From the NCBI GenBank assembly GCA_944354265.1, contig CALVPX010000004.1, positions 18,538 to 82,537 of the forward strand: a stretch of 64,000 nucleotides of DNA, read 5' to 3'. This document shows positions 1 to 64,000 of the stretch, in pieces. This DNA comes from an uncultured Clostridia bacterium (GTDB lineage Bacteria; Bacillota; Clostridia; Christensenellales; Borkfalkiaceae). Position 1 is the first letter of the stretch; the number at the start of each line of letters is the position of its first letter. A program made the translations under genes and the position numbers. Below the pieces are notes generated by a model, which did no database searches, had not been told where the DNA came from, and worked only from the letters and a program-made list of their open reading frames with translations.

Positions 1-2
1 GC

Positions 3-461
3 CTGTCCCCCGATGAATGCGACTTTTTTGCCGCAGTCACGGGCCCGGGTTCCTTTACAGGCATAAGAATAGGCCTTTCGACCATCAAGGGTTTTTGCCT
101 CGCAATGCAAAAACCGGGACTTGGTGTAACTTCGTTTGACCTCATAGCATACAATGTAGCAGAAAATGCGCCCTTCGGTGTGGCTATCGACGCCATGCAC
201 GGCAACTACTATTTTGCCGCCTATAACGCCGACGGAGCGCAGTTTATATCCCCATGCTATCTTTCGGGCGGGCAGGTCGAAAGTTACGGCCTCTCGCTCT
301 ATGGATTCGAAGATTTACCTTTAAAGAACTATAAAAAACTCAATGCGGGCGACTGTCTGCAGAGAGCGGTATTAACTGCGCTCGCCAACGGCGGCAGCGG
401 ACTGCACGCGCTGTATGTTCGCAAAAGTCAGGCGGAGGAGGCGAGAGTTGACCATTCGTGA
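3..461 (+). CDS. tsaB: TsaB, tRNA threonylcarbamoyladenosine biosynthesis protein (5' truncated by the window edge)
   Basis: The reading frame is already open at the left edge. It carries the TsaB/Gcp-like actin-fold signature VTGPGSFTGIRIGLSTIKG near its visible start, followed by a short variable C-terminal half. TsaB works with TsaD and TsaE to make the t6A modification at position 37 of ANN-decoding tRNAs; it is a non-catalytic scaffold of the TsaBD pair. The gene overlaps rimI by 14 bases, the usual tsaB-rimI pairing in Firmicutes. The N-terminal roughly 60 residues and any upstream tsaE lie outside the window. Confidence 0.9.
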   Translation: MSPDECDFFAAVTGPGSFTGIRIGLSTIKGFCLAMQKPGLGVTSFDLIAYNVAENAPFGVAIDAMHGNYYFAAYNADGAQFISPCYLSGGQVESYGLSLYGFEDLPLKNYKKLNAGDCLQRAVLTALANGGSGLHALYVRKSQAEEARVDHS

Positions 462-882
462 ATGGAAGTTTGAAGATATTTTAACGCTCTCTCAGCTTGA
501 AGAACAGTGCTTTTCCAACGACAGGTGGAGTTACCGCACCTTTGCAAACTGCTACGAAAATCCTGCATTCTACGGCATAGTTGCCGTCGACGGCGACGAA
601 ATAATCGGCTATGCCGGCATAACTGTCGCTTCGGACAGCGCCGATATCGAAAATATTCTCGTCGCTGAGCGCTACCGCAGGAGCGGGGTGGGCTCCAAAC
701 TCGTCAAAGAACTCATAAAACATGCCCGCAAAAAGGGCGCAAGTCAAATCTTTCTCGAAGTGCGCGTGTCCAACGTTCCCGCCATGTGCATGTATTTAAA
801 GTACGGCTTTGTGGGCAGCTATGCCCGCACGCGCTACTATTCGGACGGCGAGGACTGCCTCGTCATGAAGCTTACGCTTTGA
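448..882 (+). CDS. rimI: RimI-type GNAT N-acetyltransferase
   Basis: About 144 residues with the GNAT fold: N-terminal TIREWKFEDI, the acetyl-CoA loop RYRRSGVGSKLVKEL, and the C-terminal NVPAMCMYLKYGFVG that is characteristic of RimI. The family acetylates the N-terminal alanine of ribosomal protein S18 or other N termini. I place the start at the TTG at 448 because GGAGGAG at 434-440 sits 7 bases upstream. A longer in-frame start at 415 would lie inside tsaB and adds an Arg-rich stretch not expected in the family. Its stop is in the same frame as the next gene, only 6 codons away. Confidence 0.88.
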   Translation: MTIREWKFEDILTLSQLEEQCFSNDRWSYRTFANCYENPAFYGIVAVDGDEIIGYAGITVASDSADIENILVAERYRRSGVGSKLVKELIKHARKKGASQIFLEVRVSNVPAMCMYLKYGFVGSYARTRYYSDGEDCLVMKLTL

Positions 883-900
883 TCAAGGGAGGGTAAAGGC

Positions 901-1623
901 ATAATTTTAAACGGCAGATATGTAAGCGCATACCGCAGGGGAGAGGGCAAACAGCTCCTCTTTCTACACGGCTACATGTCGGATAAAAACAGCTTTTACT
1001 ATCAGTTAAATTATTTCTCGGAACACGGTTTTGAAGTTATCGCTCCCGATTTTCCTGGCTTCGGTCGGTCTGCGCCCATAGAGGAAGAGTGGTCCGTCGG
1101 CGACTATGCCCGTTGGCTGATACAGTTAATCGGGTGTTTGCATATTACTATGCCACACATAATAGCCCATTCGTTCGGCGCAAGGGTGGCTTTTAAGGCG
1201 CTCTCTTACAATAATTTTGCCGATCGCCTCGTCATAACGGGCGGAGCAGGGCTCGTAAAGGAGCGCACGCCCGCATACAGGCGCAAAGTGAGGGCATACC
1301 GCGCCGTTAAAAAATTTGCCCCCCACTTTGCCGAAAGACACTTCGGAAGTGAGGAATATCGCACTCTTCCGCCCGTAATGCGCGGCAGTTACAAAAAAAT
1401 AGTCAACGAGGACCTCCGCTCATGCGCCGCCCTCGTAGCAAATAAAACCTTGCTCCTGTACGGAATGGACGATAAAGTCACTCCGCCGTCGGAGGAGGGG
1501 GAAATATTCAACGGGCTGATCGTGGACAGCCGCCTTATAACAATGCCCGGCGGTCACTTTTGCTTTTGCGAGCATCCCGAACAATTCAACAATCTTGTGC
1601 TCACATTCCTTACGGAGGATTAA
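901..1623 (+). CDS. Alpha/beta-hydrolase fold protein with a non-canonical start codon
   Basis: Contains the oxyanion strand LLFLHGYM, a nucleophile-elbow-like IAHSFGARVA (Ser in S-F-G), Asp in YGMDDKVTPP and a terminal GGHFCFCEHP, so Ser-Asp-His are all present. The substrate is unknown. The first ATG in frame (976) falls after the essential LHG strand, and no ATG, GTG, TTG or CTG occurs between the rimI stop (880-882) and 976. AGGGAGGG at 886-893 lies 7 bases before an ATA (901) and 10 before an ATT (904), and translation from there gives the family-like MILNGRYVSAYRRGEGK. Start assignment is inference. The gene sits between rimI and the cell-wall ligase gene, directly abutting the latter. 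Confidence 0.75.
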   Translation: MILNGRYVSAYRRGEGKQLLFLHGYMSDKNSFYYQLNYFSEHGFEVIAPDFPGFGRSAPIEEEWSVGDYARWLIQLIGCLHITMPHIIAHSFGARVAFKALSYNNFADRLVITGGAGLVKERTPAYRRKVRAYRAVKKFAPHFAERHFGSEEYRTLPPVMRGSYKKIVNEDLRSCAALVANKTLLLYGMDDKVTPPSEEGEIFNGLIVDSRLITMPGGHFCFCEHPEQFNNLVLTFLTED

Positions 1624-3228
1624 ATGGGGATATTCATTTCAGTACCTAAAACAATAGAGTGCGTGGTCATTGCGGTGTTTTTCGCCACCGCAATGCTCCT
1701 TTCGTCTGCAAAACTTTTGGGTATTTTACAGTCGTGCACCTATTCAAATAAAAAGCTCATCACATGGGCAGGGAAGAAGAGCAACCTGACCCTCGGCAGA
1801 CACCTTCTCCTTGCGCTGTGCTGCGCCCTCGCCTCGGCGGTCATCGCGCTTGCGTTCTCGTTTGCGGGTCAGTGGGCGGCGGTCATAAGCTTAATCGCAT
1901 ACGTCATCTTTTTTATTCTATTCATCGTCGCCGATACCAAGCTCTCCCTGCGCAGTCCGGCAACGCTCACGCCGCGGTTCTTCCGCCTCAGCGCAACCCT
2001 GTGGCTTGTAAACGCAATACTCGCATATCTGTGCGTAACGCTTTTGAACTTTGCCGACTATCTGTGGGGCAACCCGCTCTTTGCCGACTTAAAATATGTC
2101 TGTCTGTCAATCCTTCCCCTTTTAATGCTCCCCATAGTCTGCCTTGCAAACCTCGTTATAAAAATTTACGAAGTTCCCCGCAACGCCTTCTATGTGCGCG
2201 ACGCAAAGAGGAAGCTCAAGGGGGCAAACCTCACGGTCGTGGGTATAACGGGCAGCTACGGCAAGACGAGTACCAAAATCATACTTTCACGCATGCTTGC
2301 CAAAAAGTATAAGGTACTGTCTACACCGCGCTCCCACAATACGCCCCTCGGCATATCCAAGACTATAAACGACTGCGAAAATGTCGCGGATTACGACGTA
2401 TTCATCGCAGAGATGGGCGCCCGCCATGTCGGCGACATTGCTCAGCTGTGTTCGCTCTGCCCACCCGACTATTCAATCATCACAGGCATCTGTCCTCAGC
2501 ACCTCGAAAGTTTCGGCACGCTCGAAAATATCGTAAAGGGCAAGGGCGAAATTCTCGAAAACACCAAAAAAGAGGCGATCATCGCCGCAGACTGCTTTGA
2601 TAATTTCGCTTCATACTCCTGCAAGAAGATAAAGTGCGACTGCGTCGGCGGCGTAAAGTCCGACTGCAACGGCACAACTTTCACTCTGTCGCTCGGCGGC
2701 AATTCGCGGGAGGTGCACACAAAACTCTTAGGCGTCCACGCCGCATACAACATCGCCCTCTGCGCTCAGTGCGCATATCAGATGGGGGTAGCCTTTGACG
2801 ATATCTGCACTTCAATCGAACAGCTCGACTATATCGAGCACCGCCTTCAGCTCATAAAGAGCAACGGCGTCAACATTCTCGACGACGGCTACAACGCCAA
2901 TGTCAAGGGTGCGCAGGCCGCTCTCGAGGTGTTAAAGACCTTCGGGGGACACAAAGTTGTGGTGACCCCCGGGCTCGTCGAACTCGGCGTGCTCGACCGT
3001 CAGGAAAACGCCGCTCTCGGCGCACAGCTCGTCGGCTTCGACCATATCATTCTCGTCGGCGATACGCTCGTCGGCTACGTCAAAGAGGGCTATCTCGAAG
3101 CGGGCGGCGACGAGGACAAAATCATCACCGTTCCAACCCTATTTGATGCCGAGGAACATATAAAAGGTGTAATCGGCAAGGGCGACGCCGTACTATTTTT
3201 AAACGATCTTCCCGATATATACAAATAA
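1624..3228 (+). CDS. murF: MurF-type Mur ligase with N-terminal membrane domain
   Basis: 534 residues. Residues about 9-185 form roughly five hydrophobic helices, followed by a Mur ligase with the P-loop GITGSYGKTST (207-217), the SHNTPLGIS segment, EMGARHVGDI and a C-terminal domain with DDGYNANVKGAQAAL. MurF adds D-Ala-D-Ala to UDP-MurNAc-tripeptide in the cytoplasm. The substrate-specific HNTPLG and DGYNAN motifs fit MurF better than MurC/D/E. Membrane-fused versions occur in clostridial lineages, so the fusion is not unique, but it would tether precursor synthesis to the membrane. The ddl gene that makes its D-Ala-D-Ala substrate is the next gene. RBS GGAGG lies in the end of the preceding gene. 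Confidence 0.82.
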   Translation: MGIFISVPKTIECVVIAVFFATAMLLSSAKLLGILQSCTYSNKKLITWAGKKSNLTLGRHLLLALCCALASAVIALAFSFAGQWAAVISLIAYVIFFILFIVADTKLSLRSPATLTPRFFRLSATLWLVNAILAYLCVTLLNFADYLWGNPLFADLKYVCLSILPLLMLPIVCLANLVIKIYEVPRNAFYVRDAKRKLKGANLTVVGITGSYGKTSTKIILSRMLAKKYKVLSTPRSHNTPLGISKTINDCENVADYDVFIAEMGARHVGDIAQLCSLCPPDYSIITGICPQHLESFGTLENIVKGKGEILENTKKEAIIAADCFDNFASYSCKKIKCDCVGGVKSDCNGTTFTLSLGGNSREVHTKLLGVHAAYNIALCAQCAYQMGVAFDDICTSIEQLDYIEHRLQLIKSNGVNILDDGYNANVKGAQAALEVLKTFGGHKVVVTPGLVELGVLDRQENAALGAQLVGFDHIILVGDTLVGYVKEGYLEAGGDEDKIITVPTLFDAEEHIKGVIGKGDAVLFLNDLPDIYK

Positions 3229-3301
3229 ATTCGCTCAAGTCGTGCGGCAGCGCGACTTGCAGCGAGATGCTGCGGTCGGCGAAGCTAAACGGCGGAAGTC
3301 G

Positions 3302-3379
3302 CCACCCATTGTCATACTGAGCGGAGCCGAAGGCGTAGTCGAATGTATCTCGCGCAGTTTCTGCGCGGACAATGGGTGG
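3302..3379. repeat. Intergenic palindromic element, copy 1
   Basis: A 12-bp perfect inverted repeat, CCACCCATTGTC at 3302-3313 and its complement at 3368-3379, encloses a core beginning GTCATACTGAGCGGAG and containing GTAGTCGAATGTATCT. Related cores occur at 6274-6346, about 10950-11000 and 12940-13011. The sequence after the right arm (3383-3412) carries GAGATTTCTCGG and CTCGAAATGACA, a further degenerate portion of the same family. It lies between murF and ddl. Confidence 0.7.
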
Positions 3380-3501
3380 CTCCGAGATTTCTCGGCTACG
3401 CTCGAAATGACAAAAGGTTAGTCTTTGTCCGTAGTCATACACTCGCAAGAAATTCATAAGAAACACCAATGTAAATTACAAATTTGCGGAGGTGTTTTTT
3501 T

Positions 3502-4584
3502 ATGTGCAAAAATATAGCCGTCTTTTTCGGCGGCGTCTCAAGCGAAAACGAAATCTCAATCATAACGGGCACAATGGTCTGCAACGTGCTCAAAAAGGGC
3601 GGGCAGAGCGTGCTGCCCGTCTATGTCACGCAGGACGGTCAGTTCCTGTGCGGCGACAACCTTGCCGATATCAAAAATTTCTCGGGCGGCAATATCCCCG
3701 CGGCGGGCAGCATAGTCTTTGCCAAGGGCGGTTTCTACATGCTATCCAAGCGGTCAAAGCTCAAAAAATTTTTGCCCGTCTATTGCGCCGTCAACTGTTG
3801 CCACGGCGGTTGGGGGGAGGGCGGGGGAATAAGCGGCCTGTGTAACAGCATCTCCATTCCCGTCGCCTCGGCGGGTATATTCGAAAGCGCCCTCTGCATA
3901 GATAAATACCTCACAAAAATCGCCCTTAAGGGTCTTAACGTCCCCACTGTGGAGTATAAACTCATATGCGATATAAGCGATGCGGACGGAATAAAAGATT
4001 TTCCCGTCATGGTTAAGCCCGTGCACCTCGGCTCTAGCATAGGTATAGTCAAGGCGAACGACAGCGCCGAACTTTCGGCCGCCCTGTCGGCGGCGCTCAC
4101 GCTCGACAGCTGTGCCATCGTTGAGCGGTACATAGCCGACCGCAGGGAGGTCAACTGCGCCGCATATTTTGCCGACGGCGCAGTCGTCACTTCACCCTGC
4201 GAGGAGGTGTTCGGCGGCGATATCCTGAGCTACGACGACAAGTATTCAGGTTCGGGCAAGAGGGTCTTTCCCGCCGAACTTTCCCAAGAACTCTCTTCAC
4301 GCATACGCGGCACAACGCAGTACATTTACACCGCCTTGGGCATGCGCGGCATCGTCCGCTTCGACTTCATTTTGGAGGGCGAAAATGTCTACGTCAGCGA
4401 AATCAACACCGTCCCCGGCTCGCTTTCGCAATATCTCATCTCGGGCAACTACAGTGAGTTTTGTGCACTGTTGCTGTCATTAATAGCTCAGGCGCGCAAA
4501 GATTGCGCGGTCAACAGTTCAAAAATGCTCATAAATACGGGCATCATCAACAATTTCATTTCAAACGCTTGCAAGATAAAGTAA
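3502..4584 (+). CDS. ddl: D-alanine--D-alanine ligase
   Basis: ATP-grasp ligase of about 360 residues. The N-terminal VFFGGVSSENEISIITG is the Ddl signature, followed by PVMVKPVHLGSSIGI (ATP-grasp loop), EEVFGGDILSYDDKYSG, and the metal-binding C terminus FDFILEGENVYVSEINTVPG. It joins two D-Ala in an ATP-dependent reaction to supply MurF. The start is placed at ATG 3502, 9 bases after GGAGG at 3488-3492. The last roughly 20 residues are not conserved. It is separated from murF by about 270 bases that hold a palindromic element, so it probably has its own promoter. Confidence 0.93.
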   Translation: MCKNIAVFFGGVSSENEISIITGTMVCNVLKKGGQSVLPVYVTQDGQFLCGDNLADIKNFSGGNIPAAGSIVFAKGGFYMLSKRSKLKKFLPVYCAVNCCHGGWGEGGGISGLCNSISIPVASAGIFESALCIDKYLTKIALKGLNVPTVEYKLICDISDADGIKDFPVMVKPVHLGSSIGIVKANDSAELSAALSAALTLDSCAIVERYIADRREVNCAAYFADGAVVTSPCEEVFGGDILSYDDKYSGSGKRVFPAELSQELSSRIRGTTQYIYTALGMRGIVRFDFILEGENVYVSEINTVPGSLSQYLISGNYSEFCALLLSLIAQARKDCAVNSSKMLINTGIINNFISNACKIK

Positions 4585-4627
4585 AAATATAGTAAAATAA
4601 TTACATACGAAAATTTAGGAGATGCAC

Positions 4628-5833
4628 ATGGAAAAAATACGCATGACCACACCCATAGTTGAGATGGACGGTGACGAGATGACCCGCGTCCTTTGGCAGT
4701 GGATAAAAGAGCTGTTGATAGAGCCCTATGTAGATTTAAAGACTGAATATTACGACCTCGGCCTCCCCGAGCGCGATAAAACTGACGACTCCGTCACCGT
4801 CGCCTCAGCGGAGGCAACAAAAAAGTATGGCGTCGCCGTCAAGTGCGCAACAATAACGCCCAACGCGCAGAGGGTGGAGGAGTACCATTTAAAAAAGATG
4901 TGGAAGTCGCCAAACGGCACCATCCGCCGCATCTTGGACGGCACGGTATTCCGCGCGCCCATTCTCGTCAAGGGCATAACCCCCTACGTTCCCGGTTGGA
5001 CTAAGCCTATCGTCCTCGCCCGTCACGCCTACGGCGACATCTATAACTCCGTAGAGGCAAAGGTGGAGGGCGGCGGCACCGCCTACCTTGTGGTGTGCGA
5101 CAGGGAGGGCAAAGAGGTCTCCCGTCAGACCATTCACGCCTTTGAGGGCGACGGCATAGTTCAGGGCGTGCACAATTTAGATGAATCCATCTCCTCCTTT
5201 GCGCGCAGCTGTTTCAACTACGCCTTAGAAAATAAAATCCCCGTGTGGTTCGGCGCCAAGGACACCATTTCCAAGACCTACGACCACCGCTTCAAGGACA
5301 TCTTCAACGACATCTACGAAAGGGAATACGCCGCCAAGTTTGAAAAGGCGGGCATCTACTTCCTGTATACCCTCATCGACGACGTTGTCGCCCGCGTCAT
5401 GCGCAGCGAAGGCGGCATGCTTTGGGCGTGCAAGAATTACGACGGCGACGTCATGAGCGACATGGTCGCCACCGCATACGGCTCTCTCGGCATGATGAGC
5501 TCGGTTTTGGTCTCGCCCGACGGCAAGTACGAGTATGAAGCTGCCCACGGCACCGTCACCCGCCATTACTACAGGCATTTAAAGGGGGAGGAGACCTCCA
5601 CAAATTCCGTCGCCACAATATGGGCATGGACGGGCGCGCTTGCAAAGCGCGGCGAGCTCGACGGCAATCAGCCCTTGGTTGACTTCGCCAAGAAGCTTGA
5701 AAGGGCTACAATCGATACGATCGAATCGGGCTACATGACGGGCGACCTCATTCCCATGTTCCGCCGCGAGGGAATTCAGCCCCACAAGCTCAACTCCCGT
5801 CAGTTCCTCGAAAAAATCGCCGAAAAACTGTAA
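4628..5833 (+). CDS. icd: NADP-dependent isocitrate dehydrogenase
   Basis: About 401 residues of the eukaryotic-like (subfamily II) homodimeric NADP-IDH. Motifs include [11 protein letters not shown] for substrate binding, [16 protein letters not shown]-type cofactor region written here as [15 protein letters not shown], and the C-terminal [15 protein letters not shown]. It converts isocitrate to 2-oxoglutarate and provides NADPH and glutamate precursor. Two ATGs are possible; 4628 is chosen over 4622 because AGGAG (4617-4621) directly abuts the first and is 6 bases from the second. No citrate synthase or aconitase gene lies nearby. Confidence 0.95.
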
Positions 5834-5836
5834 AAT

Positions 5837-6226
5837 ATGGATAAGGTAAAAGAGCAAAGCTTTGTAAAAAGTTTTATTGCTAAGGAAAAGCGGGAAAGGA
5901 TATTGTTTGAATTATGCTCTCCCAAAAAGCGTGAGCAGGCCATTCAAAAAATATCGGGGTCGTTAAACGACAAAAATGTCGCTTTTTCAGGCGCAACAAA
6001 CGGCGAACAGCTTTATTCTTTCTTAAGTCGGCTTGCCGGCAAAATGTGTCAGTGTTATGTCATCTCTGACGGCTCTGACGACGGCAAAACTCTGTCGTTT
6101 GACGAGGCTTTCTCACACCTCTGCGATTGGGGCGGCGTCTATGTTCTGCTCTGCGGTTCATCTGTTGCCGTTGTAAAGGAGGAGTATGTCTCGGGGCCGT
6201 TTTATGCAACTGTACTAAAGATATAA
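5837..6226 (+). CDS. Small conserved-type protein of unknown function
   Basis: 129 residues, no recognised domain, starting 4 bases after the icd stop and ending just before a strong terminator, so it is the last gene of the icd unit. The sequence is mixed alpha/beta in character with an N-terminal basic, helix-prone segment (residues 1-40) and a C-terminal half with short hydrophobic strands such as GGVYVLLCGSSVAVV. There is no signal peptide and no obvious metal or nucleotide motif. It could be an uncharacterised clostridial family; I do not assign a function. Confidence 0.6.
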   Translation: MDKVKEQSFVKSFIAKEKRERILFELCSPKKREQAIQKISGSLNDKNVAFSGATNGEQLYSFLSRLAGKMCQCYVISDGSDDGKTLSFDEAFSHLCDWGGVYVLLCGSSVAVVKEEYVSGPFYATVLKI

Positions 6227-6229
6227 AAA

Positions 6230-6254
6230 GGAGCGCAAACAGCGCTCCTTTTTT
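6230..6254 (+). terminator. Intrinsic terminator of the icd unit
   Basis: Perfect 7-bp stem GGAGCGC/GCGCTCC with a 5-base loop, followed by six T. Confidence 0.9.
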
Positions 6255-6273
6255 GTGCTTGATTAAGCTCTGC

Positions 6274-6346
6274 CCGCTTTGTCATCTTGAGCAGCCCGCT
6301 TTGCGGGAGTCGTCGAAAGATCTCGCGCATCGCGCGGACAAAGCGG
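6274..6346. repeat. Intergenic palindromic element, copy 2
   Basis: 10-bp inverted arms CCGCTTTGTC (6274-6283) and GACAAAGCGG (6337-6346) flank a core GTCATCTTGAGC with an internal hairpin GCCCGCtttGCGGG, then AGTCGTCGAAAGATCT. The arms share the inner GTC/GAC with copy 1 but are otherwise specific to this locus. Confidence 0.65.
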
Positions 6347-6422
6347 TTTACGCATTATTACCCTATAACTCGCACAAAAAGGCTGTCACACAATTTTTTC
6401 GCCGCTTTCCGATATTTTTTTA

Positions 6423-6451
6423 TTGATATTTGATTATTTATATGATATAAT
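6423..6451 (+). promoter_or_regulatory. Sigma-A-type promoter of hydCBA
   Basis: TTGATA (6423-6428), a 17-base spacer ending in TGA, and a perfect TATAAT (6446-6451), so also an extended -10. It lies about 70 bases upstream of the hydC start. A loosely symmetric TTGAC-N18-GTCAA stretch just downstream could be an operator, but I cannot name the regulator. Confidence 0.7.
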
Positions 6452-6522
6452 ATTTAATGTTGTTGACAAAAAAATTACTAATTAAGTCAAAGTAAACGCA
6501 TTGCATATGATAGGAGGTTGTT

Positions 6523-7020
6523 ATGAATACATGTGAAGGCGCTTTGGGTTCGCCTGAACAGGAGGCAAAGCTCAGGGCCGTTATAGAGGAAAGCCGTTCA
6601 ACGCCCGGTTGCCTCATGCACATTCTTCAGGAAGCGCAGGCAATTTACGGCTATCTGCCGCTGTCCGTCCAAAAGACCGTTGCCGAAGGGCTCAACATTT
6701 CCCTCTCGGAAGTCTACGGCGTCGCCACTTTTTACTCACAGTTTTCCCTCAAGCCCAAGGGCAAGTACAAAATTTCCGTCTGCCTCGGCACGGCTTGCTA
6801 TGTAAAGGGCTCGGATAAAATTTTGCAGGAAGTCGAAAAGGAACTCGGCATAAAGGTGGGCGAGTGCACGCAGGACGGCCTTTTCTCAATCGACAGCTGC
6901 CGTTGCGTCGGCGCCTGCGGACTTGCTCCCGTCATGATGATAAACGAGGACGTCCACGGAAGATTGACGCCCGATATGGTAAAGGGCATACTCGACGGCT
7001 ACAGGAGGGAGGATGTATGA
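6523..7020 (+). CDS. hydC: HydC, NuoE-like [2Fe-2S] subunit of NAD-linked [FeFe]-hydrogenase
   Basis: 165 residues: a helical N-terminal part and a thioredoxin-like [2Fe-2S] domain with ligands C87, C92 (CLGTACYVKG) and C128, C132 (CRCVGACG). This is the 24-kDa NuoE/HydC family, which carries electrons in the NADH-handling arm of trimeric electron-bifurcating hydrogenases. It is preceded by the strong site AGGAGG and starts the hydCBA operon. Its TGA overlaps the next gene's ATG (ATGA), which favours coupled translation and stoichiometric assembly. Confidence 0.93.
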   Translation: MNTCEGALGSPEQEAKLRAVIEESRSTPGCLMHILQEAQAIYGYLPLSVQKTVAEGLNISLSEVYGVATFYSQFSLKPKGKYKISVCLGTACYVKGSDKILQEVEKELGIKVGECTQDGLFSIDSCRCVGACGLAPVMMINEDVHGRLTPDMVKGILDGYRREDV

Positions 7021-8909
7021 CCATTCAGGAAATTGAAAAGATACGCGGTAAAAAGAAAGCCCTCGTAGATGTAAGGCGCGTCGTGCGCGAACAGGGCGAA
7101 AAACTTGCCAAGCAGACGGGGTACAGAAAGCAGGTCCTCGTCTGCGGCGGCACGGGCTGCACATCGTCGCACTCCATGAAGGTCATCGAACAGCTCGAAA
7201 AATCTTTAAAGGAGCTCAACCTCACCGATGTGCTCATCGTCAAAACGGGCTGCTTCGGCCTCTGCTCTCTCGGTCCCATAATGATTGTCTATCCCGAGGG
7301 CGCGTTCTACGCCCAAATGACTCCCGAGCACGCGCAGACCGTTGCAGAAAAGCACCTTGTAAAGGGCGGTCAGATAGTAAAGGAACTGCTCTATCAGGGC
7401 ACCGTTGCAGAGGACGGCTCCATAATCCCCTTCGCCGAAACGCCCTTCTATAAAAAGCAGATGCGCATAGCTCTTCGCAACTGCGGCGTCATCGCGCCCG
7501 AAGATATCGAGGAGGCTATCGCCGCAGGCGACTATGCCGCGCTCGAAAAGGTGCTCACTTCAATGACTCCCGACGACGTCATAAACGAAGTCTCCGCCTC
7601 GGGTCTCCGCGGCCGCGGCGGCGCAGGCTTCCCCACGGGGCGCAAGTGGTCGTTCGCCAAGGCCTCGCAGGGCGACATAAAGTACGTCGTCTGCAACGCC
7701 GACGAGGGCGACCCCGGCGCGTTCATGGACCGCTCTGTTCTCGAAGGCGATCCCCATTGCGTGCTCGAGGCCATGGCCATTGCCGGCTACGCAATAGGCG
7801 CCCGTCAGGGTTACATATATGTGCGCGCCGAATACCCCGTCGCCGTCAACCGCCTCAACATTGCCATCAGGCAGGCCCGCGAATACGGCCTTCTCGGCAA
7901 AAATATTCTCGGCCTCGGCTTCGATTTCGACATAGAGATCCGCCTCGGTGCGGGCGCGTTCGTCTGCGGCGAGGAGACCGCCCTTTTAACCTCAATCGAG
8001 GGCCACCGCGGCGAGCCCCGTCCCCGTCCGCCCTTCCCCGCAGTAAAGGGTCTCTTCGATAAGCCTACAATCATCAACAACGTTGAAACGTGGGCAAACA
8101 TCAACCCCATAATCGTAAACGGCGCCGCATGGTTTGCGCGCATAGGCACGCGCACTTCGGCGGGCACCAAGGTCTTTGCCCTCGGCGGCAAAATCACCAA
8201 TGTCGGCCTCGTCGAAGTCCCCATGGGCACCACCCTCCGCGAAATAGTGGAGGAGATAGGCGGCGGCATACCCAACGGCAAAAAGTTCAAGGCCGCGCAG
8301 ACGGGCGGTCCCTCGGGCGGTTGTATTCCCGCCGAGTGCATAGACACCCCCATAGATTACGACTCCCTGCTCGCCATCGGCTCCATGATGGGCTCGGGCG
8401 GCATGATCATTCTCGATGAAAACGACTGCATGGTCGACATCTCAAAATTCTACCTTGAATTCACGGCAGATGAAAGCTGCGGCAAGTGCACTCCCTGCCG
8501 CATAGGCACCAAGAGGCTGTTGCAGCTCCTCACCAAGATAACCGAAGGCAAGGGCGAACCCGAGGACCTCGTCAAAATAGAGGAACTCGCCTCCCACATG
8601 AAGCAGTCCTCGCTCTGCGCTCTCGGTCAGTCGGCGCCCAATCCCATACTGTCCACTCTCCGCTATTTCCGTCAGGAATATATCGACCACATAGAAAAGA
8701 AGAAGTGTGACGCCGGGGTTTGTAAAGCGCTGCTCACTTACTCCATCGACCCCGAAAAGTGCCGCGGCTGTACGCTGTGCGCGCGCAACTGTCCCACGCA
8801 CGCAATTACGGGCAAGGTGCGCGAGGCGCACGTCATCGACAAGGACATCTGCATTAAGTGCGGACTGTGCATGACCAACTGCAAATTCGGCGCAGTTGTA
8901 AGAAGTTGA
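7017..8909 (+). CDS. hydB: HydB, NuoF-like FMN/NADH-binding subunit of [FeFe]-hydrogenase
   Basis: About 630 residues with the complete HydB layout: an N-terminal [2Fe-2S] thioredoxin-like domain (VCGGTGCTSSHSM and KTGCFGLCSLGP), the NuoF FMN/NADH core (SGLRGRGGAGFPTGRKW, CNADEGDPGAF, GAGAFVCGEETALL), the 4Fe-4S helical domain (ESCGKCTPCRIG) and a C-terminal pair of 4Fe-4S ferredoxin motifs (CRGCTLCARNCP and CIKCGLCMTNC). The ATG at 7017 overlaps the hydC stop. It oxidises or reduces NAD and exchanges electrons with HydA; in bifurcating enzymes it is the flavin bifurcation site. Confidence 0.95.
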   Translation: MTIQEIEKIRGKKKALVDVRRVVREQGEKLAKQTGYRKQVLVCGGTGCTSSHSMKVIEQLEKSLKELNLTDVLIVKTGCFGLCSLGPIMIVYPEGAFYAQMTPEHAQTVAEKHLVKGGQIVKELLYQGTVAEDGSIIPFAETPFYKKQMRIALRNCGVIAPEDIEEAIAAGDYAALEKVLTSMTPDDVINEVSASGLRGRGGAGFPTGRKWSFAKASQGDIKYVVCNADEGDPGAFMDRSVLEGDPHCVLEAMAIAGYAIGARQGYIYVRAEYPVAVNRLNIAIRQAREYGLLGKNILGLGFDFDIEIRLGAGAFVCGEETALLTSIEGHRGEPRPRPPFPAVKGLFDKPTIINNVETWANINPIIVNGAAWFARIGTRTSAGTKVFALGGKITNVGLVEVPMGTTLREIVEEIGGGIPNGKKFKAAQTGGPSGGCIPAECIDTPIDYDSLLAIGSMMGSGGMIILDENDCMVDISKFYLEFTADESCGKCTPCRIGTKRLLQLLTKITEGKGEPEDLVKIEELASHMKQSSLCALGQSAPNPILSTLRYFRQEYIDHIEKKKCDAGVCKALLTYSIDPEKCRGCTLCARNCPTHAITGKVREAHVIDKDICIKCGLCMTNCKFGAVVRS

Positions 8910-8919
8910 GGTGAAAGAC

Positions 8920-10650
8920 ATGGCTAAAGATGTAACATTGACAATAAACAATATTTCGGTCACCGTTCCGGAGGGAACGACCATTCTCGAAGCCGCCCGC
9001 AAGGCGCACATCGTCATTCCCACGCTGTGCTATTTAAAGGATGTCTCCTGCGTGGGCTCCTGCCGTATGTGCGTGGTGGAGGCAACGGGCGCCCGCGGCC
9101 TCGTCGCCGCATGCGTCTATCCCGTGGCTGAGGGCATGGAGGTGCGCACAAACACCCACAAGTGCCGCGAAAGCCGCAAAATGACGCTCGAACTGCTCCT
9201 TTCCAAGCACAAGAAAAAGTGCCTCTCCTGCGAAAGGAACCACAACTGCGAATTGCAAAAGCTCTCCCTCGGCTACGGCGTGGACGAGGACAGGTTCAAG
9301 GGCGAGGACTTCGTCCTTCCCATCGACGACTCGGCTCCCTACGTCGTGCGCGACAACGACAAGTGCATCAACTGCATGCGCTGCGTGGCTGCCTGCCGCA
9401 AACAGCACGTCAACGCTATCGGTCCCATCGGCCGCGGCTTCAACGTGCACATAGGCAGCGCGTTCGACATGCCCCTCTCCGAGTCGGTCTGCGTCGGCTG
9501 CGGACAGTGCATTGTCGCCTGCCCCGTCGGCGCCCTTTCGGAGCGCTCCACCATAGATGAGGTATGGGACGCCTTTGCCGACCCCACCAAGAAGGTCGTG
9601 TTCTTCACGGCTCCTTCGGTGCGTGCAACCCTCGGCGAGGCTTTCGATATGCCCATCGGCACCAACGTTGAGGGCAAAATGGTCGCCGCCATAAGAAGGT
9701 TGGGTCAGTGCGAAGTGTTCAACATGGATGTCACTGCCGACCTCACCATAATGGAGGAGGCCTCCGAACTTATCAACCGCATCAAGACGGGCAAACCCAT
9801 GCCCATGTTCACCTCCTGCTGCCCCGCGTGGGTCAAGTTTGTAGAGCAGAAGTATCCCGAAATGATACCCAACCTCTCAACCTGCAAATCGCCTCAGCAG
9901 ATGTTCGGCGCCCTCTTAAAGACCTATTGGTGCGAAAAACATCACATTCGCCCTGAAGATTTATTCACCGTCTCGGTAATTCCCTGCACGGCCAAAAAGT
10001 ACGAGTGTCACCGTCCCGAAATGGAAGGTGAGGTCAACGCCGCAATCACCACGCGCGAGCTTGCGCGAATGATAAAGACGGCGGGCATCGAATTCACAAA
10101 ACTCCCCGACGAGGATTTCGACAATCCCTTTGCAACCGCAACGGGCGGCGGCACTATCTTCGGTGCAACGGGAGGCGTAATGGAGGCTGCTTTGCGAACG
10201 GCAGCCCACATGCTCGACGGCAACTTCGAAGTTTTGGATTTCTTTGCCGTCCGCGGCTCCAACCCCATAAAGGAGGCAACCTACCTCGTCGCGGGCCACA
10301 CCTTAAAGGTGGCCGTCGCCTCGGGGCTCGAAAACGCCGTAACATTGCTCGAACAAATCAAATCGGGCAAAAAGAAGTACGACTTTGTAGAAATCATGGC
10401 CTGCCCCGGCGGCTGCGTAAACGGTGGCGGTCAGCCCACCCTGTCGGACAGCGTGCGCAACAATTCCGACTTAAACCTCAAGGAGGCCCGCGCCAAGGTG
10501 CTCTATCTTTCAGACGGGCATTCCGAACTGCGCCGCTCGTCCAACTCGCCCGTAATGGATATGTTGTACGAAGATTACTTCATCTTCCCCAACAGCCACA
10601 AATCGCACGAAGTTCTCCACACCCATTATAAGGAAGATAAGAGGATATAA
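8920..10650 (+). CDS. hydA: HydA, [FeFe]-hydrogenase catalytic subunit
   Basis: About 576 residues: an N-terminal [2Fe-2S] ferredoxin domain (CVGSCRMCVVEATG), a His-Cys 3 motif region, two 4Fe-4S motifs (CINCMRCVAACRK, CVGCGQCIVACP), then the H-cluster motifs FTSCCPAWVKFVE, SVIPCTAKKYE and MACPGGCVNGGGQP. It catalyses proton reduction or H2 oxidation. ATG 8920 is chosen because GAGGTGA ends 6 bases upstream; a GTG at 8911 would sit inside that site. hydE, hydF and hydG maturases are not in the window. The C terminus ends with YKEDKRI, lacking extra domains. Confidence 0.95.
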   Translation: MAKDVTLTINNISVTVPEGTTILEAARKAHIVIPTLCYLKDVSCVGSCRMCVVEATGARGLVAACVYPVAEGMEVRTNTHKCRESRKMTLELLLSKHKKKCLSCERNHNCELQKLSLGYGVDEDRFKGEDFVLPIDDSAPYVVRDNDKCINCMRCVAACRKQHVNAIGPIGRGFNVHIGSAFDMPLSESVCVGCGQCIVACPVGALSERSTIDEVWDAFADPTKKVVFFTAPSVRATLGEAFDMPIGTNVEGKMVAAIRRLGQCEVFNMDVTADLTIMEEASELINRIKTGKPMPMFTSCCPAWVKFVEQKYPEMIPNLSTCKSPQQMFGALLKTYWCEKHHIRPEDLFTVSVIPCTAKKYECHRPEMEGEVNAAITTRELARMIKTAGIEFTKLPDEDFDNPFATATGGGTIFGATGGVMEAALRTAAHMLDGNFEVLDFFAVRGSNPIKEATYLVAGHTLKVAVASGLENAVTLLEQIKSGKKKYDFVEIMACPGGCVNGGGQPTLSDSVRNNSDLNLKEARAKVLYLSDGHSELRRSSNSPVMDMLYEDYFIFPNSHKSHEVLHTHYKEDKRI

Positions 10651-10843
10651 ACAATTAACGCTCGTTGTGCATAAGTGGAAATGCACCAACTCGCCGTTAT
10701 TTAAGGGCGCTGCCCTCGGCGGCGCAATCTTAAATAGCCCTACAGATAAAAAATTGCGCCGCCTTCACCTGCTGAGGCGCAGGTATGCGCAAATTGGGTC
10801 TACTTCGGGGAAGTCAATTCCCCTCGTAACGTAATTAGTTAAG

Positions 10844-10876
10844 GCCGCGGGCGGCATAGTGCCGCCCGCGGCTTTT
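10844..10876 (+). terminator. Intrinsic terminator downstream of hydA
   Basis: 13-bp perfect stem GCCGCGGGCGGCA with a TAG loop, followed by TTTTCTCTTCT. It lies almost 200 bases after the hydA stop. Confidence 0.75.
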
Positions 10877-10949
10877 CTCTTCTGTCATTTCGACCGAAGG
10901 CGCATTTATGCGCCGCAGCGGAGAAATCCCCCAAACGTAGTCATACCAC

Positions 10950-11000
10950 ATTGTCATACTGAGCTACGCAGGGTGAAACCCTGCGTAGTCGAACGTATCT
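10950..11000. repeat. Intergenic palindromic element, copy 3
   Basis: Core GTCATACTGAGC, internal hairpin CTACGCAGGG-tgaaa-CCCTGCGTAG, then TAGTCGAACGTATCT. Matches copies 1 and 4 at both core ends; locus-specific outer arms are not evident here, so it may be a degenerate copy. Confidence 0.6.
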
Positions 11001-11196
11001 TGCAGGGTGCATATCAAGCATGCTCAGTATTGGCATACACGGTTTTAGTACAGCAAGATCCTATAGCCGAAACCCCTGAAGGGGTCCCCTCGGCAAAGCG
11101 TCGTCGGCTTTGCCTCCTAGCCCGATTGCGCTCATTACATTCGCTCCACTCAAGATGACGGGCGGCAATGCGGCTTTAAAAACATATATATTTTGC

Positions 11197-11225
11197 TTGA
11201 CAAGCTGTATTCATTATGATACTAT
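11197..11225 (+). promoter_or_regulatory. Near-consensus sigma-A promoter upstream of a small ORF and corC
   Basis: TTGACA (11197-11202), 17-base spacer, TACTAT (11220-11225). Predicted start about 11232, only a few bases before an AGGAGG at 11235-11240. Confidence 0.7.
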
Positions 11226-11251
11226 ATATGCAATAGGAGGATTTAAGCATA

Positions 11252-11383
11252 GTGGACGACAGCCCAAGTAGCGTGCCCCGACGTGCGTGCATCTTAATAC
11301 TTGATTTTACCGAACATAACTTTTCTGTGCCAAAGGCAGAGAGGTTGTGTTTTTTGTGTTGTAAAAAAGTAGAAAATAAATAA
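11252..11383 (+). CDS. Candidate 43-residue small protein or leader peptide
   Basis: A GTG-started frame of 43 codons lies 11 bases after a perfect AGGAGG (11235-11240), which itself follows a near-consensus promoter. The peptide is basic and ends with a cysteine cluster, CFLCCKKVENK. It has no recognised domain. A weak A/T hairpin GTAAAAAA/TTTTTTAC follows at about 11361-11403. It could be a genuine small gene, a leader peptide for corC, or an RBS-like sequence inside an RNA regulator; coding is inferred only from the promoter, SD and open frame. Confidence 0.4.
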   Translation: MDDSPSSVPRRACILILDFTEHNFSVPKAERLCFLCCKKVENK

Positions 11384-11451
11384 AAAATCACAAATTTTTT
11401 ACTTCCACCAATGCGCGCGTAAAATCAGGCGCGCAATATGCTAAACTTATC

Positions 11452-12909
11452 ATGACTGCAGGCGAAATTGCCTTAGCACTCGTACTTCAGGTAGTGCTCA
11501 TTGCACTCAACGCAATTTTTGCAAGCGCGGAAATCGCCGTTATTTCTGCAAACGCTACCAAAATGGAAAAACTTGCCGAGGACGGCAACAAGCGCGCCAA
11601 ACGCATCTGCCGCCTCACCAAAAATTCTTCCAAATTCCTTTCAACCATTCAGGTTGCAATTACGTTGGCGTCCCTCTTGGGCTCCGCGTTTGCTGCCGAC
11701 AGCTTTGCCGAACCTCTCGCCAACGCAATCGTCGGCACCGAAAGCCAATATTACGGCGTAGTGAGCACGGTGTGCATGATCGTCATCACGCTCATCCTTT
11801 CTTACTTCTCTATAGTGTTTGGCGAACTCGTTCCCAAGCGCATAGCAATGCGCAACGCTGAAAAACTTTCACTCATTCTTTCGGGAATACTCAACTTCGT
11901 CTCATACGCCTTCGCACCCTTTGTTTGGCTGCTTACCGTCTCCGCAAACGGCGTGCTCCGCTTGTTCGGCATCAAGCCCGAAGATAGCGGCGAAGACGTC
12001 TCCGAAGAGGACATCAAGCTCATGGCTGAAGCGGGCAGCGAAAAGGGCTCCATCGACGAAAACGAAAACGAATTTATTCAGAACATCTTTGAATTCAAGG
12101 AAAACGACGTCGGCGAAGTGTGCACCCACCGCAAGGATGTCGACTTCCTGTTCGAACGCGACGATCCCTCTGTGTGGGAGGAGACCATCAAGCAGTCTAG
12201 CCATACATATTATCCCGTCTGCGGCAAGGACACCGACGACGTAATAGGCGTCTTAAATACTAAAATTTACTTCCGCTTAAACGACAAGTCCAAGGCCAAT
12301 GTGCGCCAACAGGCCGTCATGCCCCCCGTATTCATATCAGAAACAATGCAGGCGGACGATCTCTTTTACCGCATGAAGACCACGCGCGAATATTTTGCCA
12401 TAGTTCTCGACGAGTACGGCGGAATAAACGGTATTGTAACCCTTCACGACCTTTTGGAACTGCTCGTAGGCGACCTCAACGAAAAGGGCGAAGCTCCCGA
12501 ATACGAAATCAAACAGATCTCTGAAGACACATGGGAGGTCACAGGCCTCGCTCCCTTCGACGAAGTTGAAGAGGCAATGGACTTAAAACTTCCCGAAGAG
12601 GAGTCCGGCGATTACGAAACTTTCGGCGGCTATGTCTGCGAAATGCTCGGCTCTGTTCCCGACGACGGCACCACCTGCGAGTGTGAAAACGAGTATGTCA
12701 GGGTCGAGGTGCTTTTGGTCGACGAACACCGCATAGAAAAGATGCGCATAACCAAAAAGGCCAAGCCCGTCGCCGAGGAAGAGGAGGAAGACGAAGACAA
12801 AAAATTCCGCCTCTTCAAAAAGGACAAGGACGACGAGGAGGACGACAAAAAGGAATCCTCCCCCAAAGAAGTCACCCACATTCCCACCGACGAACCCAAC
12901 GGCGACTGA
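11452..12909 (+). CDS. CorC/HlyC-family membrane protein (DUF21-CBS-CorC_HlyC)
   Basis: 485 residues. Residues about 1-190 are the DUF21/CNNM-type membrane domain with several helices (SAEIAVISANATK, YFSIVFGELVPKRIA); 205-330 is a CBS pair (HRKDVDFLFERDDP, ETMQADDLFYRMK, VLDEYGGINGIVTL); about 350-425 is the CorC_HlyC domain. The C-terminal 60 residues form a highly charged tail of Glu/Asp and Lys runs. Relatives are proposed Mg2+ or Co2+ efflux proteins rather than true haemolysins. The ATG has no clear RBS. No Mg riboswitch consensus was recognised upstream. Confidence 0.85.
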   Translation: MTAGEIALALVLQVVLIALNAIFASAEIAVISANATKMEKLAEDGNKRAKRICRLTKNSSKFLSTIQVAITLASLLGSAFAADSFAEPLANAIVGTESQYYGVVSTVCMIVITLILSYFSIVFGELVPKRIAMRNAEKLSLILSGILNFVSYAFAPFVWLLTVSANGVLRLFGIKPEDSGEDVSEEDIKLMAEAGSEKGSIDENENEFIQNIFEFKENDVGEVCTHRKDVDFLFERDDPSVWEETIKQSSHTYYPVCGKDTDDVIGVLNTKIYFRLNDKSKANVRQQAVMPPVFISETMQADDLFYRMKTTREYFAIVLDEYGGINGIVTLHDLLELLVGDLNEKGEAPEYEIKQISEDTWEVTGLAPFDEVEEAMDLKLPEEESGDYETFGGYVCEMLGSVPDDGTTCECENEYVRVEVLLVDEHRIEKMRITKKAKPVAEEEEEDEDKKFRLFKKDKDDEEDDKKESSPKEVTHIPTDEPNGD

Positions 12910-12939
12910 TCTGTTTTGCAATTTTATCGGTGAATATCA

Positions 12940-13011
12940 TTTCTCTTTTGTCATACTGAGCGCAGTCGAATGTATCTAGCACGGCCTTGCGCCGTGCCGG
13001 CAAAAGAGAAA
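12940..13011. repeat. Intergenic palindromic element, copy 4
   Basis: 11-bp arms TTTCTCTTTTG (12940-12950) and CAAAAGAGAAA (13001-13011) enclose GTCATACTGAGCGCAG, TCGAATGTATCT and a hairpin GCACGGC-cttgc-GCCGTGC. The core matches copies 1 and 3 while the arms are unique to this site. Confidence 0.7.
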
Positions 13012-13036
13012 ATATTATAGTTTGTTGCCTAACCTG

Positions 13037-13069
13037 AAAGCCGCCCGCGCAAATTGCGCGGGCGGCTTT
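13037..13069. terminator. Bidirectional terminator after corC
   Basis: AAAGCCGCCCGCGCAA and its complement form a near-loopless stem with A and T tracts on the two sides. Confidence 0.8.
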
Positions 13070-13101
13070 GCTGTGCAATGTTAAGTTTTGAATAATTCAA
13101 C

Positions 13102-13133
13102 AAAAGCGTGCGCAATTCAATGCGCACGCTTTT
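13102..13133. terminator. Bidirectional terminator facing the dehydrogenase gene
   Basis: AAAAGCGTGCGCA / TGCGCACGCTTTT stem with a 6-base loop; on the minus strand it lies just past the end of the dehydrogenase gene. Confidence 0.85.
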
Positions 13134-13144
13134 ATGCTATGTAG

Positions 13145-14122
13145 TTATTTAATTTCAAAGGGATTGATTTTGCCTTCGCCGAAGAGCGCAAGGCTCTTGA
13201 GTCCGCATTCCACCATGGCGGAGGTGGCCTCCTCGGTGAAGAAGGCGTAGTGTGAGGTGAATATCACGTTGGGGAATTGCTTCAGGTAGAATATATCCCG
13301 CTTGTTGACAATCCTTGCGCGCAGGTCTATGTGCGCAACTCCGTCCTCGGCCTCTATCGTGTCAAGCCCTGCGCCGCCTACCTTTTCGCTCTCCAAAGCG
13401 GCAATCAGCGCGTCGGTGTCAATCAGTCCGCCACGCGCGGTGTTTATGAGCAGCACCCCGTCCTTCATCTTGGATATCGCCTCTGCGTCTATCATGTGGT
13501 GGTTTGAGGGGGTAAGGGGCACGTGCAGCGAAATTATATCGCTCTCCCTGTAAATTGTGTCAAGGTCGCAGAAAATTGCACCGTCCGCGTGGTCCTTGGC
13601 ATAGGGGTCATAGGCAAGCACTTTGCAGCCGAATCCCTGCAGATTGCCTATCACCGCGCGGCCTATCTTGCCCGCGCCTATCACGCCCACGGTCAGATTT
13701 CTCATCTCCCTGCCGCACATTCCGTCAAGCGAAAAGTCGTTTACAAGCGCCCTGCAAACCGAAATTTTTGCCTTTCTCAGCAGCATCAGCATAAGCATCA
13801 CCGCAAAGTCGGCCACGTTGTACGGCTCGTAGTAGGCATTGCTCACGCGTATGCCGTACTTCTTGCAGGCGTCAAGGTCAATGTGGTTAAATCCCACCGT
13901 GCGCGTGGCAAGGTACTTCACTCCCAATTCCGAAAGTTTTTTGATCATCGGCTCTGAAAGGTCTGAAAAACCTAACGTCGTCACGCCCTCACAGCCCGCA
14001 ACTCTGTCCACGTTGTCCGCGCACATATTTTCGGCATACAGGTCAACTTCCAGCCCGTATTCCTTTGCCCTTTCAAAATCTTTCAATTCGTAATCTTTTA
14101 CTTCAAATGCTGCAATCTTCAT
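13145..14122 (-). CDS. D-2-hydroxyacid dehydrogenase, probably D-lactate dehydrogenase
   Basis: 325 residues of the D-isomer 2-hydroxyacid dehydrogenase family. The Rossmann motif is GVIGAGKIGRAVIGN, the NAD-adjacent segment is LLINTARGGLIDTDAL (catalytic Arg in ARGG), and the late SHYAFFTEEA supplies the catalytic His region. The early TRTVGFNHIDLDACKKYGI matches D-LDH and VanH proteins. It reduces pyruvate to D-lactate with NADH, recycling fermentation cofactor. The RBS AAAGGAG precedes the ATG. It is a monocistronic gene divergent from the esterase. VanH-like function is less likely because no van cluster is present, although ddl lies about 9 kb away. Confidence 0.85.
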   Translation of the reverse strand: MKIAAFEVKDYELKDFERAKEYGLEVDLYAENMCADNVDRVAGCEGVTTLGFSDLSEPMIKKLSELGVKYLATRTVGFNHIDLDACKKYGIRVSNAYYEPYNVADFAVMLMLMLLRKAKISVCRALVNDFSLDGMCGREMRNLTVGVIGAGKIGRAVIGNLQGFGCKVLAYDPYAKDHADGAIFCDLDTIYRESDIISLHVPLTPSNHHMIDAEAISKMKDGVLLINTARGGLIDTDALIAALESEKVGGAGLDTIEAEDGVAHIDLRARIVNKRDIFYLKQFPNVIFTSHYAFFTEEATSAMVECGLKSLALFGEGKINPFEIK

Positions 14123-14295
14123 TATTAAATTCTCCTTTTACTATTAAAAGATACCACTTAAACTATATTTTGTCAATCTTAAAACGCACTCTGCGCCGCA
14201 ATGTACAGTAAATGGCGTCTTTTGTCTGAAAACTCGCATATAATTATACATTTTGTTGTATATTTATAAATTGTGTTCGGTTATAACAAAACAGG

Positions 14296-14324
14296 TTGAC
14301 ATTACAACGCTATACATATATACT
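14296..14324 (+). promoter_or_regulatory. Consensus-like promoter and 5'-UTR hairpin of the SGNH esterase gene
   Basis: TTGACA (14296-14301), 17-base spacer, TATACT (14319-14324). The 5' leader then has an 8-bp hairpin TTAAGCGG (14339-14346) / CCGCTTAA (14355-14362), and the RBS AGGAGGAG precedes the ATG. Nothing else is seen in the 270-base divergent spacer. Confidence 0.75.
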
Positions 14325-14393
14325 GTATATAGGTAAGTTTAAGCGGACAAATTGCCGCTTAATTTGCTCCCATAAAAAATATAGGAGGAGAAG

Positions 14394-16499
14394 ATGAAAC
14401 TCAAATTCAAATCACTTTTGGCGTGCATTCTGGCAATCGTCATGAGCTTCGGCGTGTTCGCCCTCGCTGCCTGCACCGGCAACGGCGATGAGTCGGGCGC
14501 CAATGACGATGAACAGCACGAACAACTGCCCGATGAAGAAAATCCCGACGAGGGCAACCCCGACGAGGGCAACCCCGACGAGGGCAACCCCGATGAAGGC
14601 AACCCCGACGAAGGCAACCCCGACGAAGGCAACCCCGATGAAGGCAACCCCGACGATGAAAATCCCGGTGAAAATCCCGACGAGGAGGAGCCTCAGCCTT
14701 CGCTGCCCGACGATGCAACGCCCACTATCTATCTTGCTGGCGACTCAACGGTAAAGACCTATGAGGACAATCAGTTTATCGCCGGCTGGGGGCAGTATCT
14801 TGAATACTTCCTCGATGACGAAATAGAGGTCGTCAACGCCGCTCAAGGCGGCAGAAGCACGCGTTCATTCATAAACGAGGGCAGGCTGCTCAACATAGAT
14901 GATCCCGCTTACGATTATTCATTCTCTCAGAACAACGGCAACTCCATAGAGTCTGTAATAGAAGAGGGTGATTTCCTCTTCATTCAGTTCGGCCACAACG
15001 ATGACGACACCAAAAAGGAGAGCTCCTACTCCACAATGTACAACCGCATGGTGCCTCTTGGTGAGCCGGACGCAAACGGCATCTATCCCACGGTCGTTCC
15101 CACCGAGGATATGAAGTCGCCCACAACCTATCTTCCCGAAGAATTTATAAACAATTCTTCCGCGGCAGATCAGGAGGACGCCCTTGAAGAGATCGCCAAA
15201 TACGGCTCCACCTATTACGCATACGACTGCGGCGCCACCTACAAGGGCTTTTTAAAGGTCTACATAGATTTTGCCCGCGAAGCAGGTGCAACTCCCGTAC
15301 TCGTCACTCCCGTCGCCAGAGTAGGTTTTAACGACGATGGCACCTTGCAGGACGGCCCCGGCCGCCACGGCGAAAACTTCGCCTATGTACAGGCGGTCCG
15401 CCAGCTTGCAGAGGAAGAGGACGTCCTCCTCGTCGACCTGTTTAACTACACAAAGACCGCCCTTGAAACAGCTACTAAAAACTTTGCCGACTATCTCATG
15501 GCGCTCGTTCCCAACGATTTGACGGGCGCATGGCCTACCGATTACGACAATATTTACGGCAATGCCGAACTCGGCTTTGAAAAGATAGAGGGCACCCACT
15601 ACAACAAGTACGGCGCGTTCATAACGGCGGCAGCCGTCGCACAGACCATTTTGGACTGCGGAACTACAACCCTCTGCGGCGAGAATGACAGCGAATATTT
15701 CAACTTTGTCGGCCACGTTCTCACCACGCCTGAGCAGTATATAGATCCCTCCAACCGCCTCAGCATCTCCAAAGTTGCCGAACTTGAAGGCATTCTTAAA
15801 GATGTAAACGTCACCAATCCTGACAGAACTTACAAACAGCCCTCTGAGGTCATCTCGGCAATCGAGGCCCTTCAGGCCCTCGGCTCCGTCACCGCAGATA
15901 ATTACCTTGAAATGCAGGTTGAGTGTCAGAAGGTCAGGGCTGAATATGAATCTCTCAATTTTGACTACCGCGACGACGTCACAAATTATAATGTACTCGT
16001 TGAATATGAGCAGGCCGTAGATGAGCAGATAGAAGCTCACAGGCCTAAGCCTTTAAAGACGGTAGTCATCTCGGCAGATGACATTACCGACCTTTCAACT
16101 GCCTATACTGAGGACGGACACACCTTTACTTTTACTTCCGACTTGTCGTTCGCCTCAAATTACAACGCCGTTCCCTTTGAACACAACGGCCAGTCCTATG
16201 GCGAAACCTCTCAGGCAATATACCTCAACGGCAGCTCAGGCCTCACCGGCTCAAGCCCCAAAAAGTATGTTGAATTTAACCTTGGGGGTGCCTGCAGAGT
16301 GACTATCGCCGCCGAATCTTCGGGCGATGACACCAGAACGGTCAATCTCGTCAAAGACGGCGAATTGGTAGGTGCATTCTCTGCAGCGCCCACCATGACC
16401 GTCACTACCATTGACGTAGCCGAAGGCGGAACCTACCGCATAGGCTCGGCAAGTAAAAATATTGCCGTCTATTACATTATAATAGAATACTTTGAATAA
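14394..16499 (+). CDS. Secreted SGNH-hydrolase lipoprotein, rhamnogalacturonan acetylesterase-like
   Basis: 701 residues. A lipoprotein signal peptide ends in LAAC (Cys27). Residues 50-97 are an Asn-Pro-Asp-Glu-Gly repeat linker. The SGNH domain has block I LAGDSTV (Ser118), block II AAQGGRSTRSF, block III FIQFGHNDD, and block V EGTHYN at 399-404. The layout resembles YesT/RhgT rhamnogalacturonan acetylesterases, which deacetylate pectin outside the cell. The catalytic-acid position is Glu399 where Asp is usual. The last 150 residues are a beta-rich, carbohydrate-binding-like domain. It has its own promoter and terminator. Substrate assignment is inference. Confidence 0.8.
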   Translation: MKLKFKSLLACILAIVMSFGVFALAACTGNGDESGANDDEQHEQLPDEENPDEGNPDEGNPDEGNPDEGNPDEGNPDEGNPDEGNPDDENPGENPDEEEPQPSLPDDATPTIYLAGDSTVKTYEDNQFIAGWGQYLEYFLDDEIEVVNAAQGGRSTRSFINEGRLLNIDDPAYDYSFSQNNGNSIESVIEEGDFLFIQFGHNDDDTKKESSYSTMYNRMVPLGEPDANGIYPTVVPTEDMKSPTTYLPEEFINNSSAADQEDALEEIAKYGSTYYAYDCGATYKGFLKVYIDFAREAGATPVLVTPVARVGFNDDGTLQDGPGRHGENFAYVQAVRQLAEEEDVLLVDLFNYTKTALETATKNFADYLMALVPNDLTGAWPTDYDNIYGNAELGFEKIEGTHYNKYGAFITAAAVAQTILDCGTTTLCGENDSEYFNFVGHVLTTPEQYIDPSNRLSISKVAELEGILKDVNVTNPDRTYKQPSEVISAIEALQALGSVTADNYLEMQVECQKVRAEYESLNFDYRDDVTNYNVLVEYEQAVDEQIEAHRPKPLKTVVISADDITDLSTAYTEDGHTFTFTSDLSFASNYNAVPFEHNGQSYGETSQAIYLNGSSGLTGSSPKKYVEFNLGGACRVTIAAESSGDDTRTVNLVKDGELVGAFSAAPTMTVTTIDVAEGGTYRIGSASKNIAVYYIIIEYFE
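14541..14660 (+). repeat. 15-bp in-frame tandem repeat encoding NPDEG
   Basis: Seven uninterrupted 15-bp units plus degenerate units at the end (NPDDE, NPGE, NPDEE). Units differ only by synonymous GAC/GAT and GAG/GAA changes. The array forms an acidic spacer between the lipid anchor and the catalytic domain and is of a kind prone to length change by slippage. Confidence 0.9.
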
Positions 16500-16516
16500 G
16501 CATTAAAGTGCTTAAG

Positions 16517-16549
16517 GCGGGGCGGGCAATTTTGCCCGCCCCGCTTTTT
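16517..16549 (+). terminator. Intrinsic terminator of the esterase gene
   Basis: 13-bp stem GCGGGGCGGGCAA with a two-base loop and five T. Confidence 0.9.
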
Positions 16550-16572
16550 CCTATATTGCACCGCAAAATACA

Positions 16573-16601
16573 TTGCATATCCTCGCTGTTTTTGATATAA
16601 T
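16573..16601 (+). promoter_or_regulatory. Promoter of the exonuclease gene, apparently giving a leaderless mRNA
   Basis: TTGCAT (16573-16578), 17-base spacer, TATAAT (16596-16601). The ATG at 16610 is 8 bases after the -10 box, so transcription should begin at or within 2-3 bases of the start codon. Confidence 0.65.
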
Positions 16602-16609
16602 AGTGGGGT

Positions 16610-17566
16610 ATGAACTTAGTCTTTTTCGATATTGAATGCGCAAGCGTGCACAAAACAACGGCAAAAATCTGCGCATTCGGTTACGTCGTCTGCGACGAAA
16701 AATTCAATATCATAAAAAAGGAAGACATTTTGATCAATCCCAAGGGCGCCTTTCACCTGACTGACAGGCGGGGCGAAAAGGGTTTGGAACTTCCCTATGA
16801 CTATGCGGAGTTTAAAAAGCATCCGCCCTTCCCCGCGGTCTATTCCTTCATAAAGGAACTTTTAGAGGATAAAAACAACCTCGTGTTCGGCCACGCCATA
16901 ATGAATGACGTAAAATATCTCGACCTCGAAACTCTCCGTTTCCACCTGCCGCCCTTCAATTTCGATTTTTTGGACAGCCAGATAATGTACATGACGCACA
17001 TCAAGGACTTTTCCCGGCAGTTCGGTCTTGAATACATAACCGAAAGTTTAAACGTCACGTTCACTCCCCACCGCGCCGCCGACGACGCCTATGCCACAAT
17101 GAAGATAATCGAAGAATTGTGTCGTCTGCGCTCCGTTTCTCCCGACAAATTGGCGGCCGACCTCGGCATCAGGTGCGGCAGAATACGCAACCACAACATT
17201 GTCAGGCCCACTTCAGAGGAGTTTGAAAAATTCATAAAGGAGCGTGAGGCCGCCCGCGAACTGCGCAGCCGCAACCGCACGCAGTTTTATATCTTCCTCA
17301 GCCGCCGCAAGCGCAAAAAGAGCGGCCCTCTCTGCGGTCAGGTATTTACCTTTTCGCGCAACATAGAGGACGACGTCGACGTGTCAATACCCCTCGTTCA
17401 GAGGATATACGAGGAGGGGGGTGCATATACCCAAAAGTTAGGCGACTGCACGATCTATGTCTGCGAGGCCGACGACTCAACAGTGCGCACAAAGAACGCC
17501 CGACAGATCGGCGGCATGCACATAATCGACACCGTCAGTCTCAGGGAGATGCTTAAAAATGATTGA
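16610..17566 (+). CDS. DnaQ-like 3'-5' exonuclease with a C-terminal BRCT-like domain
   Basis: 318 residues. DEDDh exonuclease motifs: FFDIECASV (D6, E8), FGHAIMNDVKYL (Exo II) and HRAADDAYATMKI (Exo III, His and Asp). After a basic linker, residues about 240-316 read GQVFTFSR, YEEGGAYTQKLGDCTIYVC and GGMHIIDTVSLREML, which resembles a BRCT repeat. It may be a DNA-repair or epsilon-like nuclease. It appears leaderless and overlaps the following gene by 8 bases, suggesting a two-gene transcript. Confidence 0.75.
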   Translation: MNLVFFDIECASVHKTTAKICAFGYVVCDEKFNIIKKEDILINPKGAFHLTDRRGEKGLELPYDYAEFKKHPPFPAVYSFIKELLEDKNNLVFGHAIMNDVKYLDLETLRFHLPPFNFDFLDSQIMYMTHIKDFSRQFGLEYITESLNVTFTPHRAADDAYATMKIIEELCRLRSVSPDKLAADLGIRCGRIRNHNIVRPTSEEFEKFIKEREAARELRSRNRTQFYIFLSRRKRKKSGPLCGQVFTFSRNIEDDVDVSIPLVQRIYEEGGAYTQKLGDCTIYVCEADDSTVRTKNARQIGGMHIIDTVSLREMLKND

Positions 17567-18839
17567 CCTGCCCGCGGCATTTGTTGAACGCATGCGGCGC
17601 GACCTCGGCGGCGAGGCCGACAGTTTTTTTGCGTCCTATTCGTCGCCCGCAGCAAAGGGCATACGCGTAAATACTTTAAAGACCACCATAGAGCAATTCA
17701 AAGCTATTTCGCCCTTTGCTCTCGAACCCGTTCCGTGGGAGAAGAGCGGCTTTTACGTCACGGACGAAAAGCCGGGCAAAACCATTCTCCACGCCGCGGG
17801 CGCCTATTACGTTCAGGAGCCCTCCGCCATGTGCGCCGCGCCCCTTTTGAGCGTCAAGGGCGGCGACCGCGTGTTGGACTTATGCTCGGCTCCCGGCGGC
17901 AAGGGCACACAGCTCGCTCAGGCAATGGCGGGAGAGGGCATAATTTATCTCAATGAAATCAATTTTTCTAGGGCTAAAATACTCTCATCAAATGTCGAGC
18001 GCCTCGGCATAAAGAACGCCGTAGTGACCTGCGCTTCGCCCCAACAGCTCTGCGCTTCGCTTCCGGCAATGTTCGATAAAATTCTCGTCGACGCACCCTG
18101 TTCGGGCGAGGGAATGTTCAAAAAGGAACAGCTCGCCATTCCCGAATGGAGCGAAGAAAACGTTGCTATGTGCGCGCAGAGGCAGGCTGCCATTTTAGAC
18201 TGCGCCGCTCAACTCCTCGCCCTCGGCGGCCTCATGGTATATTCCACCTGCACGTTTTCAAGGGAAGAGGATGAGGGGCAGATCAGGTCGTTCCTGAGCC
18301 GTCATAATGACTTTGAACTGATTGAAGAGCACAAGCTGTACCCCCACAGGGTGCGCGGCGAAGGCCATTATGCCGCCCTGCTTAAAAGGAATGGCGGAGA
18401 TTACGGCTCTGTCAAAATGGTAACGCCCAAGGCGGAAAAAAATGCGCAGGCTCTCTACCGTCAGTTTGAAAAATCGTATCTCAAAACGCAGTTCACGCGG
18501 CTGCATTCGGTCGGCGACAGGCTGTACTGCCTGCCTGAAGGGTACTTTGACTGCGGCGTGCAGACCCTCCGTGCGGGCGTCGAGCTCGGCTCGGTCGCAA
18601 AGGACAGGTTCGAACCTTCCCACTCGCTTGCAATGTGCCTGAGGGACGGGCAGGCTCAATTTATTGAACTCGATTCGCAGACGGCGCTCAGCTATTTAGG
18701 CGGCAACACTTTTGAATGTAGTTCTGATATAAAGGGGTGGGCGGTCGCCTCGTACAAGGGCTTTCCCCTTGGATGGTGCAAGGTTTCGGGCGGCACGGCA
18801 AAAAATCATCTGCCTAAGGCCCTGCGCATCACAAATTGA
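17559..18839 (+). CDS. NOL1/NOP2/Sun-family RNA m5C methyltransferase (RsmF/YebU-like)
   Basis: 426 residues. SAM-binding motif LDLCSAPGGKGTQLAQAM, the first active cysteine region VDAPCSGEGMFKKE and the catalytic STCTFSREEDEG identify the family. N-terminal residues carry the RsmF-type RVNTLK segment, and a C-terminal extension of about 120 residues including KGWAVASYKGFPLGWCKVS matches the RsmF/YebU RNA-binding tail. It methylates cytosines in rRNA or tRNA; the exact site cannot be read from sequence. Confidence 0.88.
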   Translation: MIDLPAAFVERMRRDLGGEADSFFASYSSPAAKGIRVNTLKTTIEQFKAISPFALEPVPWEKSGFYVTDEKPGKTILHAAGAYYVQEPSAMCAAPLLSVKGGDRVLDLCSAPGGKGTQLAQAMAGEGIIYLNEINFSRAKILSSNVERLGIKNAVVTCASPQQLCASLPAMFDKILVDAPCSGEGMFKKEQLAIPEWSEENVAMCAQRQAAILDCAAQLLALGGLMVYSTCTFSREEDEGQIRSFLSRHNDFELIEEHKLYPHRVRGEGHYAALLKRNGGDYGSVKMVTPKAEKNAQALYRQFEKSYLKTQFTRLHSVGDRLYCLPEGYFDCGVQTLRAGVELGSVAKDRFEPSHSLAMCLRDGQAQFIELDSQTALSYLGGNTFECSSDIKGWAVASYKGFPLGWCKVSGGTAKNHLPKALRITN

Positions 18840-18854
18840 ATATTTCCGGCATAA

Positions 18855-18898
18855 AATTGGCCGCCGCGCACATAAATGTGCGCGGCGGCCAATTTTTT
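18855..18898 (+). terminator. Intrinsic terminator after the methyltransferase gene
   Basis: Perfect stem of about 18 bp (ATTGGCCGCCGCGCACAT and complement) followed by six T; also works on the minus strand. Confidence 0.9.
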
Positions 18899-18918
18899 AC
18901 TCATTTTCAATAAAATTT

Positions 18919-18948
18919 ATGCGGCGCGCAATTGTTTGCGCGCCGCAT
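18919..18948 (-). terminator. Terminator-like hairpin after the large lipoprotein gene
   Basis: 13-bp stem ATGCGGCGCGCAA/TTGCGCGCCGCAT with a 4-base loop; on the minus strand it is followed by an A/T-rich tract. A small GCCGCTTAAAGCGGC palindrome lies between it and the gene. Confidence 0.7.
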
Positions 18949-18974
18949 TGTCTGCCGCTTAAAGCGGCCGTTGC

Positions 18975-21900
18975 TTAGTTGTTTTCACTGCCGTCGGGGT
19001 CGGAACCGTCGTTGCCCTCGGGTTCGTTGCCGCCATCGCTCTGTGTGTCGTCCGCTTCAGCGGGAGCTTCACTCACTTGGTTTTCGACAACTTCATCGCC
19101 GCCGGGTATATCGGTTACGTCTTCGGGTGTGCTATCGGTTTTCGTTTCGCCGTGTTCCTTTACATACGTTCTCACATAGCGCTTGTTCTTCTTGTAATTA
19201 TAAGTGTTCTTGCCTACCTGAGGCTTGCTCTTTATCCTCTTGCGCAGGTCTCTTATCAGAAGAACTATAATGGCTATAAGTATTGCGGCCACCATAATTA
19301 TGGAGGAGGCAAGCAGCCAAACGTTGGTCGAGTCGGTAGTGGTGTCGTGGTCATGGTCATGTTCATCGTCCGTTACGTCAGATGTCGAGGTTATCGAAAT
19401 ATCTTTGTCGACTGCCGAATAGTCGATAAACATGTTCATCATGGGCGAACCCGTCACTGCGCTGTCGTCTACCCTGAGCACAGCAAGCGCTTCCGAGTAG
19501 TCGCTGTACGCGTAGTTGTAACCGCTCTCGCCCTCAGCCGCAGTTTGAGCATTGAAGGGCACATAGTTCAGCGAATCGTAGAGCGTGTAGGTGTAGTACT
19601 GCGCTTCGTAGCCGTAAAGGTCAACTGTCACGTCGTTCTCTTCGGCAAGCTCTTCGTAGTATGCTATGCTCTCGTCGTTTGTTGCAAACGTAATGTCGGG
19701 ATTTGCCTGCCTGAGCGCCGCTCTGTACGCATCGATAAGGTTATCGGAGTAGTACGAAAGGAGCGAGTTGTAGGTGTCTTCGTCAAGGCTGAGCGCGCTG
19801 TAATCGAACAGCACATAGCTTCCGTCCGTAACACCTTCGGTGGTCTGCGCGTCACGCGTTCCGCTCCACACTTCAAGCCTGTAATTCTTGGCCTGATTGC
19901 CGGTATGGATGAGGAAGTTGACAGTTATCCACTTGTTTGCCATCTCGGGGTTGTTTATGGCGTCGATCGTGAAGGAGTAGGGCGAGCTCTCTGCCGCGGT
20001 GTAGCGGGGAGTTACAACCGAAAGGTTAAATGTTTTAACCTGTGTATCGGTGTCTATTTCGCCGTCCACAAAGTAGTTGTAAACAACTTCGCCATCAATG
20101 CCGGAAACGTAGCTGAACACTCTGTCGCCGCCATTCGTCACAAGGTAGTGGGGAGCATACTGCGTGCGCGAAGAATTTGCATAGTAAATTTCGCCTTCAA
20201 CAAGGTTGTCGAACGAAACTCTGTTTCCTTCTCCGTCATAATAGCTTGCGCGTTCGTCGTAGTATTCGCGGCCGTAGTTGTAGAGGTTGGCGTAGTAGTT
20301 GCCGTCCTCATCGGTGTAGAGGCCGTTTTCCTGCAGGGTGTAGGCAATGTTTTCGCGCTGCTCTTCGCGGCTTGCGTCCTCTGCGGGCTCGCCTTTGAGC
20401 ACATTGCCGTCGTTGTCGTACCAGAAGGTGTATGCGGGGGTGGAGTAGGAGAGGGGCTGCTTGTCTGCAGTGTCCACAAGGTAAACCGTGGCGACTGCGC
20501 CCTCCGAAACCTTGACCCTCACGCTGACAGCGGTGTAGCTGTCGGCCGTGGCCGAGGCGTCGCTGCCGATATAACCATAATTATATATGCCCGAAGTGTT
20601 TTCGGCAACTTCCCTCACGGTATTTACAATGAGGAGGGGCTGATTTACGGTAGAGCCGATAACGCTGTCCCAATCGGCGTCAGCTGCAAACAGAGCCTTC
20701 AGGGGGCTGCTTGCGTCAAGACTTTCAAGCAGTTCGGCGTAAGTTTGCTTGTATGCGTCGAAATACTCCCTGTTTATAAGTCCTGCGTACTCGTTGCTGT
20801 TCAATCTGTCGTAGGCAGAAACCTCAACGGGAACGTTCTGCACCGAAGCGCTCGCGCCGTTTACGCCGTTGTAACTTGCGGGTACCGCAAACTGAGTCTG
20901 TATTTGGTTGGGATAATATGTCTCGTCAAACTGCGTGTCGGTGGTCGAAGCTTCGGAAATGGAAAGCGAAGCCGTAAGCGTTTCGCTGTCCGCATAGCCG
21001 AATGCCGTTTCGGTCACGTCTATCGAGGAAATGTTTGTAACTGCCACCCATCCGCCGTAATAGTTGGATGCGGTGGTATCTCTTATTTCGGTTGCGCCGT
21101 AGTTGACTACAAGTTCGAAAGACTGCTCTTCATCGAGCGAGTTGGAAACGAGCACATAGCACTGTACCCAACCGTTGTAGACGTCCTCAATGTCGTTTAT
21201 GGTCGTCGTGTCTATTGTCGTCGAGTCCACCTCAATGGAGGCAACGTTGTCTGTGTTGCCCGCCTGTCTTGCCGAAATTGATACCGTCGTCCTTTCGTCA
21301 AGCTCGCTCGTCTTTACCCAAAGGGTGACAATTTTGTAGCCGTTGGCGTCTATCGTGAACGAAGGGTCGGCAATTACGCTCTCGTAAGCCGCGCCCCTCG
21401 CGCTGAGCATGAGCAGCGCGTTTGCGCTGTCGCCCGAGCCGGGCAAATCTACCGCCGTCCTCAGGGCGTCGTCTATAATAGTCTGATAGTTGCCGCCTAT
21501 GCTGCTCGTCCACGAGCTTGCGGAGGTAACCGTCAGGTTGGCTATCACGTCGTCCTGAGTGTTGATGTTGATGTCGGTGGGGAGGTATGTCGTCTGCCTT
21601 TCGGGCTGAGCTACGCTTCCCACATAGTTTACCGTGCCGTTGCTGCTTGTGTAGCCGTCGTCGTCTACGGTAAGCCCCGCTGTCAGGTTGCCGCTGTCAA
21701 GGACTATGTCCGTGCGCTGTCCGTCCTCAAGCTGCGAAGCTATCGCAAGGTCAACGTGGTAATTGTACTTGCTGCTGTAGTGGTCTACAGTCGTGTCGCC
21801 GTCGTTGAAAACTTCCCTGTCGACGCGGAAAATCTTTTCGTCTGCCTCGCTCAGGAGGTTGCACGTCGTCGTAAGGTCGGGGTCGTTTACAAGGCCGTCA

Positions 21901-23069
21901 AAGGTCTCCTGCCCGCCTGCGGCCTCAACCATCTCGTCGACGCTCAAATACTTCTCGTATGTCACATCGTCAAAGAAGGCGTAGCCTTCAAGCGTATAGT
22001 TGCTCGCCTCGCCAAGGCCGAGGGTGAGGGTGATGGTCGTCTCTGCGTAGTCGCATGCGCTTACATACAGCGTGTACTGCACCCAGCCGTTGTTGCCGTT
22101 CTGCCATGTGCCGCTCTCCTCGTCGTAGGGGTTGAGCACGGCGGTGTTTATGTTCTCTATTCTGAAGCTGTCAAGCGTCGTTCCGCCCACAGTCTGTGCA
22201 AGCTGAATATAAGCTCCGCGTTGGTCTATAACTTCGGTGCGCGTGTCGTTGTTGCCGCCGAAGTATAAATCGCTCGTCTTGACCCAAAGGCTTATCTTGG
22301 CCGCCGTGTTGGTCTCGAGCGTCATGGTGGTGGAGGAGGTGAAATAGGTCTCCGTGCCCTGCTTGTCGTCGTCCACATAGTTGTGGATCATAAGGACGTG
22401 GCTCTCAATCTCGCTGTCCTCGCTGAAGTCCGCGTCGAGGTAGTACTTGCCGTCGTCCTCGTTGTAGTAATATTCTACTTCGTTGCCATCCGCATCGTAG
22501 AGCACGGTCTGTCCGTTCTCTTCAACCCAGCGGTATCCGTGGGTGTCGGGGTTGGAGATGTATTCGGCGCCGTCGGCGATGTAGTAGTCGTCCGTCTCGT
22601 CGTCCTCGTCGTCATTCTCGTTTTCAACTATGGCAGAGCCGGGGTCGGCAAAGGGCAAATCCTCGGGCGAAGCGTTGTAGTTGACGTAGTTCTCGTCGTC
22701 CGTGTCGAGCGCCGCATTGTTCCACAATGTTTGGGGAAGGTCGGTGTCGGTCAGCTTGCTCCAGTTTTCGGCCGTGGTATCAAGTATGCCCGAAGCCGAA
22801 TCGGATGAGGTGGCGCCGCTGCCGGTGCTGCTCGACCAATTGTCGGGCGTGCCTAAAAGATAAGTTCCGTCGTTGTCGTTGAAAAATTCAAAGTTACCGT
22901 TTTTCAGTACCTGCTCGTCCACGCGGGTAGAGGTGTTTGTCTCCTCTTCATCGTCGGTGGGCGTCGTTGCACAGGCGCTTGCGAACATCGCAAACGAAGC
23001 GGCAACCGCAACCGCACCTAACAGCGTGGATTTGTACTTTGCATTTTTCGTTTTGAATTTTTTGCTCAT
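18975..23069 (-). CDS. Giant surface lipoprotein with carbohydrate-binding-like modules and a C-terminal membrane helix
   Basis: 1364 residues. The signal peptide ends in ASAC (Cys33), a lipobox. The extracellular part is acidic and Asn/Thr/Tyr-rich, with repeated jelly-roll-like modules: an N-terminal NGNFEFFN...PDNW start typical of CBM-like domains, and paired NGWVQYTLYVSA and NGWVQCYVLVSN segments. Near the C terminus come DDEHDHDHDTTTD, a helix VWLLASSIIMVAAILIAIIV, a basic stretch KKNKRYVRTYV and an acidic tail. It would be anchored at both ends. It is likely a surface glycan-binding or adhesion protein; no catalytic domain is recognised. Confidence 0.7.
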   Translation of the reverse strand: MSKKFKTKNAKYKSTLLGAVAVAASFAMFASACATTPTDDEEETNTSTRVDEQVLKNGNFEFFNDNDGTYLLGTPDNWSSSTGSGATSSDSASGILDTTAENWSKLTDTDLPQTLWNNAALDTDDENYVNYNASPEDLPFADPGSAIVENENDDEDDETDDYYIADGAEYISNPDTHGYRWVEENGQTVLYDADGNEVEYYYNEDDGKYYLDADFSEDSEIESHVLMIHNYVDDDKQGTETYFTSSTTMTLETNTAAKISLWVKTSDLYFGGNNDTRTEVIDQRGAYIQLAQTVGGTTLDSFRIENINTAVLNPYDEESGTWQNGNNGWVQYTLYVSACDYAETTITLTLGLGEASNYTLEGYAFFDDVTYEKYLSVDEMVEAAGGQETFDGLVNDPDLTTTCNLLSEADEKIFRVDREVFNDGDTTVDHYSSKYNYHVDLAIASQLEDGQRTDIVLDSGNLTAGLTVDDDGYTSSNGTVNYVGSVAQPERQTTYLPTDININTQDDVIANLTVTSASSWTSSIGGNYQTIIDDALRTAVDLPGSGDSANALLMLSARGAAYESVIADPSFTIDANGYKIVTLWVKTSELDERTTVSISARQAGNTDNVASIEVDSTTIDTTTINDIEDVYNGWVQCYVLVSNSLDEEQSFELVVNYGATEIRDTTASNYYGGWVAVTNISSIDVTETAFGYADSETLTASLSISEASTTDTQFDETYYPNQIQTQFAVPASYNGVNGASASVQNVPVEVSAYDRLNSNEYAGLINREYFDAYKQTYAELLESLDASSPLKALFAADADWDSVIGSTVNQPLLIVNTVREVAENTSGIYNYGYIGSDASATADSYTAVSVRVKVSEGAVATVYLVDTADKQPLSYSTPAYTFWYDNDGNVLKGEPAEDASREEQRENIAYTLQENGLYTDEDGNYYANLYNYGREYYDERASYYDGEGNRVSFDNLVEGEIYYANSSRTQYAPHYLVTNGGDRVFSYVSGIDGEVVYNYFVDGEIDTDTQVKTFNLSVVTPRYTAAESSPYSFTIDAINNPEMANKWITVNFLIHTGNQAKNYRLEVWSGTRDAQTTEGVTDGSYVLFDYSALSLDEDTYNSLLSYYSDNLIDAYRAALRQANPDITFATNDESIAYYEELAEENDVTVDLYGYEAQYYTYTLYDSLNYVPFNAQTAAEGESGYNYAYSDYSEALAVLRVDDSAVTGSPMMNMFIDYSAVDKDISITSTSDVTDDEHDHDHDTTTDSTNVWLLASSIIMVAAILIAIIVLLIRDLRKRIKSKPQVGKNTYNYKKNKRYVRTYVKEHGETKTDSTPEDVTDIPGGDEVVENQVSEAPAEADDTQSDGGNEPEGNDGSDPDGSENN

Positions 23070-23251
23070 ATCTGTATCCTTAAAAATAGTTGCAAAATTT
23101 TACTGCTTGAGCCGTAAGGGGCGCAAACGCGCACCCCGTGCGACCGTACCATTACATTTTAATATAAATCGACCTTTTAAGCAACTATTTCTGCGTGAAA
23201 ATAAAGCAAAATTTAAAATAATCGTCTCAATTTTGCGCAAACTTATATTAT

Positions 23252-23623
23252 ATGAACGGCGGCAAAGCAAAGGCAAAAGTCAAAGAGCGCATATTGAGCG
23301 GGACGCTCATAGGCATAATAAACGGACTGTTCGGCGGCGGAGGCGGAATGATCGCCGTTCCTGTGCTGTCGGGTATGCTTTCCTACCCGCAGAAGAAGGC
23401 TCACGCCACGGCGATTGCCGTAATTGCGCCCGTCTGTGCGGTGAGTGCAATTTCCTATATAGTGGGCGGCTATGCGCGGCTCAACCTCATCATCCCCGCC
23501 GCCATAGGCAACGTTGCGGGCGGAGTGCTCGGGGCAAAATTGCTCGGAAAATTGCCCTCTGTCGCCGTTCAGATATGCTTTATCGCAGTCATGCTCGCCG
23601 CAGGCATAAGGATGATGTTATAA
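23252..23623 (+). CDS. TauE/SafE-family half-permease, first half
   Basis: 123 residues with about four membrane helices and the family signature GIINGLFGGGGGMIAVPVL. Full TauE/SafE proteins have about 250 residues and two such repeats; here the first repeat stands alone and the second follows 4 bases later as a separate gene. The family exports sulfite, sulfoacetate or other organic anions. No clear RBS is seen; an A/T-rich TATATTATATG directly contains the start. Confidence 0.78.
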   Translation: MNGGKAKAKVKERILSGTLIGIINGLFGGGGGMIAVPVLSGMLSYPQKKAHATAIAVIAPVCAVSAISYIVGGYARLNLIIPAAIGNVAGGVLGAKLLGKLPSVAVQICFIAVMLAAGIRMML

Positions 23624-23627
23624 TTAT

Positions 23628-24011
23628 ATGGCATTCTTGATTTACGCCGCCGCAGGGTTCCTGTCGGGACTGCTCGGCGGTATGGGTATGGGCGGGGGCA
23701 CCATAATGATTCCCGCCCTCACGGTATTCTGCGGAGTGGGTCAGCATGCCGCGCAGGTGACAAATTTAATTTCCTTCCTGCCCATGGCGGCGTTCTCTCT
23801 CGCCGTGCATAAAAAGCAGGGGCTTGTCTGCACTGACGGATTGCTGAGCCTGATAATTCCCGCCGTCATAACTTCCGTAGCAGGCGGGCTCATCGCGCTC
23901 ATTCTTCCCGCCGACGTTTTGCGACGTCTCTTTGGCGCCTTTTTGGTGGCGTTAGCTGTGCACGGCGGGTTGCAGCTGATTGCCTCGGTCAAAAGGCGGA
24001 ATAAAACTTAA
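23628..24011 (+). CDS. TauE/SafE-family half-permease, second half
   Basis: 127 residues, about four helices, signature GFLSGLLGGMGMGGGTIMIPALT. It starts 4 bases downstream of the first half-permease stop, consistent with coupled translation and a heterodimeric transporter. Both halves keep intact glycine-rich motifs, so this reads as a two-gene transporter rather than a broken one. Confidence 0.78.
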   Translation: MAFLIYAAAGFLSGLLGGMGMGGGTIMIPALTVFCGVGQHAAQVTNLISFLPMAAFSLAVHKKQGLVCTDGLLSLIIPAVITSVAGGLIALILPADVLRRLFGAFLVALAVHGGLQLIASVKRRNKT

Positions 24012-24020
24012 CTTTATGGT

Positions 24021-24067
24021 AAGACAGCGCCTGCGCGCCGCAAACTGCGGCGCGCAGGCGCTGTCTT
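24021..24067. terminator. Bidirectional terminator between convergent genes
   Basis: 22-bp perfect stem (AAGACAGCGCCTGCGCGCCG onward) with a three-base loop, placed between the half-permease pair and the flippase gene. Confidence 0.9.
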
Positions 24068-24070
24068 GAT

Positions 24071-25570
24071 TTACTTTTTTGATGATACAAGCTTTTTGAG
24101 CGGCGCTAAACTTACCAACCCTAAGGCTATAAGTGCAGCCGCAGTGAAGGCCGCCACGGCGCCTCCGCATATAATTATGTTGACTATTGGCGCCAATCCT
24201 TCGGTCAGCCGCCTCAGCAGTATGCCGAAAAGACAGGCAAAAATGCTCACCGCCGCGCTCATGAGCGTGTATTTTGCGTACTTGACGCCCGGGCACTTTT
24301 TGTGCAGAAGATTGAGGTTGAACAGCGCCGTAATTAAATTGCTCCCCACCAATCCGACCATATAGGAATAGATGCCTATCATCGGGGTGAGTATGAATAT
24401 ACATGCAAGCATAAACAGCGCGCCTATAAAAAAGTATATGAGCGTCTTTACTTCGCAGTTCATGGAGTTGAGCACGGTGGTCGTTATCATGGATATGCAC
24501 ATGGGCAGCAGTATAAAGGAAAACCGCGTTATCACTTCGCCGCTGAATGCGTTGCCGAACAGCATGACGCCTATGTCCCCACCCAAGGTGTACAGCAGGG
24601 GTATGAGTACTGCGGCTATCAGCACGGCGGCCTTTATCGTCTTTTCAATGTCGTTTTTCAGTCTTTCATGGCGTTCGGCGTAGTAGTGCTCGCTCATCTC
24701 GGGCGCCACAACTACTGCTATGGAGCCTATCAGCGAATTTGGTATAAACAGCACGGGCAGGCTCATTCCCGTAACGGCGCCGTACAGCGCAAGCGCTTCC
24801 GAACTAGTCAGTCCGCAGGCGCTTATCAGCAGGGCGGGCAAAAAGGTCGCCACCACCGAATTGAGCAGCGAGGTGGAGGTGCGCATAGCCGTTATCGGCA
24901 TTGCCGAAGCTAAAAGGGGCTTGAGCTGCTCCTTTGGGTTGACAAATTTTCCGCCGTGAAGAAGATACCATCCCACCGAGACGATAAATGAAAATATGTA
25001 GGAGATGAGCACGGCTATCGTGGCGCGGTATGCCCCGTCCGTCGGCGACGACGCCGTAAACACTAATATGGTGCCGAGTACGACCATGACGCTGTCCTCG
25101 GCGAGCTCGATGAGGGAGTAGGGCATAAACTGCTTGTTCCCCCAAAAAGTCCCCCTCATGACGGCGTAGACCGACGTAAGAATGAGTCCCGGCAGAAGGA
25201 TGATGAAAATATTCAGGCTGTCCTCGTCGGGGAAGAGAAATGCCAAAAGGCTGCGCCCGAAAAAGATTATTATCGCGGCGGGCACGGTAAAAATCAGCGT
25301 GCTAACAACGCCTGCGGTCACCACTGCGTGTTTGCCCGCAGCCGTGCCTGTTGCGCTCTGCTTGGCTATCATGCGCGAAACGGTGACGGGTATGCCGCTC
25401 GATGCCGCTGTGAGGAATACCGAAAAGACCGAAAGGCATATCTGATATATGCCTATCCCTTCGGCGCCTATCAGCCGAGAAAGTATAATTCTGTACGCAA
25501 ACGACAGCGTCTTTTCTATGGTGGAAAATATGGTCACCTGCGCCGCCGATTTATAAACACTCTTTGCCAT
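24071..25570 (-). CDS. SpoVB/MVF-like polysaccharide or lipid-linked precursor flippase
   Basis: 499 residues with about 14 membrane helices. The N-terminal FSTIEKTLSFAYRIILSRLIGAEGIGIYQ and the following SGIPVTVSRMIAK are typical of stage V sporulation protein B and related MOP-superfamily flippases. Such proteins move lipid-linked cell-wall or spore-cortex precursors across the membrane. The ATG has no SD; a TAAAAT box lies 8 bases upstream (25579-25584 on the minus strand), so the mRNA may be leaderless. Several paralogues usually exist in one genome, so I give no symbol. Confidence 0.82.
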   Translation of the reverse strand: MAKSVYKSAAQVTIFSTIEKTLSFAYRIILSRLIGAEGIGIYQICLSVFSVFLTAASSGIPVTVSRMIAKQSATGTAAGKHAVVTAGVVSTLIFTVPAAIIIFFGRSLLAFLFPDEDSLNIFIILLPGLILTSVYAVMRGTFWGNKQFMPYSLIELAEDSVMVVLGTILVFTASSPTDGAYRATIAVLISYIFSFIVSVGWYLLHGGKFVNPKEQLKPLLASAMPITAMRTSTSLLNSVVATFLPALLISACGLTSSEALALYGAVTGMSLPVLFIPNSLIGSIAVVVAPEMSEHYYAERHERLKNDIEKTIKAAVLIAAVLIPLLYTLGGDIGVMLFGNAFSGEVITRFSFILLPMCISMITTTVLNSMNCEVKTLIYFFIGALFMLACIFILTPMIGIYSYMVGLVGSNLITALFNLNLLHKKCPGVKYAKYTLMSAAVSIFACLFGILLRRLTEGLAPIVNIIICGGAVAAFTAAALIALGLVSLAPLKKLVSSKK

Positions 25571-25644
25571 TACGGTTTATTTTACAAAAGTTGTCCGCCG
25601 ATTATGTTAACAATTGTCTGCTTTTGTCGCATATAATGTATAAA

Positions 25645-25929
25645 ATGTTACAGCTAATCTGCGACCGCCCGCGCTTTATCCGCATAACCGTGTATGTAAC
25701 TCCCCACCTCGCCGAAAAGCAATTTTGCTGTCCCGTAAAGGATTGCGCTGTCGGCGGAATATGCCGCATAACCGAAGAGCCGTGCGAAGTTTATGTCGCG
25801 CAGCCGTTCGATAACTTTGCCTCCATCGCAAAAAAGACGGGCAGGGAGGGGCAAAAACTGCAAGCGTTCAACGGCGGCGCCGTGTATCCTACGCGAAGAA
25901 TATTTTTATATCCGCTCCCGGAAGGATAA
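25645..25929 (+). CDS. Small LysM-like protein
   Basis: About 94 residues. The C-terminal half, VYVAQPFDNFASIAKK...LQAFNG...IFLYPLP, fits a LysM fold (Y-V-x-P-x-D/N-x-x-x-I-A-x-K). The N-terminal half has three cysteines (FCCPVKDCAVGGIC). There is no signal peptide, which suits a spore- or forespore-associated LysM protein more than a secreted one. The ATG at 25645 is 7 bases after a perfect TATAAT (25632-25637), so it is probably leaderless; an ATG at 25636 would overlap the -10 box. Confidence 0.6.
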   Translation: MLQLICDRPRFIRITVYVTPHLAEKQFCCPVKDCAVGGICRITEEPCEVYVAQPFDNFASIAKKTGREGQKLQAFNGGAVYPTRRIFLYPLPEG

Positions 25930-26022
25930 ACGGCGGCGCGGCATAACAAAAAACAGCAAAACCTCATAAAATAAAGTAACCGATACAATAATCGACACAA
26001 CAAATTTTTACGGAGGTAAAAA

Positions 26023-26682
26023 ATGTCCTTTTTCTCAAATTTCCAATCGTCGCAGTGTCCGGGCACGATAACGGGCAATGCGTTAAACGGTCTGTGCGAA
26101 AAGGTCTGTATTCAGGCTCAGAAAATTTTTGACGCCTGCATAAAGCAGATTCAGATCGAAAACTACACTCTCGTCCTCACAGACCTTACTCCTGCAAATC
26201 CTACATACCCTTTGACTTTCGTCAGCGCCCGTTCCACAACTTCAATGGGCACCATAACTTCGCTCACCGTCGACCGCCTCGCCGATAAACCCGGCTGTGC
26301 GCGCGTTCAGGCCACGGTATCAATACCCGTGGAAGTCGCCTATACCGACGCCAACGGAGTGGAAGGGGTGGCGCAGTCTACGATATCCGTATCCGAAGAC
26401 GTGCTGCTGTCCGTTCCCGCGCCCTCTATAATGCCTTACAGGGTGACTGCCGAAGCATCGGCCGTATGTGCCGAAGGTACTTTCAATGCCGACAGCCAGA
26501 CGTTCACGGTAAATGCCTGCATAACCATAATTTTGAAAGTTTCCATCGACGTGCAGATACTTTTGCCTTCCTATGGCTATTGCGCCATTCCTCCCGCACA
26601 GGATTTTTCCAAGGAGGTGTGCGAAGGCTTTTTCGAACTTCCCCTTTATCCTCAGGCTAAATCTTGCAATAAGTGCAAGTAA
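26023..26682 (+). CDS. Cys-containing coat-like protein of unknown function
   Basis: 219 residues with a strong RBS (GGAGG) before the ATG. The early CEKVCIQAQKIFDACIKQ resembles the C-x-K-V/I-F-D-x-C segment seen in clostridial SPOCS/DUF3794-type spore proteins, and the middle is beta-rich with alternating hydrophobics. It ends with cysteines (SCNKCK). No transmembrane segment. Association with the spore or cell surface is inference from this resemblance and from the neighbouring LysM and SpoVB-like genes. Confidence 0.5.
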   Translation: MSFFSNFQSSQCPGTITGNALNGLCEKVCIQAQKIFDACIKQIQIENYTLVLTDLTPANPTYPLTFVSARSTTSMGTITSLTVDRLADKPGCARVQATVSIPVEVAYTDANGVEGVAQSTISVSEDVLLSVPAPSIMPYRVTAEASAVCAEGTFNADSQTFTVNACITIILKVSIDVQILLPSYGYCAIPPAQDFSKEVCEGFFELPLYPQAKSCNKCK

Positions 26683-26694
26683 GGGGCGTTCGGC

Positions 26695-26728
26695 GCGGCG
26701 CAACAGCATGTTGCGCCGCGAAATTTTA
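26695..26728 (+). terminator. Intrinsic terminator after the coat-like gene
   Basis: 10-bp stem GCGGCGCAAC/GTTGCGCCGC with a 5-base loop, then GAAATTTTATATTTT. Confidence 0.75.
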
Positions 26729-26823
26729 TATTTTAAAGATATTTATAGTACTATGCCACGCATAATCGCCAAAATATTCTACAGTTTTCGCGCATTTGCC
26801 GTAAATCTTTATTGCAAAATTAC

Positions 26824-26852
26824 TTTAAAAGATTCAATTATTATGTTACAAT
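26824..26852 (+). promoter_or_regulatory. Extended -10 promoter directly before the phosphoesterase ATG
   Basis: TTTAAA (26824-26829), 17-base spacer, TGTTACAAT with extended -10 (26844-26852). The ATG at 26859 is 6 bases further, near the expected +1. Confidence 0.6.
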
Positions 26853-26858
26853 AAATAC

Positions 26859-27554
26859 ATGAAAATATTTGCAATAAGCGATCTGCACCTTTCGGGCCTC
26901 GCGGACAAGCCCATGAACGTGTTCGGGGCGAATTGGGAGGGGCATTTCGACAAAATAAAGGCCGATTGGCTTAAAAAAGTTGAGGCGGAGGATATAGTTC
27001 TCATCTGCGGCGACATCAGTTGGGGAACCACATTAGAGGAAGGCCTGTACGACATAAACTCTTTAAAGGATCTGCCGGGCAAAAAGGTGTTCATACGCGG
27101 CAATCACGACTATTGGTGGAACGGCATAACAAAACTCCGCCGCGCCGCGCCCGACGATACATTCTATTTTCTCCAAAACGACTGCGTTAAGTTCGGCAAT
27201 GTCGTCATCTGCGGTTCCCGCGGTTGGACGTGCCCTGGCAGCCCCGATTACACCGAACACGACGAAAAATTATACCTGCGCGAGGCCGAGCGCTTCAAAC
27301 TGTGTTTCAAGGAAGTGAACAAGGTCAAAGAAGAGGGCGATACTCTGATTGCACTCATTCATTATCCGCCCATGGGCTTGAAGCTTCAGCCCACATTGTT
27401 CACTGAGCTGTTTGAAGAAAACGGAGTAAACAAAGTGGTGTTCGGACACCTGCACGGCGACGTGTTTTTTCCCTTTCGTTATGTTAAGGAGGGAATAGAG
27501 TACATTCTCACTTCGTGCGACAAAGTAAACTTCACCCTTCAAAGAATTTTATAA
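26859..27554 (+). CDS. Calcineurin-like metallophosphoesterase
   Basis: 231 residues with all family metal-ligand motifs: ISDLHLSG (D-x-H), ICGDISWGT (G-D), RGNHDYWW (G-N-H-D/E), IALIHYPP and FGHLHGDV (G-H-x-H). The overall form matches small cytosolic YkuE/SbcD-like phosphohydrolases; the substrate is unknown. No RBS precedes the ATG and a promoter -10 lies 6 bases upstream, so it may be translated from a leaderless mRNA. Stands alone between a terminator and the pyr operon. Confidence 0.85.
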   Translation: MKIFAISDLHLSGLADKPMNVFGANWEGHFDKIKADWLKKVEAEDIVLICGDISWGTTLEEGLYDINSLKDLPGKKVFIRGNHDYWWNGITKLRRAAPDDTFYFLQNDCVKFGNVVICGSRGWTCPGSPDYTEHDEKLYLREAERFKLCFKEVNKVKEEGDTLIALIHYPPMGLKLQPTLFTELFEENGVNKVVFGHLHGDVFFPFRYVKEGIEYILTSCDKVNFTLQRIL

Positions 27555-27572
27555 AAAATTTTGCCTTTTCTC

Positions 27573-27601
27573 TTTACATTTTTTGCGTTTGATGTTATAC
27601 T
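27573..27601 (+). promoter_or_regulatory. Promoter of the pyr operon
   Basis: TTTACA (27573-27578), 17-base spacer, TATACT (27596-27601). It gives a leader of about 210 bases that contains a terminator hairpin. Confidence 0.75.
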
Positions 27602-27684
27602 CTTAGGAAATAAAAATAATATCGGCGGAAAATAAATTGGCTTTATTCATAAGACAAAATTCATTTTACTATGCAAACCCCTAT

Positions 27685-27731
27685 GCGGAATTATTGCCTG
27701 TATTTGTAAGGTAATTATTTCCGCTTTTTTT
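27685..27731 (+). terminator. Attenuator-like terminator in the pyr leader
   Basis: Stem GCGGAA...TTCCGC (27685-27690 with 27719-27724) continues through AT-rich pairs to GCCT/AAGG around a short loop, followed by seven T. It lies between promoter and pyrB, so it should control read-through. A 12-codon ATG frame (27671-27709, MQTPMRNYCLYL) ends inside the hairpin. The PyrR-binding consensus was not recognised. Confidence 0.7.
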
Positions 27732-27820
27732 ATGTTCGGCCGTGTGCCTCAGTTCGGAGCAACATGTACTTCGCATAACCGCGTCAGGCTTGTAAAATAA
27801 AATTTTAAGGATTTATATAT

Positions 27821-28753
27821 ATGCTGAAATCAAAAGATCTGCTTGGCCTCAGGAACATAACCGCAGATGAGATTACCGAAATTTTAGACCTCGCCGCTTC
27901 CTTTAAAAGACAGGTAAAGGCGGGGGACAAAAAATTTTCTTACCTCTCGGGCAAAACGCTCGTCACTCTGTTTTATGAAAACAGCACGCGCACGCGCACT
28001 TCGTTCGAACTTGCCGGCAAGTACCTCGGCGCTCACGAGGTAAACATTTCCGCTTCGTCAAGCTCCGTGCAGAAGGGAGAAACGCTCATCGACACGGGCA
28101 AGACGCTCGACGCATTGCAGACCGATTACATTGCCATCCGTCACCCCATGGCGGGCGCGCCCCATCTGCTTGCAAAAACCGTCCAAGCTTCCGTTCTCAA
28201 CGGCGGTGACGGCATGAACGAGCATCCCACGCAGGCCCTCCTCGATATGCTCACCATGCGTGAAAACTTCGGCAAACTCAAGGGGCTCAAGGTCGCCATT
28301 CTCGGCGACATAAAGCACAGCCGCGTGGCAAAATCAAACCTCTTCGGCCTGTCCGAGGTGGGTGCTGAGGTGTGGGTTTACGCCCCCAAAACGCTCATTC
28401 CCGTCGGGTTCGATGCCCTCGGCGCGCATATAGCCCGCTCCCGTGAGGAGGCAATCGAAGGCGCAAACGTCGTCATGGGCTTAAGAATTCAGCTCGAGCG
28501 TCAGTCGGGCGGCCTGTTCCCCTCGCTGTCCGAATACTCGCAGTTCTACGGCGTAAAGGATGACATGCTCAAGCTCGCTTCACCCAATGCCATAGTCATG
28601 CACCCCGGCCCCGTAAACCGCGGAATAGAGCTTACGCCTACCTTAATCGACGGCGGGCAGAGCAGGATTGAAGATCAGGTAACTTCCGGCCTCAGCGTGC
28701 GCATGGCGGTATTAAAACTTCTTTCAGAGTACAGGGAGAAAAACGGTCTATGA
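27821..28753 (+). CDS. pyrB: Aspartate carbamoyltransferase catalytic subunit
   Basis: 310 residues. Carbamoyl-phosphate site FYENSTRTRTSFELAGKYLG, SSSSVQKGETLIDT loop, IRHPMAGAPHLLA, NGGDGMNEHPTQALLDM and MHPGPVNRGIEL are all intact. It makes carbamoyl-aspartate in the first committed pyrimidine step. It is first in the operon, with RBS AAGGA. No pyrI regulatory gene follows, as in most Firmicutes. The ATG of pyrC overlaps its stop. Confidence 0.97.
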   Translation: MLKSKDLLGLRNITADEITEILDLAASFKRQVKAGDKKFSYLSGKTLVTLFYENSTRTRTSFELAGKYLGAHEVNISASSSSVQKGETLIDTGKTLDALQTDYIAIRHPMAGAPHLLAKTVQASVLNGGDGMNEHPTQALLDMLTMRENFGKLKGLKVAILGDIKHSRVAKSNLFGLSEVGAEVWVYAPKTLIPVGFDALGAHIARSREEAIEGANVVMGLRIQLERQSGGLFPSLSEYSQFYGVKDDMLKLASPNAIVMHPGPVNRGIELTPTLIDGGQSRIEDQVTSGLSVRMAVLKLLSEYREKNGL

Positions 28754-30024
28754 AAACTCTCATTAAAAACGGCAGCGTCGTCCTTAAGGACTGCGTAAAG
28801 ACAAGCGATATCCTCATCGAGGATGGCAAAATCGCCGCGTTGGGCGACAACCTTACGGGCGCCGACCAAGTAATTGATGCTACGGGCAAAACGGTCATCC
28901 CCGGCATAATCGATATGCACGTCCATCTCCGTGAACCCGGCTTTGAGGGCAAGGAGGACATTGCCTCCGGCTCTCTCGCGGCGGTTGCGGGCGGGGTTAC
29001 GCAGGTCTGCTGCATGCCCAACACCAATCCCGTATGCGACAACGCTGTCGTCGTCAACTATATAATCAACAGGGCAAGGGAGGTAAACCTCTGCAAAGTC
29101 CGCCCCATAGGCGCAATCACCCGCGGCGAACAGGGCGAAAGCCTCGCCGATATAGGCAAAATGGCCAAGGCGGGCGTCGTCGCTCTCTCGGACGACGGCA
29201 AGTCGGTAATGAATTCCAACATTATGCGCCTTGGCATGGAGTACGCCTCCGACTTCAATTTAAAGTGCCTGTGCCACTGCGAAGATGCAACCCTCGTCGA
29301 CGGCGGCGTCGTCAACGAAGGTTACAACTCCACGGTCTGCGGCTTAAAGGGACAGTTAAGGGCGGTGGAGGACATAATGATCTCCCGCGATATCTGCCTT
29401 GCGCAGAGTTTGAATCTTCCCCTCCACATCTGCCACGTCTCAACCTATTCCGGCGTAGAAATCATCCGCGCCGCCAAGAAGAACGGCGTGCAGGTTACGG
29501 CGGAGACCTGTCCCCATTACTTCATCTTGACCGACGACATAATAACCGACTTCGATACCTTCACCAAGGTCAGTCCCCCCGTCAGGGAGGAGCGCGACAG
29601 GCAGGCCATAATCGAAGGTCTCAAGGACGGCACTCTCGACTGCATAGTCACCGACCATGCCCCCCATTCCAAGAAGGATAAGGAGGTGGAGTACAACCTC
29701 GCCGCCTTCGGCATGAGCGGAATCGAAACGAGCTTTGCGCTCAGCTACACCTATCTTGTAAAGAGCGGCATAATGACCCTTCCCGAACTCATGCGCAAGA
29801 TGAGCAACAATCCCGCACACGTCCTCAACCTTGAGGGCGGTGAGATAAGGGAGGGCGAAGTTGCCGACCTTGCAATCGTCGACCTCAACTCAAGTTACAC
29901 AATCGACGGACAAAAGTTCTACTCAAAGGGCAAAAACACGCCCTTCAACGGCTACAAAGTCTACGGTAAAGTGTGTTACACCATCGTCGACGGCGCGGTC
30001 AAATTTGATTCAAGCAAAATGTAA
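28750..30024 (+). CDS. pyrC: Dihydroorotase
   Basis: 424 residues, class I dihydroorotase. Metal ligands DMHVHLREPGFEGKEDI near the N terminus, LCHCEDATLV, LHICHVST and the catalytic ITDHAPHSKKDK are present. It cyclises carbamoyl-aspartate to dihydroorotate with zinc. It overlaps pyrB by ATGA, indicating coupled translation. Confidence 0.96.
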   Translation: MKTLIKNGSVVLKDCVKTSDILIEDGKIAALGDNLTGADQVIDATGKTVIPGIIDMHVHLREPGFEGKEDIASGSLAAVAGGVTQVCCMPNTNPVCDNAVVVNYIINRAREVNLCKVRPIGAITRGEQGESLADIGKMAKAGVVALSDDGKSVMNSNIMRLGMEYASDFNLKCLCHCEDATLVDGGVVNEGYNSTVCGLKGQLRAVEDIMISRDICLAQSLNLPLHICHVSTYSGVEIIRAAKKNGVQVTAETCPHYFILTDDIITDFDTFTKVSPPVREERDRQAIIEGLKDGTLDCIVTDHAPHSKKDKEVEYNLAAFGMSGIETSFALSYTYLVKSGIMTLPELMRKMSNNPAHVLNLEGGEIREGEVADLAIVDLNSSYTIDGQKFYSKGKNTPFNGYKVYGKVCYTIVDGAVKFDSSKM

Positions 30025-30078
30025 CGTACATTGTGCGTTAAAAATATATATTAATATATAAATTTATAAGGTAGAGAG

Positions 30079-30993
30079 ATGATTGATAAACTTATTGACA
30101 GAATTATTGAACTTCAGAATCCCACTTGCGTCGGACTTGACACAGACTTTTCCTATCTCCCCGAAGAGCTCCGCGAAGGCATAGCTACCTTCGAGGGCGT
30201 TGCCGAGGGCCTCATCGAGTTCAACATGAACATTATCGACAAGGTGTGCGACATAGTGCCCGCCGTCAAAGTTCAGGTCGCCTACTACGAACAGTACGGC
30301 TACGAGGGACTGCGCGCCTTCGACTACACGGTCAACTACGCAAACGGCCGCGGAATGTATGTCATTGCCGACTGCAAGCGCAACGACATCGGTTCAACCG
30401 CGTCCTGCTATTCCAAGGCATACCTCGGCGTGACCGATATCAACGGCAAAAAAATCAAGGCCTTCCCCGCCGACATGCTCACCGTCAACGGCTACCTCGG
30501 CACGGACGGCATAGCGCCCTTTATTGAGGACTGCAAAAAGTACGACAAGGGCATTTTCGCCCTCGTCAAAACTTCAAATCCCTCTTCGGGCGAACTGCAG
30601 AATTTAAAGCTTGAAAACGGCAAGTTCATCTATGAGCAGATGGGCGAACTCGTGCAGGAGTGGGGCAAGGACACAATCGGCAAGTACGGCTATTCGGACG
30701 TGGGCGCCGTCGTCGGCGCAACCCATCCCGAGGAGGCGGCAAACCTGCGCTCTCAGCTCAAAAACACGTTCTTTCTCATTCCCGGCTATGGCGCACAGGG
30801 CGGCAATGCGCAGATGCTCAAGTGCTGCTTCGACGAACGCGGCCTCGGCGGCATTGTCAACAATTCGCGCGGCATAATCTGCGCCTATAAAAAGCCTCAG
30901 TACAGCGGCATGTCGTATGCCGAAGCTGCCCGCGCCGCCTGCATCGATATGCAGCAGGATCTCGCCTCCGCAATAGGTAAAATGGGAAGATGA
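30079..30993 (+). CDS. pyrF: Orotidine 5'-phosphate decarboxylase, type 2
   Basis: 304 residues, longer than the 230-residue type 1 enzyme. The catalytic motif is IADCKRNDIGST, with CVGLDTD at the N terminus and FFLIPGYGAQGG plus IVNNSRGI at the phosphate end. It forms UMP from OMP. RBS GTAGAGAG. It overlaps pyrK by ATGA. Confidence 0.96.
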   Translation: MIDKLIDRIIELQNPTCVGLDTDFSYLPEELREGIATFEGVAEGLIEFNMNIIDKVCDIVPAVKVQVAYYEQYGYEGLRAFDYTVNYANGRGMYVIADCKRNDIGSTASCYSKAYLGVTDINGKKIKAFPADMLTVNGYLGTDGIAPFIEDCKKYDKGIFALVKTSNPSSGELQNLKLENGKFIYEQMGELVQEWGKDTIGKYGYSDVGAVVGATHPEEAANLRSQLKNTFFLIPGYGAQGGNAQMLKCCFDERGLGGIVNNSRGIICAYKKPQYSGMSYAEAARAACIDMQQDLASAIGKMGR

Positions 30994-31751
30994 AGGAATT
31001 ATTTTGTACCGTAAAGAGCAATAGCGCAATTGCCCGCGGCATTTTTGCCATGACCATAACCCTCCCCGAGGAAGTGCAGGTCAGGGGCGGGCAGTTCTTA
31101 AATATCTCCACGGGCAATCCCGCTCATCTCTTGAAGAGGCCCTTCGGCATAATGCGCAAGGACGGTTGTGACATAACTTTCTGCTATCAGCTCAAGGGCG
31201 AGGGTACAATGTGCCTTTCAAAGGCAAAGGCGGGCGATGAGCTCGCCGTCACGCTCCCCCTCGGCAACGGCTTTGCCATTCCCGACGGCGCAAAAAAAAT
31301 TGCCGTGGTCGGCGGCGGAGTGGGCATTTTTCCTCTTTTGTCCGTCATTGAAAGCGTAAAGGGCAGGGAATTCTATTCCTACATAGGTTTCCGCGGCGCC
31401 GAGTACGCCTGCCTCATCGACGACTTCAAAGCCGCAAGCAAGCAGCTCACAGTCGTCACGGACGACGGCTCCATAGGCGCAAAGACCAACGCCGTTTCAG
31501 CCTTTCTGTCCGAATATGAAGAGGTGCAGCCTCATTTAATAATCTCCTGCGGCCCTCCCGTAATGCTTCGCGCCCTCAAATCGCAGCTCAAGGAGAGGGG
31601 TATCTCAACGCCCTGCCTCGTATCCTTGGAGGAGCGCATGGGCTGCGGCATAGGCGCCTGCCTCGTCTGCGTCTGCAAAAAGAGCGATGGCTCCAACGCC
31701 CGCGTCTGCAAGGACGGCCCCGTCTTTGACATAAACGAGGTTGAATTATAA
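30990..31751 (+). CDS. pyrK: Dihydroorotate dehydrogenase electron-transfer subunit
   Basis: 253 residues with the ferredoxin-reductase layout: FAD-binding RPFGIMRKDG, an NAD-binding VGGGVGIFPL, and the C-terminal [2Fe-2S] ligands CGIGACLVCVC...VCKDGPVFD. It couples PyrD type 1B to NAD+. pyrD is not adjacent but lies after two membrane-protein genes. Confidence 0.94.
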   Translation: MKELFCTVKSNSAIARGIFAMTITLPEEVQVRGGQFLNISTGNPAHLLKRPFGIMRKDGCDITFCYQLKGEGTMCLSKAKAGDELAVTLPLGNGFAIPDGAKKIAVVGGGVGIFPLLSVIESVKGREFYSYIGFRGAEYACLIDDFKAASKQLTVVTDDGSIGAKTNAVSAFLSEYEEVQPHLIISCGPPVMLRALKSQLKERGISTPCLVSLEERMGCGIGACLVCVCKKSDGSNARVCKDGPVFDINEVEL

Positions 31752-31792
31752 AGTTTTAAAACTTGTCAATCCCATTGATTCTTGAGCAGAAT

Positions 31793-32266
31793 ATGGAAGA
31801 ATACGAAGTAATAGCCGTAAAGGCCAAATCTTACCTTGTGCAGGGCATAATTTTGGTGGCATTGTTGCCTTTTTTATGTTGGTTTTTATTTTTTGAATAC
31901 GGCGAAGCGCTTACAGATAGCGGCTTCTTACCGCTGATAATCAAAATTCTGTGCTTTGCGCTCATAGTTATCCTTGTCGTAGTGCCCATCTACACAATTA
32001 TAAATTATGTGCGCACGCCTTACAACGTAATAACAAGGCAGGGCGACGAACTTACTTTTATGAATAAGCGCTTTAAAATTGCCGATATTGCCGACATAAA
32101 CTATCACCGCGCTCACGCAAGGGGCATCTATTACAGGACAGGCCGCCTTAAAATAATACTGAAGGACGGTACAATAATAAAGTGCAACTGCGTCAAAGAG
32201 GTAGAGCAAGTCCACAGCCGGCTGTTTGCCCTTATCCGCGAAGGCGACAAAAGAGAGGAAGTTTGA
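31793..32266 (+). CDS. Small membrane protein with a PH-like cytosolic domain (paralogue A)
   Basis: About 157 residues from ATG 31793; a TTG at 31763 is an alternative start, and neither has a strong RBS. Two hydrophobic helices (residues about 15-35 and 50-75) precede a C-terminal domain beginning RTPYNVITRQGDELTFMN and containing IILKDGTIIKCNCVKEVEQV. It is homologous to the next gene. It is inserted within the pyr operon between pyrK and pyrD. Function unknown; PH-like is inferred from size and strand pattern. Confidence 0.65.
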   Translation: MEEYEVIAVKAKSYLVQGIILVALLPFLCWFLFFEYGEALTDSGFLPLIIKILCFALIVILVVVPIYTIINYVRTPYNVITRQGDELTFMNKRFKIADIADINYHRAHARGIYYRTGRLKIILKDGTIIKCNCVKEVEQVHSRLFALIREGDKREEV

Positions 32267-32271
32267 TTAAA

Positions 32272-32751
32272 ATGGTAACAGAACACATTGCAGATAAAAG
32301 CAAAACGCCGTTGTATGCTTCACTCGTATTCATAGTATTATGCGTGGCATTGCTTGCCTTTTCTGTATACGAAATGTTAAATGACAGCGACATTTTTGCA
32401 CTGTATCTCTTTATTGCAGTTGTCTGTATTTTAGGATTGATAATTTTTACAATTGTCTTAATAAAGTGGCTGCGCGTTCCCGCACACATAATAACAAAAG
32501 TTGGCGACAGACTTTATTTTGACGCGGCTGATTTCACCGCCGATGAAATAGAATACGTCAATTATCGCTGTGCAAATCTTCTGCACCGCCACAGCGAAAT
32601 GGTTATTTTTAATTATGGTACGCTTACGGTTGCCCTTATCGATGGCAGAAAGATAAGCTGCAATTACGTTGAAGATGTCGAGCAGGTCAACAGTATACTC
32701 TTCACGCTTGCAAAAATAGCAGAACGCAACGCGGCTAGTTCTTCACAATGA
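32272..32751 (+). CDS. Small membrane protein with a PH-like cytosolic domain (paralogue B)
   Basis: 159 residues; start ATG 32272, preceded by GAGAGGA. Same plan as the preceding gene: two helices then RVPAHIITKVGDRLYFD and VALIDGRKISCNYVEDVEQVNSILF. The two share the P-x-x-I-T-x-x-G-D and D-G-x-x-I/x-C-N-x-V-x-x-V-E-Q-V motifs, so they arose by tandem duplication. The role is unknown. Confidence 0.65.
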   Translation: MVTEHIADKSKTPLYASLVFIVLCVALLAFSVYEMLNDSDIFALYLFIAVVCILGLIIFTIVLIKWLRVPAHIITKVGDRLYFDAADFTADEIEYVNYRCANLLHRHSEMVIFNYGTLTVALIDGRKISCNYVEDVEQVNSILFTLAKIAERNAASSSQ

Positions 32752-32795
32752 CAGCATTATCTGATATTTCATATCTTAGCAGGAATAAATGACTT

Positions 32796-33707
32796 ATGGC
32801 AAATTTAAAGGTAAATATCTGCGGGGTGGAGTTTAAAAATCCCGTAATCGCCGCAAGCGGCACCTTTGGTTTCGGCAGGGAATTCAACGAAATTTACGAC
32901 ATTTCCTGCATAGGCGGCGTATCCACAAAGGGCACCACGTTAGAGCCCCGCCTTGGCAACCCCGTGCCGAGAATTGCTGAGGGGCAGTCGGTAATTCTCA
33001 ACGCCGTCGGCCTGCAAAATCCCGGCGTAGAGCATTTCATTAATGATGACCTTCAGTTTTTAAAGGACAAGGGGGTCGTCGTCATTGCCAATGTGGCGGG
33101 CAACACCCTCGAGGACTATCAGCTCATCTGCCGCAGGCTCAACGGCCTCGTCGACATGGTGGAGCTGAATATCTCATGCCCCAACGTTCACGCGGGCGGC
33201 ATGGCGCTCGGCATCAAGCCGGGCAACATAAGGGAGGTAGCTCAGCTCACTAAAGCCGAACTTACAAAAACGCCTCTTATCGTCAAGCTGTCGCCCAATG
33301 TGGAGTCTATACCCGCAAATGCCAAGGCGGCGGAAGAGGGTGGCGCGGACTGCATCTCCCTCGTAAACACTTTCACCGGCATGGTCATAGACCTTGAGCG
33401 CCGCAGGCCGGTAATCGCCAACAACACGGGCGGCGTATCGGGTGCAGGCATAAAGCCCATTGCCCTGCGCATGGTGTACGAGGCGGCTCACGCCGTAAAA
33501 ATCCCAGTAATCGGCATGGGAGGAATAGCTTCGGGGCGCGACGCGCTCGAATTCATGTGTGCAGGCGCCAAGGCCGTTCAGGTTGGAACAGCCAACTTTA
33601 CCGATTCAACTGCTATGCCACGCATAGTACTCGAGATGAACGAGTGGTTAGACAGCCACAACATACCCGATATAAACGATATAGTAGATACTTTGCAGCT
33701 CAATTAA
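32796..33707 (+). CDS. pyrD: Dihydroorotate dehydrogenase, type 1B catalytic subunit
   Basis: 303 residues. FMN barrel motifs: ASGTFGFGREF, NAVGLQNPG, LNISCPNVHAGG (catalytic Cys in NISCPN marks the class 1 enzyme), LVNTFTGM, and GMGGIASGRDALEFM. It oxidises dihydroorotate to orotate and works with PyrK on NAD+. Confidence 0.95.
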   Translation: MANLKVNICGVEFKNPVIAASGTFGFGREFNEIYDISCIGGVSTKGTTLEPRLGNPVPRIAEGQSVILNAVGLQNPGVEHFINDDLQFLKDKGVVVIANVAGNTLEDYQLICRRLNGLVDMVELNISCPNVHAGGMALGIKPGNIREVAQLTKAELTKTPLIVKLSPNVESIPANAKAAEEGGADCISLVNTFTGMVIDLERRRPVIANNTGGVSGAGIKPIALRMVYEAAHAVKIPVIGMGGIASGRDALEFMCAGAKAVQVGTANFTDSTAMPRIVLEMNEWLDSHNIPDINDIVDTLQLN

Positions 33708-33720
33708 AGGAGGTATACAA

Positions 33721-34383
33721 ATGTCACTCACTTACAAGCAACAATTCATAAAATTCATGGTCGAAAGCGGCGTTTTAAAGTTTGGTCAGTTCACGCTTAA
33801 GAGCGGCCGCCTCGCGCCCTACTTCATCAATACGGGCAACTACAAGACGGGCGAACAGCTTTCAAAGCTCGGCGAGTACTATGCCGCATGCATTGCGGAA
33901 AATAAGGTGGAGGCCGATACTTTGGTCGGTCCCGCCTACAAGGGAATTCCCCTCGCGGTGACCGCGGCAGTTTCGCTTTGGAACAACCACGGTATAAACG
34001 TAAATTACTGCTTCGACCGCAAGGAAGTAAAGGACCACGGCGAGGGCGGCCTATTCGTCGGTCAGCAGCCCGCTGACGGCGAAAAAGTGCTCATTATCGA
34101 GGACGTAATGACTTCCGGCAAGGCCCTGCGCGAAATTTTGCCCAAGCTTGAACAGCAGGCAAAGGTAAACGTCGTCGGCATGGTAATCTCCGTCGACCGC
34201 ATGGAAAAGGGGTTGACGTCCGACCTGTCCGCCGTTCAGGAAGTTTACCGCGACTTCGGCATAAAGGTCTATTCTATTGTCACCATGCAGGACATTATCG
34301 ACGCCATCGAGGACGGCATAATCGAAGGCAAAGAATACCTCGGCAAAATGAAAGAATACCGCGCCCAATACGGCGTAAATTGA
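33721..34383 (+). CDS. pyrE: Orotate phosphoribosyltransferase
   Basis: 220 residues. N-terminal LKFGQFTLKSGRLAPYFIN, PAYKGIPL, FDRKEVKDHGEGG, and the PRPP loop VLIIEDVMTSGKALRE are all present. It converts orotate to OMP. RBS AAAGGAGG precedes the ATG, and a strong terminator follows. It is the last gene of the pyr operon. Confidence 0.96.
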   Translation: MSLTYKQQFIKFMVESGVLKFGQFTLKSGRLAPYFINTGNYKTGEQLSKLGEYYAACIAENKVEADTLVGPAYKGIPLAVTAAVSLWNNHGINVNYCFDRKEVKDHGEGGLFVGQQPADGEKVLIIEDVMTSGKALREILPKLEQQAKVNVVGMVISVDRMEKGLTSDLSAVQEVYRDFGIKVYSIVTMQDIIDAIEDGIIEGKEYLGKMKEYRAQYGVN

Positions 34384-34396
34384 GTTTAATTTATAA

Positions 34397-34440
34397 ATAA
34401 GGCCGCGGGCGGATTAAAATCCGCCCGCGGCCTTATATTT
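34397..34440. terminator. Bidirectional terminator between pyrE and the deacetylase gene
   Basis: Perfect stem of about 19 bp centred on AAGGCCGCGGGCGGATT with a two-base loop and A/T tracts on both sides. Confidence 0.9.
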
Positions 34441-34445
34441 TGCGC

Positions 34446-35132
34446 TTAAAATGTATAAAACTTATATCCGCCCGCCTTGTAGAAGCCGATAATTTCGCTG
34501 AGTGCGGCGGCTGTGGAAGTTTTATCGGTAGTGTCGTGGCACAACAGCACAACCGTCTTTCTGTCCGTCGAAGAACTCTTCGCCGCCTCAACCAATTCCT
34601 GCGGAGTGGCGTTTACAATCTCGGCATCGCGCACCGAGGCGTTCCAATCCACATATCTGTATCCCGCGTCGGTCACGGCGCTTACAAGCTGACTCTTCAC
34701 GCCGAAGCTTCCTCCGGGAAAACGGTAAATGCAGCTGCGCCTGCCCGTTACCTCTTCAATTGTTTTGTTGCATTTTTCTATGTCCTCAAGCAGGGCTCGC
34801 GGTGAGGAGTATATGCTTTTATAGTCGTGCGAATAGCTGTGCACGCCTATCGAGTGCCCTTCGTCATAAGCCCGCTTAACAATGTTTTCGCGGTCCTTGA
34901 CGCTCTTTCCCACAATAAAAAACGTCGCTTTTACGCCCTCGTCCTTCAGTGTGTCCAAAATTTTTGGCGTCACCCTGTCGCTCGGCCCGTCGTCAAATGT
35001 CAGATACACTTTATACGCACTGTCGGCGTAACCTATTCTAATGGGCGAACGGTTTAAAAGAGCAAAGTAGTGCAGTACTATCGCGCAAAAAATAATCATA
35101 AACGCTGTGAACGCGCCTATCCTTCTGTTCAT
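34446..35132 (-). CDS. NodB-type polysaccharide deacetylase
   Basis: About 228 residues. An N-terminal helix (AFTAFMIIFCAIVLHYFALL) serves as membrane anchor or uncleaved signal. The NodB domain has TFDDGPSDRVTP (motif 1, Asp-Asp), HSIGVHSYSHDYKS (H-S-x-x-H-x motif 2), RFPGGSFG (motif 3), DWNASVRDA (motif 4) and VVLLCHDT (motif 5). It would remove acetyl groups from peptidoglycan or other surface glycan. Start ATG 35132 is preferred over one at 35201, which would place the start inside a strong hairpin. Confidence 0.87.
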   Translation of the reverse strand: MNRRIGAFTAFMIIFCAIVLHYFALLNRSPIRIGYADSAYKVYLTFDDGPSDRVTPKILDTLKDEGVKATFFIVGKSVKDRENIVKRAYDEGHSIGVHSYSHDYKSIYSSPRALLEDIEKCNKTIEEVTGRRSCIYRFPGGSFGVKSQLVSAVTDAGYRYVDWNASVRDAEIVNATPQELVEAAKSSSTDRKTVVLLCHDTTDKTSTAAALSEIIGFYKAGGYKFYTF

Positions 35133-35559
35133 ATCAATATTTTGCGCACATTTCCAAAAAATACAAGTGCGGGGCGGCAAATTTTGCCGCCCCGCCCCCA
35201 AGTTTTTATGATTTTTTAGTTAATTTACAGCTTGAAAGTTGTGTCAATATATAAATAATGTCGCAAGGCGGAATTCATTTCCGCCGTTAAGCGGCCACAA
35301 TTTGTCGCGTTAGCGAGCTCGCTTGAGGTGAAGGCGCACAATTATATAAATGAGGGCGCTTTAAGATTGTGCGCCGAGGACGAACAACGCACTTCTGCAA
35401 ACAGTGGTCACTCACTGTTTGCGCGTTGTGAGATGAGCGAGCACCTAACAACGTGCGAGCGGTGACCGAGTGCGGCGTTATCCTTGCGCCGCACGAGAAG
35501 GGGCTCCTAAAGCTAACGGCAAGTCGCAGGCGTCGCCAGCCAAGACTTGCGTTAATCTG
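35133..35559. other. Gene-free spacer dense in inverted repeats
   Basis: Holds a GC-rich hairpin GCGGGGCGGCAA/TTGCCGCCCCGC (35169-35195), GGCGCACAAT/ATTGTGCGCC (35333-35342 with 35366-35375), and a long cruciform CAACGC + GCAAACAGTG / CACTGTTTGC + GCGTTG (35385-35428). The rest up to the regulator stop is GC-rich and repetitive without a supportable frame. Confidence 0.7.
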
Positions 35560-36168
35560 TTATCTTCTCCAAAAACTTCTGCACCAACTCTTTTTGCCGC
35601 AGTGCGGGCACTTGAGCCGCCTCTTTGTCATGGTGTGTGCCCCCATTATGTATGCGGAGGGGGTGGGTGCAAACTTTGTTCCGCATTCGGGACATTCAAA
35701 AATCTCGCTGCTTATGCCAACAATCAGTATCACGGCCACGTTTGCCACCATTGAAAGCATCGCACAGACGACAAGCGTTATGCGCAGCCATACGTCTACT
35801 GTAGCATATCCTGCACATATCACAGCAAGCCCAAGGCAGGAAATTATTGTAAGAATGAGTGATATAAGGCAAGTTATGCTTTTTTGCTTAGGGCTGCACT
35901 TGTCGGCAGTCAGCGCGGCTAAATTTTCCTCGGCCTTCTCAATGTATTGCTTTTCGTCTAATCTCTGCCCCGAAAGCAACTCGTTTACGCTTATCCCCAA
36001 AACTTTGCTCAGCGGCAGCATCAGCCCCACATCGGGCAGTCCTTTGCCTGTCTCCCATTTTGAAACCGTCTTTTCAGATATGTTCAGCCTTTCGGCAAGC
36101 TCTCTTTGGGTCAGCCCTTTTTCTTTGCGCATGGCCTTGATAAATTGTCCCGTCAGTATCTGATCCAT
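35560..36168 (-). CDS. XRE-family membrane regulator with a C-terminal zinc ribbon
   Basis: 202 residues. Residues about 1-65 are a Cro/CI helix-turn-helix (GLTQRELAERLNISEKTVSKWETG). Two or three membrane helices follow (about 100-160), then a zinc-ribbon-like end with CPECG and CPHCGKKSWC. RBS AAGGAGG. DNA-binding with membrane location suggests a one-component sensor; the ligand is unknown. GTGCAAATTTGTACAC at about 36214-36230 upstream is an imperfect palindrome that could be its operator. Confidence 0.8.
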   Translation of the reverse strand: MDQILTGQFIKAMRKEKGLTQRELAERLNISEKTVSKWETGKGLPDVGLMLPLSKVLGISVNELLSGQRLDEKQYIEKAEENLAALTADKCSPKQKSITCLISLILTIISCLGLAVICAGYATVDVWLRITLVVCAMLSMVANVAVILIVGISSEIFECPECGTKFAPTPSAYIMGAHTMTKRRLKCPHCGKKSWCRSFWRR

Positions 36169-36410
36169 AAATTCCTCCTTCAGGTTCTTTGCTTGGCTTT
36201 ATTATAGCATTAGCGTGCAAATTTGTACACCCATGCTCCGTAGACTTTGCACATTTATGTCATTTTTTAGTAGTAAGTCAGGCTATTATTTTATTTTTTA
36301 TGGCAAATAGTTATAAAGGCTAAATGTCTCTATTGTTCGCAAAATTTTGAAATGCAAATTAAATTTTTTATATAAACATGAAGAAATTAACATACAATCC
36401 AACCGCAGGC

Positions 36411-36419
36411 TGATATAAT
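36411..36419 (+). promoter_or_regulatory. Extended -10 promoter of the gal-type operon
   Basis: TGATATAAT (extended TGn plus TATAAT at 36414-36419); no good -35 at 17 bases. The RBS AAAGGAG and ATG 36445 follow. Confidence 0.55.
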
Positions 36420-36444
36420 TCAGAAAAAACAAAGGAGTGCAGCA

Positions 36445-37548
36445 ATGCAGGATTTATTGGGTTATGAAGGCAAAGTCTGTGTGGTAACGGGCTCTGCAAG
36501 CGGAATGGGCAAGGCTACTTGCGAACTTTTAATCAAGCTCGGTGCAAAGGTATACGGCATGGACAGGAACGAGCTCGTCATCGACGGCATGGAAAAGTTT
36601 ATCGCCACCGACCTGTCGAATAAACAGAGTATCGACAGTGCTTTTGCGCAGCTCCCCGACAAAATAGACTGCTTCTTCGGCGTTGCCGGTTTAAGCGGAG
36701 CCAAGACAAGCTATTGGACGACGTTCACCGTTAATTTTATAGCCAACAAGTATATGACTGAACAGTATCTCGAAAAGCGCATGGACAGGGGCGGCGCAAT
36801 AGTCTATGTCACCTCCTGCGGCGGCCTCATGTGGGAGAAGTGGCAGAAGGAATATAAAAAAGTCATGAAGTGCAAAACGTGGGACGAAATGGTTGCCTTT
36901 ATGAAGAAGGTCTCCCCCAAGGACGGCGTAGGCGGCATGGCATATACGCTCGCACACGGCAGTTATCCCTCCGTCATATGCGAAATTCCCGAATGGAACG
37001 GAACGGTAATAAGATTGGTCTCCCGCAACAGAGATGATATAATTAAACTTTCCGAGCTTGTCAGAAGGGCATGGGTGTGTTATAATAATAAGGAACTCGG
37101 CATAATTGCCGAAGATGAAAACGGCGTACACAACGCGATAAGTCCAACGGTTTTAAAAACTGCGCGCGGTTATGAGATGAATATAATCCTTCGCTCCAAC
37201 ATAACTAGCGAAAAGTATCCCGACGGCGTATTCCACGCCCACCCCGAATATCACGCCATAAAGAAGGAGAGCATAGGACTCATAGAGGCGCAGGGATTGT
37301 TCATATTGCCGGGCAGATTAGAGGAAAAGCTTAAGGTCATAGGCAGATATGTTGAGCAAAAATTGCCGCTGCCCCCGCAGTTTGCCGCGTATAATGTGCT
37401 TTACGACGCCGCGGTAAAATGCGGTGGGGAGTATGCTTTGCAAAGCGCTCTTGGCATTATCTGCGCGGAGATACTTAAAAACACCGCCGTTTTCAAGGAT
37501 AACAGACATACCATAGAATTTTTGAACGGATTGGGGTTTAACAAATGA
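36445..37548 (+). CDS. Chimeric protein: SDR N-terminal half fused to the C-terminal part of class II GalT
   Basis: 367 residues. Residues 1-169 are a short-chain dehydrogenase: TGSASGMG cofactor loop (15-22), ATDLS, FGVAGLSG and GAIVYVTSCGG, stopping at the point where YxxxK should follow (it reads YTLAHG). From about 171 the sequence becomes Firmicutes-type UDP-glucose--hexose-1-phosphate uridylyltransferase: HGSYPSVICEIPEWNG, HNAISPTVLKTARGYEM, LRSNITSEKYPDGVFHAH and HPEYHAIKKESIGLIEAQG. The GalT N-terminal roughly 300 residues and the SDR C-terminal third are both missing. It overlaps galK by ATGA. This looks like a deletion fusion in the galT position; activity is doubtful. Confidence 0.75.
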   Translation: MQDLLGYEGKVCVVTGSASGMGKATCELLIKLGAKVYGMDRNELVIDGMEKFIATDLSNKQSIDSAFAQLPDKIDCFFGVAGLSGAKTSYWTTFTVNFIANKYMTEQYLEKRMDRGGAIVYVTSCGGLMWEKWQKEYKKVMKCKTWDEMVAFMKKVSPKDGVGGMAYTLAHGSYPSVICEIPEWNGTVIRLVSRNRDDIIKLSELVRRAWVCYNNKELGIIAEDENGVHNAISPTVLKTARGYEMNIILRSNITSEKYPDGVFHAHPEYHAIKKESIGLIEAQGLFILPGRLEEKLKVIGRYVEQKLPLPPQFAAYNVLYDAAVKCGGEYALQSALGIICAEILKNTAVFKDNRHTIEFLNGLGFNK

Positions 37549-38666
37549 ATAAAAATGATTATACATACGAAGTATCCGCGGCGGGGCGGGTCAACATAAT
37601 TGGTGAACACATAGACTACTGCGGCGGCAAGGTTCTGCCCGCGGCGCTGTCATTAAAAAATACTGTCTATATCCGTCCCAACGGCACCGATAAAATTAAT
37701 ATCGAATGGTCTACGCTGCCTAATAAGGTATCTATAGATATTAATAATTTAGAAAATTACAGGCATTTGAAATATGGCAACTATCAGGCGGGCTGCGCGC
37801 TCGAACTGCAAAAGGCGGGCCATAAGCTTGTCGGTTGCGACATGTATCAGGACTGCACCGTGCCCTTCGGCAGCGGACTTTCGTCCTCGGCGGCGATTGA
37901 AGTTTCAACGATAGCCGCCCTCGCAACAGTGGCGGGTGAGAAAATAGACCCCGTTTCCATAGCATTGATGGCGCAGCAGGCCGAGCATAATTACGCCGGC
38001 GTCAATTGCGGAATAATGGATCAGTATGCCTCCGCATGCGGCAAAAAGGATATGGCTATGCTGCTCGATTGCAAGACGCTTGAATGTGAGTATATCCCCT
38101 TTGACCTCGGCGACTACTCACTCGTCATTGCCGATTGCAACAAACCCCATAGTCTTACGGTCAGCAAATATAACGAGCGCAGGAATGAAACCGAGCGCGC
38201 TCTCGCAATACTGCAAAAGCGGTTGGATATTAATTGCCTTGCAGATGTAACGCTCGCGCAGTTTTCCAAATATGAATATATGCTGCCGCAACCGCTGCGC
38301 AAGCGCGCCGCTCACGTCATAAATGAATGTCAGCGCGTAAATGTGGCCGAGCAGGCTCTCCGCGTCGGCAATATCGAGCTGTTGGGCAGACTTTTGAACC
38401 TTTCACATGCCTCGCTGAAAAATCTTTACGAAACGACAGGCAAAGAGGCGGACGCGCTCGTCGAAGCTGCGCAAAGCCACCCCGCCTGCATTGGTTCCCG
38501 CCTCACGGGCGGCGGCTTTGGCGGAAGTACGATCTCTATTGTCAGAAGAGAATATGTCGACGAGTTCTGCGAATATGTGTTCAAAAGGTACGAAGAAGCA
38601 ACGGGCTACGCGGCAAAGTTTTATAACGCGCAAATCGCAGATGGTTTAACAATCAAAAAAATATGA
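37545..38666 (+). CDS. galK: Galactokinase
   Basis: 373 residues of the GHMP kinase family with intact motifs: GRVNIIGEHIDYCGG (galactose and family signature), PFGSGLSSSAAIEVST (ATP loop), NCGIMDQYAS (catalytic Asp) and LTGGGFGGSTIS. It phosphorylates galactose at C1. It overlaps the chimeric galT-like gene upstream and the galM gene downstream by ATGA, so it is the centre of a Leloir operon whose two flanking genes are both damaged. Confidence 0.93.
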   Translation: MNKNDYTYEVSAAGRVNIIGEHIDYCGGKVLPAALSLKNTVYIRPNGTDKINIEWSTLPNKVSIDINNLENYRHLKYGNYQAGCALELQKAGHKLVGCDMYQDCTVPFGSGLSSSAAIEVSTIAALATVAGEKIDPVSIALMAQQAEHNYAGVNCGIMDQYASACGKKDMAMLLDCKTLECEYIPFDLGDYSLVIADCNKPHSLTVSKYNERRNETERALAILQKRLDINCLADVTLAQFSKYEYMLPQPLRKRAAHVINECQRVNVAEQALRVGNIELLGRLLNLSHASLKNLYETTGKEADALVEAAQSHPACIGSRLTGGGFGGSTISIVRREYVDEFCEYVFKRYEEATGYAAKFYNAQIADGLTIKKI

Positions 38667-39657
38667 TAACAAAATCTTACTTCGATACATATAACGGCAA
38701 ACAGTCATATATTTACGAACTCTCCAACGACAAATTAAAAGTCGGCATAACCGACTTCGGCGGAGCGATACAGTATTTAAAGGTCGTTACGCCCTCGGGT
38801 GAAAAGGGGACGTCTGCCTCGGCTTCGACAACATCTCCGAGTATATAAACAGCGCCACTTATTGCGGCGCAACGATAGGCAGGGTGGCTAACCGCATTGC
38901 GGATGCAAGGTATTGCCTGAACGGCAAAGAATATGTGCTTTCGCAAAACGACGGCAAAAACTGCCTGCACGGCGGAGCCGACGGTTTCGATAAAAAGTTC
39001 TTCCAAGTTAAAACGTGCGGCGATTTGCTCTGCTTAACGCTGACAAGCCCCGACGGAGATATGGGGTTCGGCGGCAACATGCAGTTTGAGGCACAGTTCA
39101 GTTTGGAAGGCGGCGCTCTCAACATTAAATATTTGGCTCAGAGCGATGCAGACACGCTGTGGTCGCCTACATGCCATGCTTACTTCAATCTCGGCGGCAC
39201 TATCGGCGAACACATGCTGAAAATCGACGCATCAAAATATACGCCCGCAGGCGAGGGGCTTATACCCACAGGCGAGGTAAACGCCGTAACGGGAACGCCG
39301 TTCGACTTCACTCAATTCAAACCCATAGGGCGCGATATGCACGCCGAAAACGCACAGCTCAGCATTGCCGGCGGGTATGACCATAATTATGTTCTTAACG
39401 GCGGACATGCGGCAACGGTATACAGCCCTGTAAGCGCAATTAAGCTCGATGTATTTACTGACATGCCCGGTCTGCAATTTTACAGCGGAAACTTCATAAA
39501 GGGCAGGGGTAAAAACGGTGTCCTCAACATGCACGACGGATTTTGCCTCGAACCTCAGTTTTTCCCCAAGGCAATAAATATTCCTTGGTTTCAGTCCCCC
39601 ATATTAAAGGGTGGCGAACAGGGCGAACATTTCATAAAATATTCATTTTCATGGTGA
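38663..39657 (+). pseudogene. galM: Aldose 1-epimerase (mutarotase) interrupted by a frameshift
   Basis: The first 186 bases read MITKSYFDTYNG...GGAIQYLKVVTPSGEKG and then run to a stop in the wrong frame. Shifting by one base at the GGGG run (38806-38809) restores DVCLGFDNISEYINSATYCG joined to GATIGRVANRIADARY and the rest of the mutarotase, including a DGKNCLHGG segment, ATCHAYFNLGG and DHNYVLNGG. One G appears to be missing. This could be a real null allele, an assembly error in a homopolymer, or slippage. The other catalytic regions look intact. Confidence 0.8.
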
Positions 39658-40063
39658 CTGTCCATGTTTCTCCTTAAAACAGTGACGGCAGACCCTGCGG
39701 CACAGTATCCCCCCATTATTTAAAGCAGTGTCTGCACGGTCACAATTACATAAAGCTATAACAGATTATGTAACCTTTTATAATGATAAGCGACCGCATA
39801 TAAGCAACGGGTACAAAACGCCAACAGCAAAGGAAGAGTTGTATTTTAAAAATGTATCTTGAGACAGTGGGTTCAGATTGTAAGGATTTTTGCTTTTGCT
39901 TTTCGGTTTGAAGCTTTTTTCAAAACTGCTGTTTCAATGACTCATTTTAAAAAGTAGCAAAAATGAGGTTAGATCACGTAGAACAAGCTCAAAAATTGCA
40001 TAAAAAAAGAATCACCTTAACGACTGTCCCAACTTAGGGGTTCAGATTGTTAAGGTGATTCAG
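39658..40063. other. Gene-free spacer with possible insertion-sequence remnants
   Basis: No gene seen. GACTGTCC occurs at about 39656 and 40022, and the complementary GAGACAGTGGGTTCAGATTGT at about 39860 repeats GGGTTCAGATTGTTAAGG near 40040. These resemble scattered ends of a decayed mobile element. The right end is the tRNA-Thr terminator. Confidence 0.4.
40009..40061 (-). terminator. Terminator of tRNA-Thr
   Basis: 13-bp stem GAATCACCTTAAC / GTTAAGGTGATTC with a 27-base loop; on the minus strand it is followed by six or more T. Confidence 0.8.
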
Positions 40064-40064
40064 A

Positions 40065-40140
40065 TGGAGCTACTGGCCGGACTCGAACCGGCGACCTGCT
40101 GATTACGAATCAGCTGCTCTACCAACTGAGCCACAGTAGC
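40065..40140 (-). tRNA. tRNA-Thr (anticodon CGU)
   Basis: Read on the minus strand: acceptor stem GCTACTG/CAGTAGC, anticodon stem GCTGA/TCAGC with loop TTCGTAA giving anticodon CGT, T-arm GCCGGTTCGAGTCCGGC, and encoded CCA at 40065-40067. All stems pair perfectly. Confidence 0.97.
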
Positions 40141-40279
40141 ATTTATATGCATTTCGCAAAAACATAGATATTATAAATGATAATTTACTTTTACGCAAGC
40201 AATTTTAAATCTCAACGCAAAAAAATATTGCAATTATTTAACTGCACATATTGTATTTCGGAAAACCGTAAAATAAAGT

Positions 40280-40951
40280 ATGAAAAGAAGTTATAAGTTC
40301 GGACTGACAGCAATTGCTGCTGCAGCTGTAGTATTGATTGTTGCAGCTATAATTGCGGCAATTCCGTCTTGCGATAACCGAATATATTTTTCAGTCAGCT
40401 ATTATTTCGTCTGTTATAAGAGCGCCGACGACGCCCATTCGGCCGCTTCTGTTTCGTCCACTGTGCAAAGTTACGGCGGCGCGGGATACATTATCAAAAT
40501 AGGAACAAGCTACTATGTTACTGTTGCATGCTACTATAATGAGGAGGACGCTCAGTCGGTCTGCTCATCGCTCGGAAATGAAGGTCTTTCGTGCCGCATG
40601 GTTGAAGCTTTAACGGAGGAATACAAATTGCCGGCAAGCTTATCTCAATATAAAAGCAATATACACGGGGCGTTGACAGCGTTAGACCAACTCGGTATTA
40701 TTTTTTATCAGACGGCAAACTCATTGGACAGCGGGGAAATTTCAACTTCTGCCGCGCAGTCGGTATTGGACGACGCCTGTTCAACTCTGTGCGGACTTTT
40801 AAAGAACAATCAGAACAATGCGCTGCATGCTGAAATTGAATATCTCATCGCCCTCGTCGATGATATAAGCGGAAGTTATATCTACGCACGCGAAATACGG
40901 GCACTTCAGGTTGCAGTCTGCGACGCCATTTTAAATGTAAATTTTAATTAA
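40280..40951 (+). CDS. Membrane-anchored SPOR-like protein
   Basis: 223 residues. An N-terminal helix (FGLTAIAAAAVVLIVAAIIAAI) is followed by a SPOR-like alpha/beta module (IYFSVSYYFVCYKSADDAHSAAS ... AGYIIKIGTSYYVTVACYYNEEDAQSVCSSLGNEG). The C-terminal half is helical. SPOR domains bind denuded glycan strands at division or spore septa, so a cell-envelope role is likely. No clear RBS; A/T-rich upstream. No partner gene next to it. Confidence 0.65.
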   Translation: MKRSYKFGLTAIAAAAVVLIVAAIIAAIPSCDNRIYFSVSYYFVCYKSADDAHSAASVSSTVQSYGGAGYIIKIGTSYYVTVACYYNEEDAQSVCSSLGNEGLSCRMVEALTEEYKLPASLSQYKSNIHGALTALDQLGIIFYQTANSLDSGEISTSAAQSVLDDACSTLCGLLKNNQNNALHAEIEYLIALVDDISGSYIYAREIRALQVAVCDAILNVNFN

Positions 40952-40955
40952 AAAC

Positions 40956-40984
40956 TTGTGCAACCTTCCCGAGTCTGCTATAAT
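40956..40984 (+). promoter_or_regulatory. Promoter giving an apparently leaderless SDR mRNA
   Basis: TTGTGC (40956-40961), 17-base spacer, perfect TATAAT (40979-40984). The ATG at 40991 is 6 bases downstream, at the expected +1. Confidence 0.65.
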
Positions 40985-40990
40985 ATTTGC

Positions 40991-41773
40991 ATGGACTATA
41001 CTCTTATTACGGGTGCGACGGGATATCTCGGCAAAGCTTTTGCCGTTCAATGCCTTGACCGCGGCGAAAATTTATATCTGACCGGACGGAGCGCAGATAA
41101 GCTTTCCGACCTCGCCGCCCAATTGAAATCACGACGGCCGTCTGCAACAATCGCAACATTTGCCTGCGACCTCGCAGATGAGCAGTCGCGTGCGGCTCTC
41201 TTTGACGACGCCAAAGATTTAAAGTTTTCGCGCCTCATTAATGTAGCGGGAGCAGATATTCAGAAGGCGTTTGCTCTCTATGACCAGAATAAGCTGACCT
41301 TTCAGATACGCGCAAACTTCGAGGGTGCGCTTTCAATGTGTCTGTTTTGCTTAAACCACAGGGCGGAGCGTCTGAAGATAATAAACATTTCCTCCATCTG
41401 CGGCGAATATGCAATGCCCTATTTTGCCGTGTATGCGGCGTCAAAGGGTGCGCTCACATCGTTTTCTGTCGCGCTCGCAGAGGAATGCCGCAAAAGCGGC
41501 GTTACAGTAACTGCTGTTCTCCCCGGGGCCGTTCATACCCGTCCCGACGTGGAGGAGTATATCAAAGCGCAGGGAGCATGGGGCAAAATTGCGGCCAAAT
41601 CGCCCGAGTATGTGGCGGCAAAGTCGCTTTCAGCGAGCGACAAAGGAAAAAAGAAACTGATAGTCGGCGGCGCCAATAAATTAATATATTATATTTCAAA
41701 AATCATCCCCGGGTGTCTGCTTATAAGGTTAAACGCCAACAGCCGCAAACATACTTATAAAGACGCATTTTAA
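40991..41773 (+). CDS. Short-chain dehydrogenase/reductase
   Basis: About 260 residues of classical SDR: ITGATGYLGKAF cofactor loop, ACDLAD, NVAGADIQK (N-x-A-G) and the active site IINISSICGEY...YAASKGALTSFS (Ser, Tyr, Lys). The C terminus is basic. The substrate is unknown. The start is taken as ATG 40991; an in-frame GTG 33 bases upstream would sit in the promoter. No RBS exists, consistent with leaderless translation. Confidence 0.82.
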   Translation: MDYTLITGATGYLGKAFAVQCLDRGENLYLTGRSADKLSDLAAQLKSRRPSATIATFACDLADEQSRAALFDDAKDLKFSRLINVAGADIQKAFALYDQNKLTFQIRANFEGALSMCLFCLNHRAERLKIINISSICGEYAMPYFAVYAASKGALTSFSVALAEECRKSGVTVTAVLPGAVHTRPDVEEYIKAQGAWGKIAAKSPEYVAAKSLSASDKGKKKLIVGGANKLIYYISKIIPGCLLIRLNANSRKHTYKDAF

Positions 41774-41785
41774 AGGCGCTAAAGT

Positions 41786-41814
41786 TTGACGGGGCGCAAC
41801 GCATGTGCTAAAAT
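41786..41814 (+). promoter_or_regulatory. Promoter of thyA-folA
   Basis: TTGACG (41786-41791), 17-base spacer, TAAAAT (41809-41814). Confidence 0.65.
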
Positions 41815-41838
41815 ATTTAAAAACTACGGAGAAGAAGA

Positions 41839-42669
41839 ATGAGCAGGGCAGATAAGATATTTATTGACAACATGAACGACATAATGAAGAACGGCGTGTG
41901 GGATACCGATCTTCCCGTCCGTCCCCGTTGGAGCGACGGCACGCCCGCGCATACGGTAAAAAAATTCGGCATTGTCAACCGGTACAACCTGCAGGAGGAA
42001 TTTCCCATACTGACAATCCGCCGCACGGCGTTCAAATCGTGCGTGGATGAGCTCCTGTGGATATGGCAGAAAAAATCAAACAACATTCACGACCTTAATT
42101 CAAAAATATGGGACCAATGGGCAGACGAAAGCGGCTCTATCGGCAAAGCTTACGGCTATCAGCTCGGCGTCAAGCACCACTATAAGGAGGGTGACTTCGA
42201 TCAGGTTGACAGGGTTTTGTACGACCTCAAAAATAACCCTTCAAGCCGCCGCATCATGACAAATATTTATACTTTTGCCGACCTTCACGAAATGCACCTG
42301 TACCCCTGCGCGTACTCTATGACGTTCAACGTCTCGGGCGACACCCTCAACGCCATTCTCAATCAGCGCTCAAACGATATGCTTACAGCCAACAATTGGA
42401 ATGTTGCGCAGTATGCCGTCCTCCTCATAATGATGGCGCAGGTCAGCGGATTAAAGGCGGGCGAGCTCGTGCATGTAATTGCGGACGCTCATATTTACGA
42501 CCGCCATATACCCATAGTCAAAGAAATTATTGAACAGCCCCAATATCCCGCACCCAAGCTGCTTGTCGACCCCGACGTCAAAAATTTTTACGACTTCACT
42601 GTGGACAGTTTCAAGCTTGAAGACTATCAGTGCAACAAGACAAAGTACACAATACCCGTAGCGGAGTAA
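41839..42669 (+). CDS. thyA: Thymidylate synthase
   Basis: 276 residues. RRTAFKSCVDELLW, the active-site LYPCAYSMTFNV (Cys), and QRSNDMLTANNWNVAQYA are present, followed by HIYDRHIPI. The PCAYS form resembles the Bacillus/phage ThyA subgroup rather than the E. coli PCH form. It methylates dUMP using methylene-THF and produces DHF. RBS GGAGAAG. The DHFR gene starts 3 bases after its stop. Confidence 0.95.
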   Translation: MSRADKIFIDNMNDIMKNGVWDTDLPVRPRWSDGTPAHTVKKFGIVNRYNLQEEFPILTIRRTAFKSCVDELLWIWQKKSNNIHDLNSKIWDQWADESGSIGKAYGYQLGVKHHYKEGDFDQVDRVLYDLKNNPSSRRIMTNIYTFADLHEMHLYPCAYSMTFNVSGDTLNAILNQRSNDMLTANNWNVAQYAVLLIMMAQVSGLKAGELVHVIADAHIYDRHIPIVKEIIEQPQYPAPKLLVDPDVKNFYDFTVDSFKLEDYQCNKTKYTIPVAE

Positions 42670-42671
42670 GT

Positions 42672-43169
42672 ATGAAGGCAATAGTTCATGTAGATAAAAA
42701 GTGGGGCATAGGTAAAGACAACGGCTTAATGTTCCGCCTGCCCGCTGATATGAAATTTTTCAGGGAGACGACCACGGGCAATGCTGTTGTGATGGGAGGC
42801 AACACGCTGCGCTCCTTCCCCGGCGGCAATCCGTTGAAAAACAGGCGCAATATTGTGCTCTCCAACACCCTTGGCGAAAGGGACGACTACAAAATTGTGC
42901 ACAGCATTGAGGAGCTGTTTGCCGCTATAAAGGAGCAAAAGGGCGAAGTTTATGTTATAGGCGGAGCGGCAATCTACAGAATGCTGCTGCCCTATTGTTC
43001 GGAGGTGTTCGTCACCAAGGTCGACGCCGACGGCGACGCAGATACGTTTTTTTCCAATCTCGACGAAGATGAAAATTTTTCGCTCGAGAGTGAGGGAGAG
43101 GAGCTTGAAACAAACGGCTATAAAATAAAATTCTGCACCTATAAAAATAATAATGTCAAACCTCTTTAA
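42672..43169 (+). CDS. folA: Dihydrofolate reductase
   Basis: 165 residues: AIVHVDKKWGIGKDNGL (NADPH/folate loop), LPADMKFFRETTTGNAVVMGG, PLKNRRNIVLSN, and VYVIGGAAIYRMLLPY. It regenerates THF from the DHF released by ThyA. ATG 42672 has GGAG 5 bases upstream, which overlaps the thyA stop. The pair forms one transcript ending at a strong terminator. Confidence 0.95.
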   Translation: MKAIVHVDKKWGIGKDNGLMFRLPADMKFFRETTTGNAVVMGGNTLRSFPGGNPLKNRRNIVLSNTLGERDDYKIVHSIEELFAAIKEQKGEVYVIGGAAIYRMLLPYCSEVFVTKVDADGDADTFFSNLDEDENFSLESEGEELETNGYKIKFCTYKNNNVKPL

Positions 43170-43176
43170 ATAAGTA

Positions 43177-43209
43177 CGTGTGGCGCGGCTTAAAAAGCCG
43201 CGCCACACG
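43177..43209. terminator. Bidirectional terminator between folA and the small XRE gene
   Basis: 15-bp stem CGTGTGGCGCGGCTT/AAGCCGCGCCACACG with a three-base loop; weak T/A tracts on both sides. Confidence 0.8.
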
Positions 43210-43227
43210 CAGTATTTTTAATAATTT

Positions 43228-43437
43228 TCAGTAATCTGTCAGTCCCAAGAGGTAGTCGGTCGACACGCCGAAAAATTTCGCCATATCTGCAAGCAAGGAA
43301 AGCGGAGGGTCTCTCTGCGATTTTTCATAGTGCAGGTATGTCACGCTGTTTATACCCAAAGCCTCGGCAACCTGCCGCTGTGTCATTTTCTTTTCTGTGC
43401 GCAATTCTCTTAATCGGGCGCCTAAAATAATTTCCAT
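43228..43437 (-). CDS. Small XRE-family repressor-like protein
   Basis: 69 residues, essentially a lone helix-turn-helix: MEIILGARLRELRTEKKMTQ, VAEALGINSVTYLHYEKSQ, then SLLADMAKFFGVSTDYLLG. Such minimal proteins are typical phage-like or transition-state repressors. It is transcribed away from a strong plus-strand promoter that lies immediately upstream, with two operator-like repeats between them, so it probably regulates that promoter and itself. Its own start has only a weak RBS. Confidence 0.85.
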   Translation of the reverse strand: MEIILGARLRELRTEKKMTQRQVAEALGINSVTYLHYEKSQRDPPLSLLADMAKFFGVSTDYLLGLTDY

Positions 43438-43453
43438 ATTTTTCCGTTATCAT

Positions 43454-43482
43454 TTGACATATTACCATTTTGTTAGTATAAT
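43454..43482 (+). promoter_or_regulatory. Perfect sigma-A consensus promoter with overlapping operator-like repeats
   Basis: TTGACA (43454-43459), 17-base spacer, TATAAT (43477-43482). TACCATTTTGTTAGTA (43463-43478) and TACCAAATTGTTAGTT (43494-43509) are direct repeats 31 bases apart, each an imperfect palindrome of form TAmCA-N5-TGkTA. They cover the -10 box and the start region. Confidence 0.75.
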
Positions 43483-43488
43483 ATATTC

Positions 43489-43602
43489 AAAACTACCAAA
43501 TTGTTAGTTAATTGAATGGCTTTTAATTGCCCGCAAAATAGTTTGTGGAACCCGTCCGATTAAAGGCAGCCCCGCCGCGCTTTGCGCGGCGGGGCTGCCT
43601 TT
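43489..43602 (+). ncRNA. Candidate short transcript of unknown function
   Basis: The perfect promoter ends in a terminator at 43562-43602, predicting an RNA of roughly 115 bases. The only frame is ATG 43516 to TAA 43563 (15 codons), with no RBS. It may be a small RNA, a leader peptide, or a premature-termination leader for zupT. Confidence 0.4.
43562..43602 (+). terminator. Strong terminator between the consensus promoter and zupT
   Basis: 19-bp perfect stem AAAGGCAGCCCCGCCGCGC and complement around a TTT loop, ending in TTTGTCCTTTG. It stands inside a divergent spacer, where a terminator is not expected. Confidence 0.85.
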
Positions 43603-43685
43603 GTCCTTTGAAAACTTTTAATTCACCTCACATGTGATCGGGTGCATAAACTGCAATATAATGGAATTTTACGGGAGATAAAGTT

Positions 43686-44453
43686 TTGCAGTACTTTATG
43701 GGTTTAAGCGGTTGGCAGCAGGCATTGCTTGCCTGTACGTTTACATGGGCAATGACTGCCGCCGGCGCGTCGCTCGTGTTCTTTTTCAAAAATGTCAGCC
43801 CATCGGCGTTCAGTTTTATGATGTCGGGCGCTTCGGGCATAATGCTCGCTTCGGCCTTCTTTTCGCTCCTTTTGCCCGCGCTTGAAGCGGGAGGGGAGTA
43901 TTCTTTCATCGTTCTCACCTCAGGCTTTGTGGCGGGCGGACTTTTGATTATCTTTACCGATTTCGCCGTCGACAGGCTGAATTTATTTTCCAACAAAATG
44001 GCCCGTTCGGGCGCGGTCACCTGCGTCGCCGTCACCATACACAACATACCCGAAGGCATGGCGGTGGGGGTTGCGTTCGCCGCTATAGGCGGCGGTTCTT
44101 CCGCCGTAATTTCTGCCGTCATGCTCGCATTCGGCATAGGCATACAAAACTTTCCCGAAGGCATGTGCGTGGCCTTCCCCCTGCGCGCCAACGGTTATTC
44201 GCGCTTTAAAAGCTTTTTTATCGGTCAGCTTTCGGGCGCCGTCGAAATTGTCTCGGGCGTGGTCGGTGCCGTCGCGGTGACGTTTATTTCGGGCCTTCTG
44301 CCCTTTGCGCTCGCCTTTTCTGCGGGGGCAATGCTTGCCGTCGTCTGCTCTGAACTCATTCCCCAAAGCTTTGAAAACGGCAAAATCAAGGCCACTTTGG
44401 GCGTCGTGGCGGGCTTTGCACTCATGATGATACTCGATATTGCTCTCGGCTGA
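43686..44453 (+). CDS. zupT: ZIP-family metal transporter (ZupT-like)
   Basis: 255 residues, about eight helices. Key motifs: the fourth-helix TIHNIPEGMAVGV and fifth-helix IGIQNFPEGMCVAFPL, each with the H/N-x-x-P-E-G metal site, and SGASGIMLASAFFSLLLPA early. It imports zinc or other divalent cations. The TTG at 43686 is preferred because GGGAG at 43673-43677 lies 8 bases upstream; ATG 43698 would be too far. A TATAAT at 43657-43662 may be its own promoter. Confidence 0.87.
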   Translation: MQYFMGLSGWQQALLACTFTWAMTAAGASLVFFFKNVSPSAFSFMMSGASGIMLASAFFSLLLPALEAGGEYSFIVLTSGFVAGGLLIIFTDFAVDRLNLFSNKMARSGAVTCVAVTIHNIPEGMAVGVAFAAIGGGSSAVISAVMLAFGIGIQNFPEGMCVAFPLRANGYSRFKSFFIGQLSGAVEIVSGVVGAVAVTFISGLLPFALAFSAGAMLAVVCSELIPQSFENGKIKATLGVVAGFALMMILDIALG

Positions 44454-44486
44454 ATAATTTATCTGCGCCGTGCCCAAAATAAGGGT

Positions 44487-44567
44487 ATGAAAAAGGATAT
44501 CGACCTCACCCGCCGCGACGAGCGCGAAACGCTCATAAAGCCCCAAAAGCAAGGTGACTGCAAATGA
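44487..44567 (+). CDS. Candidate 26-residue protein coupled to spoVAC
   Basis: A short charged frame MKKDIDLTRRDERETLIKPQ... ends with TGA overlapping the spoVAC ATG (ATGA). AAGGG is close to the start but with poor spacing. Coding is uncertain; it may only be a translational lead-in to spoVAC. Confidence 0.3.
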   Translation: MKKDIDLTRRDERETLIKPQKQGDCK

Positions 44568-45013
44568 CGGGCAAGCACAGGGAAAATTATAACAGCAACT
44601 ACCTTGAATACGTCAAGAGCCACGAACCGCAGACCAAGCATTTCAAAAATTGTGCGGCTGCATTCGGCGTAGGAGGGCTAATTTGTACGATTGGGCAGTT
44701 TTTGAGGTATATGCTCGAATTCGCAGGGCTCACCGGCGACGTGCTTTCGGGGAGTGTCTCGGTCATACTCATTTTTTTGGGCTGCCTTCTTACGGGGCTC
44801 GGCGTGTACGACCGCATAGGCCGCTATGCGGGAGCCGGTTCAATAGTGCCAATAACGGGGTTTGCCAACTCCGTTGCGTCCCCTGCCATAGAATTCAAAA
44901 CTGAGGGTTGGATATACGGCATGGCGGCAAAAATGTTCACCGTGGCGGGCGCCATAATAGTTTTCGGCGTATTTTCGGGCGCGCTCGTCGGGCTGATATA
45001 CTACTTTATTTAA
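44564..45013 (+). CDS. spoVAC: Stage V sporulation protein AC
   Basis: 149 residues. YVKSHEPQTKHFKNCAAAFGVGGLICTIGQ at the start and the later GRYAGAGSIVPITGFANSV and EGWIYGMAAKMFTVAGAI match the SpoVAC/SpoVAE family, with about four helices. SpoVAC is a mechanosensitive-type channel protein for dipicolinic-acid movement in spore formation and germination. spoVAD and spoVAEb normally follow, but here the next gene is the riboswitch-controlled pflA, so the locus is separated from the rest of the set. Confidence 0.87.
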   Translation: MTGKHRENYNSNYLEYVKSHEPQTKHFKNCAAAFGVGGLICTIGQFLRYMLEFAGLTGDVLSGSVSVILIFLGCLLTGLGVYDRIGRYAGAGSIVPITGFANSVASPAIEFKTEGWIYGMAAKMFTVAGAIIVFGVFSGALVGLIYYFI

Positions 45014-45081
45014 AGATCGCAACCGACACAATATATTGTGCGCTGTTAAATTTTTTCAATCAATATTTTGTGATAAAAGTA

Positions 45082-45110
45082 TTGACAACAGCGTAAATAA
45101 ATGTTAGAAT
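45082..45110 (+). promoter_or_regulatory. Promoter of the riboswitch-pflA-thioredoxin unit
   Basis: TTGACA (45082-45087), 17-base spacer, TAGAAT (45105-45110). The predicted start near 45117 is just before the aptamer. Confidence 0.75.
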
Positions 45111-45129
45111 ACGAATACATCAATAAACT

Positions 45130-45206
45130 GATCGCGCAACTGACGATTTTTGCGGATGAACCGCGGGGTAGCGCGAATTGATTGAAATGTCGTTCGTCTG
45201 GGCAAA
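45130..45206 (+). promoter_or_regulatory. ZTP riboswitch (pfl motif) upstream of pflA
   Basis: Matches the pfl-motif consensus: P1 TCGCGC (45132-45137) with GCGCGA (45171-45176), the AACTGACG internal segment (45138-45145), P2 GCGG-atgaa-CCGC followed by GGGG (45152-45168), and the downstream CGTCTGGGCA (45195-45204) that makes the pseudoknot. It senses ZTP/ZMP, which accumulate when 10-formyl-THF is low. The pseudoknot strand GGGCA also forms the 5' arm of the terminator, so ligand binding should favour read-through into pflA. Confidence 0.88.
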
Positions 45207-45239
45207 TTTATCATCACAGGGTAAATGTTGCCCTTTTTT
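45200..45239 (+). terminator. Riboswitch expression-platform terminator
   Basis: GGGCAA + ATTTA (45200-45210) pairs with TAAAT + TTGCCC (45222-45233, one bulged G), then six T. The 5' arm overlaps the riboswitch pseudoknot. Confidence 0.85.
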
Positions 45240-45252
45240 ATGTGGAGGTTGC

Positions 45253-45972
45253 ATGACGGGTAGAATTCATTCCTTTGAATCGTTCGGCACGGTCGACGGC
45301 CCCGGTATTCGCTTTGTCGTATTTCTTCAGGGCTGCCCTATGCGCTGCCTTTATTGCCACAATCCCGATACATGGGTAACGGGCGGCGGAACAGAATATT
45401 CGGCGGAGGAGGTCGCTGCGCGCGCGCTTAAATATAAAAATTATTTTGCAGGGGGCGGCGGTGTCACCGTGTCGGGCGGCGAGCCAATGTTGCAGCCGCA
45501 GTTTGTTACCCAATTTTTTACCATCGTAAAAAATGCGGGCGTGAGCACCGCGCTCGATACCTCGGGCGTAATGTTCAACGAGGCCGATCCGCACGCTTAT
45601 GACGGGTTGCTCGCCGTCACCGACCTCGTGCTTTTGGACATCAAGCATATAGACGACTATCAGCATCAAAGGCTGACGGGTCACTCCAACAAAAACATTC
45701 TTGCCTTTGCCCGCTATCTTTCGGATATGGACAAGCCCGTTTGGATCCGCCATGTGCTCGTTCCCGGCATCACCGACGACGACAATTATCTGCACGAGCT
45801 CAAAAATTTTATCTCCACGCTTAAAAATGTGCAAAAGGTGGAGGTTCTGCCCTATCACTCCATGGGCGAGGTCAAGTACAATAAACTAGGCATGGATTAT
45901 CCCCTCCATGGCACAAAGCCCCCTTCGCCCGAGAGAATAAAAAACGCAAAGGAAATTTTAAAGATTCAATGA
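45253..45972 (+). CDS. pflA: Pyruvate formate-lyase activating enzyme
   Basis: 239 residues, radical-SAM glycyl-radical activase. The cluster motif is GCPMRCLYCHNPDTW (Cys28, Cys32, Cys35), preceded by SFGTVDGPGIRFVVFLQG and followed by VTVSGGEPMLQ. It abstracts the glycyl hydrogen of PFL using SAM. ATG 45253 has GGAGG 4 bases upstream; a longer frame from 45178 would run through the riboswitch terminator and is rejected. It overlaps the thioredoxin gene by ATGA. Confidence 0.95.
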   Translation: MTGRIHSFESFGTVDGPGIRFVVFLQGCPMRCLYCHNPDTWVTGGGTEYSAEEVAARALKYKNYFAGGGGVTVSGGEPMLQPQFVTQFFTIVKNAGVSTALDTSGVMFNEADPHAYDGLLAVTDLVLLDIKHIDDYQHQRLTGHSNKNILAFARYLSDMDKPVWIRHVLVPGITDDDNYLHELKNFISTLKNVQKVEVLPYHSMGEVKYNKLGMDYPLHGTKPPSPERIKNAKEILKIQ

Positions 45973-46256
45973 AAGATTTAAAACTCATCGAAATAAGCGG
46001 CGACTCATGCGCGGGTTGTCACGCATTGCTCCCCAATGTAAATGCCGTCGCCGCACAGAATAATCTGAAGGTGGAGCGCATAGATATTGAGACCCACCCC
46101 GAAGTCATAGAAAAATACGGCATAGACCGCATACCTTCGGTAATCATAGCCGACGGCGATAATATTATTGCTAAGTGCTCAGGTTATCAGCCCGAAGAAA
46201 TTTTATCTGTTTGGGTAGAGGCAAAACTTGAAGAATATAACGGCGGCCGCAGTTAA
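45969..46256 (+). CDS. Thioredoxin-family protein
   Basis: 95 residues with the active site GDSCAGCHAL (Cys14-Ala-Gly-Cys17) and the cis-Pro segment RIPSVII. The lead-in and C-terminal helix fit a minimal thioredoxin fold. It overlaps pflA, so it is in the riboswitch-controlled unit. It could reduce disulfides in PFL or PflA or another local partner; this is inference. Confidence 0.83.
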   Translation: MKDLKLIEISGDSCAGCHALLPNVNAVAAQNNLKVERIDIETHPEVIEKYGIDRIPSVIIADGDNIIAKCSGYQPEEILSVWVEAKLEEYNGGRS

Positions 46257-46312
46257 AATAAATAAAAATTAACCAAGGAAAATTTTTTGGATTATTATTT
46301 TGCGTCAATCCC

Positions 46313-46341
46313 TTGACATTGCAACTTATTTGTATTATTCT
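46313..46341 (+). promoter_or_regulatory. Independent promoter of the PFL core gene
   Basis: TTGACA (46313-46318), 17-base spacer, TATTCT (46336-46341). A small palindrome TAAGATTAAATCTTA lies in the leader. Confidence 0.65.
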
Positions 46342-46383
46342 ATATAAAAATATTTAAGATTAAATCTTATTAATGAGGTAATT

Positions 46384-48414
46384 ATGACTTACAAAGCATG
46401 GGAAGGATTTGTTCCCGGAAAATGGAGCGACGACGAAGTTAACGTCCGCGACTTTATTCAGCGCAACTATACCCCTTACGAAGGTGACGACAGTTTTTTG
46501 GAGGGCCCCACCGAGGCCACACAAAAGTTGTGGAACGAAATTTTGGATCTCTCCGCAAAGGAGCGCGCCGCAGGCGGCGTACTCAAGGCGGATACTAAAA
46601 TTGTATCGACGCTCACAAGCCATAAGGCGGGCTATATAGATAAGGATCTTGAAAAAATTGTCGGCCTTCAGACGGACGAGCCCTTCAAGCGCGCATTGCA
46701 GCCCTTCGGCGGCATAAAGATGGCCGAACAGGCGCTCAATATGTACGGCTATGAAATCGATCCTCAGGTCAAGGAGATATTCACAAAATACCGCAAGACG
46801 CATAACGACGGCGTTTATGACGCGTACACACCCGAAATGCGCCGCGCCCGCACTGCACACATTCTTACAGGCCTGCCCGACACTTACGGCAGGGGCAGAA
46901 TAGTTGGCGACTACCGCCGCGTTGCCCTCTACGGCATCGACTATCTTATCGCGCAGAAGCAGAAGGATAAGCTCAACATGGACGGGGACATGACCCCCGA
47001 TAAGATTCGCGACCGCGAGGAACTGTCCGAGCAGATCAAGGCCCTTAACGACCTTAAAACCATGGCCGCCGAATACGGCATGGATATCTCCCGCCCCGCA
47101 GAGACCGCACAGGAGGCCATTCAGTGGCTCTACTTCGGCTACCTTGGTGCAATCAAGGATCAGAACGGCGCCGCCATGTCGATAGGCAGAAATTCCACCT
47201 TCCTCGATATCTATATCGAGCGCGACATAAAGCGCGGCATACTCACCGAAAAACAGGCTCAGGAACTCATAGATCAGTTCGTCATGAAATTGCGCATAGT
47301 CAAGTTCATGAGAATTAAGGAGTACAACGAGCTGTTCTCAGGCGACCCCACATGGGTAACCGAATCGATAGGCGGCATGGGAGTGGACGGCAGAACACTC
47401 GTTACAAAGTCCTCCTTCCGTATACTGCACACGCTTTCAAATCTCGGTCCCGCTCCCGAACCTAACCTTACCGTTCTGTGGTCAAAAAATCTGCCTTTGG
47501 GCTTCAAGAGATTTTGCGCAAAGACCTCTATTGCAACTTCGGCAATACAGTATGAAAGCGACGACCTCATGCGTCCCGAAATGGGCGACGACTACTGCAT
47601 CGCCTGCTGCGTAAGCTGCATGCGCGTCGGCAAGGACATGCAGTTCTTCGGCGCAAGGGCAAATCTTGCAAAGTGCCTTCTCTACGCCATCAACGGCGGT
47701 AAGGATGAACTTACCAAGGACAAAAAGACAGGTAAGGCATTACAGGTTTCGCCCATGTATGCCCCCGTCCTCGGCGACGGTCCCCTCGATTATAATGAGG
47801 TAATACAGAAGTACGAGCAGATGATGGATTGGCTTGCCGGCCTCTACGTCAATACGCTCAACCTCATTCACTATATGCACGACAAGTACTCCTACGAAGC
47901 TTTGGAGATGGCGCTGCACGATACTCAGGTAAGGCGCTTCTTCGCAACGGGCATTGCAGGGCTTTCGTGCGCGGCGGACTCTCTTTCGGCAATCAAGTAC
48001 GCAAAGGTTTATCCCATCCGCGATGAAGAGGGGCTCGTGACCGACTTCAGAATCGAAGGCGACTATCCCAAGTACGGCAACAACGACGACAGGGTAGATC
48101 AGATTGCTGTTTGGCTCGTAAAGACATTTATGAACAAGATTAAGAGCCATTACACCTATCGTCAGAGCGTTCCCACCATGTCCATCCTCACCATCACATC
48201 CAATGTGGTGTATGGCAAGAAGACGGGCAACACGCCCGACGGCAGAAGGGCGGGACAGCCCTTGGCTCCCGGCGCAAACCCCATGCACGGCAGGGATTCA
48301 AGCGGTGCTTTGGCCTCCCTTGAATCGGTTGCAAAACTTCCCTACGAGTACTCGCGCGACGGTATTTCGAATACGTTCTCGGTAACGCCCGCTTCGCTCG
48401 GTAAGGATGATTGA
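46384..48414 (+). CDS. pflB: Pyruvate formate-lyase catalytic core lacking the glycyl-radical domain
   Basis: 676 residues; usual PFL has about 740-760. It aligns with PFL throughout: [47 protein letters not shown], the catalytic Cys pair IACCVS (Cys408-Cys409), [20 protein letters not shown] and [16 protein letters not shown]. It stops at [12 protein letters not shown], exactly where the linker to the glycyl domain begins in single-chain PFLs. The missing domain is the next gene. It should cleave pyruvate plus CoA to acetyl-CoA and formate only together with that small protein. RBS GAGGTAA. Confidence 0.93.
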
Positions 48415-48430
48415 TTATAAAAATTATACG

Positions 48431-48446
48431 GTAAGGTAATCCTTAC
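48431..48446 (+). other. Small hairpin in the pflB intercistronic gap
   Basis: GTAAGG-TAAT-CCTTAC followed by A-rich sequence, between the core and glycyl-domain genes. It is not a terminator (no T tract); it may affect mRNA processing or the ratio of the two subunits. Confidence 0.5.
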
Positions 48447-48474
48447 AAAAAAATATTATAAGAGGTGAATTACT

Positions 48475-48705
48475 ATGTCAAGAGTAGATAATCTTGTTAA
48501 TATGCTCGATGCGTATGTCGCCGACGGCGGATACCATCTCAATGTAAACGTCTTTGACAGGGCAACTCTTTTGGATGCTCAGGCTCATCCCGAAAAGTAT
48601 CCCCAACTTACTGTCAGGGTTTCGGGCTATGCCGTCAACTTCAACAAGCTCACAAAAGAACAGCAGGACGACGTAATTTCAAGAACAATTCACGAATCAT
48701 TCTGA
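48475..48705 (+). CDS. Separate glycyl-radical domain of pyruvate formate-lyase
   Basis: 76 residues. [20 protein letters not shown], the [20 protein letters not shown] segment and [20 protein letters not shown] reproduce the PFL C terminus; Gly51 in RVSGYAV is the radical site, and the protein ends RTIHESF. It starts 60 bases after the core stop with a strong RBS AGAGGTGA (48461-48468). It resembles E. coli GrcA/YfiD, a spare-part protein, but here the neighbouring PFL core has no glycyl domain of its own, so this protein is predicted to be an essential subunit. A terminator follows. Confidence 0.93.
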
Positions 48706-48716
48706 TTTTACGCCTT

Positions 48717-48752
48717 AAATAGCGGCCGCAGTTTTTCTGCGGCCGCTATTTT
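48717..48752 (+). terminator. Terminator after the glycyl-domain gene
   Basis: AAATAGCGGCCGCA / TGCGGCCGCTATTTT stem with a 7-base loop and terminal T run. Confidence 0.9.
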
Positions 48753-48893
48753 CTATGTCGGTAAATGTCACGGTCTGCATATTGATGTCCGAATTTACAT
48801 TTTTTCAAACTGCGAAGTTATTTTCAGTGCATGCGCATATGCCGCAAAGCGACAATATATTGCCATGTTTGTAGAAAATTTTGCACTTTTTAA

Positions 48894-48922
48894 TTTACAA
48901 AACTTTCGGGTTATAGTATAAT
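48894..48922 (+). promoter_or_regulatory. Promoter upstream of the MBL-aro operon
   Basis: TTTACA (48894-48899), 17-base spacer, TATAAT (48917-48922). Confidence 0.75.
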
Positions 48923-48960
48923 ATAAATCGTATAACTATAAATAATGGGAGAAACATTAG

Positions 48961-49998
48961 GTGACGGATAAAAAGCACTTTAAATTCACCAAGGGGCGCA
49001 TAGCTGCAATAATCACTGCGGTTGTAGTCTTTTTGCTCATTTTGGCGCTTATAATAATTAATATTTTCATTCCCATTAGGTATTTGTCCGCATACTTCGT
49101 GGAAGAGGAAGAGCGCGAAGACGGTGTACTTGCCGTCACCTTTATCGACGTTGGCTATGGCGACAGTACTTTATGCGAACTTCCCGATGGCAAAGTACTC
49201 TTGATAGACGGCGGAGACGGCTCTCATCAGAGCATGCTCGCCATTTTAAGAAAGCTCAACGAGCGCGGAGTGGATAAGATCGATTATCTCGTCTGCACGT
49301 CCGTGCTCAGCGAATACTGCGGCGGCCTCGCTGAAATTATTCAGTTTAAAGAGGTAGAGCACATATTTATGCCCGCCGTTTCCAACAGCGACATCACAGA
49401 GGCATTTTCTCAATTTGTCGATGAGGCAGAAAACAGCGAAGCCGAAATCAGTTACTGTCAGTTCGGCGAAGGGGCAACGGGGGAAGATTATTTCTTTACC
49501 TTCCTTTCTCCGTCCTCGCCCGACGATCCGCTCGGTTATTATTCGGCGCTCAACTCATCCGCAACTGACGAAAATATACTCAACGCCTCAGCAGTATTAT
49601 GGCTCGAATACGCAGGCAGGTCGTTTGCGTTCACTTCGTCGGCGGGCAGACAGGCGCTCGAAGATATCGTTGACAGTTACGAAATTACCGTCGCCGCAGG
49701 CGATAAGTTTGCGCCGATAGGCAATTATTCGGTAAATTTGGAGGGGTGCGACGTTGTCTCCGTCCCCGGTCACGGCAGGGAGGAGTGTAGCTCTGCGGTA
49801 TGGTATGAGACTTTGTCTCCGTCGCTTGCGGTCATATCGGTAGGCGAAAACTTTTCAGGTTATCCCTCGGCGCAGGCGCTTGCTGACATCGGCAGCGTTG
49901 TCGATACGCCCCTTCTCACGAGCGAACACGGCAATATCACCGTCACAGTCAACAGCAACGGCGTCATAAATACCACATTTTCAGAGGAGGAAGAATGA
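48961..49998 (+). CDS. Membrane-anchored ComEC-like metallo-beta-lactamase fold protein without metal ligands
   Basis: 345 residues, GTG start with GGGAG upstream. An N-terminal helix (IIIN-type, residues about 14-36) is followed by a domain resembling the ComEC/Rec2 C-terminal MBL module: VTFIDVGYGDSTLCELPDGK, LLIDGGDGSHQSM and late VPGHGREECSS, LAVISVGEN. At the position of the HxHxDH metal motif it reads VCTSVLSEYCGGL, so the ligands are lost and catalysis is unlikely. It overlaps aroC by 4 bases. Its role beside the shikimate genes is unknown. Confidence 0.75.
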   Translation: MTDKKHFKFTKGRIAAIITAVVVFLLILALIIINIFIPIRYLSAYFVEEEEREDGVLAVTFIDVGYGDSTLCELPDGKVLLIDGGDGSHQSMLAILRKLNERGVDKIDYLVCTSVLSEYCGGLAEIIQFKEVEHIFMPAVSNSDITEAFSQFVDEAENSEAEISYCQFGEGATGEDYFFTFLSPSSPDDPLGYYSALNSSATDENILNASAVLWLEYAGRSFAFTSSAGRQALEDIVDSYEITVAAGDKFAPIGNYSVNLEGCDVVSVPGHGREECSSAVWYETLSPSLAVISVGENFSGYPSAQALADIGSVVDTPLLTSEHGNITVTVNSNGVINTTFSEEEE

Positions 49999-51122
49999 AA
50001 CTTACAACAGCAGGCGAATCGCACGGCAAGACGCTGATAGGCATTATTGAAGGTCTGCCTTCAAACCTCCCCGTGGATATTGAGTTTATCAACAGTTACC
50101 TTGCCCTCCGCCAAAGCGGTTACGGCCGCGGCGGCAGGCAAAAGATAGAGAGCGATAAAATAGAAATACTGTCCGGCGTGCGCAACCGCCTCACTTTGGG
50201 CAGCCCGTTAGCATTTCAGATAGTCAATCGCGATTACGCAAATTGGCAGCCCTACATGGCTCCGGAGGGAGCCGACGTATCGCAGAGGCGCCTCACGAAG
50301 GTTCGCCCCGGCCATGCCGACCTTACGGGCATCATCAAGTACGACCAAACCGATGCGCGCAATATCCTTGAGCGCGCAAGCGCAAGGGAAACGGCCGTCC
50401 GCGTGGCGGCGGGCGCCATAGCCATGTGCTATTTAAAAGAGCTCGGCGTTGAGATAAGCGGTTATGTAAGGTGCGTCTGCGGCATAGAGGACGACAACAC
50501 ATATTCCTTTGAACAGCTGCCCGCGGCAAAAAGTCAGCCGCTGTTTATGCTCAACGAAGGCTTGCAGCAAAAGGCCATGGTGCTTATCGACGAGCTCAAG
50601 GCCAACGGTGACACCGCGGGAGGCATAGTTGAAATACGCGTCAAAGGCTTAAAGAGCGGCTTTGGCAGTTGCATGCAGTATTCTACCAAGCTTGACGCCA
50701 TTTTGTGCTCGGCTATGATGAGCGTGCAGGCCATAAAGGGCGTGGAGGTAGGCATGGGCTTTAATGCCGCCCGCAACCGCGGCTCTGCCGTTCACGACCA
50801 AATCTATTTGGAAAACGGAAAGTATACTCGTTCGTCCAACAATGCCGGCGGCATAGAGGGCGGAATGTCCAACGGCGAGGAAATTGTTCTCCGCGCCGCC
50901 ATGAAGCCCATTCCCACGCTGATGAAGGGTCTGAATACCGTCGACACGGCAACAGGCCTTCCCGCTAAGGCGGCAGGCGAGCGCAGCGACGTAGCGGCAA
51001 TCTGCGCCTGCGAAGTTATTTTAGAGAGCGTTGTTGCAACCGCGCTTTCACAGATCGTGGCCGAACGCCTCGGCGGCGATAACATGAGGGAGGTAAAGGA
51101 GCGGTATTCCCGCTTGCCCTGA
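49995..51122 (+). CDS. aroC: Chorismate synthase
   Basis: 375 residues. AGESHGKTLIGIIEGLPSN, RRQSGYGRG-type segment LRQSGYGRGGR, RPGHADLTGIIKY, RASARETAVRVAAGA and NNAGGIEGGMSNGE are all family signatures, including FMN-binding positions. It converts EPSP to chorismate. It starts the aro cluster and is translationally coupled to the MBL-like gene. Confidence 0.97.
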   Translation: MKLTTAGESHGKTLIGIIEGLPSNLPVDIEFINSYLALRQSGYGRGGRQKIESDKIEILSGVRNRLTLGSPLAFQIVNRDYANWQPYMAPEGADVSQRRLTKVRPGHADLTGIIKYDQTDARNILERASARETAVRVAAGAIAMCYLKELGVEISGYVRCVCGIEDDNTYSFEQLPAAKSQPLFMLNEGLQQKAMVLIDELKANGDTAGGIVEIRVKGLKSGFGSCMQYSTKLDAILCSAMMSVQAIKGVEVGMGFNAARNRGSAVHDQIYLENGKYTRSSNNAGGIEGGMSNGEEIVLRAAMKPIPTLMKGLNTVDTATGLPAKAAGERSDVAAICACEVILESVVATALSQIVAERLGGDNMREVKERYSRLP

Positions 51123-51126
51123 TGAT

Positions 51127-52194
51127 ATGAAAACTATAACCATAAACACGCCTTCGTGCAACAGCGTAATCTATTGCGGCAACGGCGCATTTGTAGAGCG
51201 CACAGCCCTTTTGAAGGACAAAAAGCTCTTTATCATTACAGATTCAAACGTATATAAGCTGTATAAAAGCCATATTGAGAGCGCCTTTGGCGACAGCCCT
51301 GCATATGTGTTGCCTGCGGGCGAGCGCAGCAAAAATTATCATCAGCTGCTAAAAATATTGTCCGCCATGCTTAAGGCGGGCGTGACCCGTTCGTCCACCG
51401 TCGTCGCCTTCGGCGGCGGGGTAGTGGGCGACATTGCAGGACTCGCCGCTTCGCTGTACATGCGAGGCGTCAACCTGATACAGATTCCTACGACTCTTCT
51501 GTCGCAGGTAGACAGTTCGGTCGGCGGCAAGACGGCTGTCGACTTCGAGGGGGTCAAAAATATTATCGGTGCCTTTTATCAGCCGTATGAAGTCATAGTC
51601 GACCCGCTCTTTCTGCGCACCCTGCCCCGCCGCGAACTGCGCTGCGGTTTGGGGGAAATAATAAAGTACGGCGCGCTCGACTCGGGCATTTACCGCAAGC
51701 TGATTGAAAACAAGAACACCATCTTTTCCGAACAGTTCATGGAGGGCATAACGTACGACTGCATCGCCCACAAGGCAGAAGTCGTCACTGCGGACGAGCG
51801 CGACACGGGCGGCAAAAGAAAAACTTTGAACCTCGGACACACCACGGGGCACGCCTTTGAACTTTACTACAAACGCAAATCCCACGGCGAATTCGTGCTC
51901 ATCGGCATGTACTACGAAATTTATATTGCCAAGCGCTTAGGCATGTGCGATGCGGCATATGCGGACACGCTGATAGATCTCATAAAAAGGGTAATCAAAA
52001 ATGTTCCCGCCTATGAGGATGCTTCCAAGGCGGCGCAGTTTGCCAAGTTCGATAAGAAAAATACACAGGTCTCGCGCATATCGCTCATCGCGCCCAAATG
52101 CGAGGGCGAAAGCGTGGAAATTACTCTGCCTGCGGAGCAATACTGCAAGCTCATTGAGGATTGCAGCGCATATTTACAGGAGAACAAAGCATGA
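51127..52194 (+). CDS. aroB: 3-Dehydroquinate synthase
   Basis: 355 residues. Motifs AFGGGVVGDIAGLAASLYMRG, IPTTLLSQVDSSVGGKTAV, GLGEIIKYGAL and LNLGHTTGHAFE (metal His) are intact. It makes 3-dehydroquinate from DAHP using NAD and a divalent metal. No DAHP synthase gene is in the window. It overlaps aroE by ATGA. Confidence 0.96.
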   Translation: MKTITINTPSCNSVIYCGNGAFVERTALLKDKKLFIITDSNVYKLYKSHIESAFGDSPAYVLPAGERSKNYHQLLKILSAMLKAGVTRSSTVVAFGGGVVGDIAGLAASLYMRGVNLIQIPTTLLSQVDSSVGGKTAVDFEGVKNIIGAFYQPYEVIVDPLFLRTLPRRELRCGLGEIIKYGALDSGIYRKLIENKNTIFSEQFMEGITYDCIAHKAEVVTADERDTGGKRKTLNLGHTTGHAFELYYKRKSHGEFVLIGMYYEIYIAKRLGMCDAAYADTLIDLIKRVIKNVPAYEDASKAAQFAKFDKKNTQVSRISLIAPKCEGESVEITLPAEQYCKLIEDCSAYLQENKA

Positions 52195-52985
52195 AATTAG
52201 CTGTTATCGGCAAGGACGTGTCCAAATCGGACAGCCCCAAAATGCACTCATTCATCGCCCGCAATATGGGCAATGAAATTACATACGACGCGATATCCGT
52301 CCCCGAGGACGCATTCCCCAATTGGATTAATTCAATAATCTCCCGTTACGACGGCTTTAACGTCACAATTCCCTATAAGCTCGCCGTAATGCCCTATTTA
52401 AAGGACATCTGCGGCGACGCCTCTCTCTTCGGTGCGGTCAACACAGTCAGGTGTTCCGATATGTCGGGACACAATACCGACGGCCTCGGCTTTATGCTCA
52501 TGCTCAAAAACAACGGCGTGGAGGCGGACGGCAAAAAGGTGTTGCTCCTCGGCGCAGGCGGCGCGGGCAGGGCGGTTGCGCAAAAACTTGTTCAGGGCGG
52601 CGCCCAAGTGTACGTCTATGACCGTAACATCTCAAGTGCCGAGGCTCTCAAGGCCGACTGCCCTCAGGCTAACGTGCTCGAAGAAGTCATCCCCGCCGAC
52701 TACGATATTGCAATTAATGCAACGGGCGTGGGCATGCACAAGAGCGAGGGACTGTCGCCCGTCGGCGAGGACGTGCTCGCGCGTGTAACCGTCGCTGTCG
52801 ACCTCATATATGTCCCTGCGGAGAGCAAGTTTTTATCCATAGCGCGGGAACTCGGCAAGCAGGCAATTAACGGTCAGGCCATGCTTTTCTATCAGGCGTA
52901 TTATGCGGAGTGCATATATTTTGATGTGCAGCCCGACGAAGCGCAGGCAAAGCAACTTTTCCTCAAATACTTAAAGGAAGATTAA
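52191..52985 (+). CDS. aroE: Shikimate dehydrogenase
   Basis: 264 residues from ATG 52191, with AGGAG 8 bases upstream. Substrate site SKSDSPKMHSF (SxS/xxHN equivalent), FNVTIPYK catalytic Lys, AVNTVR, NTDGLGF, and the NADP loop LLGAGGAGRAVAQKL; C-terminal NGQAMLFYQ. It reduces 3-dehydroshikimate to shikimate. The usual SPS start is S-D-S-P here. Confidence 0.94.
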   Translation: MKLAVIGKDVSKSDSPKMHSFIARNMGNEITYDAISVPEDAFPNWINSIISRYDGFNVTIPYKLAVMPYLKDICGDASLFGAVNTVRCSDMSGHNTDGLGFMLMLKNNGVEADGKKVLLLGAGGAGRAVAQKLVQGGAQVYVYDRNISSAEALKADCPQANVLEEVIPADYDIAINATGVGMHKSEGLSPVGEDVLARVTVAVDLIYVPAESKFLSIARELGKQAINGQAMLFYQAYYAECIYFDVQPDEAQAKQLFLKYLKED

Positions 52986-52989
52986 CTTT

Positions 52990-53409
52990 ATGAAATTTTT
53001 GTTTATTAACGGCGTCAACCTCAATATGACGGGCAGGCGCGAAAAGGGTGTCTACGGCACGCGCACATTAGAGGACATCAATAAAGGCATAGCCGCCCAT
53101 TTCAAGGGCGACGAGTGTGTATTTTATCAAAGCAATATAGAGGGAGAAATCTGCTCCCGTCTGCACGCCGCTGCCGATGAGGGCTTCGACGGCATAATTC
53201 TCAATGCGGGCGCGTTTACGCACTACAGCTACGCCATCCGCGACGCCATTTCATCGATAGATACCCCCGTGATAGAGGTGCACATGTCAAATGTGCACGC
53301 GCGCGATGAGTTCCGCCACACATCCGTAATCTCCGCCGTCTGCAGAGGAGTAATCGCGGGCTTCGGTGCAAACAGTTACATTTTAGCGGCAGAGAGCTTT
53401 AAGCTATGA
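52990..53409 (+). CDS. aroQ: 3-Dehydroquinate dehydratase, type II
   Basis: 139 residues. Family features: INGVNLNMTGRREKGVYGT, FYQSNIEGEI (Q-S-N-x-E-G), ILNAGAFTHYSYAIRDA and IEVHMSNVHARDEFRHTS. The catalytic Tyr is in VYGT and the His in EVHMSN. It dehydrates 3-dehydroquinate. It overlaps aroK by ATGA. Confidence 0.95.
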   Translation: MKFLFINGVNLNMTGRREKGVYGTRTLEDINKGIAAHFKGDECVFYQSNIEGEICSRLHAAADEGFDGIILNAGAFTHYSYAIRDAISSIDTPVIEVHMSNVHARDEFRHTSVISAVCRGVIAGFGANSYILAAESFKL

Positions 53410-53906
53410 ATATAGTGCTCTGCGGAATGATGGGCAGCGGAAAGACGACCGTCGCCCGAGAAATCAGTGAGACGTACAACCTCGTTTGGGTTGATACCGA
53501 CGAGGAGATAGTCAAGGAATACGGCGAAATCAACGGCATCTTTGCCGACCGCGGCGAAGAGGGCTTCCGCGACATAGAGAGTTCTGTCACAAAAAAGGTG
53601 GCTGAAAGTTACAATAACGCCGTCATTTCTCTCGGCGGGGGGTGTGTGCTCCGCCAATGCAATGTGCAATATCTCAAACAGACGGGAAAAATTTTCTACC
53701 TCCGCACCTCTCCGGAGGTAGTTATTTCACGCATAAAGGGCGACACTACCCGCCCGCTTCTGCAGGGCGATCTTGAGGAGCGCGTGCGCACAATTTCCGC
53801 CGCCCGCTCGGCAATTTACGAGGCTGCCGCCGATTACATAATAGACACCGACGACAAGTCGGCAAAGTGTATAGCAAAAATTATAATGGAGCAGATGCAG
53901 GCATGA
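53406..53906 (+). CDS. aroK: Shikimate kinase
   Basis: 166 residues. P-loop GMMGSGKTTVARE, VDTDEEIVKEYGEINGIF (D-x-D shikimate site), FRDIESSV, SLGGGCVLR and RPLLQGDLEERVRT (lid). It phosphorylates shikimate. EPSP synthase (aroA) is not in this cluster. It overlaps the next gene by ATGA. Confidence 0.95.
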   Translation: MNIVLCGMMGSGKTTVAREISETYNLVWVDTDEEIVKEYGEINGIFADRGEEGFRDIESSVTKKVAESYNNAVISLGGGCVLRQCNVQYLKQTGKIFYLRTSPEVVISRIKGDTTRPLLQGDLEERVRTISAARSAIYEAAADYIIDTDDKSAKCIAKIIMEQMQA

Positions 53907-54628
53907 AAACTGTGCTGATTACAGGCGGAACAAAGGGAATAGGCAAGGCAATAGCGCAGCGCTTTCTTGAGTCGGGGTACGAGGTCATTCTCAATTACTG
54001 TCACGACGAGGATGCGGCCATAGCTACCCAAAATGAGTTCAATGAGCTCGATTATTGTCCCGTCTTGATGCGCGCCGACGTCTCCGACGAGGCGCAGGTC
54101 AAAGATATGTTCGCCGAAATTTTTCGCATTTTCGGCGGTTTGGACGTGCTCGTCAACAACGCCGGCATCTCAAAGGTCAACGTCATTCAGGATACCACCC
54201 TCGCCGATTGGGAGGAGGTCATGGGCGTAAACCTGCGCGGGGTATTTCTGTGTAGCCGCGAAGCCGCCCGCCTCATGATCTCTGCGGGACGGGGCACAAT
54301 AGTTAACATTGCCTCAATATGGGGTGAAGTGGGCGCTAGCTGCGAGGTGGCCTATTCGGCTACAAAGGGCGGCGTCATCGCCTTCACCAAGGCGCTCGCC
54401 AAGGAACTCGCTCCCTCGCATATATCAGTCAACTGCATTTCTCCGGGCGTCATAGACACCGAAATGAATTCAAATTTAACTGCGGACGAAGTGGAGGATT
54501 TAATCAATCAGATACCCCTCGGAAGGCTTGGCAGCGGCGAGGACGTCGCATCTGCCGTACTCTTTGCGGCAGAGAGCAGCTATATCACGGGCGAAGTCAT
54601 CTCCGTCGGGGGCGGTTTTGCTAAATAA
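53903..54628 (+). CDS. fabG: FabG-like short-chain dehydrogenase
   Basis: 241 residues from ATG 53903: ITGGTKGIGKAIAQRF, ADVSDE, LVNNAGISKVN, the Ser-Tyr-Lys site NIASIWGEVG...AYSATKGG, and NCISPGVIDTEMN. It is closest to 3-oxoacyl-ACP reductase by pattern. Its position at the end of the aro operon, rather than in a fab cluster, means the substrate is not certain. Confidence 0.85.
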   Translation: MKTVLITGGTKGIGKAIAQRFLESGYEVILNYCHDEDAAIATQNEFNELDYCPVLMRADVSDEAQVKDMFAEIFRIFGGLDVLVNNAGISKVNVIQDTTLADWEEVMGVNLRGVFLCSREAARLMISAGRGTIVNIASIWGEVGASCEVAYSATKGGVIAFTKALAKELAPSHISVNCISPGVIDTEMNSNLTADEVEDLINQIPLGRLGSGEDVASAVLFAAESSYITGEVISVGGGFAK

Positions 54629-54707
54629 TCGCCAAAGCGGGATATTTTTTAAATACTTTGTCAAAAATAAAGGAAATTTTTAAATTTTTTCGTATATAAA
54701 GGTTGTA

Positions 54708-55730
54708 ATGGAAAAGAACGTGCGCACAAGGACATACGAAAACGAAAAGCTCACCCTTTCGCGCTATGCCGCCCTTTCGTGCAATACTAAGGGCAGGAAG
54801 CGTGAGGAGGAGCCCTGCGCCATGCGCACCGATTACCAGCGCGACCGCGACAGAATAATTTACTGCAAAGCCTTTGCGCGCTTAAAGAACAAGACACAGG
54901 TGTTCTTTTCGCCCGAAGGCGATCATTATGTAACGCGGCTGACGCACACCTTGGATGTCGCTCAGATCGCTCGTTCAATAGCCCGCGCCTTAAGGCTCAA
55001 CGAGGACCTCACCGAAGCTATCGCTTTGGGTCACGACCTCGGACATACGCCCTTCGGGCACAGCGGCGAACGCATACTCAATAAACTTTCGCCGAGCGGC
55101 TTTCGCCACAATGAACAGTCCGTCAGGGTAGTAGATGTGCTCGAAAAGGACGGAAAAGGGCTCAATCTGACGCACGAGGTGCGCGACGGAATTTTAAATC
55201 ACAACGGCGACAATGCCGAAACTTTAGAGGGCAGGTGCGTTCACCTCGCCGACAGGATTGCCTATATAAATCACGACCTCAACGACGCCATCCGTGCGGG
55301 GGTCTTAAAGGCGGGCGACGTGCCTGAAGATATTGTAGCCGTGCTTGGCTCAACCTCGCGCGAACGCATAAACACTGCAGTCACTTCGGTGTGGCGCAAC
55401 AGTGCGGACAAGCCATATGTCGCCATGGAGGAGAACATAAAGGTTGCAAGCGACAAGTTGCGCGCGTTTATGTTCGAGCGCGTGTACCGCACGAAGTACG
55501 CCATGGGCGAGGAGGAAAAGGCAGAGCGCATGCTCTCCGAAATGTATTACTACTTCGTAGGCAATCCCCACAAGCTACCCGAAATTTACCGCACCATTGC
55601 CGAAAACGAGGGCGCCGACCGCGCCGTGTGCGACTACATATCGTCTATGACCGACCGCTATGCGGTACATATTTTCAACACGATCTTCGTCCCCAAGGGA
55701 TGGACGTTCTTTGACGAATTAGGCGACTGA
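54708..55730 (+). CDS. dgt: Deoxyguanosinetriphosphate triphosphohydrolase-like protein
   Basis: 340 residues. HD-domain metal motifs TRLTHTLDVAQIARSIAR (H) and ALGHDLGHTPFGHSGE (HD), plus a later ADRIAYINHDLNDA. It hydrolyses dNTPs to nucleoside and triphosphate in related proteins. TATAAA ends 7 bases before the ATG and no strong RBS is present, so leaderless translation is possible. It opens the dgt-dnaG-rpoD cluster typical of clostridia. Confidence 0.9.
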   Translation: MEKNVRTRTYENEKLTLSRYAALSCNTKGRKREEEPCAMRTDYQRDRDRIIYCKAFARLKNKTQVFFSPEGDHYVTRLTHTLDVAQIARSIARALRLNEDLTEAIALGHDLGHTPFGHSGERILNKLSPSGFRHNEQSVRVVDVLEKDGKGLNLTHEVRDGILNHNGDNAETLEGRCVHLADRIAYINHDLNDAIRAGVLKAGDVPEDIVAVLGSTSRERINTAVTSVWRNSADKPYVAMEENIKVASDKLRAFMFERVYRTKYAMGEEEKAERMLSEMYYYFVGNPHKLPEIYRTIAENEGADRAVCDYISSMTDRYAVHIFNTIFVPKGWTFFDELGD

Positions 55731-55758
55731 CAGCGCGGCAACTATTTTAAGGAGATAT

Positions 55759-57552
55759 ATGCCCGGTTTAGACCAAGACTTTTTAAGGACGTTAAAGGAC
55801 AAACTTAATATTGTCGATGTGGCGAGCGGGTATTTTTCGCTTGAAAAGCGCGGCACTAACTATTGGGCGTGCTGTCCCTTTCACCATGAAAAAACGGCAT
55901 CATTCTCCGTCAACGAAAGCGGGCAGTTTTATCATTGCTTCGGGTGCGGGGCATCGGGCGACGTCATAAAGCTTGTCTCAGAGATGGAGTCGTTGGACTT
56001 CATGGATACGGTAAAGCTGTTGTGCGAGCGTGCGGGGCTTCAGATGCCGCAGACGGCGGCCGATAATCGCCGCACTGCCGAAAATAAGCGCCGCCGCGAT
56101 ACCATTTTAAAGATAATGAACGATTGCGCGCATTTTTATCTCGACAATCTCAATTCGGGTAAGGCCGACGCGCACATACAGTACATACTCAACCGCAGAA
56201 TACCTTCGGGAGTAGTCCGTTCGTTCGGTTTGGGGGCAAGCCTCAATTTTTACGATTTGCCCGCGTTCCTCCTGAGAAAGGGCTATTCAAAGCAGGATAT
56301 TTTGGACAGCGGCACCGTGAACGAAGTTGACGGCCGCCTCGTCGACGCGCAGGGCGGCAGGCTCATCTTTCCAATAATAAACGCCTTGGACGAAGTTGTC
56401 GCTTTCGGCGGCAGAGTGCTCAAAAAGACTGATTTTGCAAAATATAAGAATACCAAGGAAACTGTGGTATTCAACAAAAGCAAGACGCTTTACAACATAA
56501 ATCTTTTAAAAAAGCTCAAAAGAAGCCAAACTATTAAAGAAGTAATAATGGTCGAAGGCTACATGGACACGATTTCCCTGTATTCTTCCGGTTTCAAAAA
56601 TGTTGTTGCAAGTATGGGCACTTCGCTCACGCAGGATCAGGCGCGCCTGATAAAGAGGTACACCGATACCGTTTTGATTTCCTATGACGGCGACGCCGCA
56701 GGTCAAAAGGCAAACCTGCGCGGGTTGGATATTTTAAAGGGCGAAGGGCTAAATGTAAAAGTCGTTCCCCTGCCCGAGGGGCTCGACCCCGACGATGTAA
56801 TAAAGCAGCAGGGAGCGGAGGGGTATCAAAAATGTCTCGACGTGGCAATGCCGCTGATAGATTATAAGCTTCTCATCTTGGAACGGTCGTTCGATCTGAC
56901 CAAAACGGAGGACAAACGCCGCTACGTTGCTGAAGCCATAAGGCTGATAAAGACAGCAGACAGCGCCGCCGAGCAGGAGGACTTGCTCAAAAAACTGCGC
57001 GACAAAACGGGCTACACATACGAAAGTCTGAACCGCGACCTCGCCTCGGCGCCAAGTCAGCTCGAAATTAAGAGCGACAAGCGTGAGGAGCGCGCCGACA
57101 ACGCAACGGCGTCTTTAAAGGCCTCGCGCTTTGTCATTGCAAGCTATCTTTTCGGTGCCGACTACACAAAGGATACAGATATACGCGAAATTCCGTTCAC
57201 AAACGATATCCACGCCATTCTCGCCAAATACATACTGTCCAAGCGGCTGATGGAGGAGCGCATACACCTGAGCGAAATCTTTGAATTTTTTGAAGAAAAT
57301 TCGCCCGAATATGAGGAGCTTTCGCGCATACTCGATTATTCCGACGGCGCCGGCTTTTCAGGTGAAGTTGCCGAGAAATATTTTTTTGACAGCATAATAA
57401 AATTAAAAAAGGACTTTATCGATGGGGAAATCAGCGAATTATCGCAAAAAATATCTGCCGTTCCCGACATCGGTGAACGAAAATCCTATGCGGAGCGCAT
57501 CAACGAACTCCTTAAACAAAAGGAAAAACTAAAACACGGAGCACAATCATGA
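55759..57552 (+). CDS. dnaG: DNA primase
   Basis: 597 residues. N-terminal zinc finger [14 protein letters not shown]...[11 protein letters not shown] (C39, H42, C60, C63), RNA-polymerase-like core, TOPRIM motifs [14 protein letters not shown] and [12 protein letters not shown], and a helicase-binding C-terminal helical domain. It primes lagging-strand replication. RBS AAGGAG. It overlaps rpoD by ATGA. Confidence 0.97.
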
Positions 57553-58607
57553 ATCTGTCAGATCAGAAACTGAATGAAATTTTAAAAAAGATTATTGAAG
57601 ACCATCAGGCAAAGGGCTCTATAACAACCAACAGTCTGTGCGATATAATGGAAAAATACGAAACTACGCCCAATCAGATGGACTATGTCTACAAGTCCAT
57701 CGCAGAGGCAGGTATTCAGATAATCGACGAGGCCGAAAGGGACAACGAACTCTACGAACAGGCCCTTTCAGATATCGGTCTTGATGATCCCGTAAAGATG
57801 TATCTTAAGGACATCGGCCGCGTTCCGCTCCTTTCCGCCGACGACGAAATAGAGCTCGCCCGCAGAATGCAGGAGGGCGATGAGGAGGCCAAAAAGAAGC
57901 TTTCCGAAGCCAACCTGCGCCTCGTCGTGTCAATCGCAAAGCGCTATGTCGGCCGCGGCATGCTCTTTCTCGACCTCATTCAGGAGGGCAATCTAGGCCT
58001 CATGAAGGCGGTGGAAAAGTTCGACTATCAGAAGGGCTTCAAATTTTCCACATATGCAACGTGGTGGATAAGGCAGGCCATAACCCGCGCCATTGCCGAT
58101 CAGGCACGCACGATTCGTATTCCCGTGCACATGGTCGAAACCATAAACAAGCTCACCCGCGTTTCGCGCATTTTGCTGCAGAAGTACGGCCGCGAGCCCA
58201 CTCCCGCGGAGATCGCTCAGGAGATGAACATCTCCGAAGAGCGCGTGCGTGAAATTCAGAAGATAGCTCAGGATCCCGTTTCTCTCGAAACGCCCATAGG
58301 CGAAGAGGAGGATTCGCACCTCGGCGACTTTATTGAAGATGACCGCGCCGTCACTCCTTCGGACAGCGTGTCGTCAACTATGCTCAAGGAAACTTTGCTC
58401 TCCGTCCTCAACAGCCTTACCCCGCGTGAGGAAAAGGTTCTCCGTCTCCGCTACGGCGTAGACGACGGCAGACCCCGCACCTTGGAGGAAGTGGGCAAGG
58501 AATTCAACGTCACCCGTGAGCGTATCCGCCAGATAGAGGCAAAGGCGCTTCGCAAGCTGCGTCATCCCTCGCGCTCCAAGCACCTTAAAGACTTCCTCGA
58601 TACCTGA
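57549..58607 (+). CDS. rpoD: Primary RNA polymerase sigma factor SigA/RpoD
   Basis: 352 residues. Region 1.2 [18 protein letters not shown], region 2 [20 protein letters not shown] and [18 protein letters not shown] (2.3-2.4), region 3 [10 protein letters not shown], and region 4 [19 protein letters not shown]. Region 1.1 is short. The many TTGACA/TATAAT promoters in the window are its expected targets. It overlaps dnaG and trmK at its two ends. Confidence 0.98.
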
Positions 58608-59278
58608 TGAGGCAAAAAACTTTCGGCGGCGAGGGGGGAAGGATACCCCAAATCTGCGCCCGCCTGCAAAAATGCTCGGTATTTGCCGACGTCGGTTGCG
58701 ACCACGGCTATTGCGCGCAGTACATGTTACAAAGCAACCTGTGCGAAAGAGCAATCATCTCGGATATCAGTCAGAAAAGTTTGAATAAGGCGGTAAAATT
58801 GCTCTCCGACTATGCCGCTCAGGGGCGTCTTAGCGCCGTCTGTTGCGACGGGCTTAGCAAGGTGGAGGGCGCCGACCTCGTGCTTATCGCCGGAATGGGC
58901 GGAGAGGAGATAGTTAAAATTTTGAAGGATGGGTATATTCCGCCCGCCTTTGTCTTTCAGCCCATGAAAAATGCCGACCTTCTCCGTGCATACCTCATTG
59001 AAAACGGGTGCGCTATCGAAGAGGACGGCATATTTAAAGACAACAAATTTTATTTTATAATTAAGGGTCGCGCGCACGGCGGTACGCCCGCGTATTCGCA
59101 AGCGGCTCTGTCCTTCGGCAGGGACAGCCTCGGCAATCCTTTGCTAAAGGAATATCTTTCGCAAGAAATTGACAAGACGCAAGCTTACTTAAACAGCAGG
59201 ATGAGCGAACAAAACCGCTCTGCTCTCAATTCAAAGCTTGCTTTTTTAAAGGGGGTACATAGCGGTGAAATTACTTGA
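58607..59278 (+). CDS. trmK: tRNA (adenine-N1)-methyltransferase TrmK
   Basis: 223 residues. SAM-binding FADVGCDHGYCAQYML, ISDISQKSL, and the catalytic-region ADLVLIAGMGGEEIVKIL plus LQPMKNADLLRAYL-type segment. TrmK methylates A22 of tRNA in Gram-positive bacteria. It starts within the rpoD stop (TGATG), a conserved rpoD-trmK coupling. It overlaps the next gene by 14 bases. Confidence 0.93.
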   Translation: MRQKTFGGEGGRIPQICARLQKCSVFADVGCDHGYCAQYMLQSNLCERAIISDISQKSLNKAVKLLSDYAAQGRLSAVCCDGLSKVEGADLVLIAGMGGEEIVKILKDGYIPPAFVFQPMKNADLLRAYLIENGCAIEEDGIFKDNKFYFIIKGRAHGGTPAYSQAALSFGRDSLGNPLLKEYLSQEIDKTQAYLNSRMSEQNRSALNSKLAFLKGVHSGEIT

Positions 59279-60056
59279 CGCTTTTAAAATAATCGAAGAA
59301 CAGGCGGCGCCCGTCGCTCTCAGCGACGAACTCTGCAAAAAATATGACCATTACGACAACAGCGGCATAATTCTTGAAAACGAAGGGCAAATAAACGGCG
59401 TGCTGTTTTCCCTCGATTTTACCACCGACGCCGCAGCCGAAGCCGTAAAGCGGGGGTGCAACCTGATAGTTACGCACCACCCCGCCATATACCACGGCAT
59501 GCGCAGAATCACGCCGTCGGACGACCTGATTTCGCAGGCTCTCGTTCTTTGCGTTAAGAATAATATAGGCGTCATCTCTATGCATCTCAATTTCGACAGC
59601 GCCCCTCAGGGTATAGATTACTATCTCATGAAGGGCCTCGGCGGAACGCAGGCGGACGGGCTGCTCAATCCTCTCTCTTCGGGAGGATACGGCAGAATAT
59701 ACGACATCAAGCCCATCGCATTCAAAGAGTTTGTAAAGCGCACCATGAAAAATTTTGAGACCCGCCGTTGCTTTGCCTATGGCGATGATGAGCGCATTAT
59801 CAAAAGGGTCGCGTCGTTCTGCGGCGCGGGCTGCAGTGAAGATGCGGCAGGCCTTGCAATCAAAGGCGGGGCAGATGTGTTAGTATCTGCAGATATAGCC
59901 CACCATATGATAACGGGGCTGTACTATAACAATGTCAATGTTGTTCAGCTTACCCATTATGCTTCGGAAGTCTACGGCTTCAAGCGAATAGCAAAAACAC
60001 TTGCGCCTTCTTTCGGCGTTCCGGTCTGCGTCTATGTCGACGCGCAACTCATGTAA
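59265..60056 (+). CDS. Nif3-like dinuclear metal centre protein
   Basis: 263 residues, GTG start. VTHHPAIYHGMRRI and VISMHLNFDSAPQGIDYYL are the two N-terminal metal motifs; the C-terminal half holds GADVLVSADIAHHMI and VNVVQLTHYASE with further ligands. The YqfO-type central insert (PII-like) is absent, so this is the short form. Family members are annotated as GTP cyclohydrolase 1 type 2 homologues, but the cellular role is not established. Confidence 0.9.
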   Translation: MKLLDAFKIIEEQAAPVALSDELCKKYDHYDNSGIILENEGQINGVLFSLDFTTDAAAEAVKRGCNLIVTHHPAIYHGMRRITPSDDLISQALVLCVKNNIGVISMHLNFDSAPQGIDYYLMKGLGGTQADGLLNPLSSGGYGRIYDIKPIAFKEFVKRTMKNFETRRCFAYGDDERIIKRVASFCGAGCSEDAAGLAIKGGADVLVSADIAHHMITGLYYNNVNVVQLTHYASEVYGFKRIAKTLAPSFGVPVCVYVDAQLM

Positions 60057-60073
60057 CAACAAGGAGATTTATT

Positions 60074-60772
60074 ATGACACAGGTTGAAAAGCTCTTAAAG
60101 TATCAGGAGGCCGACTCCCGCCTTTTAAAGGTTGAACAAAAGCTCAATTCGAGCGACGAACGTAAAAAGTATATGCAGTCGCGCTCATATCTCACAAAGG
60201 CTTCCGAAAAACTCGACCAAATAGAGGCGAAGGCGCAGGAACTGAAGGCCAATATCGAACGCCTCAATGCAAAGTACTCTGAACTTGCCGAAACGCTCAA
60301 GGACTTTGACCATCTCGATGAGCTCGTTGAGCAGGGCAATGCAATCTCCTTTTATAAGAGGAGCGCACAGTCTCTCTCAGACGACCTCAAGGCGCTAAAA
60401 AACGAAATAAATTCCTTGACGTCGGCGATAAAGGAGCAGGTTGATGAATATCAGACGTTGAAGAAGAACGTCATTGCCGCGCAAAAGGAATATCCCAAGC
60501 TTCAGGCCGCATATAAGGAGTACAAGGACAGTGTTCAGGTCGAGGCTCAGGCTATAACAAAGGAGCTTAAAGTCCTCGCCAAGGACATCGATGAGGATAT
60601 CCTCAAAAAATATCAGGCCAAGCGCAGCGAAAGGGTATTCCCCATTTTGTGTCAGCTGCATGGCGACGTTTGTCCCATGTGCGGCACGTCCCTTTCTATC
60701 GCAGAAAAGGAAAATGCGTCAACGGGCAAAGTTATCGAGTGCGAAAACTGTCACAGATTTTTGTATAAGTAA
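60074..60772 (+). CDS. Coiled-coil protein with a C4 zinc ribbon
   Basis: 232 residues. Residues about 1-175 form a long antiparallel coiled coil; the C-terminal zinc ribbon has CPMCGTSLS and CENCHRFLYK. The family (DUF164-type, CT398-like) is widespread and found next to nif3 and trmK in Firmicutes. RBS AAGGAG. It ends the dgt-rpoD cluster. The molecular function is unknown. Confidence 0.85.
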   Translation: MTQVEKLLKYQEADSRLLKVEQKLNSSDERKKYMQSRSYLTKASEKLDQIEAKAQELKANIERLNAKYSELAETLKDFDHLDELVEQGNAISFYKRSAQSLSDDLKALKNEINSLTSAIKEQVDEYQTLKKNVIAAQKEYPKLQAAYKEYKDSVQVEAQAITKELKVLAKDIDEDILKKYQAKRSERVFPILCQLHGDVCPMCGTSLSIAEKENASTGKVIECENCHRFLYK

Positions 60773-60811
60773 TGTAAATTGCATCCATTCACGCTAAAAA
60801 TTATTGTCATA

Positions 60812-60862
60812 TTTTCCGCCGTGCAACATATAATAACATATGTGTTCCCGAGGGCGGAAAAA
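60812..60862. other. Nested inverted repeat after the zinc-ribbon gene
   Basis: TTTTCCGCC (60812-60820) pairs with GGCGGAAAA (60854-60862); the loop contains ACATATaataACATATGT. It may be a 3'-UTR structure. Confidence 0.4.
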
Positions 60863-60877
60863 CTCAAAGGAAATGTC

Positions 60878-60913
60878 AATCCCCGCGCGGCCTTACTGCC
60901 GCGCGGGGATTTT
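60878..60913 (+). terminator. Terminator of the dgt-rpoD-zinc ribbon cluster
   Basis: AATCCCCGCGCGG/CCGCGCGGGGATT stem followed by a T run; 8-base loop. Confidence 0.85.
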
Positions 60914-60928
60914 ATGCTGTCTGTTGCT

Positions 60929-61612
60929 TTATTTCTTATGCGCCCAAAAAATTTGTTCTTTGGCAATTTCCAATCCCAATTTCTTTTGCAGGTGAAGGGA
61001 GGCTGCGTTATCGTAAATTATATGGCAGTAGGGGGTATAACCCATGTTGAGCTTTTTGTTTATCAAAAAACTTTCAAGTTCCACAGCATAGCCGTGTCCG
61101 CGGAACTGAGGAAAAATTTCCAGCATGCCCATGCTGCCTTCGCTGTGCTCGCCGATGTAACCGCAAAATTGCCCGTCCGCGTGCGCGGCAAAAACCATTT
61201 TGCGCTGTTGTGTGTTTTTCAGCTCTTCCGGGTCGGCAAACTGATATGTGGCAATAATCCTTTCAAGCTCTTCATCGTTTGCCACGCTTATGTCAAGTTT
61301 TCCCTCAAGGGGAAGAGGTTGGTTGCTTGTATACACGCCCTGAAAACACGGGTGTTCGCAAACAAGTCCGTATCGCTGCTCTGCATAATTAAGCATGAGC
61401 GGCTGACTCAACAGTAGCAGGTCATAGTCGTCGCAGGCTTCAAGCACTTTTTTACCGTCGCTTTCGTCTTCAGCAGAAAGGCAGATTACGCCGCTGAACT
61501 CGTCTTTGACGAGTATTGCGCGGCTCTCCTCGGCGAGGATTTTGCCGCCGCGCTTTAAAAATTGACTGACTATGATATTTTGTAATAAGTCCTTTTCCCA
61601 AAATTTGCACAT
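60929..61612 (-). CDS. GNAT-family acetyltransferase
   Basis: About 227 residues. The C-terminal GNAT module has GMLEIFPQFRGHGYAVELESF (acetyl-CoA loop R-G-x-G-x-A) and the end NAASLHLQKKLGLEIA. The N-terminal 90 residues look like a degenerate second GNAT half (FR47-like architecture). The target is unknown. Start chosen at 61612 because a promoter places the transcription start there; an ATG 6 bases upstream is also possible. Confidence 0.8.
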   Translation of the reverse strand: MCKFWEKDLLQNIIVSQFLKRGGKILAEESRAILVKDEFSGVICLSAEDESDGKKVLEACDDYDLLLLSQPLMLNYAEQRYGLVCEHPCFQGVYTSNQPLPLEGKLDISVANDEELERIIATYQFADPEELKNTQQRKMVFAAHADGQFCGYIGEHSEGSMGMLEIFPQFRGHGYAVELESFLINKKLNMGYTPYCHIIYDNAASLHLQKKLGLEIAKEQIFWAHKK

Positions 61613-61618
61613 GAGCAT

Positions 61619-61647
61619 ATTATACTTCGCCGCTTAAATTTAGTCAA
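61619..61647 (-). promoter_or_regulatory. Promoter of the GNAT gene, giving a leaderless mRNA
   Basis: On the minus strand: TTGACT (61647-61642), 17-base spacer, perfect TATAAT (61624-61619), then 6 bases to the ATG at 61612. Confidence 0.75.
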
Positions 61648-61711
61648 TTCTATTGACAGCCCGTCAATGCGGTATTAAAATAATTATAAAAAAAATAATA
61701 AGGAGCATAAA

Positions 61712-62335
61712 ATGAAAGTTTTACTTATAAACGGCAGTCCCCACAAAAACGGATGCACAGCTACGGCATTGAAAATTATTGCGGACGAACTCAAAGCTCA
61801 GGGCGTCGATTCGCAGATTTATTGGATAGGCACGGGCGCCGTCCACACGTGTATGGGCTGCGGATATTGCAGAAAGGCGGGTAAGTGCGTATATAACGAC
61901 GATATCGTGAACGAACTCGGCGAACTGTGCAAGGATGCCGACGGCTTTGTTTTCGGTGCGCCCGTTCACTATGCTTCCCCCGCAGGCGGCATGGTGGCCG
62001 TGCTCGACAGACTCTTCTATTCCCACGGCAGGTACATGAAGTATAAGCCTGCAGCAAGCGTTGTGTCGGCAAGAAGGGCGGGTACAACTGCGGCTTACGA
62101 CGTGCTCAATAAGTATATCGGCATAACATCGATGATTCAGGTGCCCTCAACATATTGGAACATGGTGCACGGCTATACGCCTGAGGATGTCATGAAGGAC
62201 GAGGAGGGTGTAACAATAATGCGCGCCATAGGCTCCAACATGGCGTGGCTGTTAAAGCTCCTCGACAAGGTAAAGGGAACCGAACTTGAAAAGCCTGTAG
62301 AAATCAAGAAGGCGATGACTAATTTCATAAGATAA
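61712..62335 (+). CDS. Iron-sulfur-type flavoprotein (NADPH-dependent FMN reductase family)
   Basis: 207 residues of flavodoxin-like fold. LLINGSPHKNGCTATAL forms the FMN phosphate loop. HTCMGCGYCRKAGKCVYNDD gives a cysteine cluster of the ISF type, and GAPVHYASPAGGMVAVLDR the flavin-side loop. It probably shuttles electrons or reduces small oxidants in this anaerobe. RBS AAGGAG. Confidence 0.85.
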   Translation: MKVLLINGSPHKNGCTATALKIIADELKAQGVDSQIYWIGTGAVHTCMGCGYCRKAGKCVYNDDIVNELGELCKDADGFVFGAPVHYASPAGGMVAVLDRLFYSHGRYMKYKPAASVVSARRAGTTAAYDVLNKYIGITSMIQVPSTYWNMVHGYTPEDVMKDEEGVTIMRAIGSNMAWLLKLLDKVKGTELEKPVEIKKAMTNFIR

Positions 62336-62375
62336 AGGCAGAGTAAGAATTATAAGGAATTCCTTACGCATGCTT

Positions 62376-62409
62376 AAAATAAAAGCGCGGCCATCCGCGC
62401 TTTTATTTT
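62376..62409. terminator. Bidirectional terminator between convergent genes
   Basis: AAAATAAAAGCGCGG/CCGCGCTTTTATTTT stem, 4-base loop. Confidence 0.9.
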
Positions 62410-62411
62410 AT

Positions 62412-63650
62412 CTACTTTGTCCTTGCAATTTTTACGTTATCGCTCGATCTGTCGCGCAGTTCCTTTATGGGGTGTTCGCTGTCCTGATAGCGGTAGTCCT
62501 TTCCCCATTTATCTATAGCTTTCTGAATGACGAGATGCGAAGGGTTTCTTTCGGCGTCGCCCAAAGCCTTTTGGTATTCAAAGAACCTGTGGTCGTCGGG
62601 AATCCTCTTGATGTCCTTATAATCTCCCTCATCGGCCGTGAGCGTCACGGTGCTTCCGAGAACTCGCCTTACATAGTCCTTGTTGCTGCCGAGTTTTAAA
62701 AGTTTGGGGAACTCGCCGTCGCCTACAACCTTTTCGTAGGAAGTGTTTTCATACTTTTTAAGTAATTTGGCGGCTACTTTAAGGTGGCTGACCTCCATTC
62801 TGTAATGCTCTGCCCATATCTTTTTGATTGCTTCGTCCGTTTCGTCCTCCATGGCGGAGTAGTAAAGCCAACATTCGCAGTACTCATGCAGCACCCATTG
62901 CTCAAGCCAAGTCATGTTAGGGTCTTTAAGGCTTTCGTATTGCGTAACGTGCGCTTCCTCAATCATGGCAATCTCAGCATACAGCCTTCTGCCCAAATCA
63001 TTTTTGTACCATTGGGCGATGTTCATGTAGTAGTTCATCGTCTGTTGCTCTGCGGCGGTGATGGTGGAGGCGACAAGTTTTGTGTAAAGGTCGGCGTTGT
63101 CTCCGTTCATGTGTGGCTTAAGGTCGTCGGCGGGGTATCTGTGTTCGGCCACGGTCGGTCTGCCGGGCATAATTTCAGTCATCTTTCCCACGAGCGTGTC
63201 GGCCTCGATGCCCTTGTCCATCTTCAACAGGTTTGCATATCTGTAAAGGTGGTCAAAGTCCTCAAGCAGCGCAAAGTTTAACGCTTTTATGTTGTTTTCA
63301 TCCTTTTCGTTGCGGGCGAGCGTAGCGGTAAGGTCTACGGCGAGCTGCTCATAGCCTATTGTCGTTTCAAGTATGCTTTCATTGAGCGGTTTTAAGCAGC
63401 TTATCCGCTTTTGCTGCTGCTGTTCCTGCCTGCGTACGGTTGCCAATGCCGACAAAATTTCGGGAACGTCACAGTGGCGGGCAAATTGGTGCATAAACCA
63501 TACGCTTTCAAATTCGGTTCCGTTCATAAGTATGACGCGCGTCTTTGTGTAGGGGGAGGTGTGGTCTTTGTTGTAGCTTTTGGGGTACATCTTTCTCATG
63601 GGTATAAAATTTTTGTCGAGAGTTTTGCTTTTTTCGTTAAAAGGGTTCAT
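62412..63650 (-). CDS. Ferritin-like diiron-fold protein of unknown function
   Basis: 412 residues. Several long helices carry carboxylate and E-x-x-H patterns: ALLEDFDHLYRYANLL, IAMIEEAHVTQYESLKD, WVLHEYCECWLYYSAMEDET and AEHYRMEVSHLKVAAKLL. These suggest a four-helix ferritin/rubrerythrin-like diiron domain with large N- and C-terminal additions. There is no rubredoxin CxxC end and no signal peptide. RBS AAGGAG. Oxidative-stress or iron handling is plausible but inferred only from the fold-like patterns. Confidence 0.6.
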   Translation of the reverse strand: MNPFNEKSKTLDKNFIPMRKMYPKSYNKDHTSPYTKTRVILMNGTEFESVWFMHQFARHCDVPEILSALATVRRQEQQQQKRISCLKPLNESILETTIGYEQLAVDLTATLARNEKDENNIKALNFALLEDFDHLYRYANLLKMDKGIEADTLVGKMTEIMPGRPTVAEHRYPADDLKPHMNGDNADLYTKLVASTITAAEQQTMNYYMNIAQWYKNDLGRRLYAEIAMIEEAHVTQYESLKDPNMTWLEQWVLHEYCECWLYYSAMEDETDEAIKKIWAEHYRMEVSHLKVAAKLLKKYENTSYEKVVGDGEFPKLLKLGSNKDYVRRVLGSTVTLTADEGDYKDIKRIPDDHRFFEYQKALGDAERNPSHLVIQKAIDKWGKDYRYQDSEHPIKELRDRSSDNVKIARTK

Positions 63651-63771
63651 AATTTTATCTCCTTAAAACTATTTGTTGCCATAAAATTATAATTTAAACG
63701 CGCGTTTTGCTTTTCTTTTCAGATAAATTGTGTTATATTATTATCGTTATCGAAAATTATTAAAGCGGTAT

Positions 63772-63846
63772 GCAGGCGTCGCCTATCGGTATGGCGTCAG
63801 CTTCCCAAGCTGATTTCGGCGGGTTCGACTCCCGTCGCCTGCTCCA
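63772..63846 (+). tRNA. tRNA-Gly (anticodon CCC)
   Basis: Acceptor stem GCAGGCG/CGCCTGC, anticodon stem TCAGC/GCTGA with loop TTCCCAA (anticodon CCC), T-arm GCGGGTTCGACTCCCGT, and encoded CCA at 63844-63846. Confidence 0.97.
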
Positions 63847-63929
63847 TAAAAGAGGGGTTCCCAAAAGCGCAATTCCCATAGGGAGTAAAATTAAAATTAA
63901 ATTTTAATAGGAATTGCACTTTCAAGCGA

Positions 63930-63973
63930 GAAAAGAGAGCGAACTATCGGAAACGATAGTTCGCTCTCTTTTC
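63930..63973 (+). terminator. Very strong hairpin after tRNA-Gly
   Basis: 20-bp perfect stem from GAAAAGAGAGCGAACTATCG with a GAAA tetraloop; the 3' side ends CTCTTTTC. Confidence 0.8.
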
Positions 63974-64000
63974 TGTTATCAAATATCTATCGCGAAGTAA

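Follow-up and report, generated by a model that had tools for sequence, protein, structure and literature searches.

The window, a stretch of 64,000 nucleotides, carries an operon for pyruvate formate-lyase (PFL), in which a ZTP riboswitch is followed by pflA, a thioredoxin-like gene, the PFL core gene, and the gene for a radical subunit, in this order. The features of the locus are:

45082..45110, + strand: promoter-like site 5' of the riboswitch (TTGACA-17-TAGAAT), from a consensus scan only, 11/12
45126..45210, + strand: ZMP/ZTP riboswitch aptamer (pfl RNA motif, RF01750) in the pflA leader, 59.3 bits, gathering score 39
45218..45239, + strand: terminator-like hairpin with a T-run 3' of the riboswitch, likely the expression platform, a role assigned by inference
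45253..45972, + strand: pflA, the PFL-activating radical-SAM enzyme, 239 aa from ATG at 45253; TIGR02493 322.6 bits, cut-off 231.75
45969..46256, + strand: thioredoxin-like gene, 95 aa, CAGC, its start overlapping the pflA stop codon; PF13192 and PF00085 above cut-off; subfamily profile A2
46313..46341, + strand: promoter-like site 5' of the core gene (TTGACA-17-TATTCT), from a consensus scan only, 10/12
46384..48414, + strand: PFL core subunit, 676 aa, C408/C409, ending in LGKDD-TGA; TIGR01255 1099.4 bits, model positions 1-663 of 744; PF02901 709.6 bits
48415..48474, + strand: 60-nt spacer with the Shine–Dalgarno (SD) sequence GAGGTGA
48475..48705, + strand: glycyl radical subunit (GrcA3-like), 76 aa, Gly51; PF01228 positions 53-106; NF038360 153.5 bits, cut-off 158
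48717..48751, + strand: strong hairpin 3' of the small gene, possibly the transcript end, -28 kcal/mol, z -8.1

The hairpin at 48717..48751 is absent from the output of the terminator scan, which also contains no + strand terminator-like site in the 60-nt spacer. A stable RNA structure in the spacer was considered and rejected (z -0.8); Rfam matches at 48650-48760 are below the gathering scores and were taken as chance matches on the hairpin.

Comparison with the PFL models shows that they are divided between the two genes. The core ends at position 48 of Pfam Gly_radical and the small protein begins at position 53; in TIGR01255 the core takes positions 1-663 and the small protein 666-743, with no overlap and nearly no gap; and in the alignment with E. 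coli PFL the core corresponds to chain residues 9-678, and the small protein to 683-758. The core is assigned to TIGR01255 with a complete catalytic core (1099.4 bits, curated cut-off 994.2), while the glycyl domain, which in this family lies in the same chain, is encoded by the separate 76-aa gene, with an ATG at 48475 and the SD sequence GAGGTGA 6 nt 5' of it. The match of the small protein to the NF038360 (GrcA3) model spans 74 of 78 positions and reaches 153.5 bits, 4.5 bits below the cut-off of 158; this cut-off is exceeded by 5 of 61 near genomes and by 42 of the 47 GrcA3-bearing, mostly Lachnospiraceae genomes drawn from the best 80 loci.

The residues that we take to be the active site of PFL (E. 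coli numbering) are R176, F327, W333, C418, C419, F432, R435, and G734. By alignment mapping they correspond to R172, F318, W324, C408, C409, F422, and R425 of the core, and to G51 of the small protein, hence IACCVS (C408/C409), W324, F318, R425, and R172 are retained in the core, in agreement with conservation. In the 106 split loci that were parsed, the window locus included, each of the seven core active-site positions is occupied by a single residue wherever the sequence is present, and RVSGYAV is found in 106 of 106 small proteins, a universality that is partly due to selection, since the parser picked small proteins by a looser glycine-loop pattern. Strong purifying selection acts on both genes, with dN/dS ratios against eight near relatives of 0.037-0.069 in the core and 0.014-0.059 in the small gene. 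An earlier note on this DNA had claimed that the core stops at LGKDD before the linker, that the glycyl domain (RVSGYAV, Gly51) is encoded by a separate 76-residue gene, which begins 60 nt further on behind a strong ribosome-binding site, and that the expected motifs, IACCVS among them, are kept. The first claim is borne out by the Pfam and TIGR01255 models, both of which are cut at that point; the second agrees with the gene coordinates and the third with the E. coli PFL alignment and with conservation. By sequence, the core has the substrate site and the cysteine pair and is devoid of the last part of the fold, the one with the glycine loop, and the small protein contributes precisely this part.

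In the genus of the window organism, TIGR01255 is matched in 74 of 93 genomes: 49 have a split PFL (the window organism included), 23 have a single chain (one of them, G019, called from the profile-match table alone), and two are undeterminable, with only the N-terminal part of PFL assembled. No second full-length PFL was found in any of the split genus genomes. The gap between the two genes in the 49 split loci ranges from 14 to 391 nt, with 16, 16, and 17 loci in the three classes modulo 3; the small gene starts with ATG in all 49, and an SD sequence of at least five bases precedes it in 46. At the window locus one might suspect an error of sequencing or assembly, or a single chain that arises from readthrough or a frameshift, since the two genes share one frame across the spacer and a read-through chain can be composed. 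However, the core and the small gene occupy all three frame relations about equally often, which excludes readthrough; SD sequences are present in most loci and ATG in all; a like split is seen in the isolates Eisenbergiella tayi DSM 26961 and Lachnospiraceae bacterium 28-4; and the spacer residues have pLDDT below 50 in the structure model. The probability of this explanation is negligible. The earlier note had suggested collecting homologues with an adjacent glycyl gene, which proved plentiful (49 of the 74 PFL-bearing genus genomes, and the 106 parsed loci), and had regarded one-chain relatives as a sign of error. Such relatives do exist (23 of 74), but the split is not an error, because 49 of 74 genomes are split, in many assemblies and with variable gaps and frames. 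The natural two-gene arrangement of PFL is real, conserved, and common to many relatives.

The window assembly (1.75 Mb, 85.9% complete) contains one match to PF02901, the split core. Matches to PF01228 occur in one other place, NrdD of the class III ribonucleotide reductase, and a second PFL was thereby ruled out at this level of completeness; the whole-genome search for a full-length PFL that the earlier note had proposed likewise returned, in the 85.9% complete assembly, nothing besides the split pair. One might still suppose that the core is a decayed PFL, that another enzyme does its work, and that GrcA3 is merely a spare part. The small protein does resemble GrcA/YfiD (TIGR04365 95.1 bits, below the cut-off of 170), whose known role is the rescue of damaged PFL (PMC8683613). 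This supposition is very unlikely: no other PFL was found in the assembly (86% complete), the core has dN/dS of 0.037-0.069 with the tested catalytic positions fully conserved, and its TIGR01255 score exceeds the cut-off.

We conclude that the locus very probably encodes a pyruvate formate-lyase of two obligate subunits. The small subunit would dock into the core like the C-terminal domain of single-chain PFL, and PflA would install the radical on its Gly51; the radical would then move to C409/C408 of the core, where pyruvate and CoA would be converted to acetyl-CoA and formate. Oxygen cleavage at Gly51 would cost the 76-residue subunit only, and a fresh copy could dock. The read-through chain of the window pair was modelled with pLDDT 86.3 and pTM 0.89 (spacer residues 677-694 below 50) and fits E. 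coli PFL with 738 residues superposed at 1.8 A, although the model favours docking by construction, because the subunits are joined through the spacer and the underlying alignment took in 46 single-chain relatives. The modelling shows that the pair can complete the PFL fold; it bears on the joined chain, not on assembly from free chains. Assembly in trans is not automatic, because binding of YfiD to the E. coli core was too weak to measure and the core was poorly activated, with 32-fold less radical (PMC8683613); the natural break lies upstream of the one in that E. coli case, between E. coli residues 678 and 683. Splitting is also dispensable for this way of life, since 23 of 74 genus genomes keep one chain.

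At the level of the order, 395 genomes were sampled evenly; the PFL cut-off is exceeded in 135 of them, and at least 14 of these are split, a lower bound since only fetched loci were parsed; twelve of these belong to the window's family. The other two, G045 and G804 (loci L158 and L159), belong to other families, have the split cassette together with the thioredoxin-like gene, and lie inside the window clade of the core tree, which suggests horizontal transfer of the whole cassette. In a sample of 398 genomes of the phylum, the window and G282 have the only standalone copies above 150 bits among the matches listed; a short frame in G262, with 110 residues and 79 bits, gives a match that is weaker and of another kind. 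When named genomes were scanned with the G282 subunit, the best 80 loci were mostly titled Lachnospiraceae, including Eisenbergiella tayi DSM 26961 and Lachnospiraceae bacterium 28-4, and 48 of them parse as split pairs. The 49 Lachnospiraceae-type pairs have gaps of 25-982 nt (median 314), and most of their cores have an added tail such as VFAGDIELDLNK.

Two trees of the cores were built, the first leaving out loci with a core fragment shorter than 380 residues, the second from 88 chosen rows (76 of the window clade and 12 outgroup or Lachnospiraceae-type). In the second tree, one supported clade (100/97) unites all 60 split cores with 21 single-chain relatives. Six changes between split and single are needed on this tree, and five to six on bootstrap trees; four of the changes are forced by starred branches. 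With the tree rooted, the six changes are one fission and five re-fusions; if re-fusion is forbidden, ten fissions are needed. Parsimony places at the base of the window clade a split core (5 versus 7 changes) accompanied by the thioredoxin-like gene (4 versus 6). The single-chain relatives (23 of 74) are thus likely to be secondary re-fusions. Fission followed by re-fusion is likely rather than proven, because the backbone forks of the window clade are weak in the second tree, and because the single-chain loci L040 and L045, absent from that tree, had no settled place in the first, where they fell beside split clades; that most fused linkers are of ordinary length was also counted against the direction of re-fusion.

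The thioredoxin-like protein has the features of the thioredoxin-like fold (PF13192 and PF00085, 38.6 and 36.4 bits, both above cut-offs). In 15 proteins of its subfamily C14, C17, and P56 are invariant, with a CxxC and a GYQPEEI-like motif; the conserved proline is presumably the cis-Pro of thioredoxins. Within the window clade, 45 of the 51 split loci that could be assessed have the gene between pflA and the core, versus 0 of 21 assessable single-chain loci, with seven split and four single-chain loci set aside as unjudgeable. A profile built from the 15 proteins gives a two-peaked distribution in the genus: 43 genomes score at least 96 bits, and all other matches are below 46. The 43 strong matches fall in 41 of 49 split and two undeterminable genomes, and in none of the 23 single-chain genomes or the 19 genomes without PFL. 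In the order sample, 11 of 395 genomes exceed 100 bits, all of them split, and the next match has 59. The gene is thus strongly associated with the split state, but no significance is claimed, because independent events are few (three to five pairs in the independent-pairs test).

Whether the gene is merely a passenger, unrelated to the split, is in our estimate an even question. There are only three to five phylogenetically independent comparisons, no match was found near Lachnospiraceae-type pairs, and eight of 49 split genus genomes have no strong match. At L131, L135, L140, and L141 pflA stands close before the core with no thioredoxin-like gene between; in G023, G473, G504, and G507, which also give no match, the core is cut at the contig end. 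On the other side are the contrast of 41/49 split with 0/23 single-chain genus genomes, the 11 genomes of the order sample, all split, and the CxxC motif present in 44 of 45 extracted proteins. Split loci without the gene adjoin single-chain ones twice on the tree (L155 with L090; L140 and L141 with L077), a pattern that loss of the helper ahead of re-fusion would produce. If the association is functional, the thioredoxin-like protein may maintain the two active-site cysteines in the reduced state for as long as the site is open; this is the least certain step of the proposed mechanism, and we offer it with considerable doubt.

The leader of the window operon belongs to RF01750 (59.3 bits, gathering score 39). 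Among chosen relatives in the window clade, the ZTP riboswitch is seen in nine of 14 split and nine of ten single-chain loci; it therefore belongs to the operon, not to the split. Of the loci tested, it was not found at L142, L158, L068, L153, L155, and L159, nor at any of the eight Lachnospiraceae-type and four viral loci. ZTP is a signal that 10-formyl-tetrahydrofolate is running low. A riboswitch for it suggests that expression of the operon rises during such a shortage, and that the formate would then feed one-carbon metabolism.

The earlier note had further proposed that the radical subunit is exchangeable. For the window organism itself, with one core and one radical subunit, the claim gains nothing; elsewhere, multi-copy subunits and coreless viral copies make exchange likely. 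All 47 GrcA3-bearing genomes, mostly titled Lachnospiraceae, have at least one standalone GrcA3, 23 have two and one has three; one PFL core exceeds the cut-off in 43 of them, and four contain core fragments only. Two or three radical subunits thus accompany at most one core in 24 of 47 genomes, a sample biased to split genomes because these genomes (48 of the best 80 loci) were found as encoding GrcA3. Other glycyl matches in the 47 genomes reach at most 86 bits, compared with about 100-143 for the domains of single-chain PFL among the matches listed for the phylum sample. In seven of 24 assessable loci without a parsed core (L180, L181, L182, L188, L195, L216, and L228), the GrcA3 gene lies shortly 3' of a Crp/Fnr-type regulator gene, and groL is nearby in four; some of the seven are near-identical, and the class includes loci, e.g., L173, with an upstream core missed by the parser. 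At L193 a Clostridiales-1 RNA (5245-5408) directly follows the GrcA3 gene.

Radical-subunit matches were also found in 16 viral records. L277 and L278 look like large enterobacterial phages; of the other 14 contigs, eleven carry GrcA3 (72-89% identical) with no core in the record, which is weak evidence where the record is a fragment (L271 ends just past the gene), and three carry the core too. The contigs are viral by IMG/VR classing, and the terminase model matched seven of the 16 records, some weakly, and L263 not at all. The contigs with GrcA3-like genes (L263-L276) are 4-333 kb long. L265 and L274 are identical at the core, and L267 and L268 are near-identical. In L263 core and GrcA3 are 17 nt apart, and the subunit is 96% identical to that of G747 from the window's family; downstream of this full split PFL lie THF and SAM riboswitches. 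The subunit is a neighbour of NrdD in both L269 and L270, and of NrdG as well in L269 (PHROGs). The viral core of L265/L274 (3237-5258) contains TGA in frame three times, at positions 14, 50, and 323; these coincide with, or lie one place from, W14, W50, and W324 of the window core, which suggests that TGA is read as Trp in the virus or its host. GrcA-like genes in enterobacterial phages have long been known, and GrcA-like matches occur in 1535 of 50,697 INPHARED records; Y06I of phage T4 is a GrcA-like protein (PMC8683613).

An opposite reading takes the split for an accident of drift without benefit, with no exchange in the cell and two chains that just co-fold. The single core and single subunit of the window organism are in line with it, as are the 23 single-chain genus genomes and the five re-fusions favoured by parsimony, by which the split is readily lost. 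However, 24 of 47 other genomes have two or three subunits and never more than one core, and there are coreless viral copies; both observations suggest a use for supply in trans there, and we regard drift alone as unlikely. Exchange of the radical subunit is likely on these comparative grounds. In its widest form, which we put forward only tentatively, the PFL of these anaerobes would be an open, exchangeable system: a long-lived core would be supplied in trans with radical subunits encoded in its own operon, in unlinked second genes (some of which neighbour Crp/Fnr-type regulators), or by infecting phages; a thioredoxin-like protein dedicated to this system, and translated together with the activase, would keep the exposed cysteine pair ready for each incoming subunit; and re-fused lineages would do without the helper.

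PFL is among the main sources of acetyl-CoA and formate for many gut anaerobes; its chief vulnerability is that oxygen cleaves it at the radical glycine. If the two-subunit reading is true, a separate, cheap radical piece (76 of 752 residues) would make the repair trick of E. coli the normal state of the enzyme. This opens testable questions, namely subunit exchange in life, access of PflA to the glycine on the free domain, and the reason for re-fusion. Large viral contigs with the radical subunit, two of them with it beside an anaerobic ribonucleotide reductase gene, suggest viral use. In annotation, PFL "lacking" the glycyl domain in Lachnospiraceae and in the window's family should not be labelled broken.

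The earlier note made no mention of the thioredoxin-like gene, the riboswitch, the single-chain sister loci, or the viral copies, most of which take tools to find, and it knew of no described system in which the main PFL is without its glycyl domain. Parts of such a system had already been met, in the NCBIfam GrcA3 model and in PDB 38la_A, and the note overrated the isolation from known families; as to the whole, no description of a natural split PFL was found among the titles and abstract beginnings listed for open-access literature, the passages of PMC8683613, PMC12338860, PMC12288474, and PMC13252398 that were seen do not mention it, and a term search of PMC12590467 and PMC12358834 gave no passage on it. 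Nor was any text found, in the literature as far as it was covered, that names GrcA3 an obligate PFL subunit. NCBIfam NF038360, "autonomous glycyl radical cofactor GrcA3", describes the same small-protein family, and its name says cofactor. PDB 38la_A, a formate acetyltransferase chain of 687 residues known here from the chain sequence alone, is 74% identical to the window core, aligns with its residues 4-676, and likewise breaks off there, at LGKED, lacking the glycyl domain. No 38la chain is among the matches of the radical subunit, and 38lb_A is absent from the glycyl-domain matches even at E 10; both 38la and 38lb look recent, because the fold search, which covered PDB entries until April 2026, lists neither.

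GrcA/YfiD of E. coli and Y06I of phage T4 are, like the small protein judged by its sequence, standalone glycyl domains; they are activated by PFL-AE and act in trans (PMC8683613). The disordered N-terminus of YfiD, 60 residues long, aids binding (PMC8683613), whereas the window small protein (76 aa) has only about 15 residues before the part that aligns to YfiD residues 67-126 (6owr), and no long N-terminal half. In E. coli the glycyl domain remains part of the main PFL, which YfiD rescues once it has been cleaved, while in the window organism no full-length PFL was found (assembly 86% complete). Single-chain PflB of E. coli (PDB 1h16/1mzo/2pfl) shares with the window pair the core fold, the Cys pair, the substrate residues, the RVSGYAV loop, and the adjacent pflA, at about 62-63% identity in structural alignments; the difference is that its glycyl domain lies in the chain, and that of the window is a separate gene, with the break between E. 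coli residues 678 and 683.
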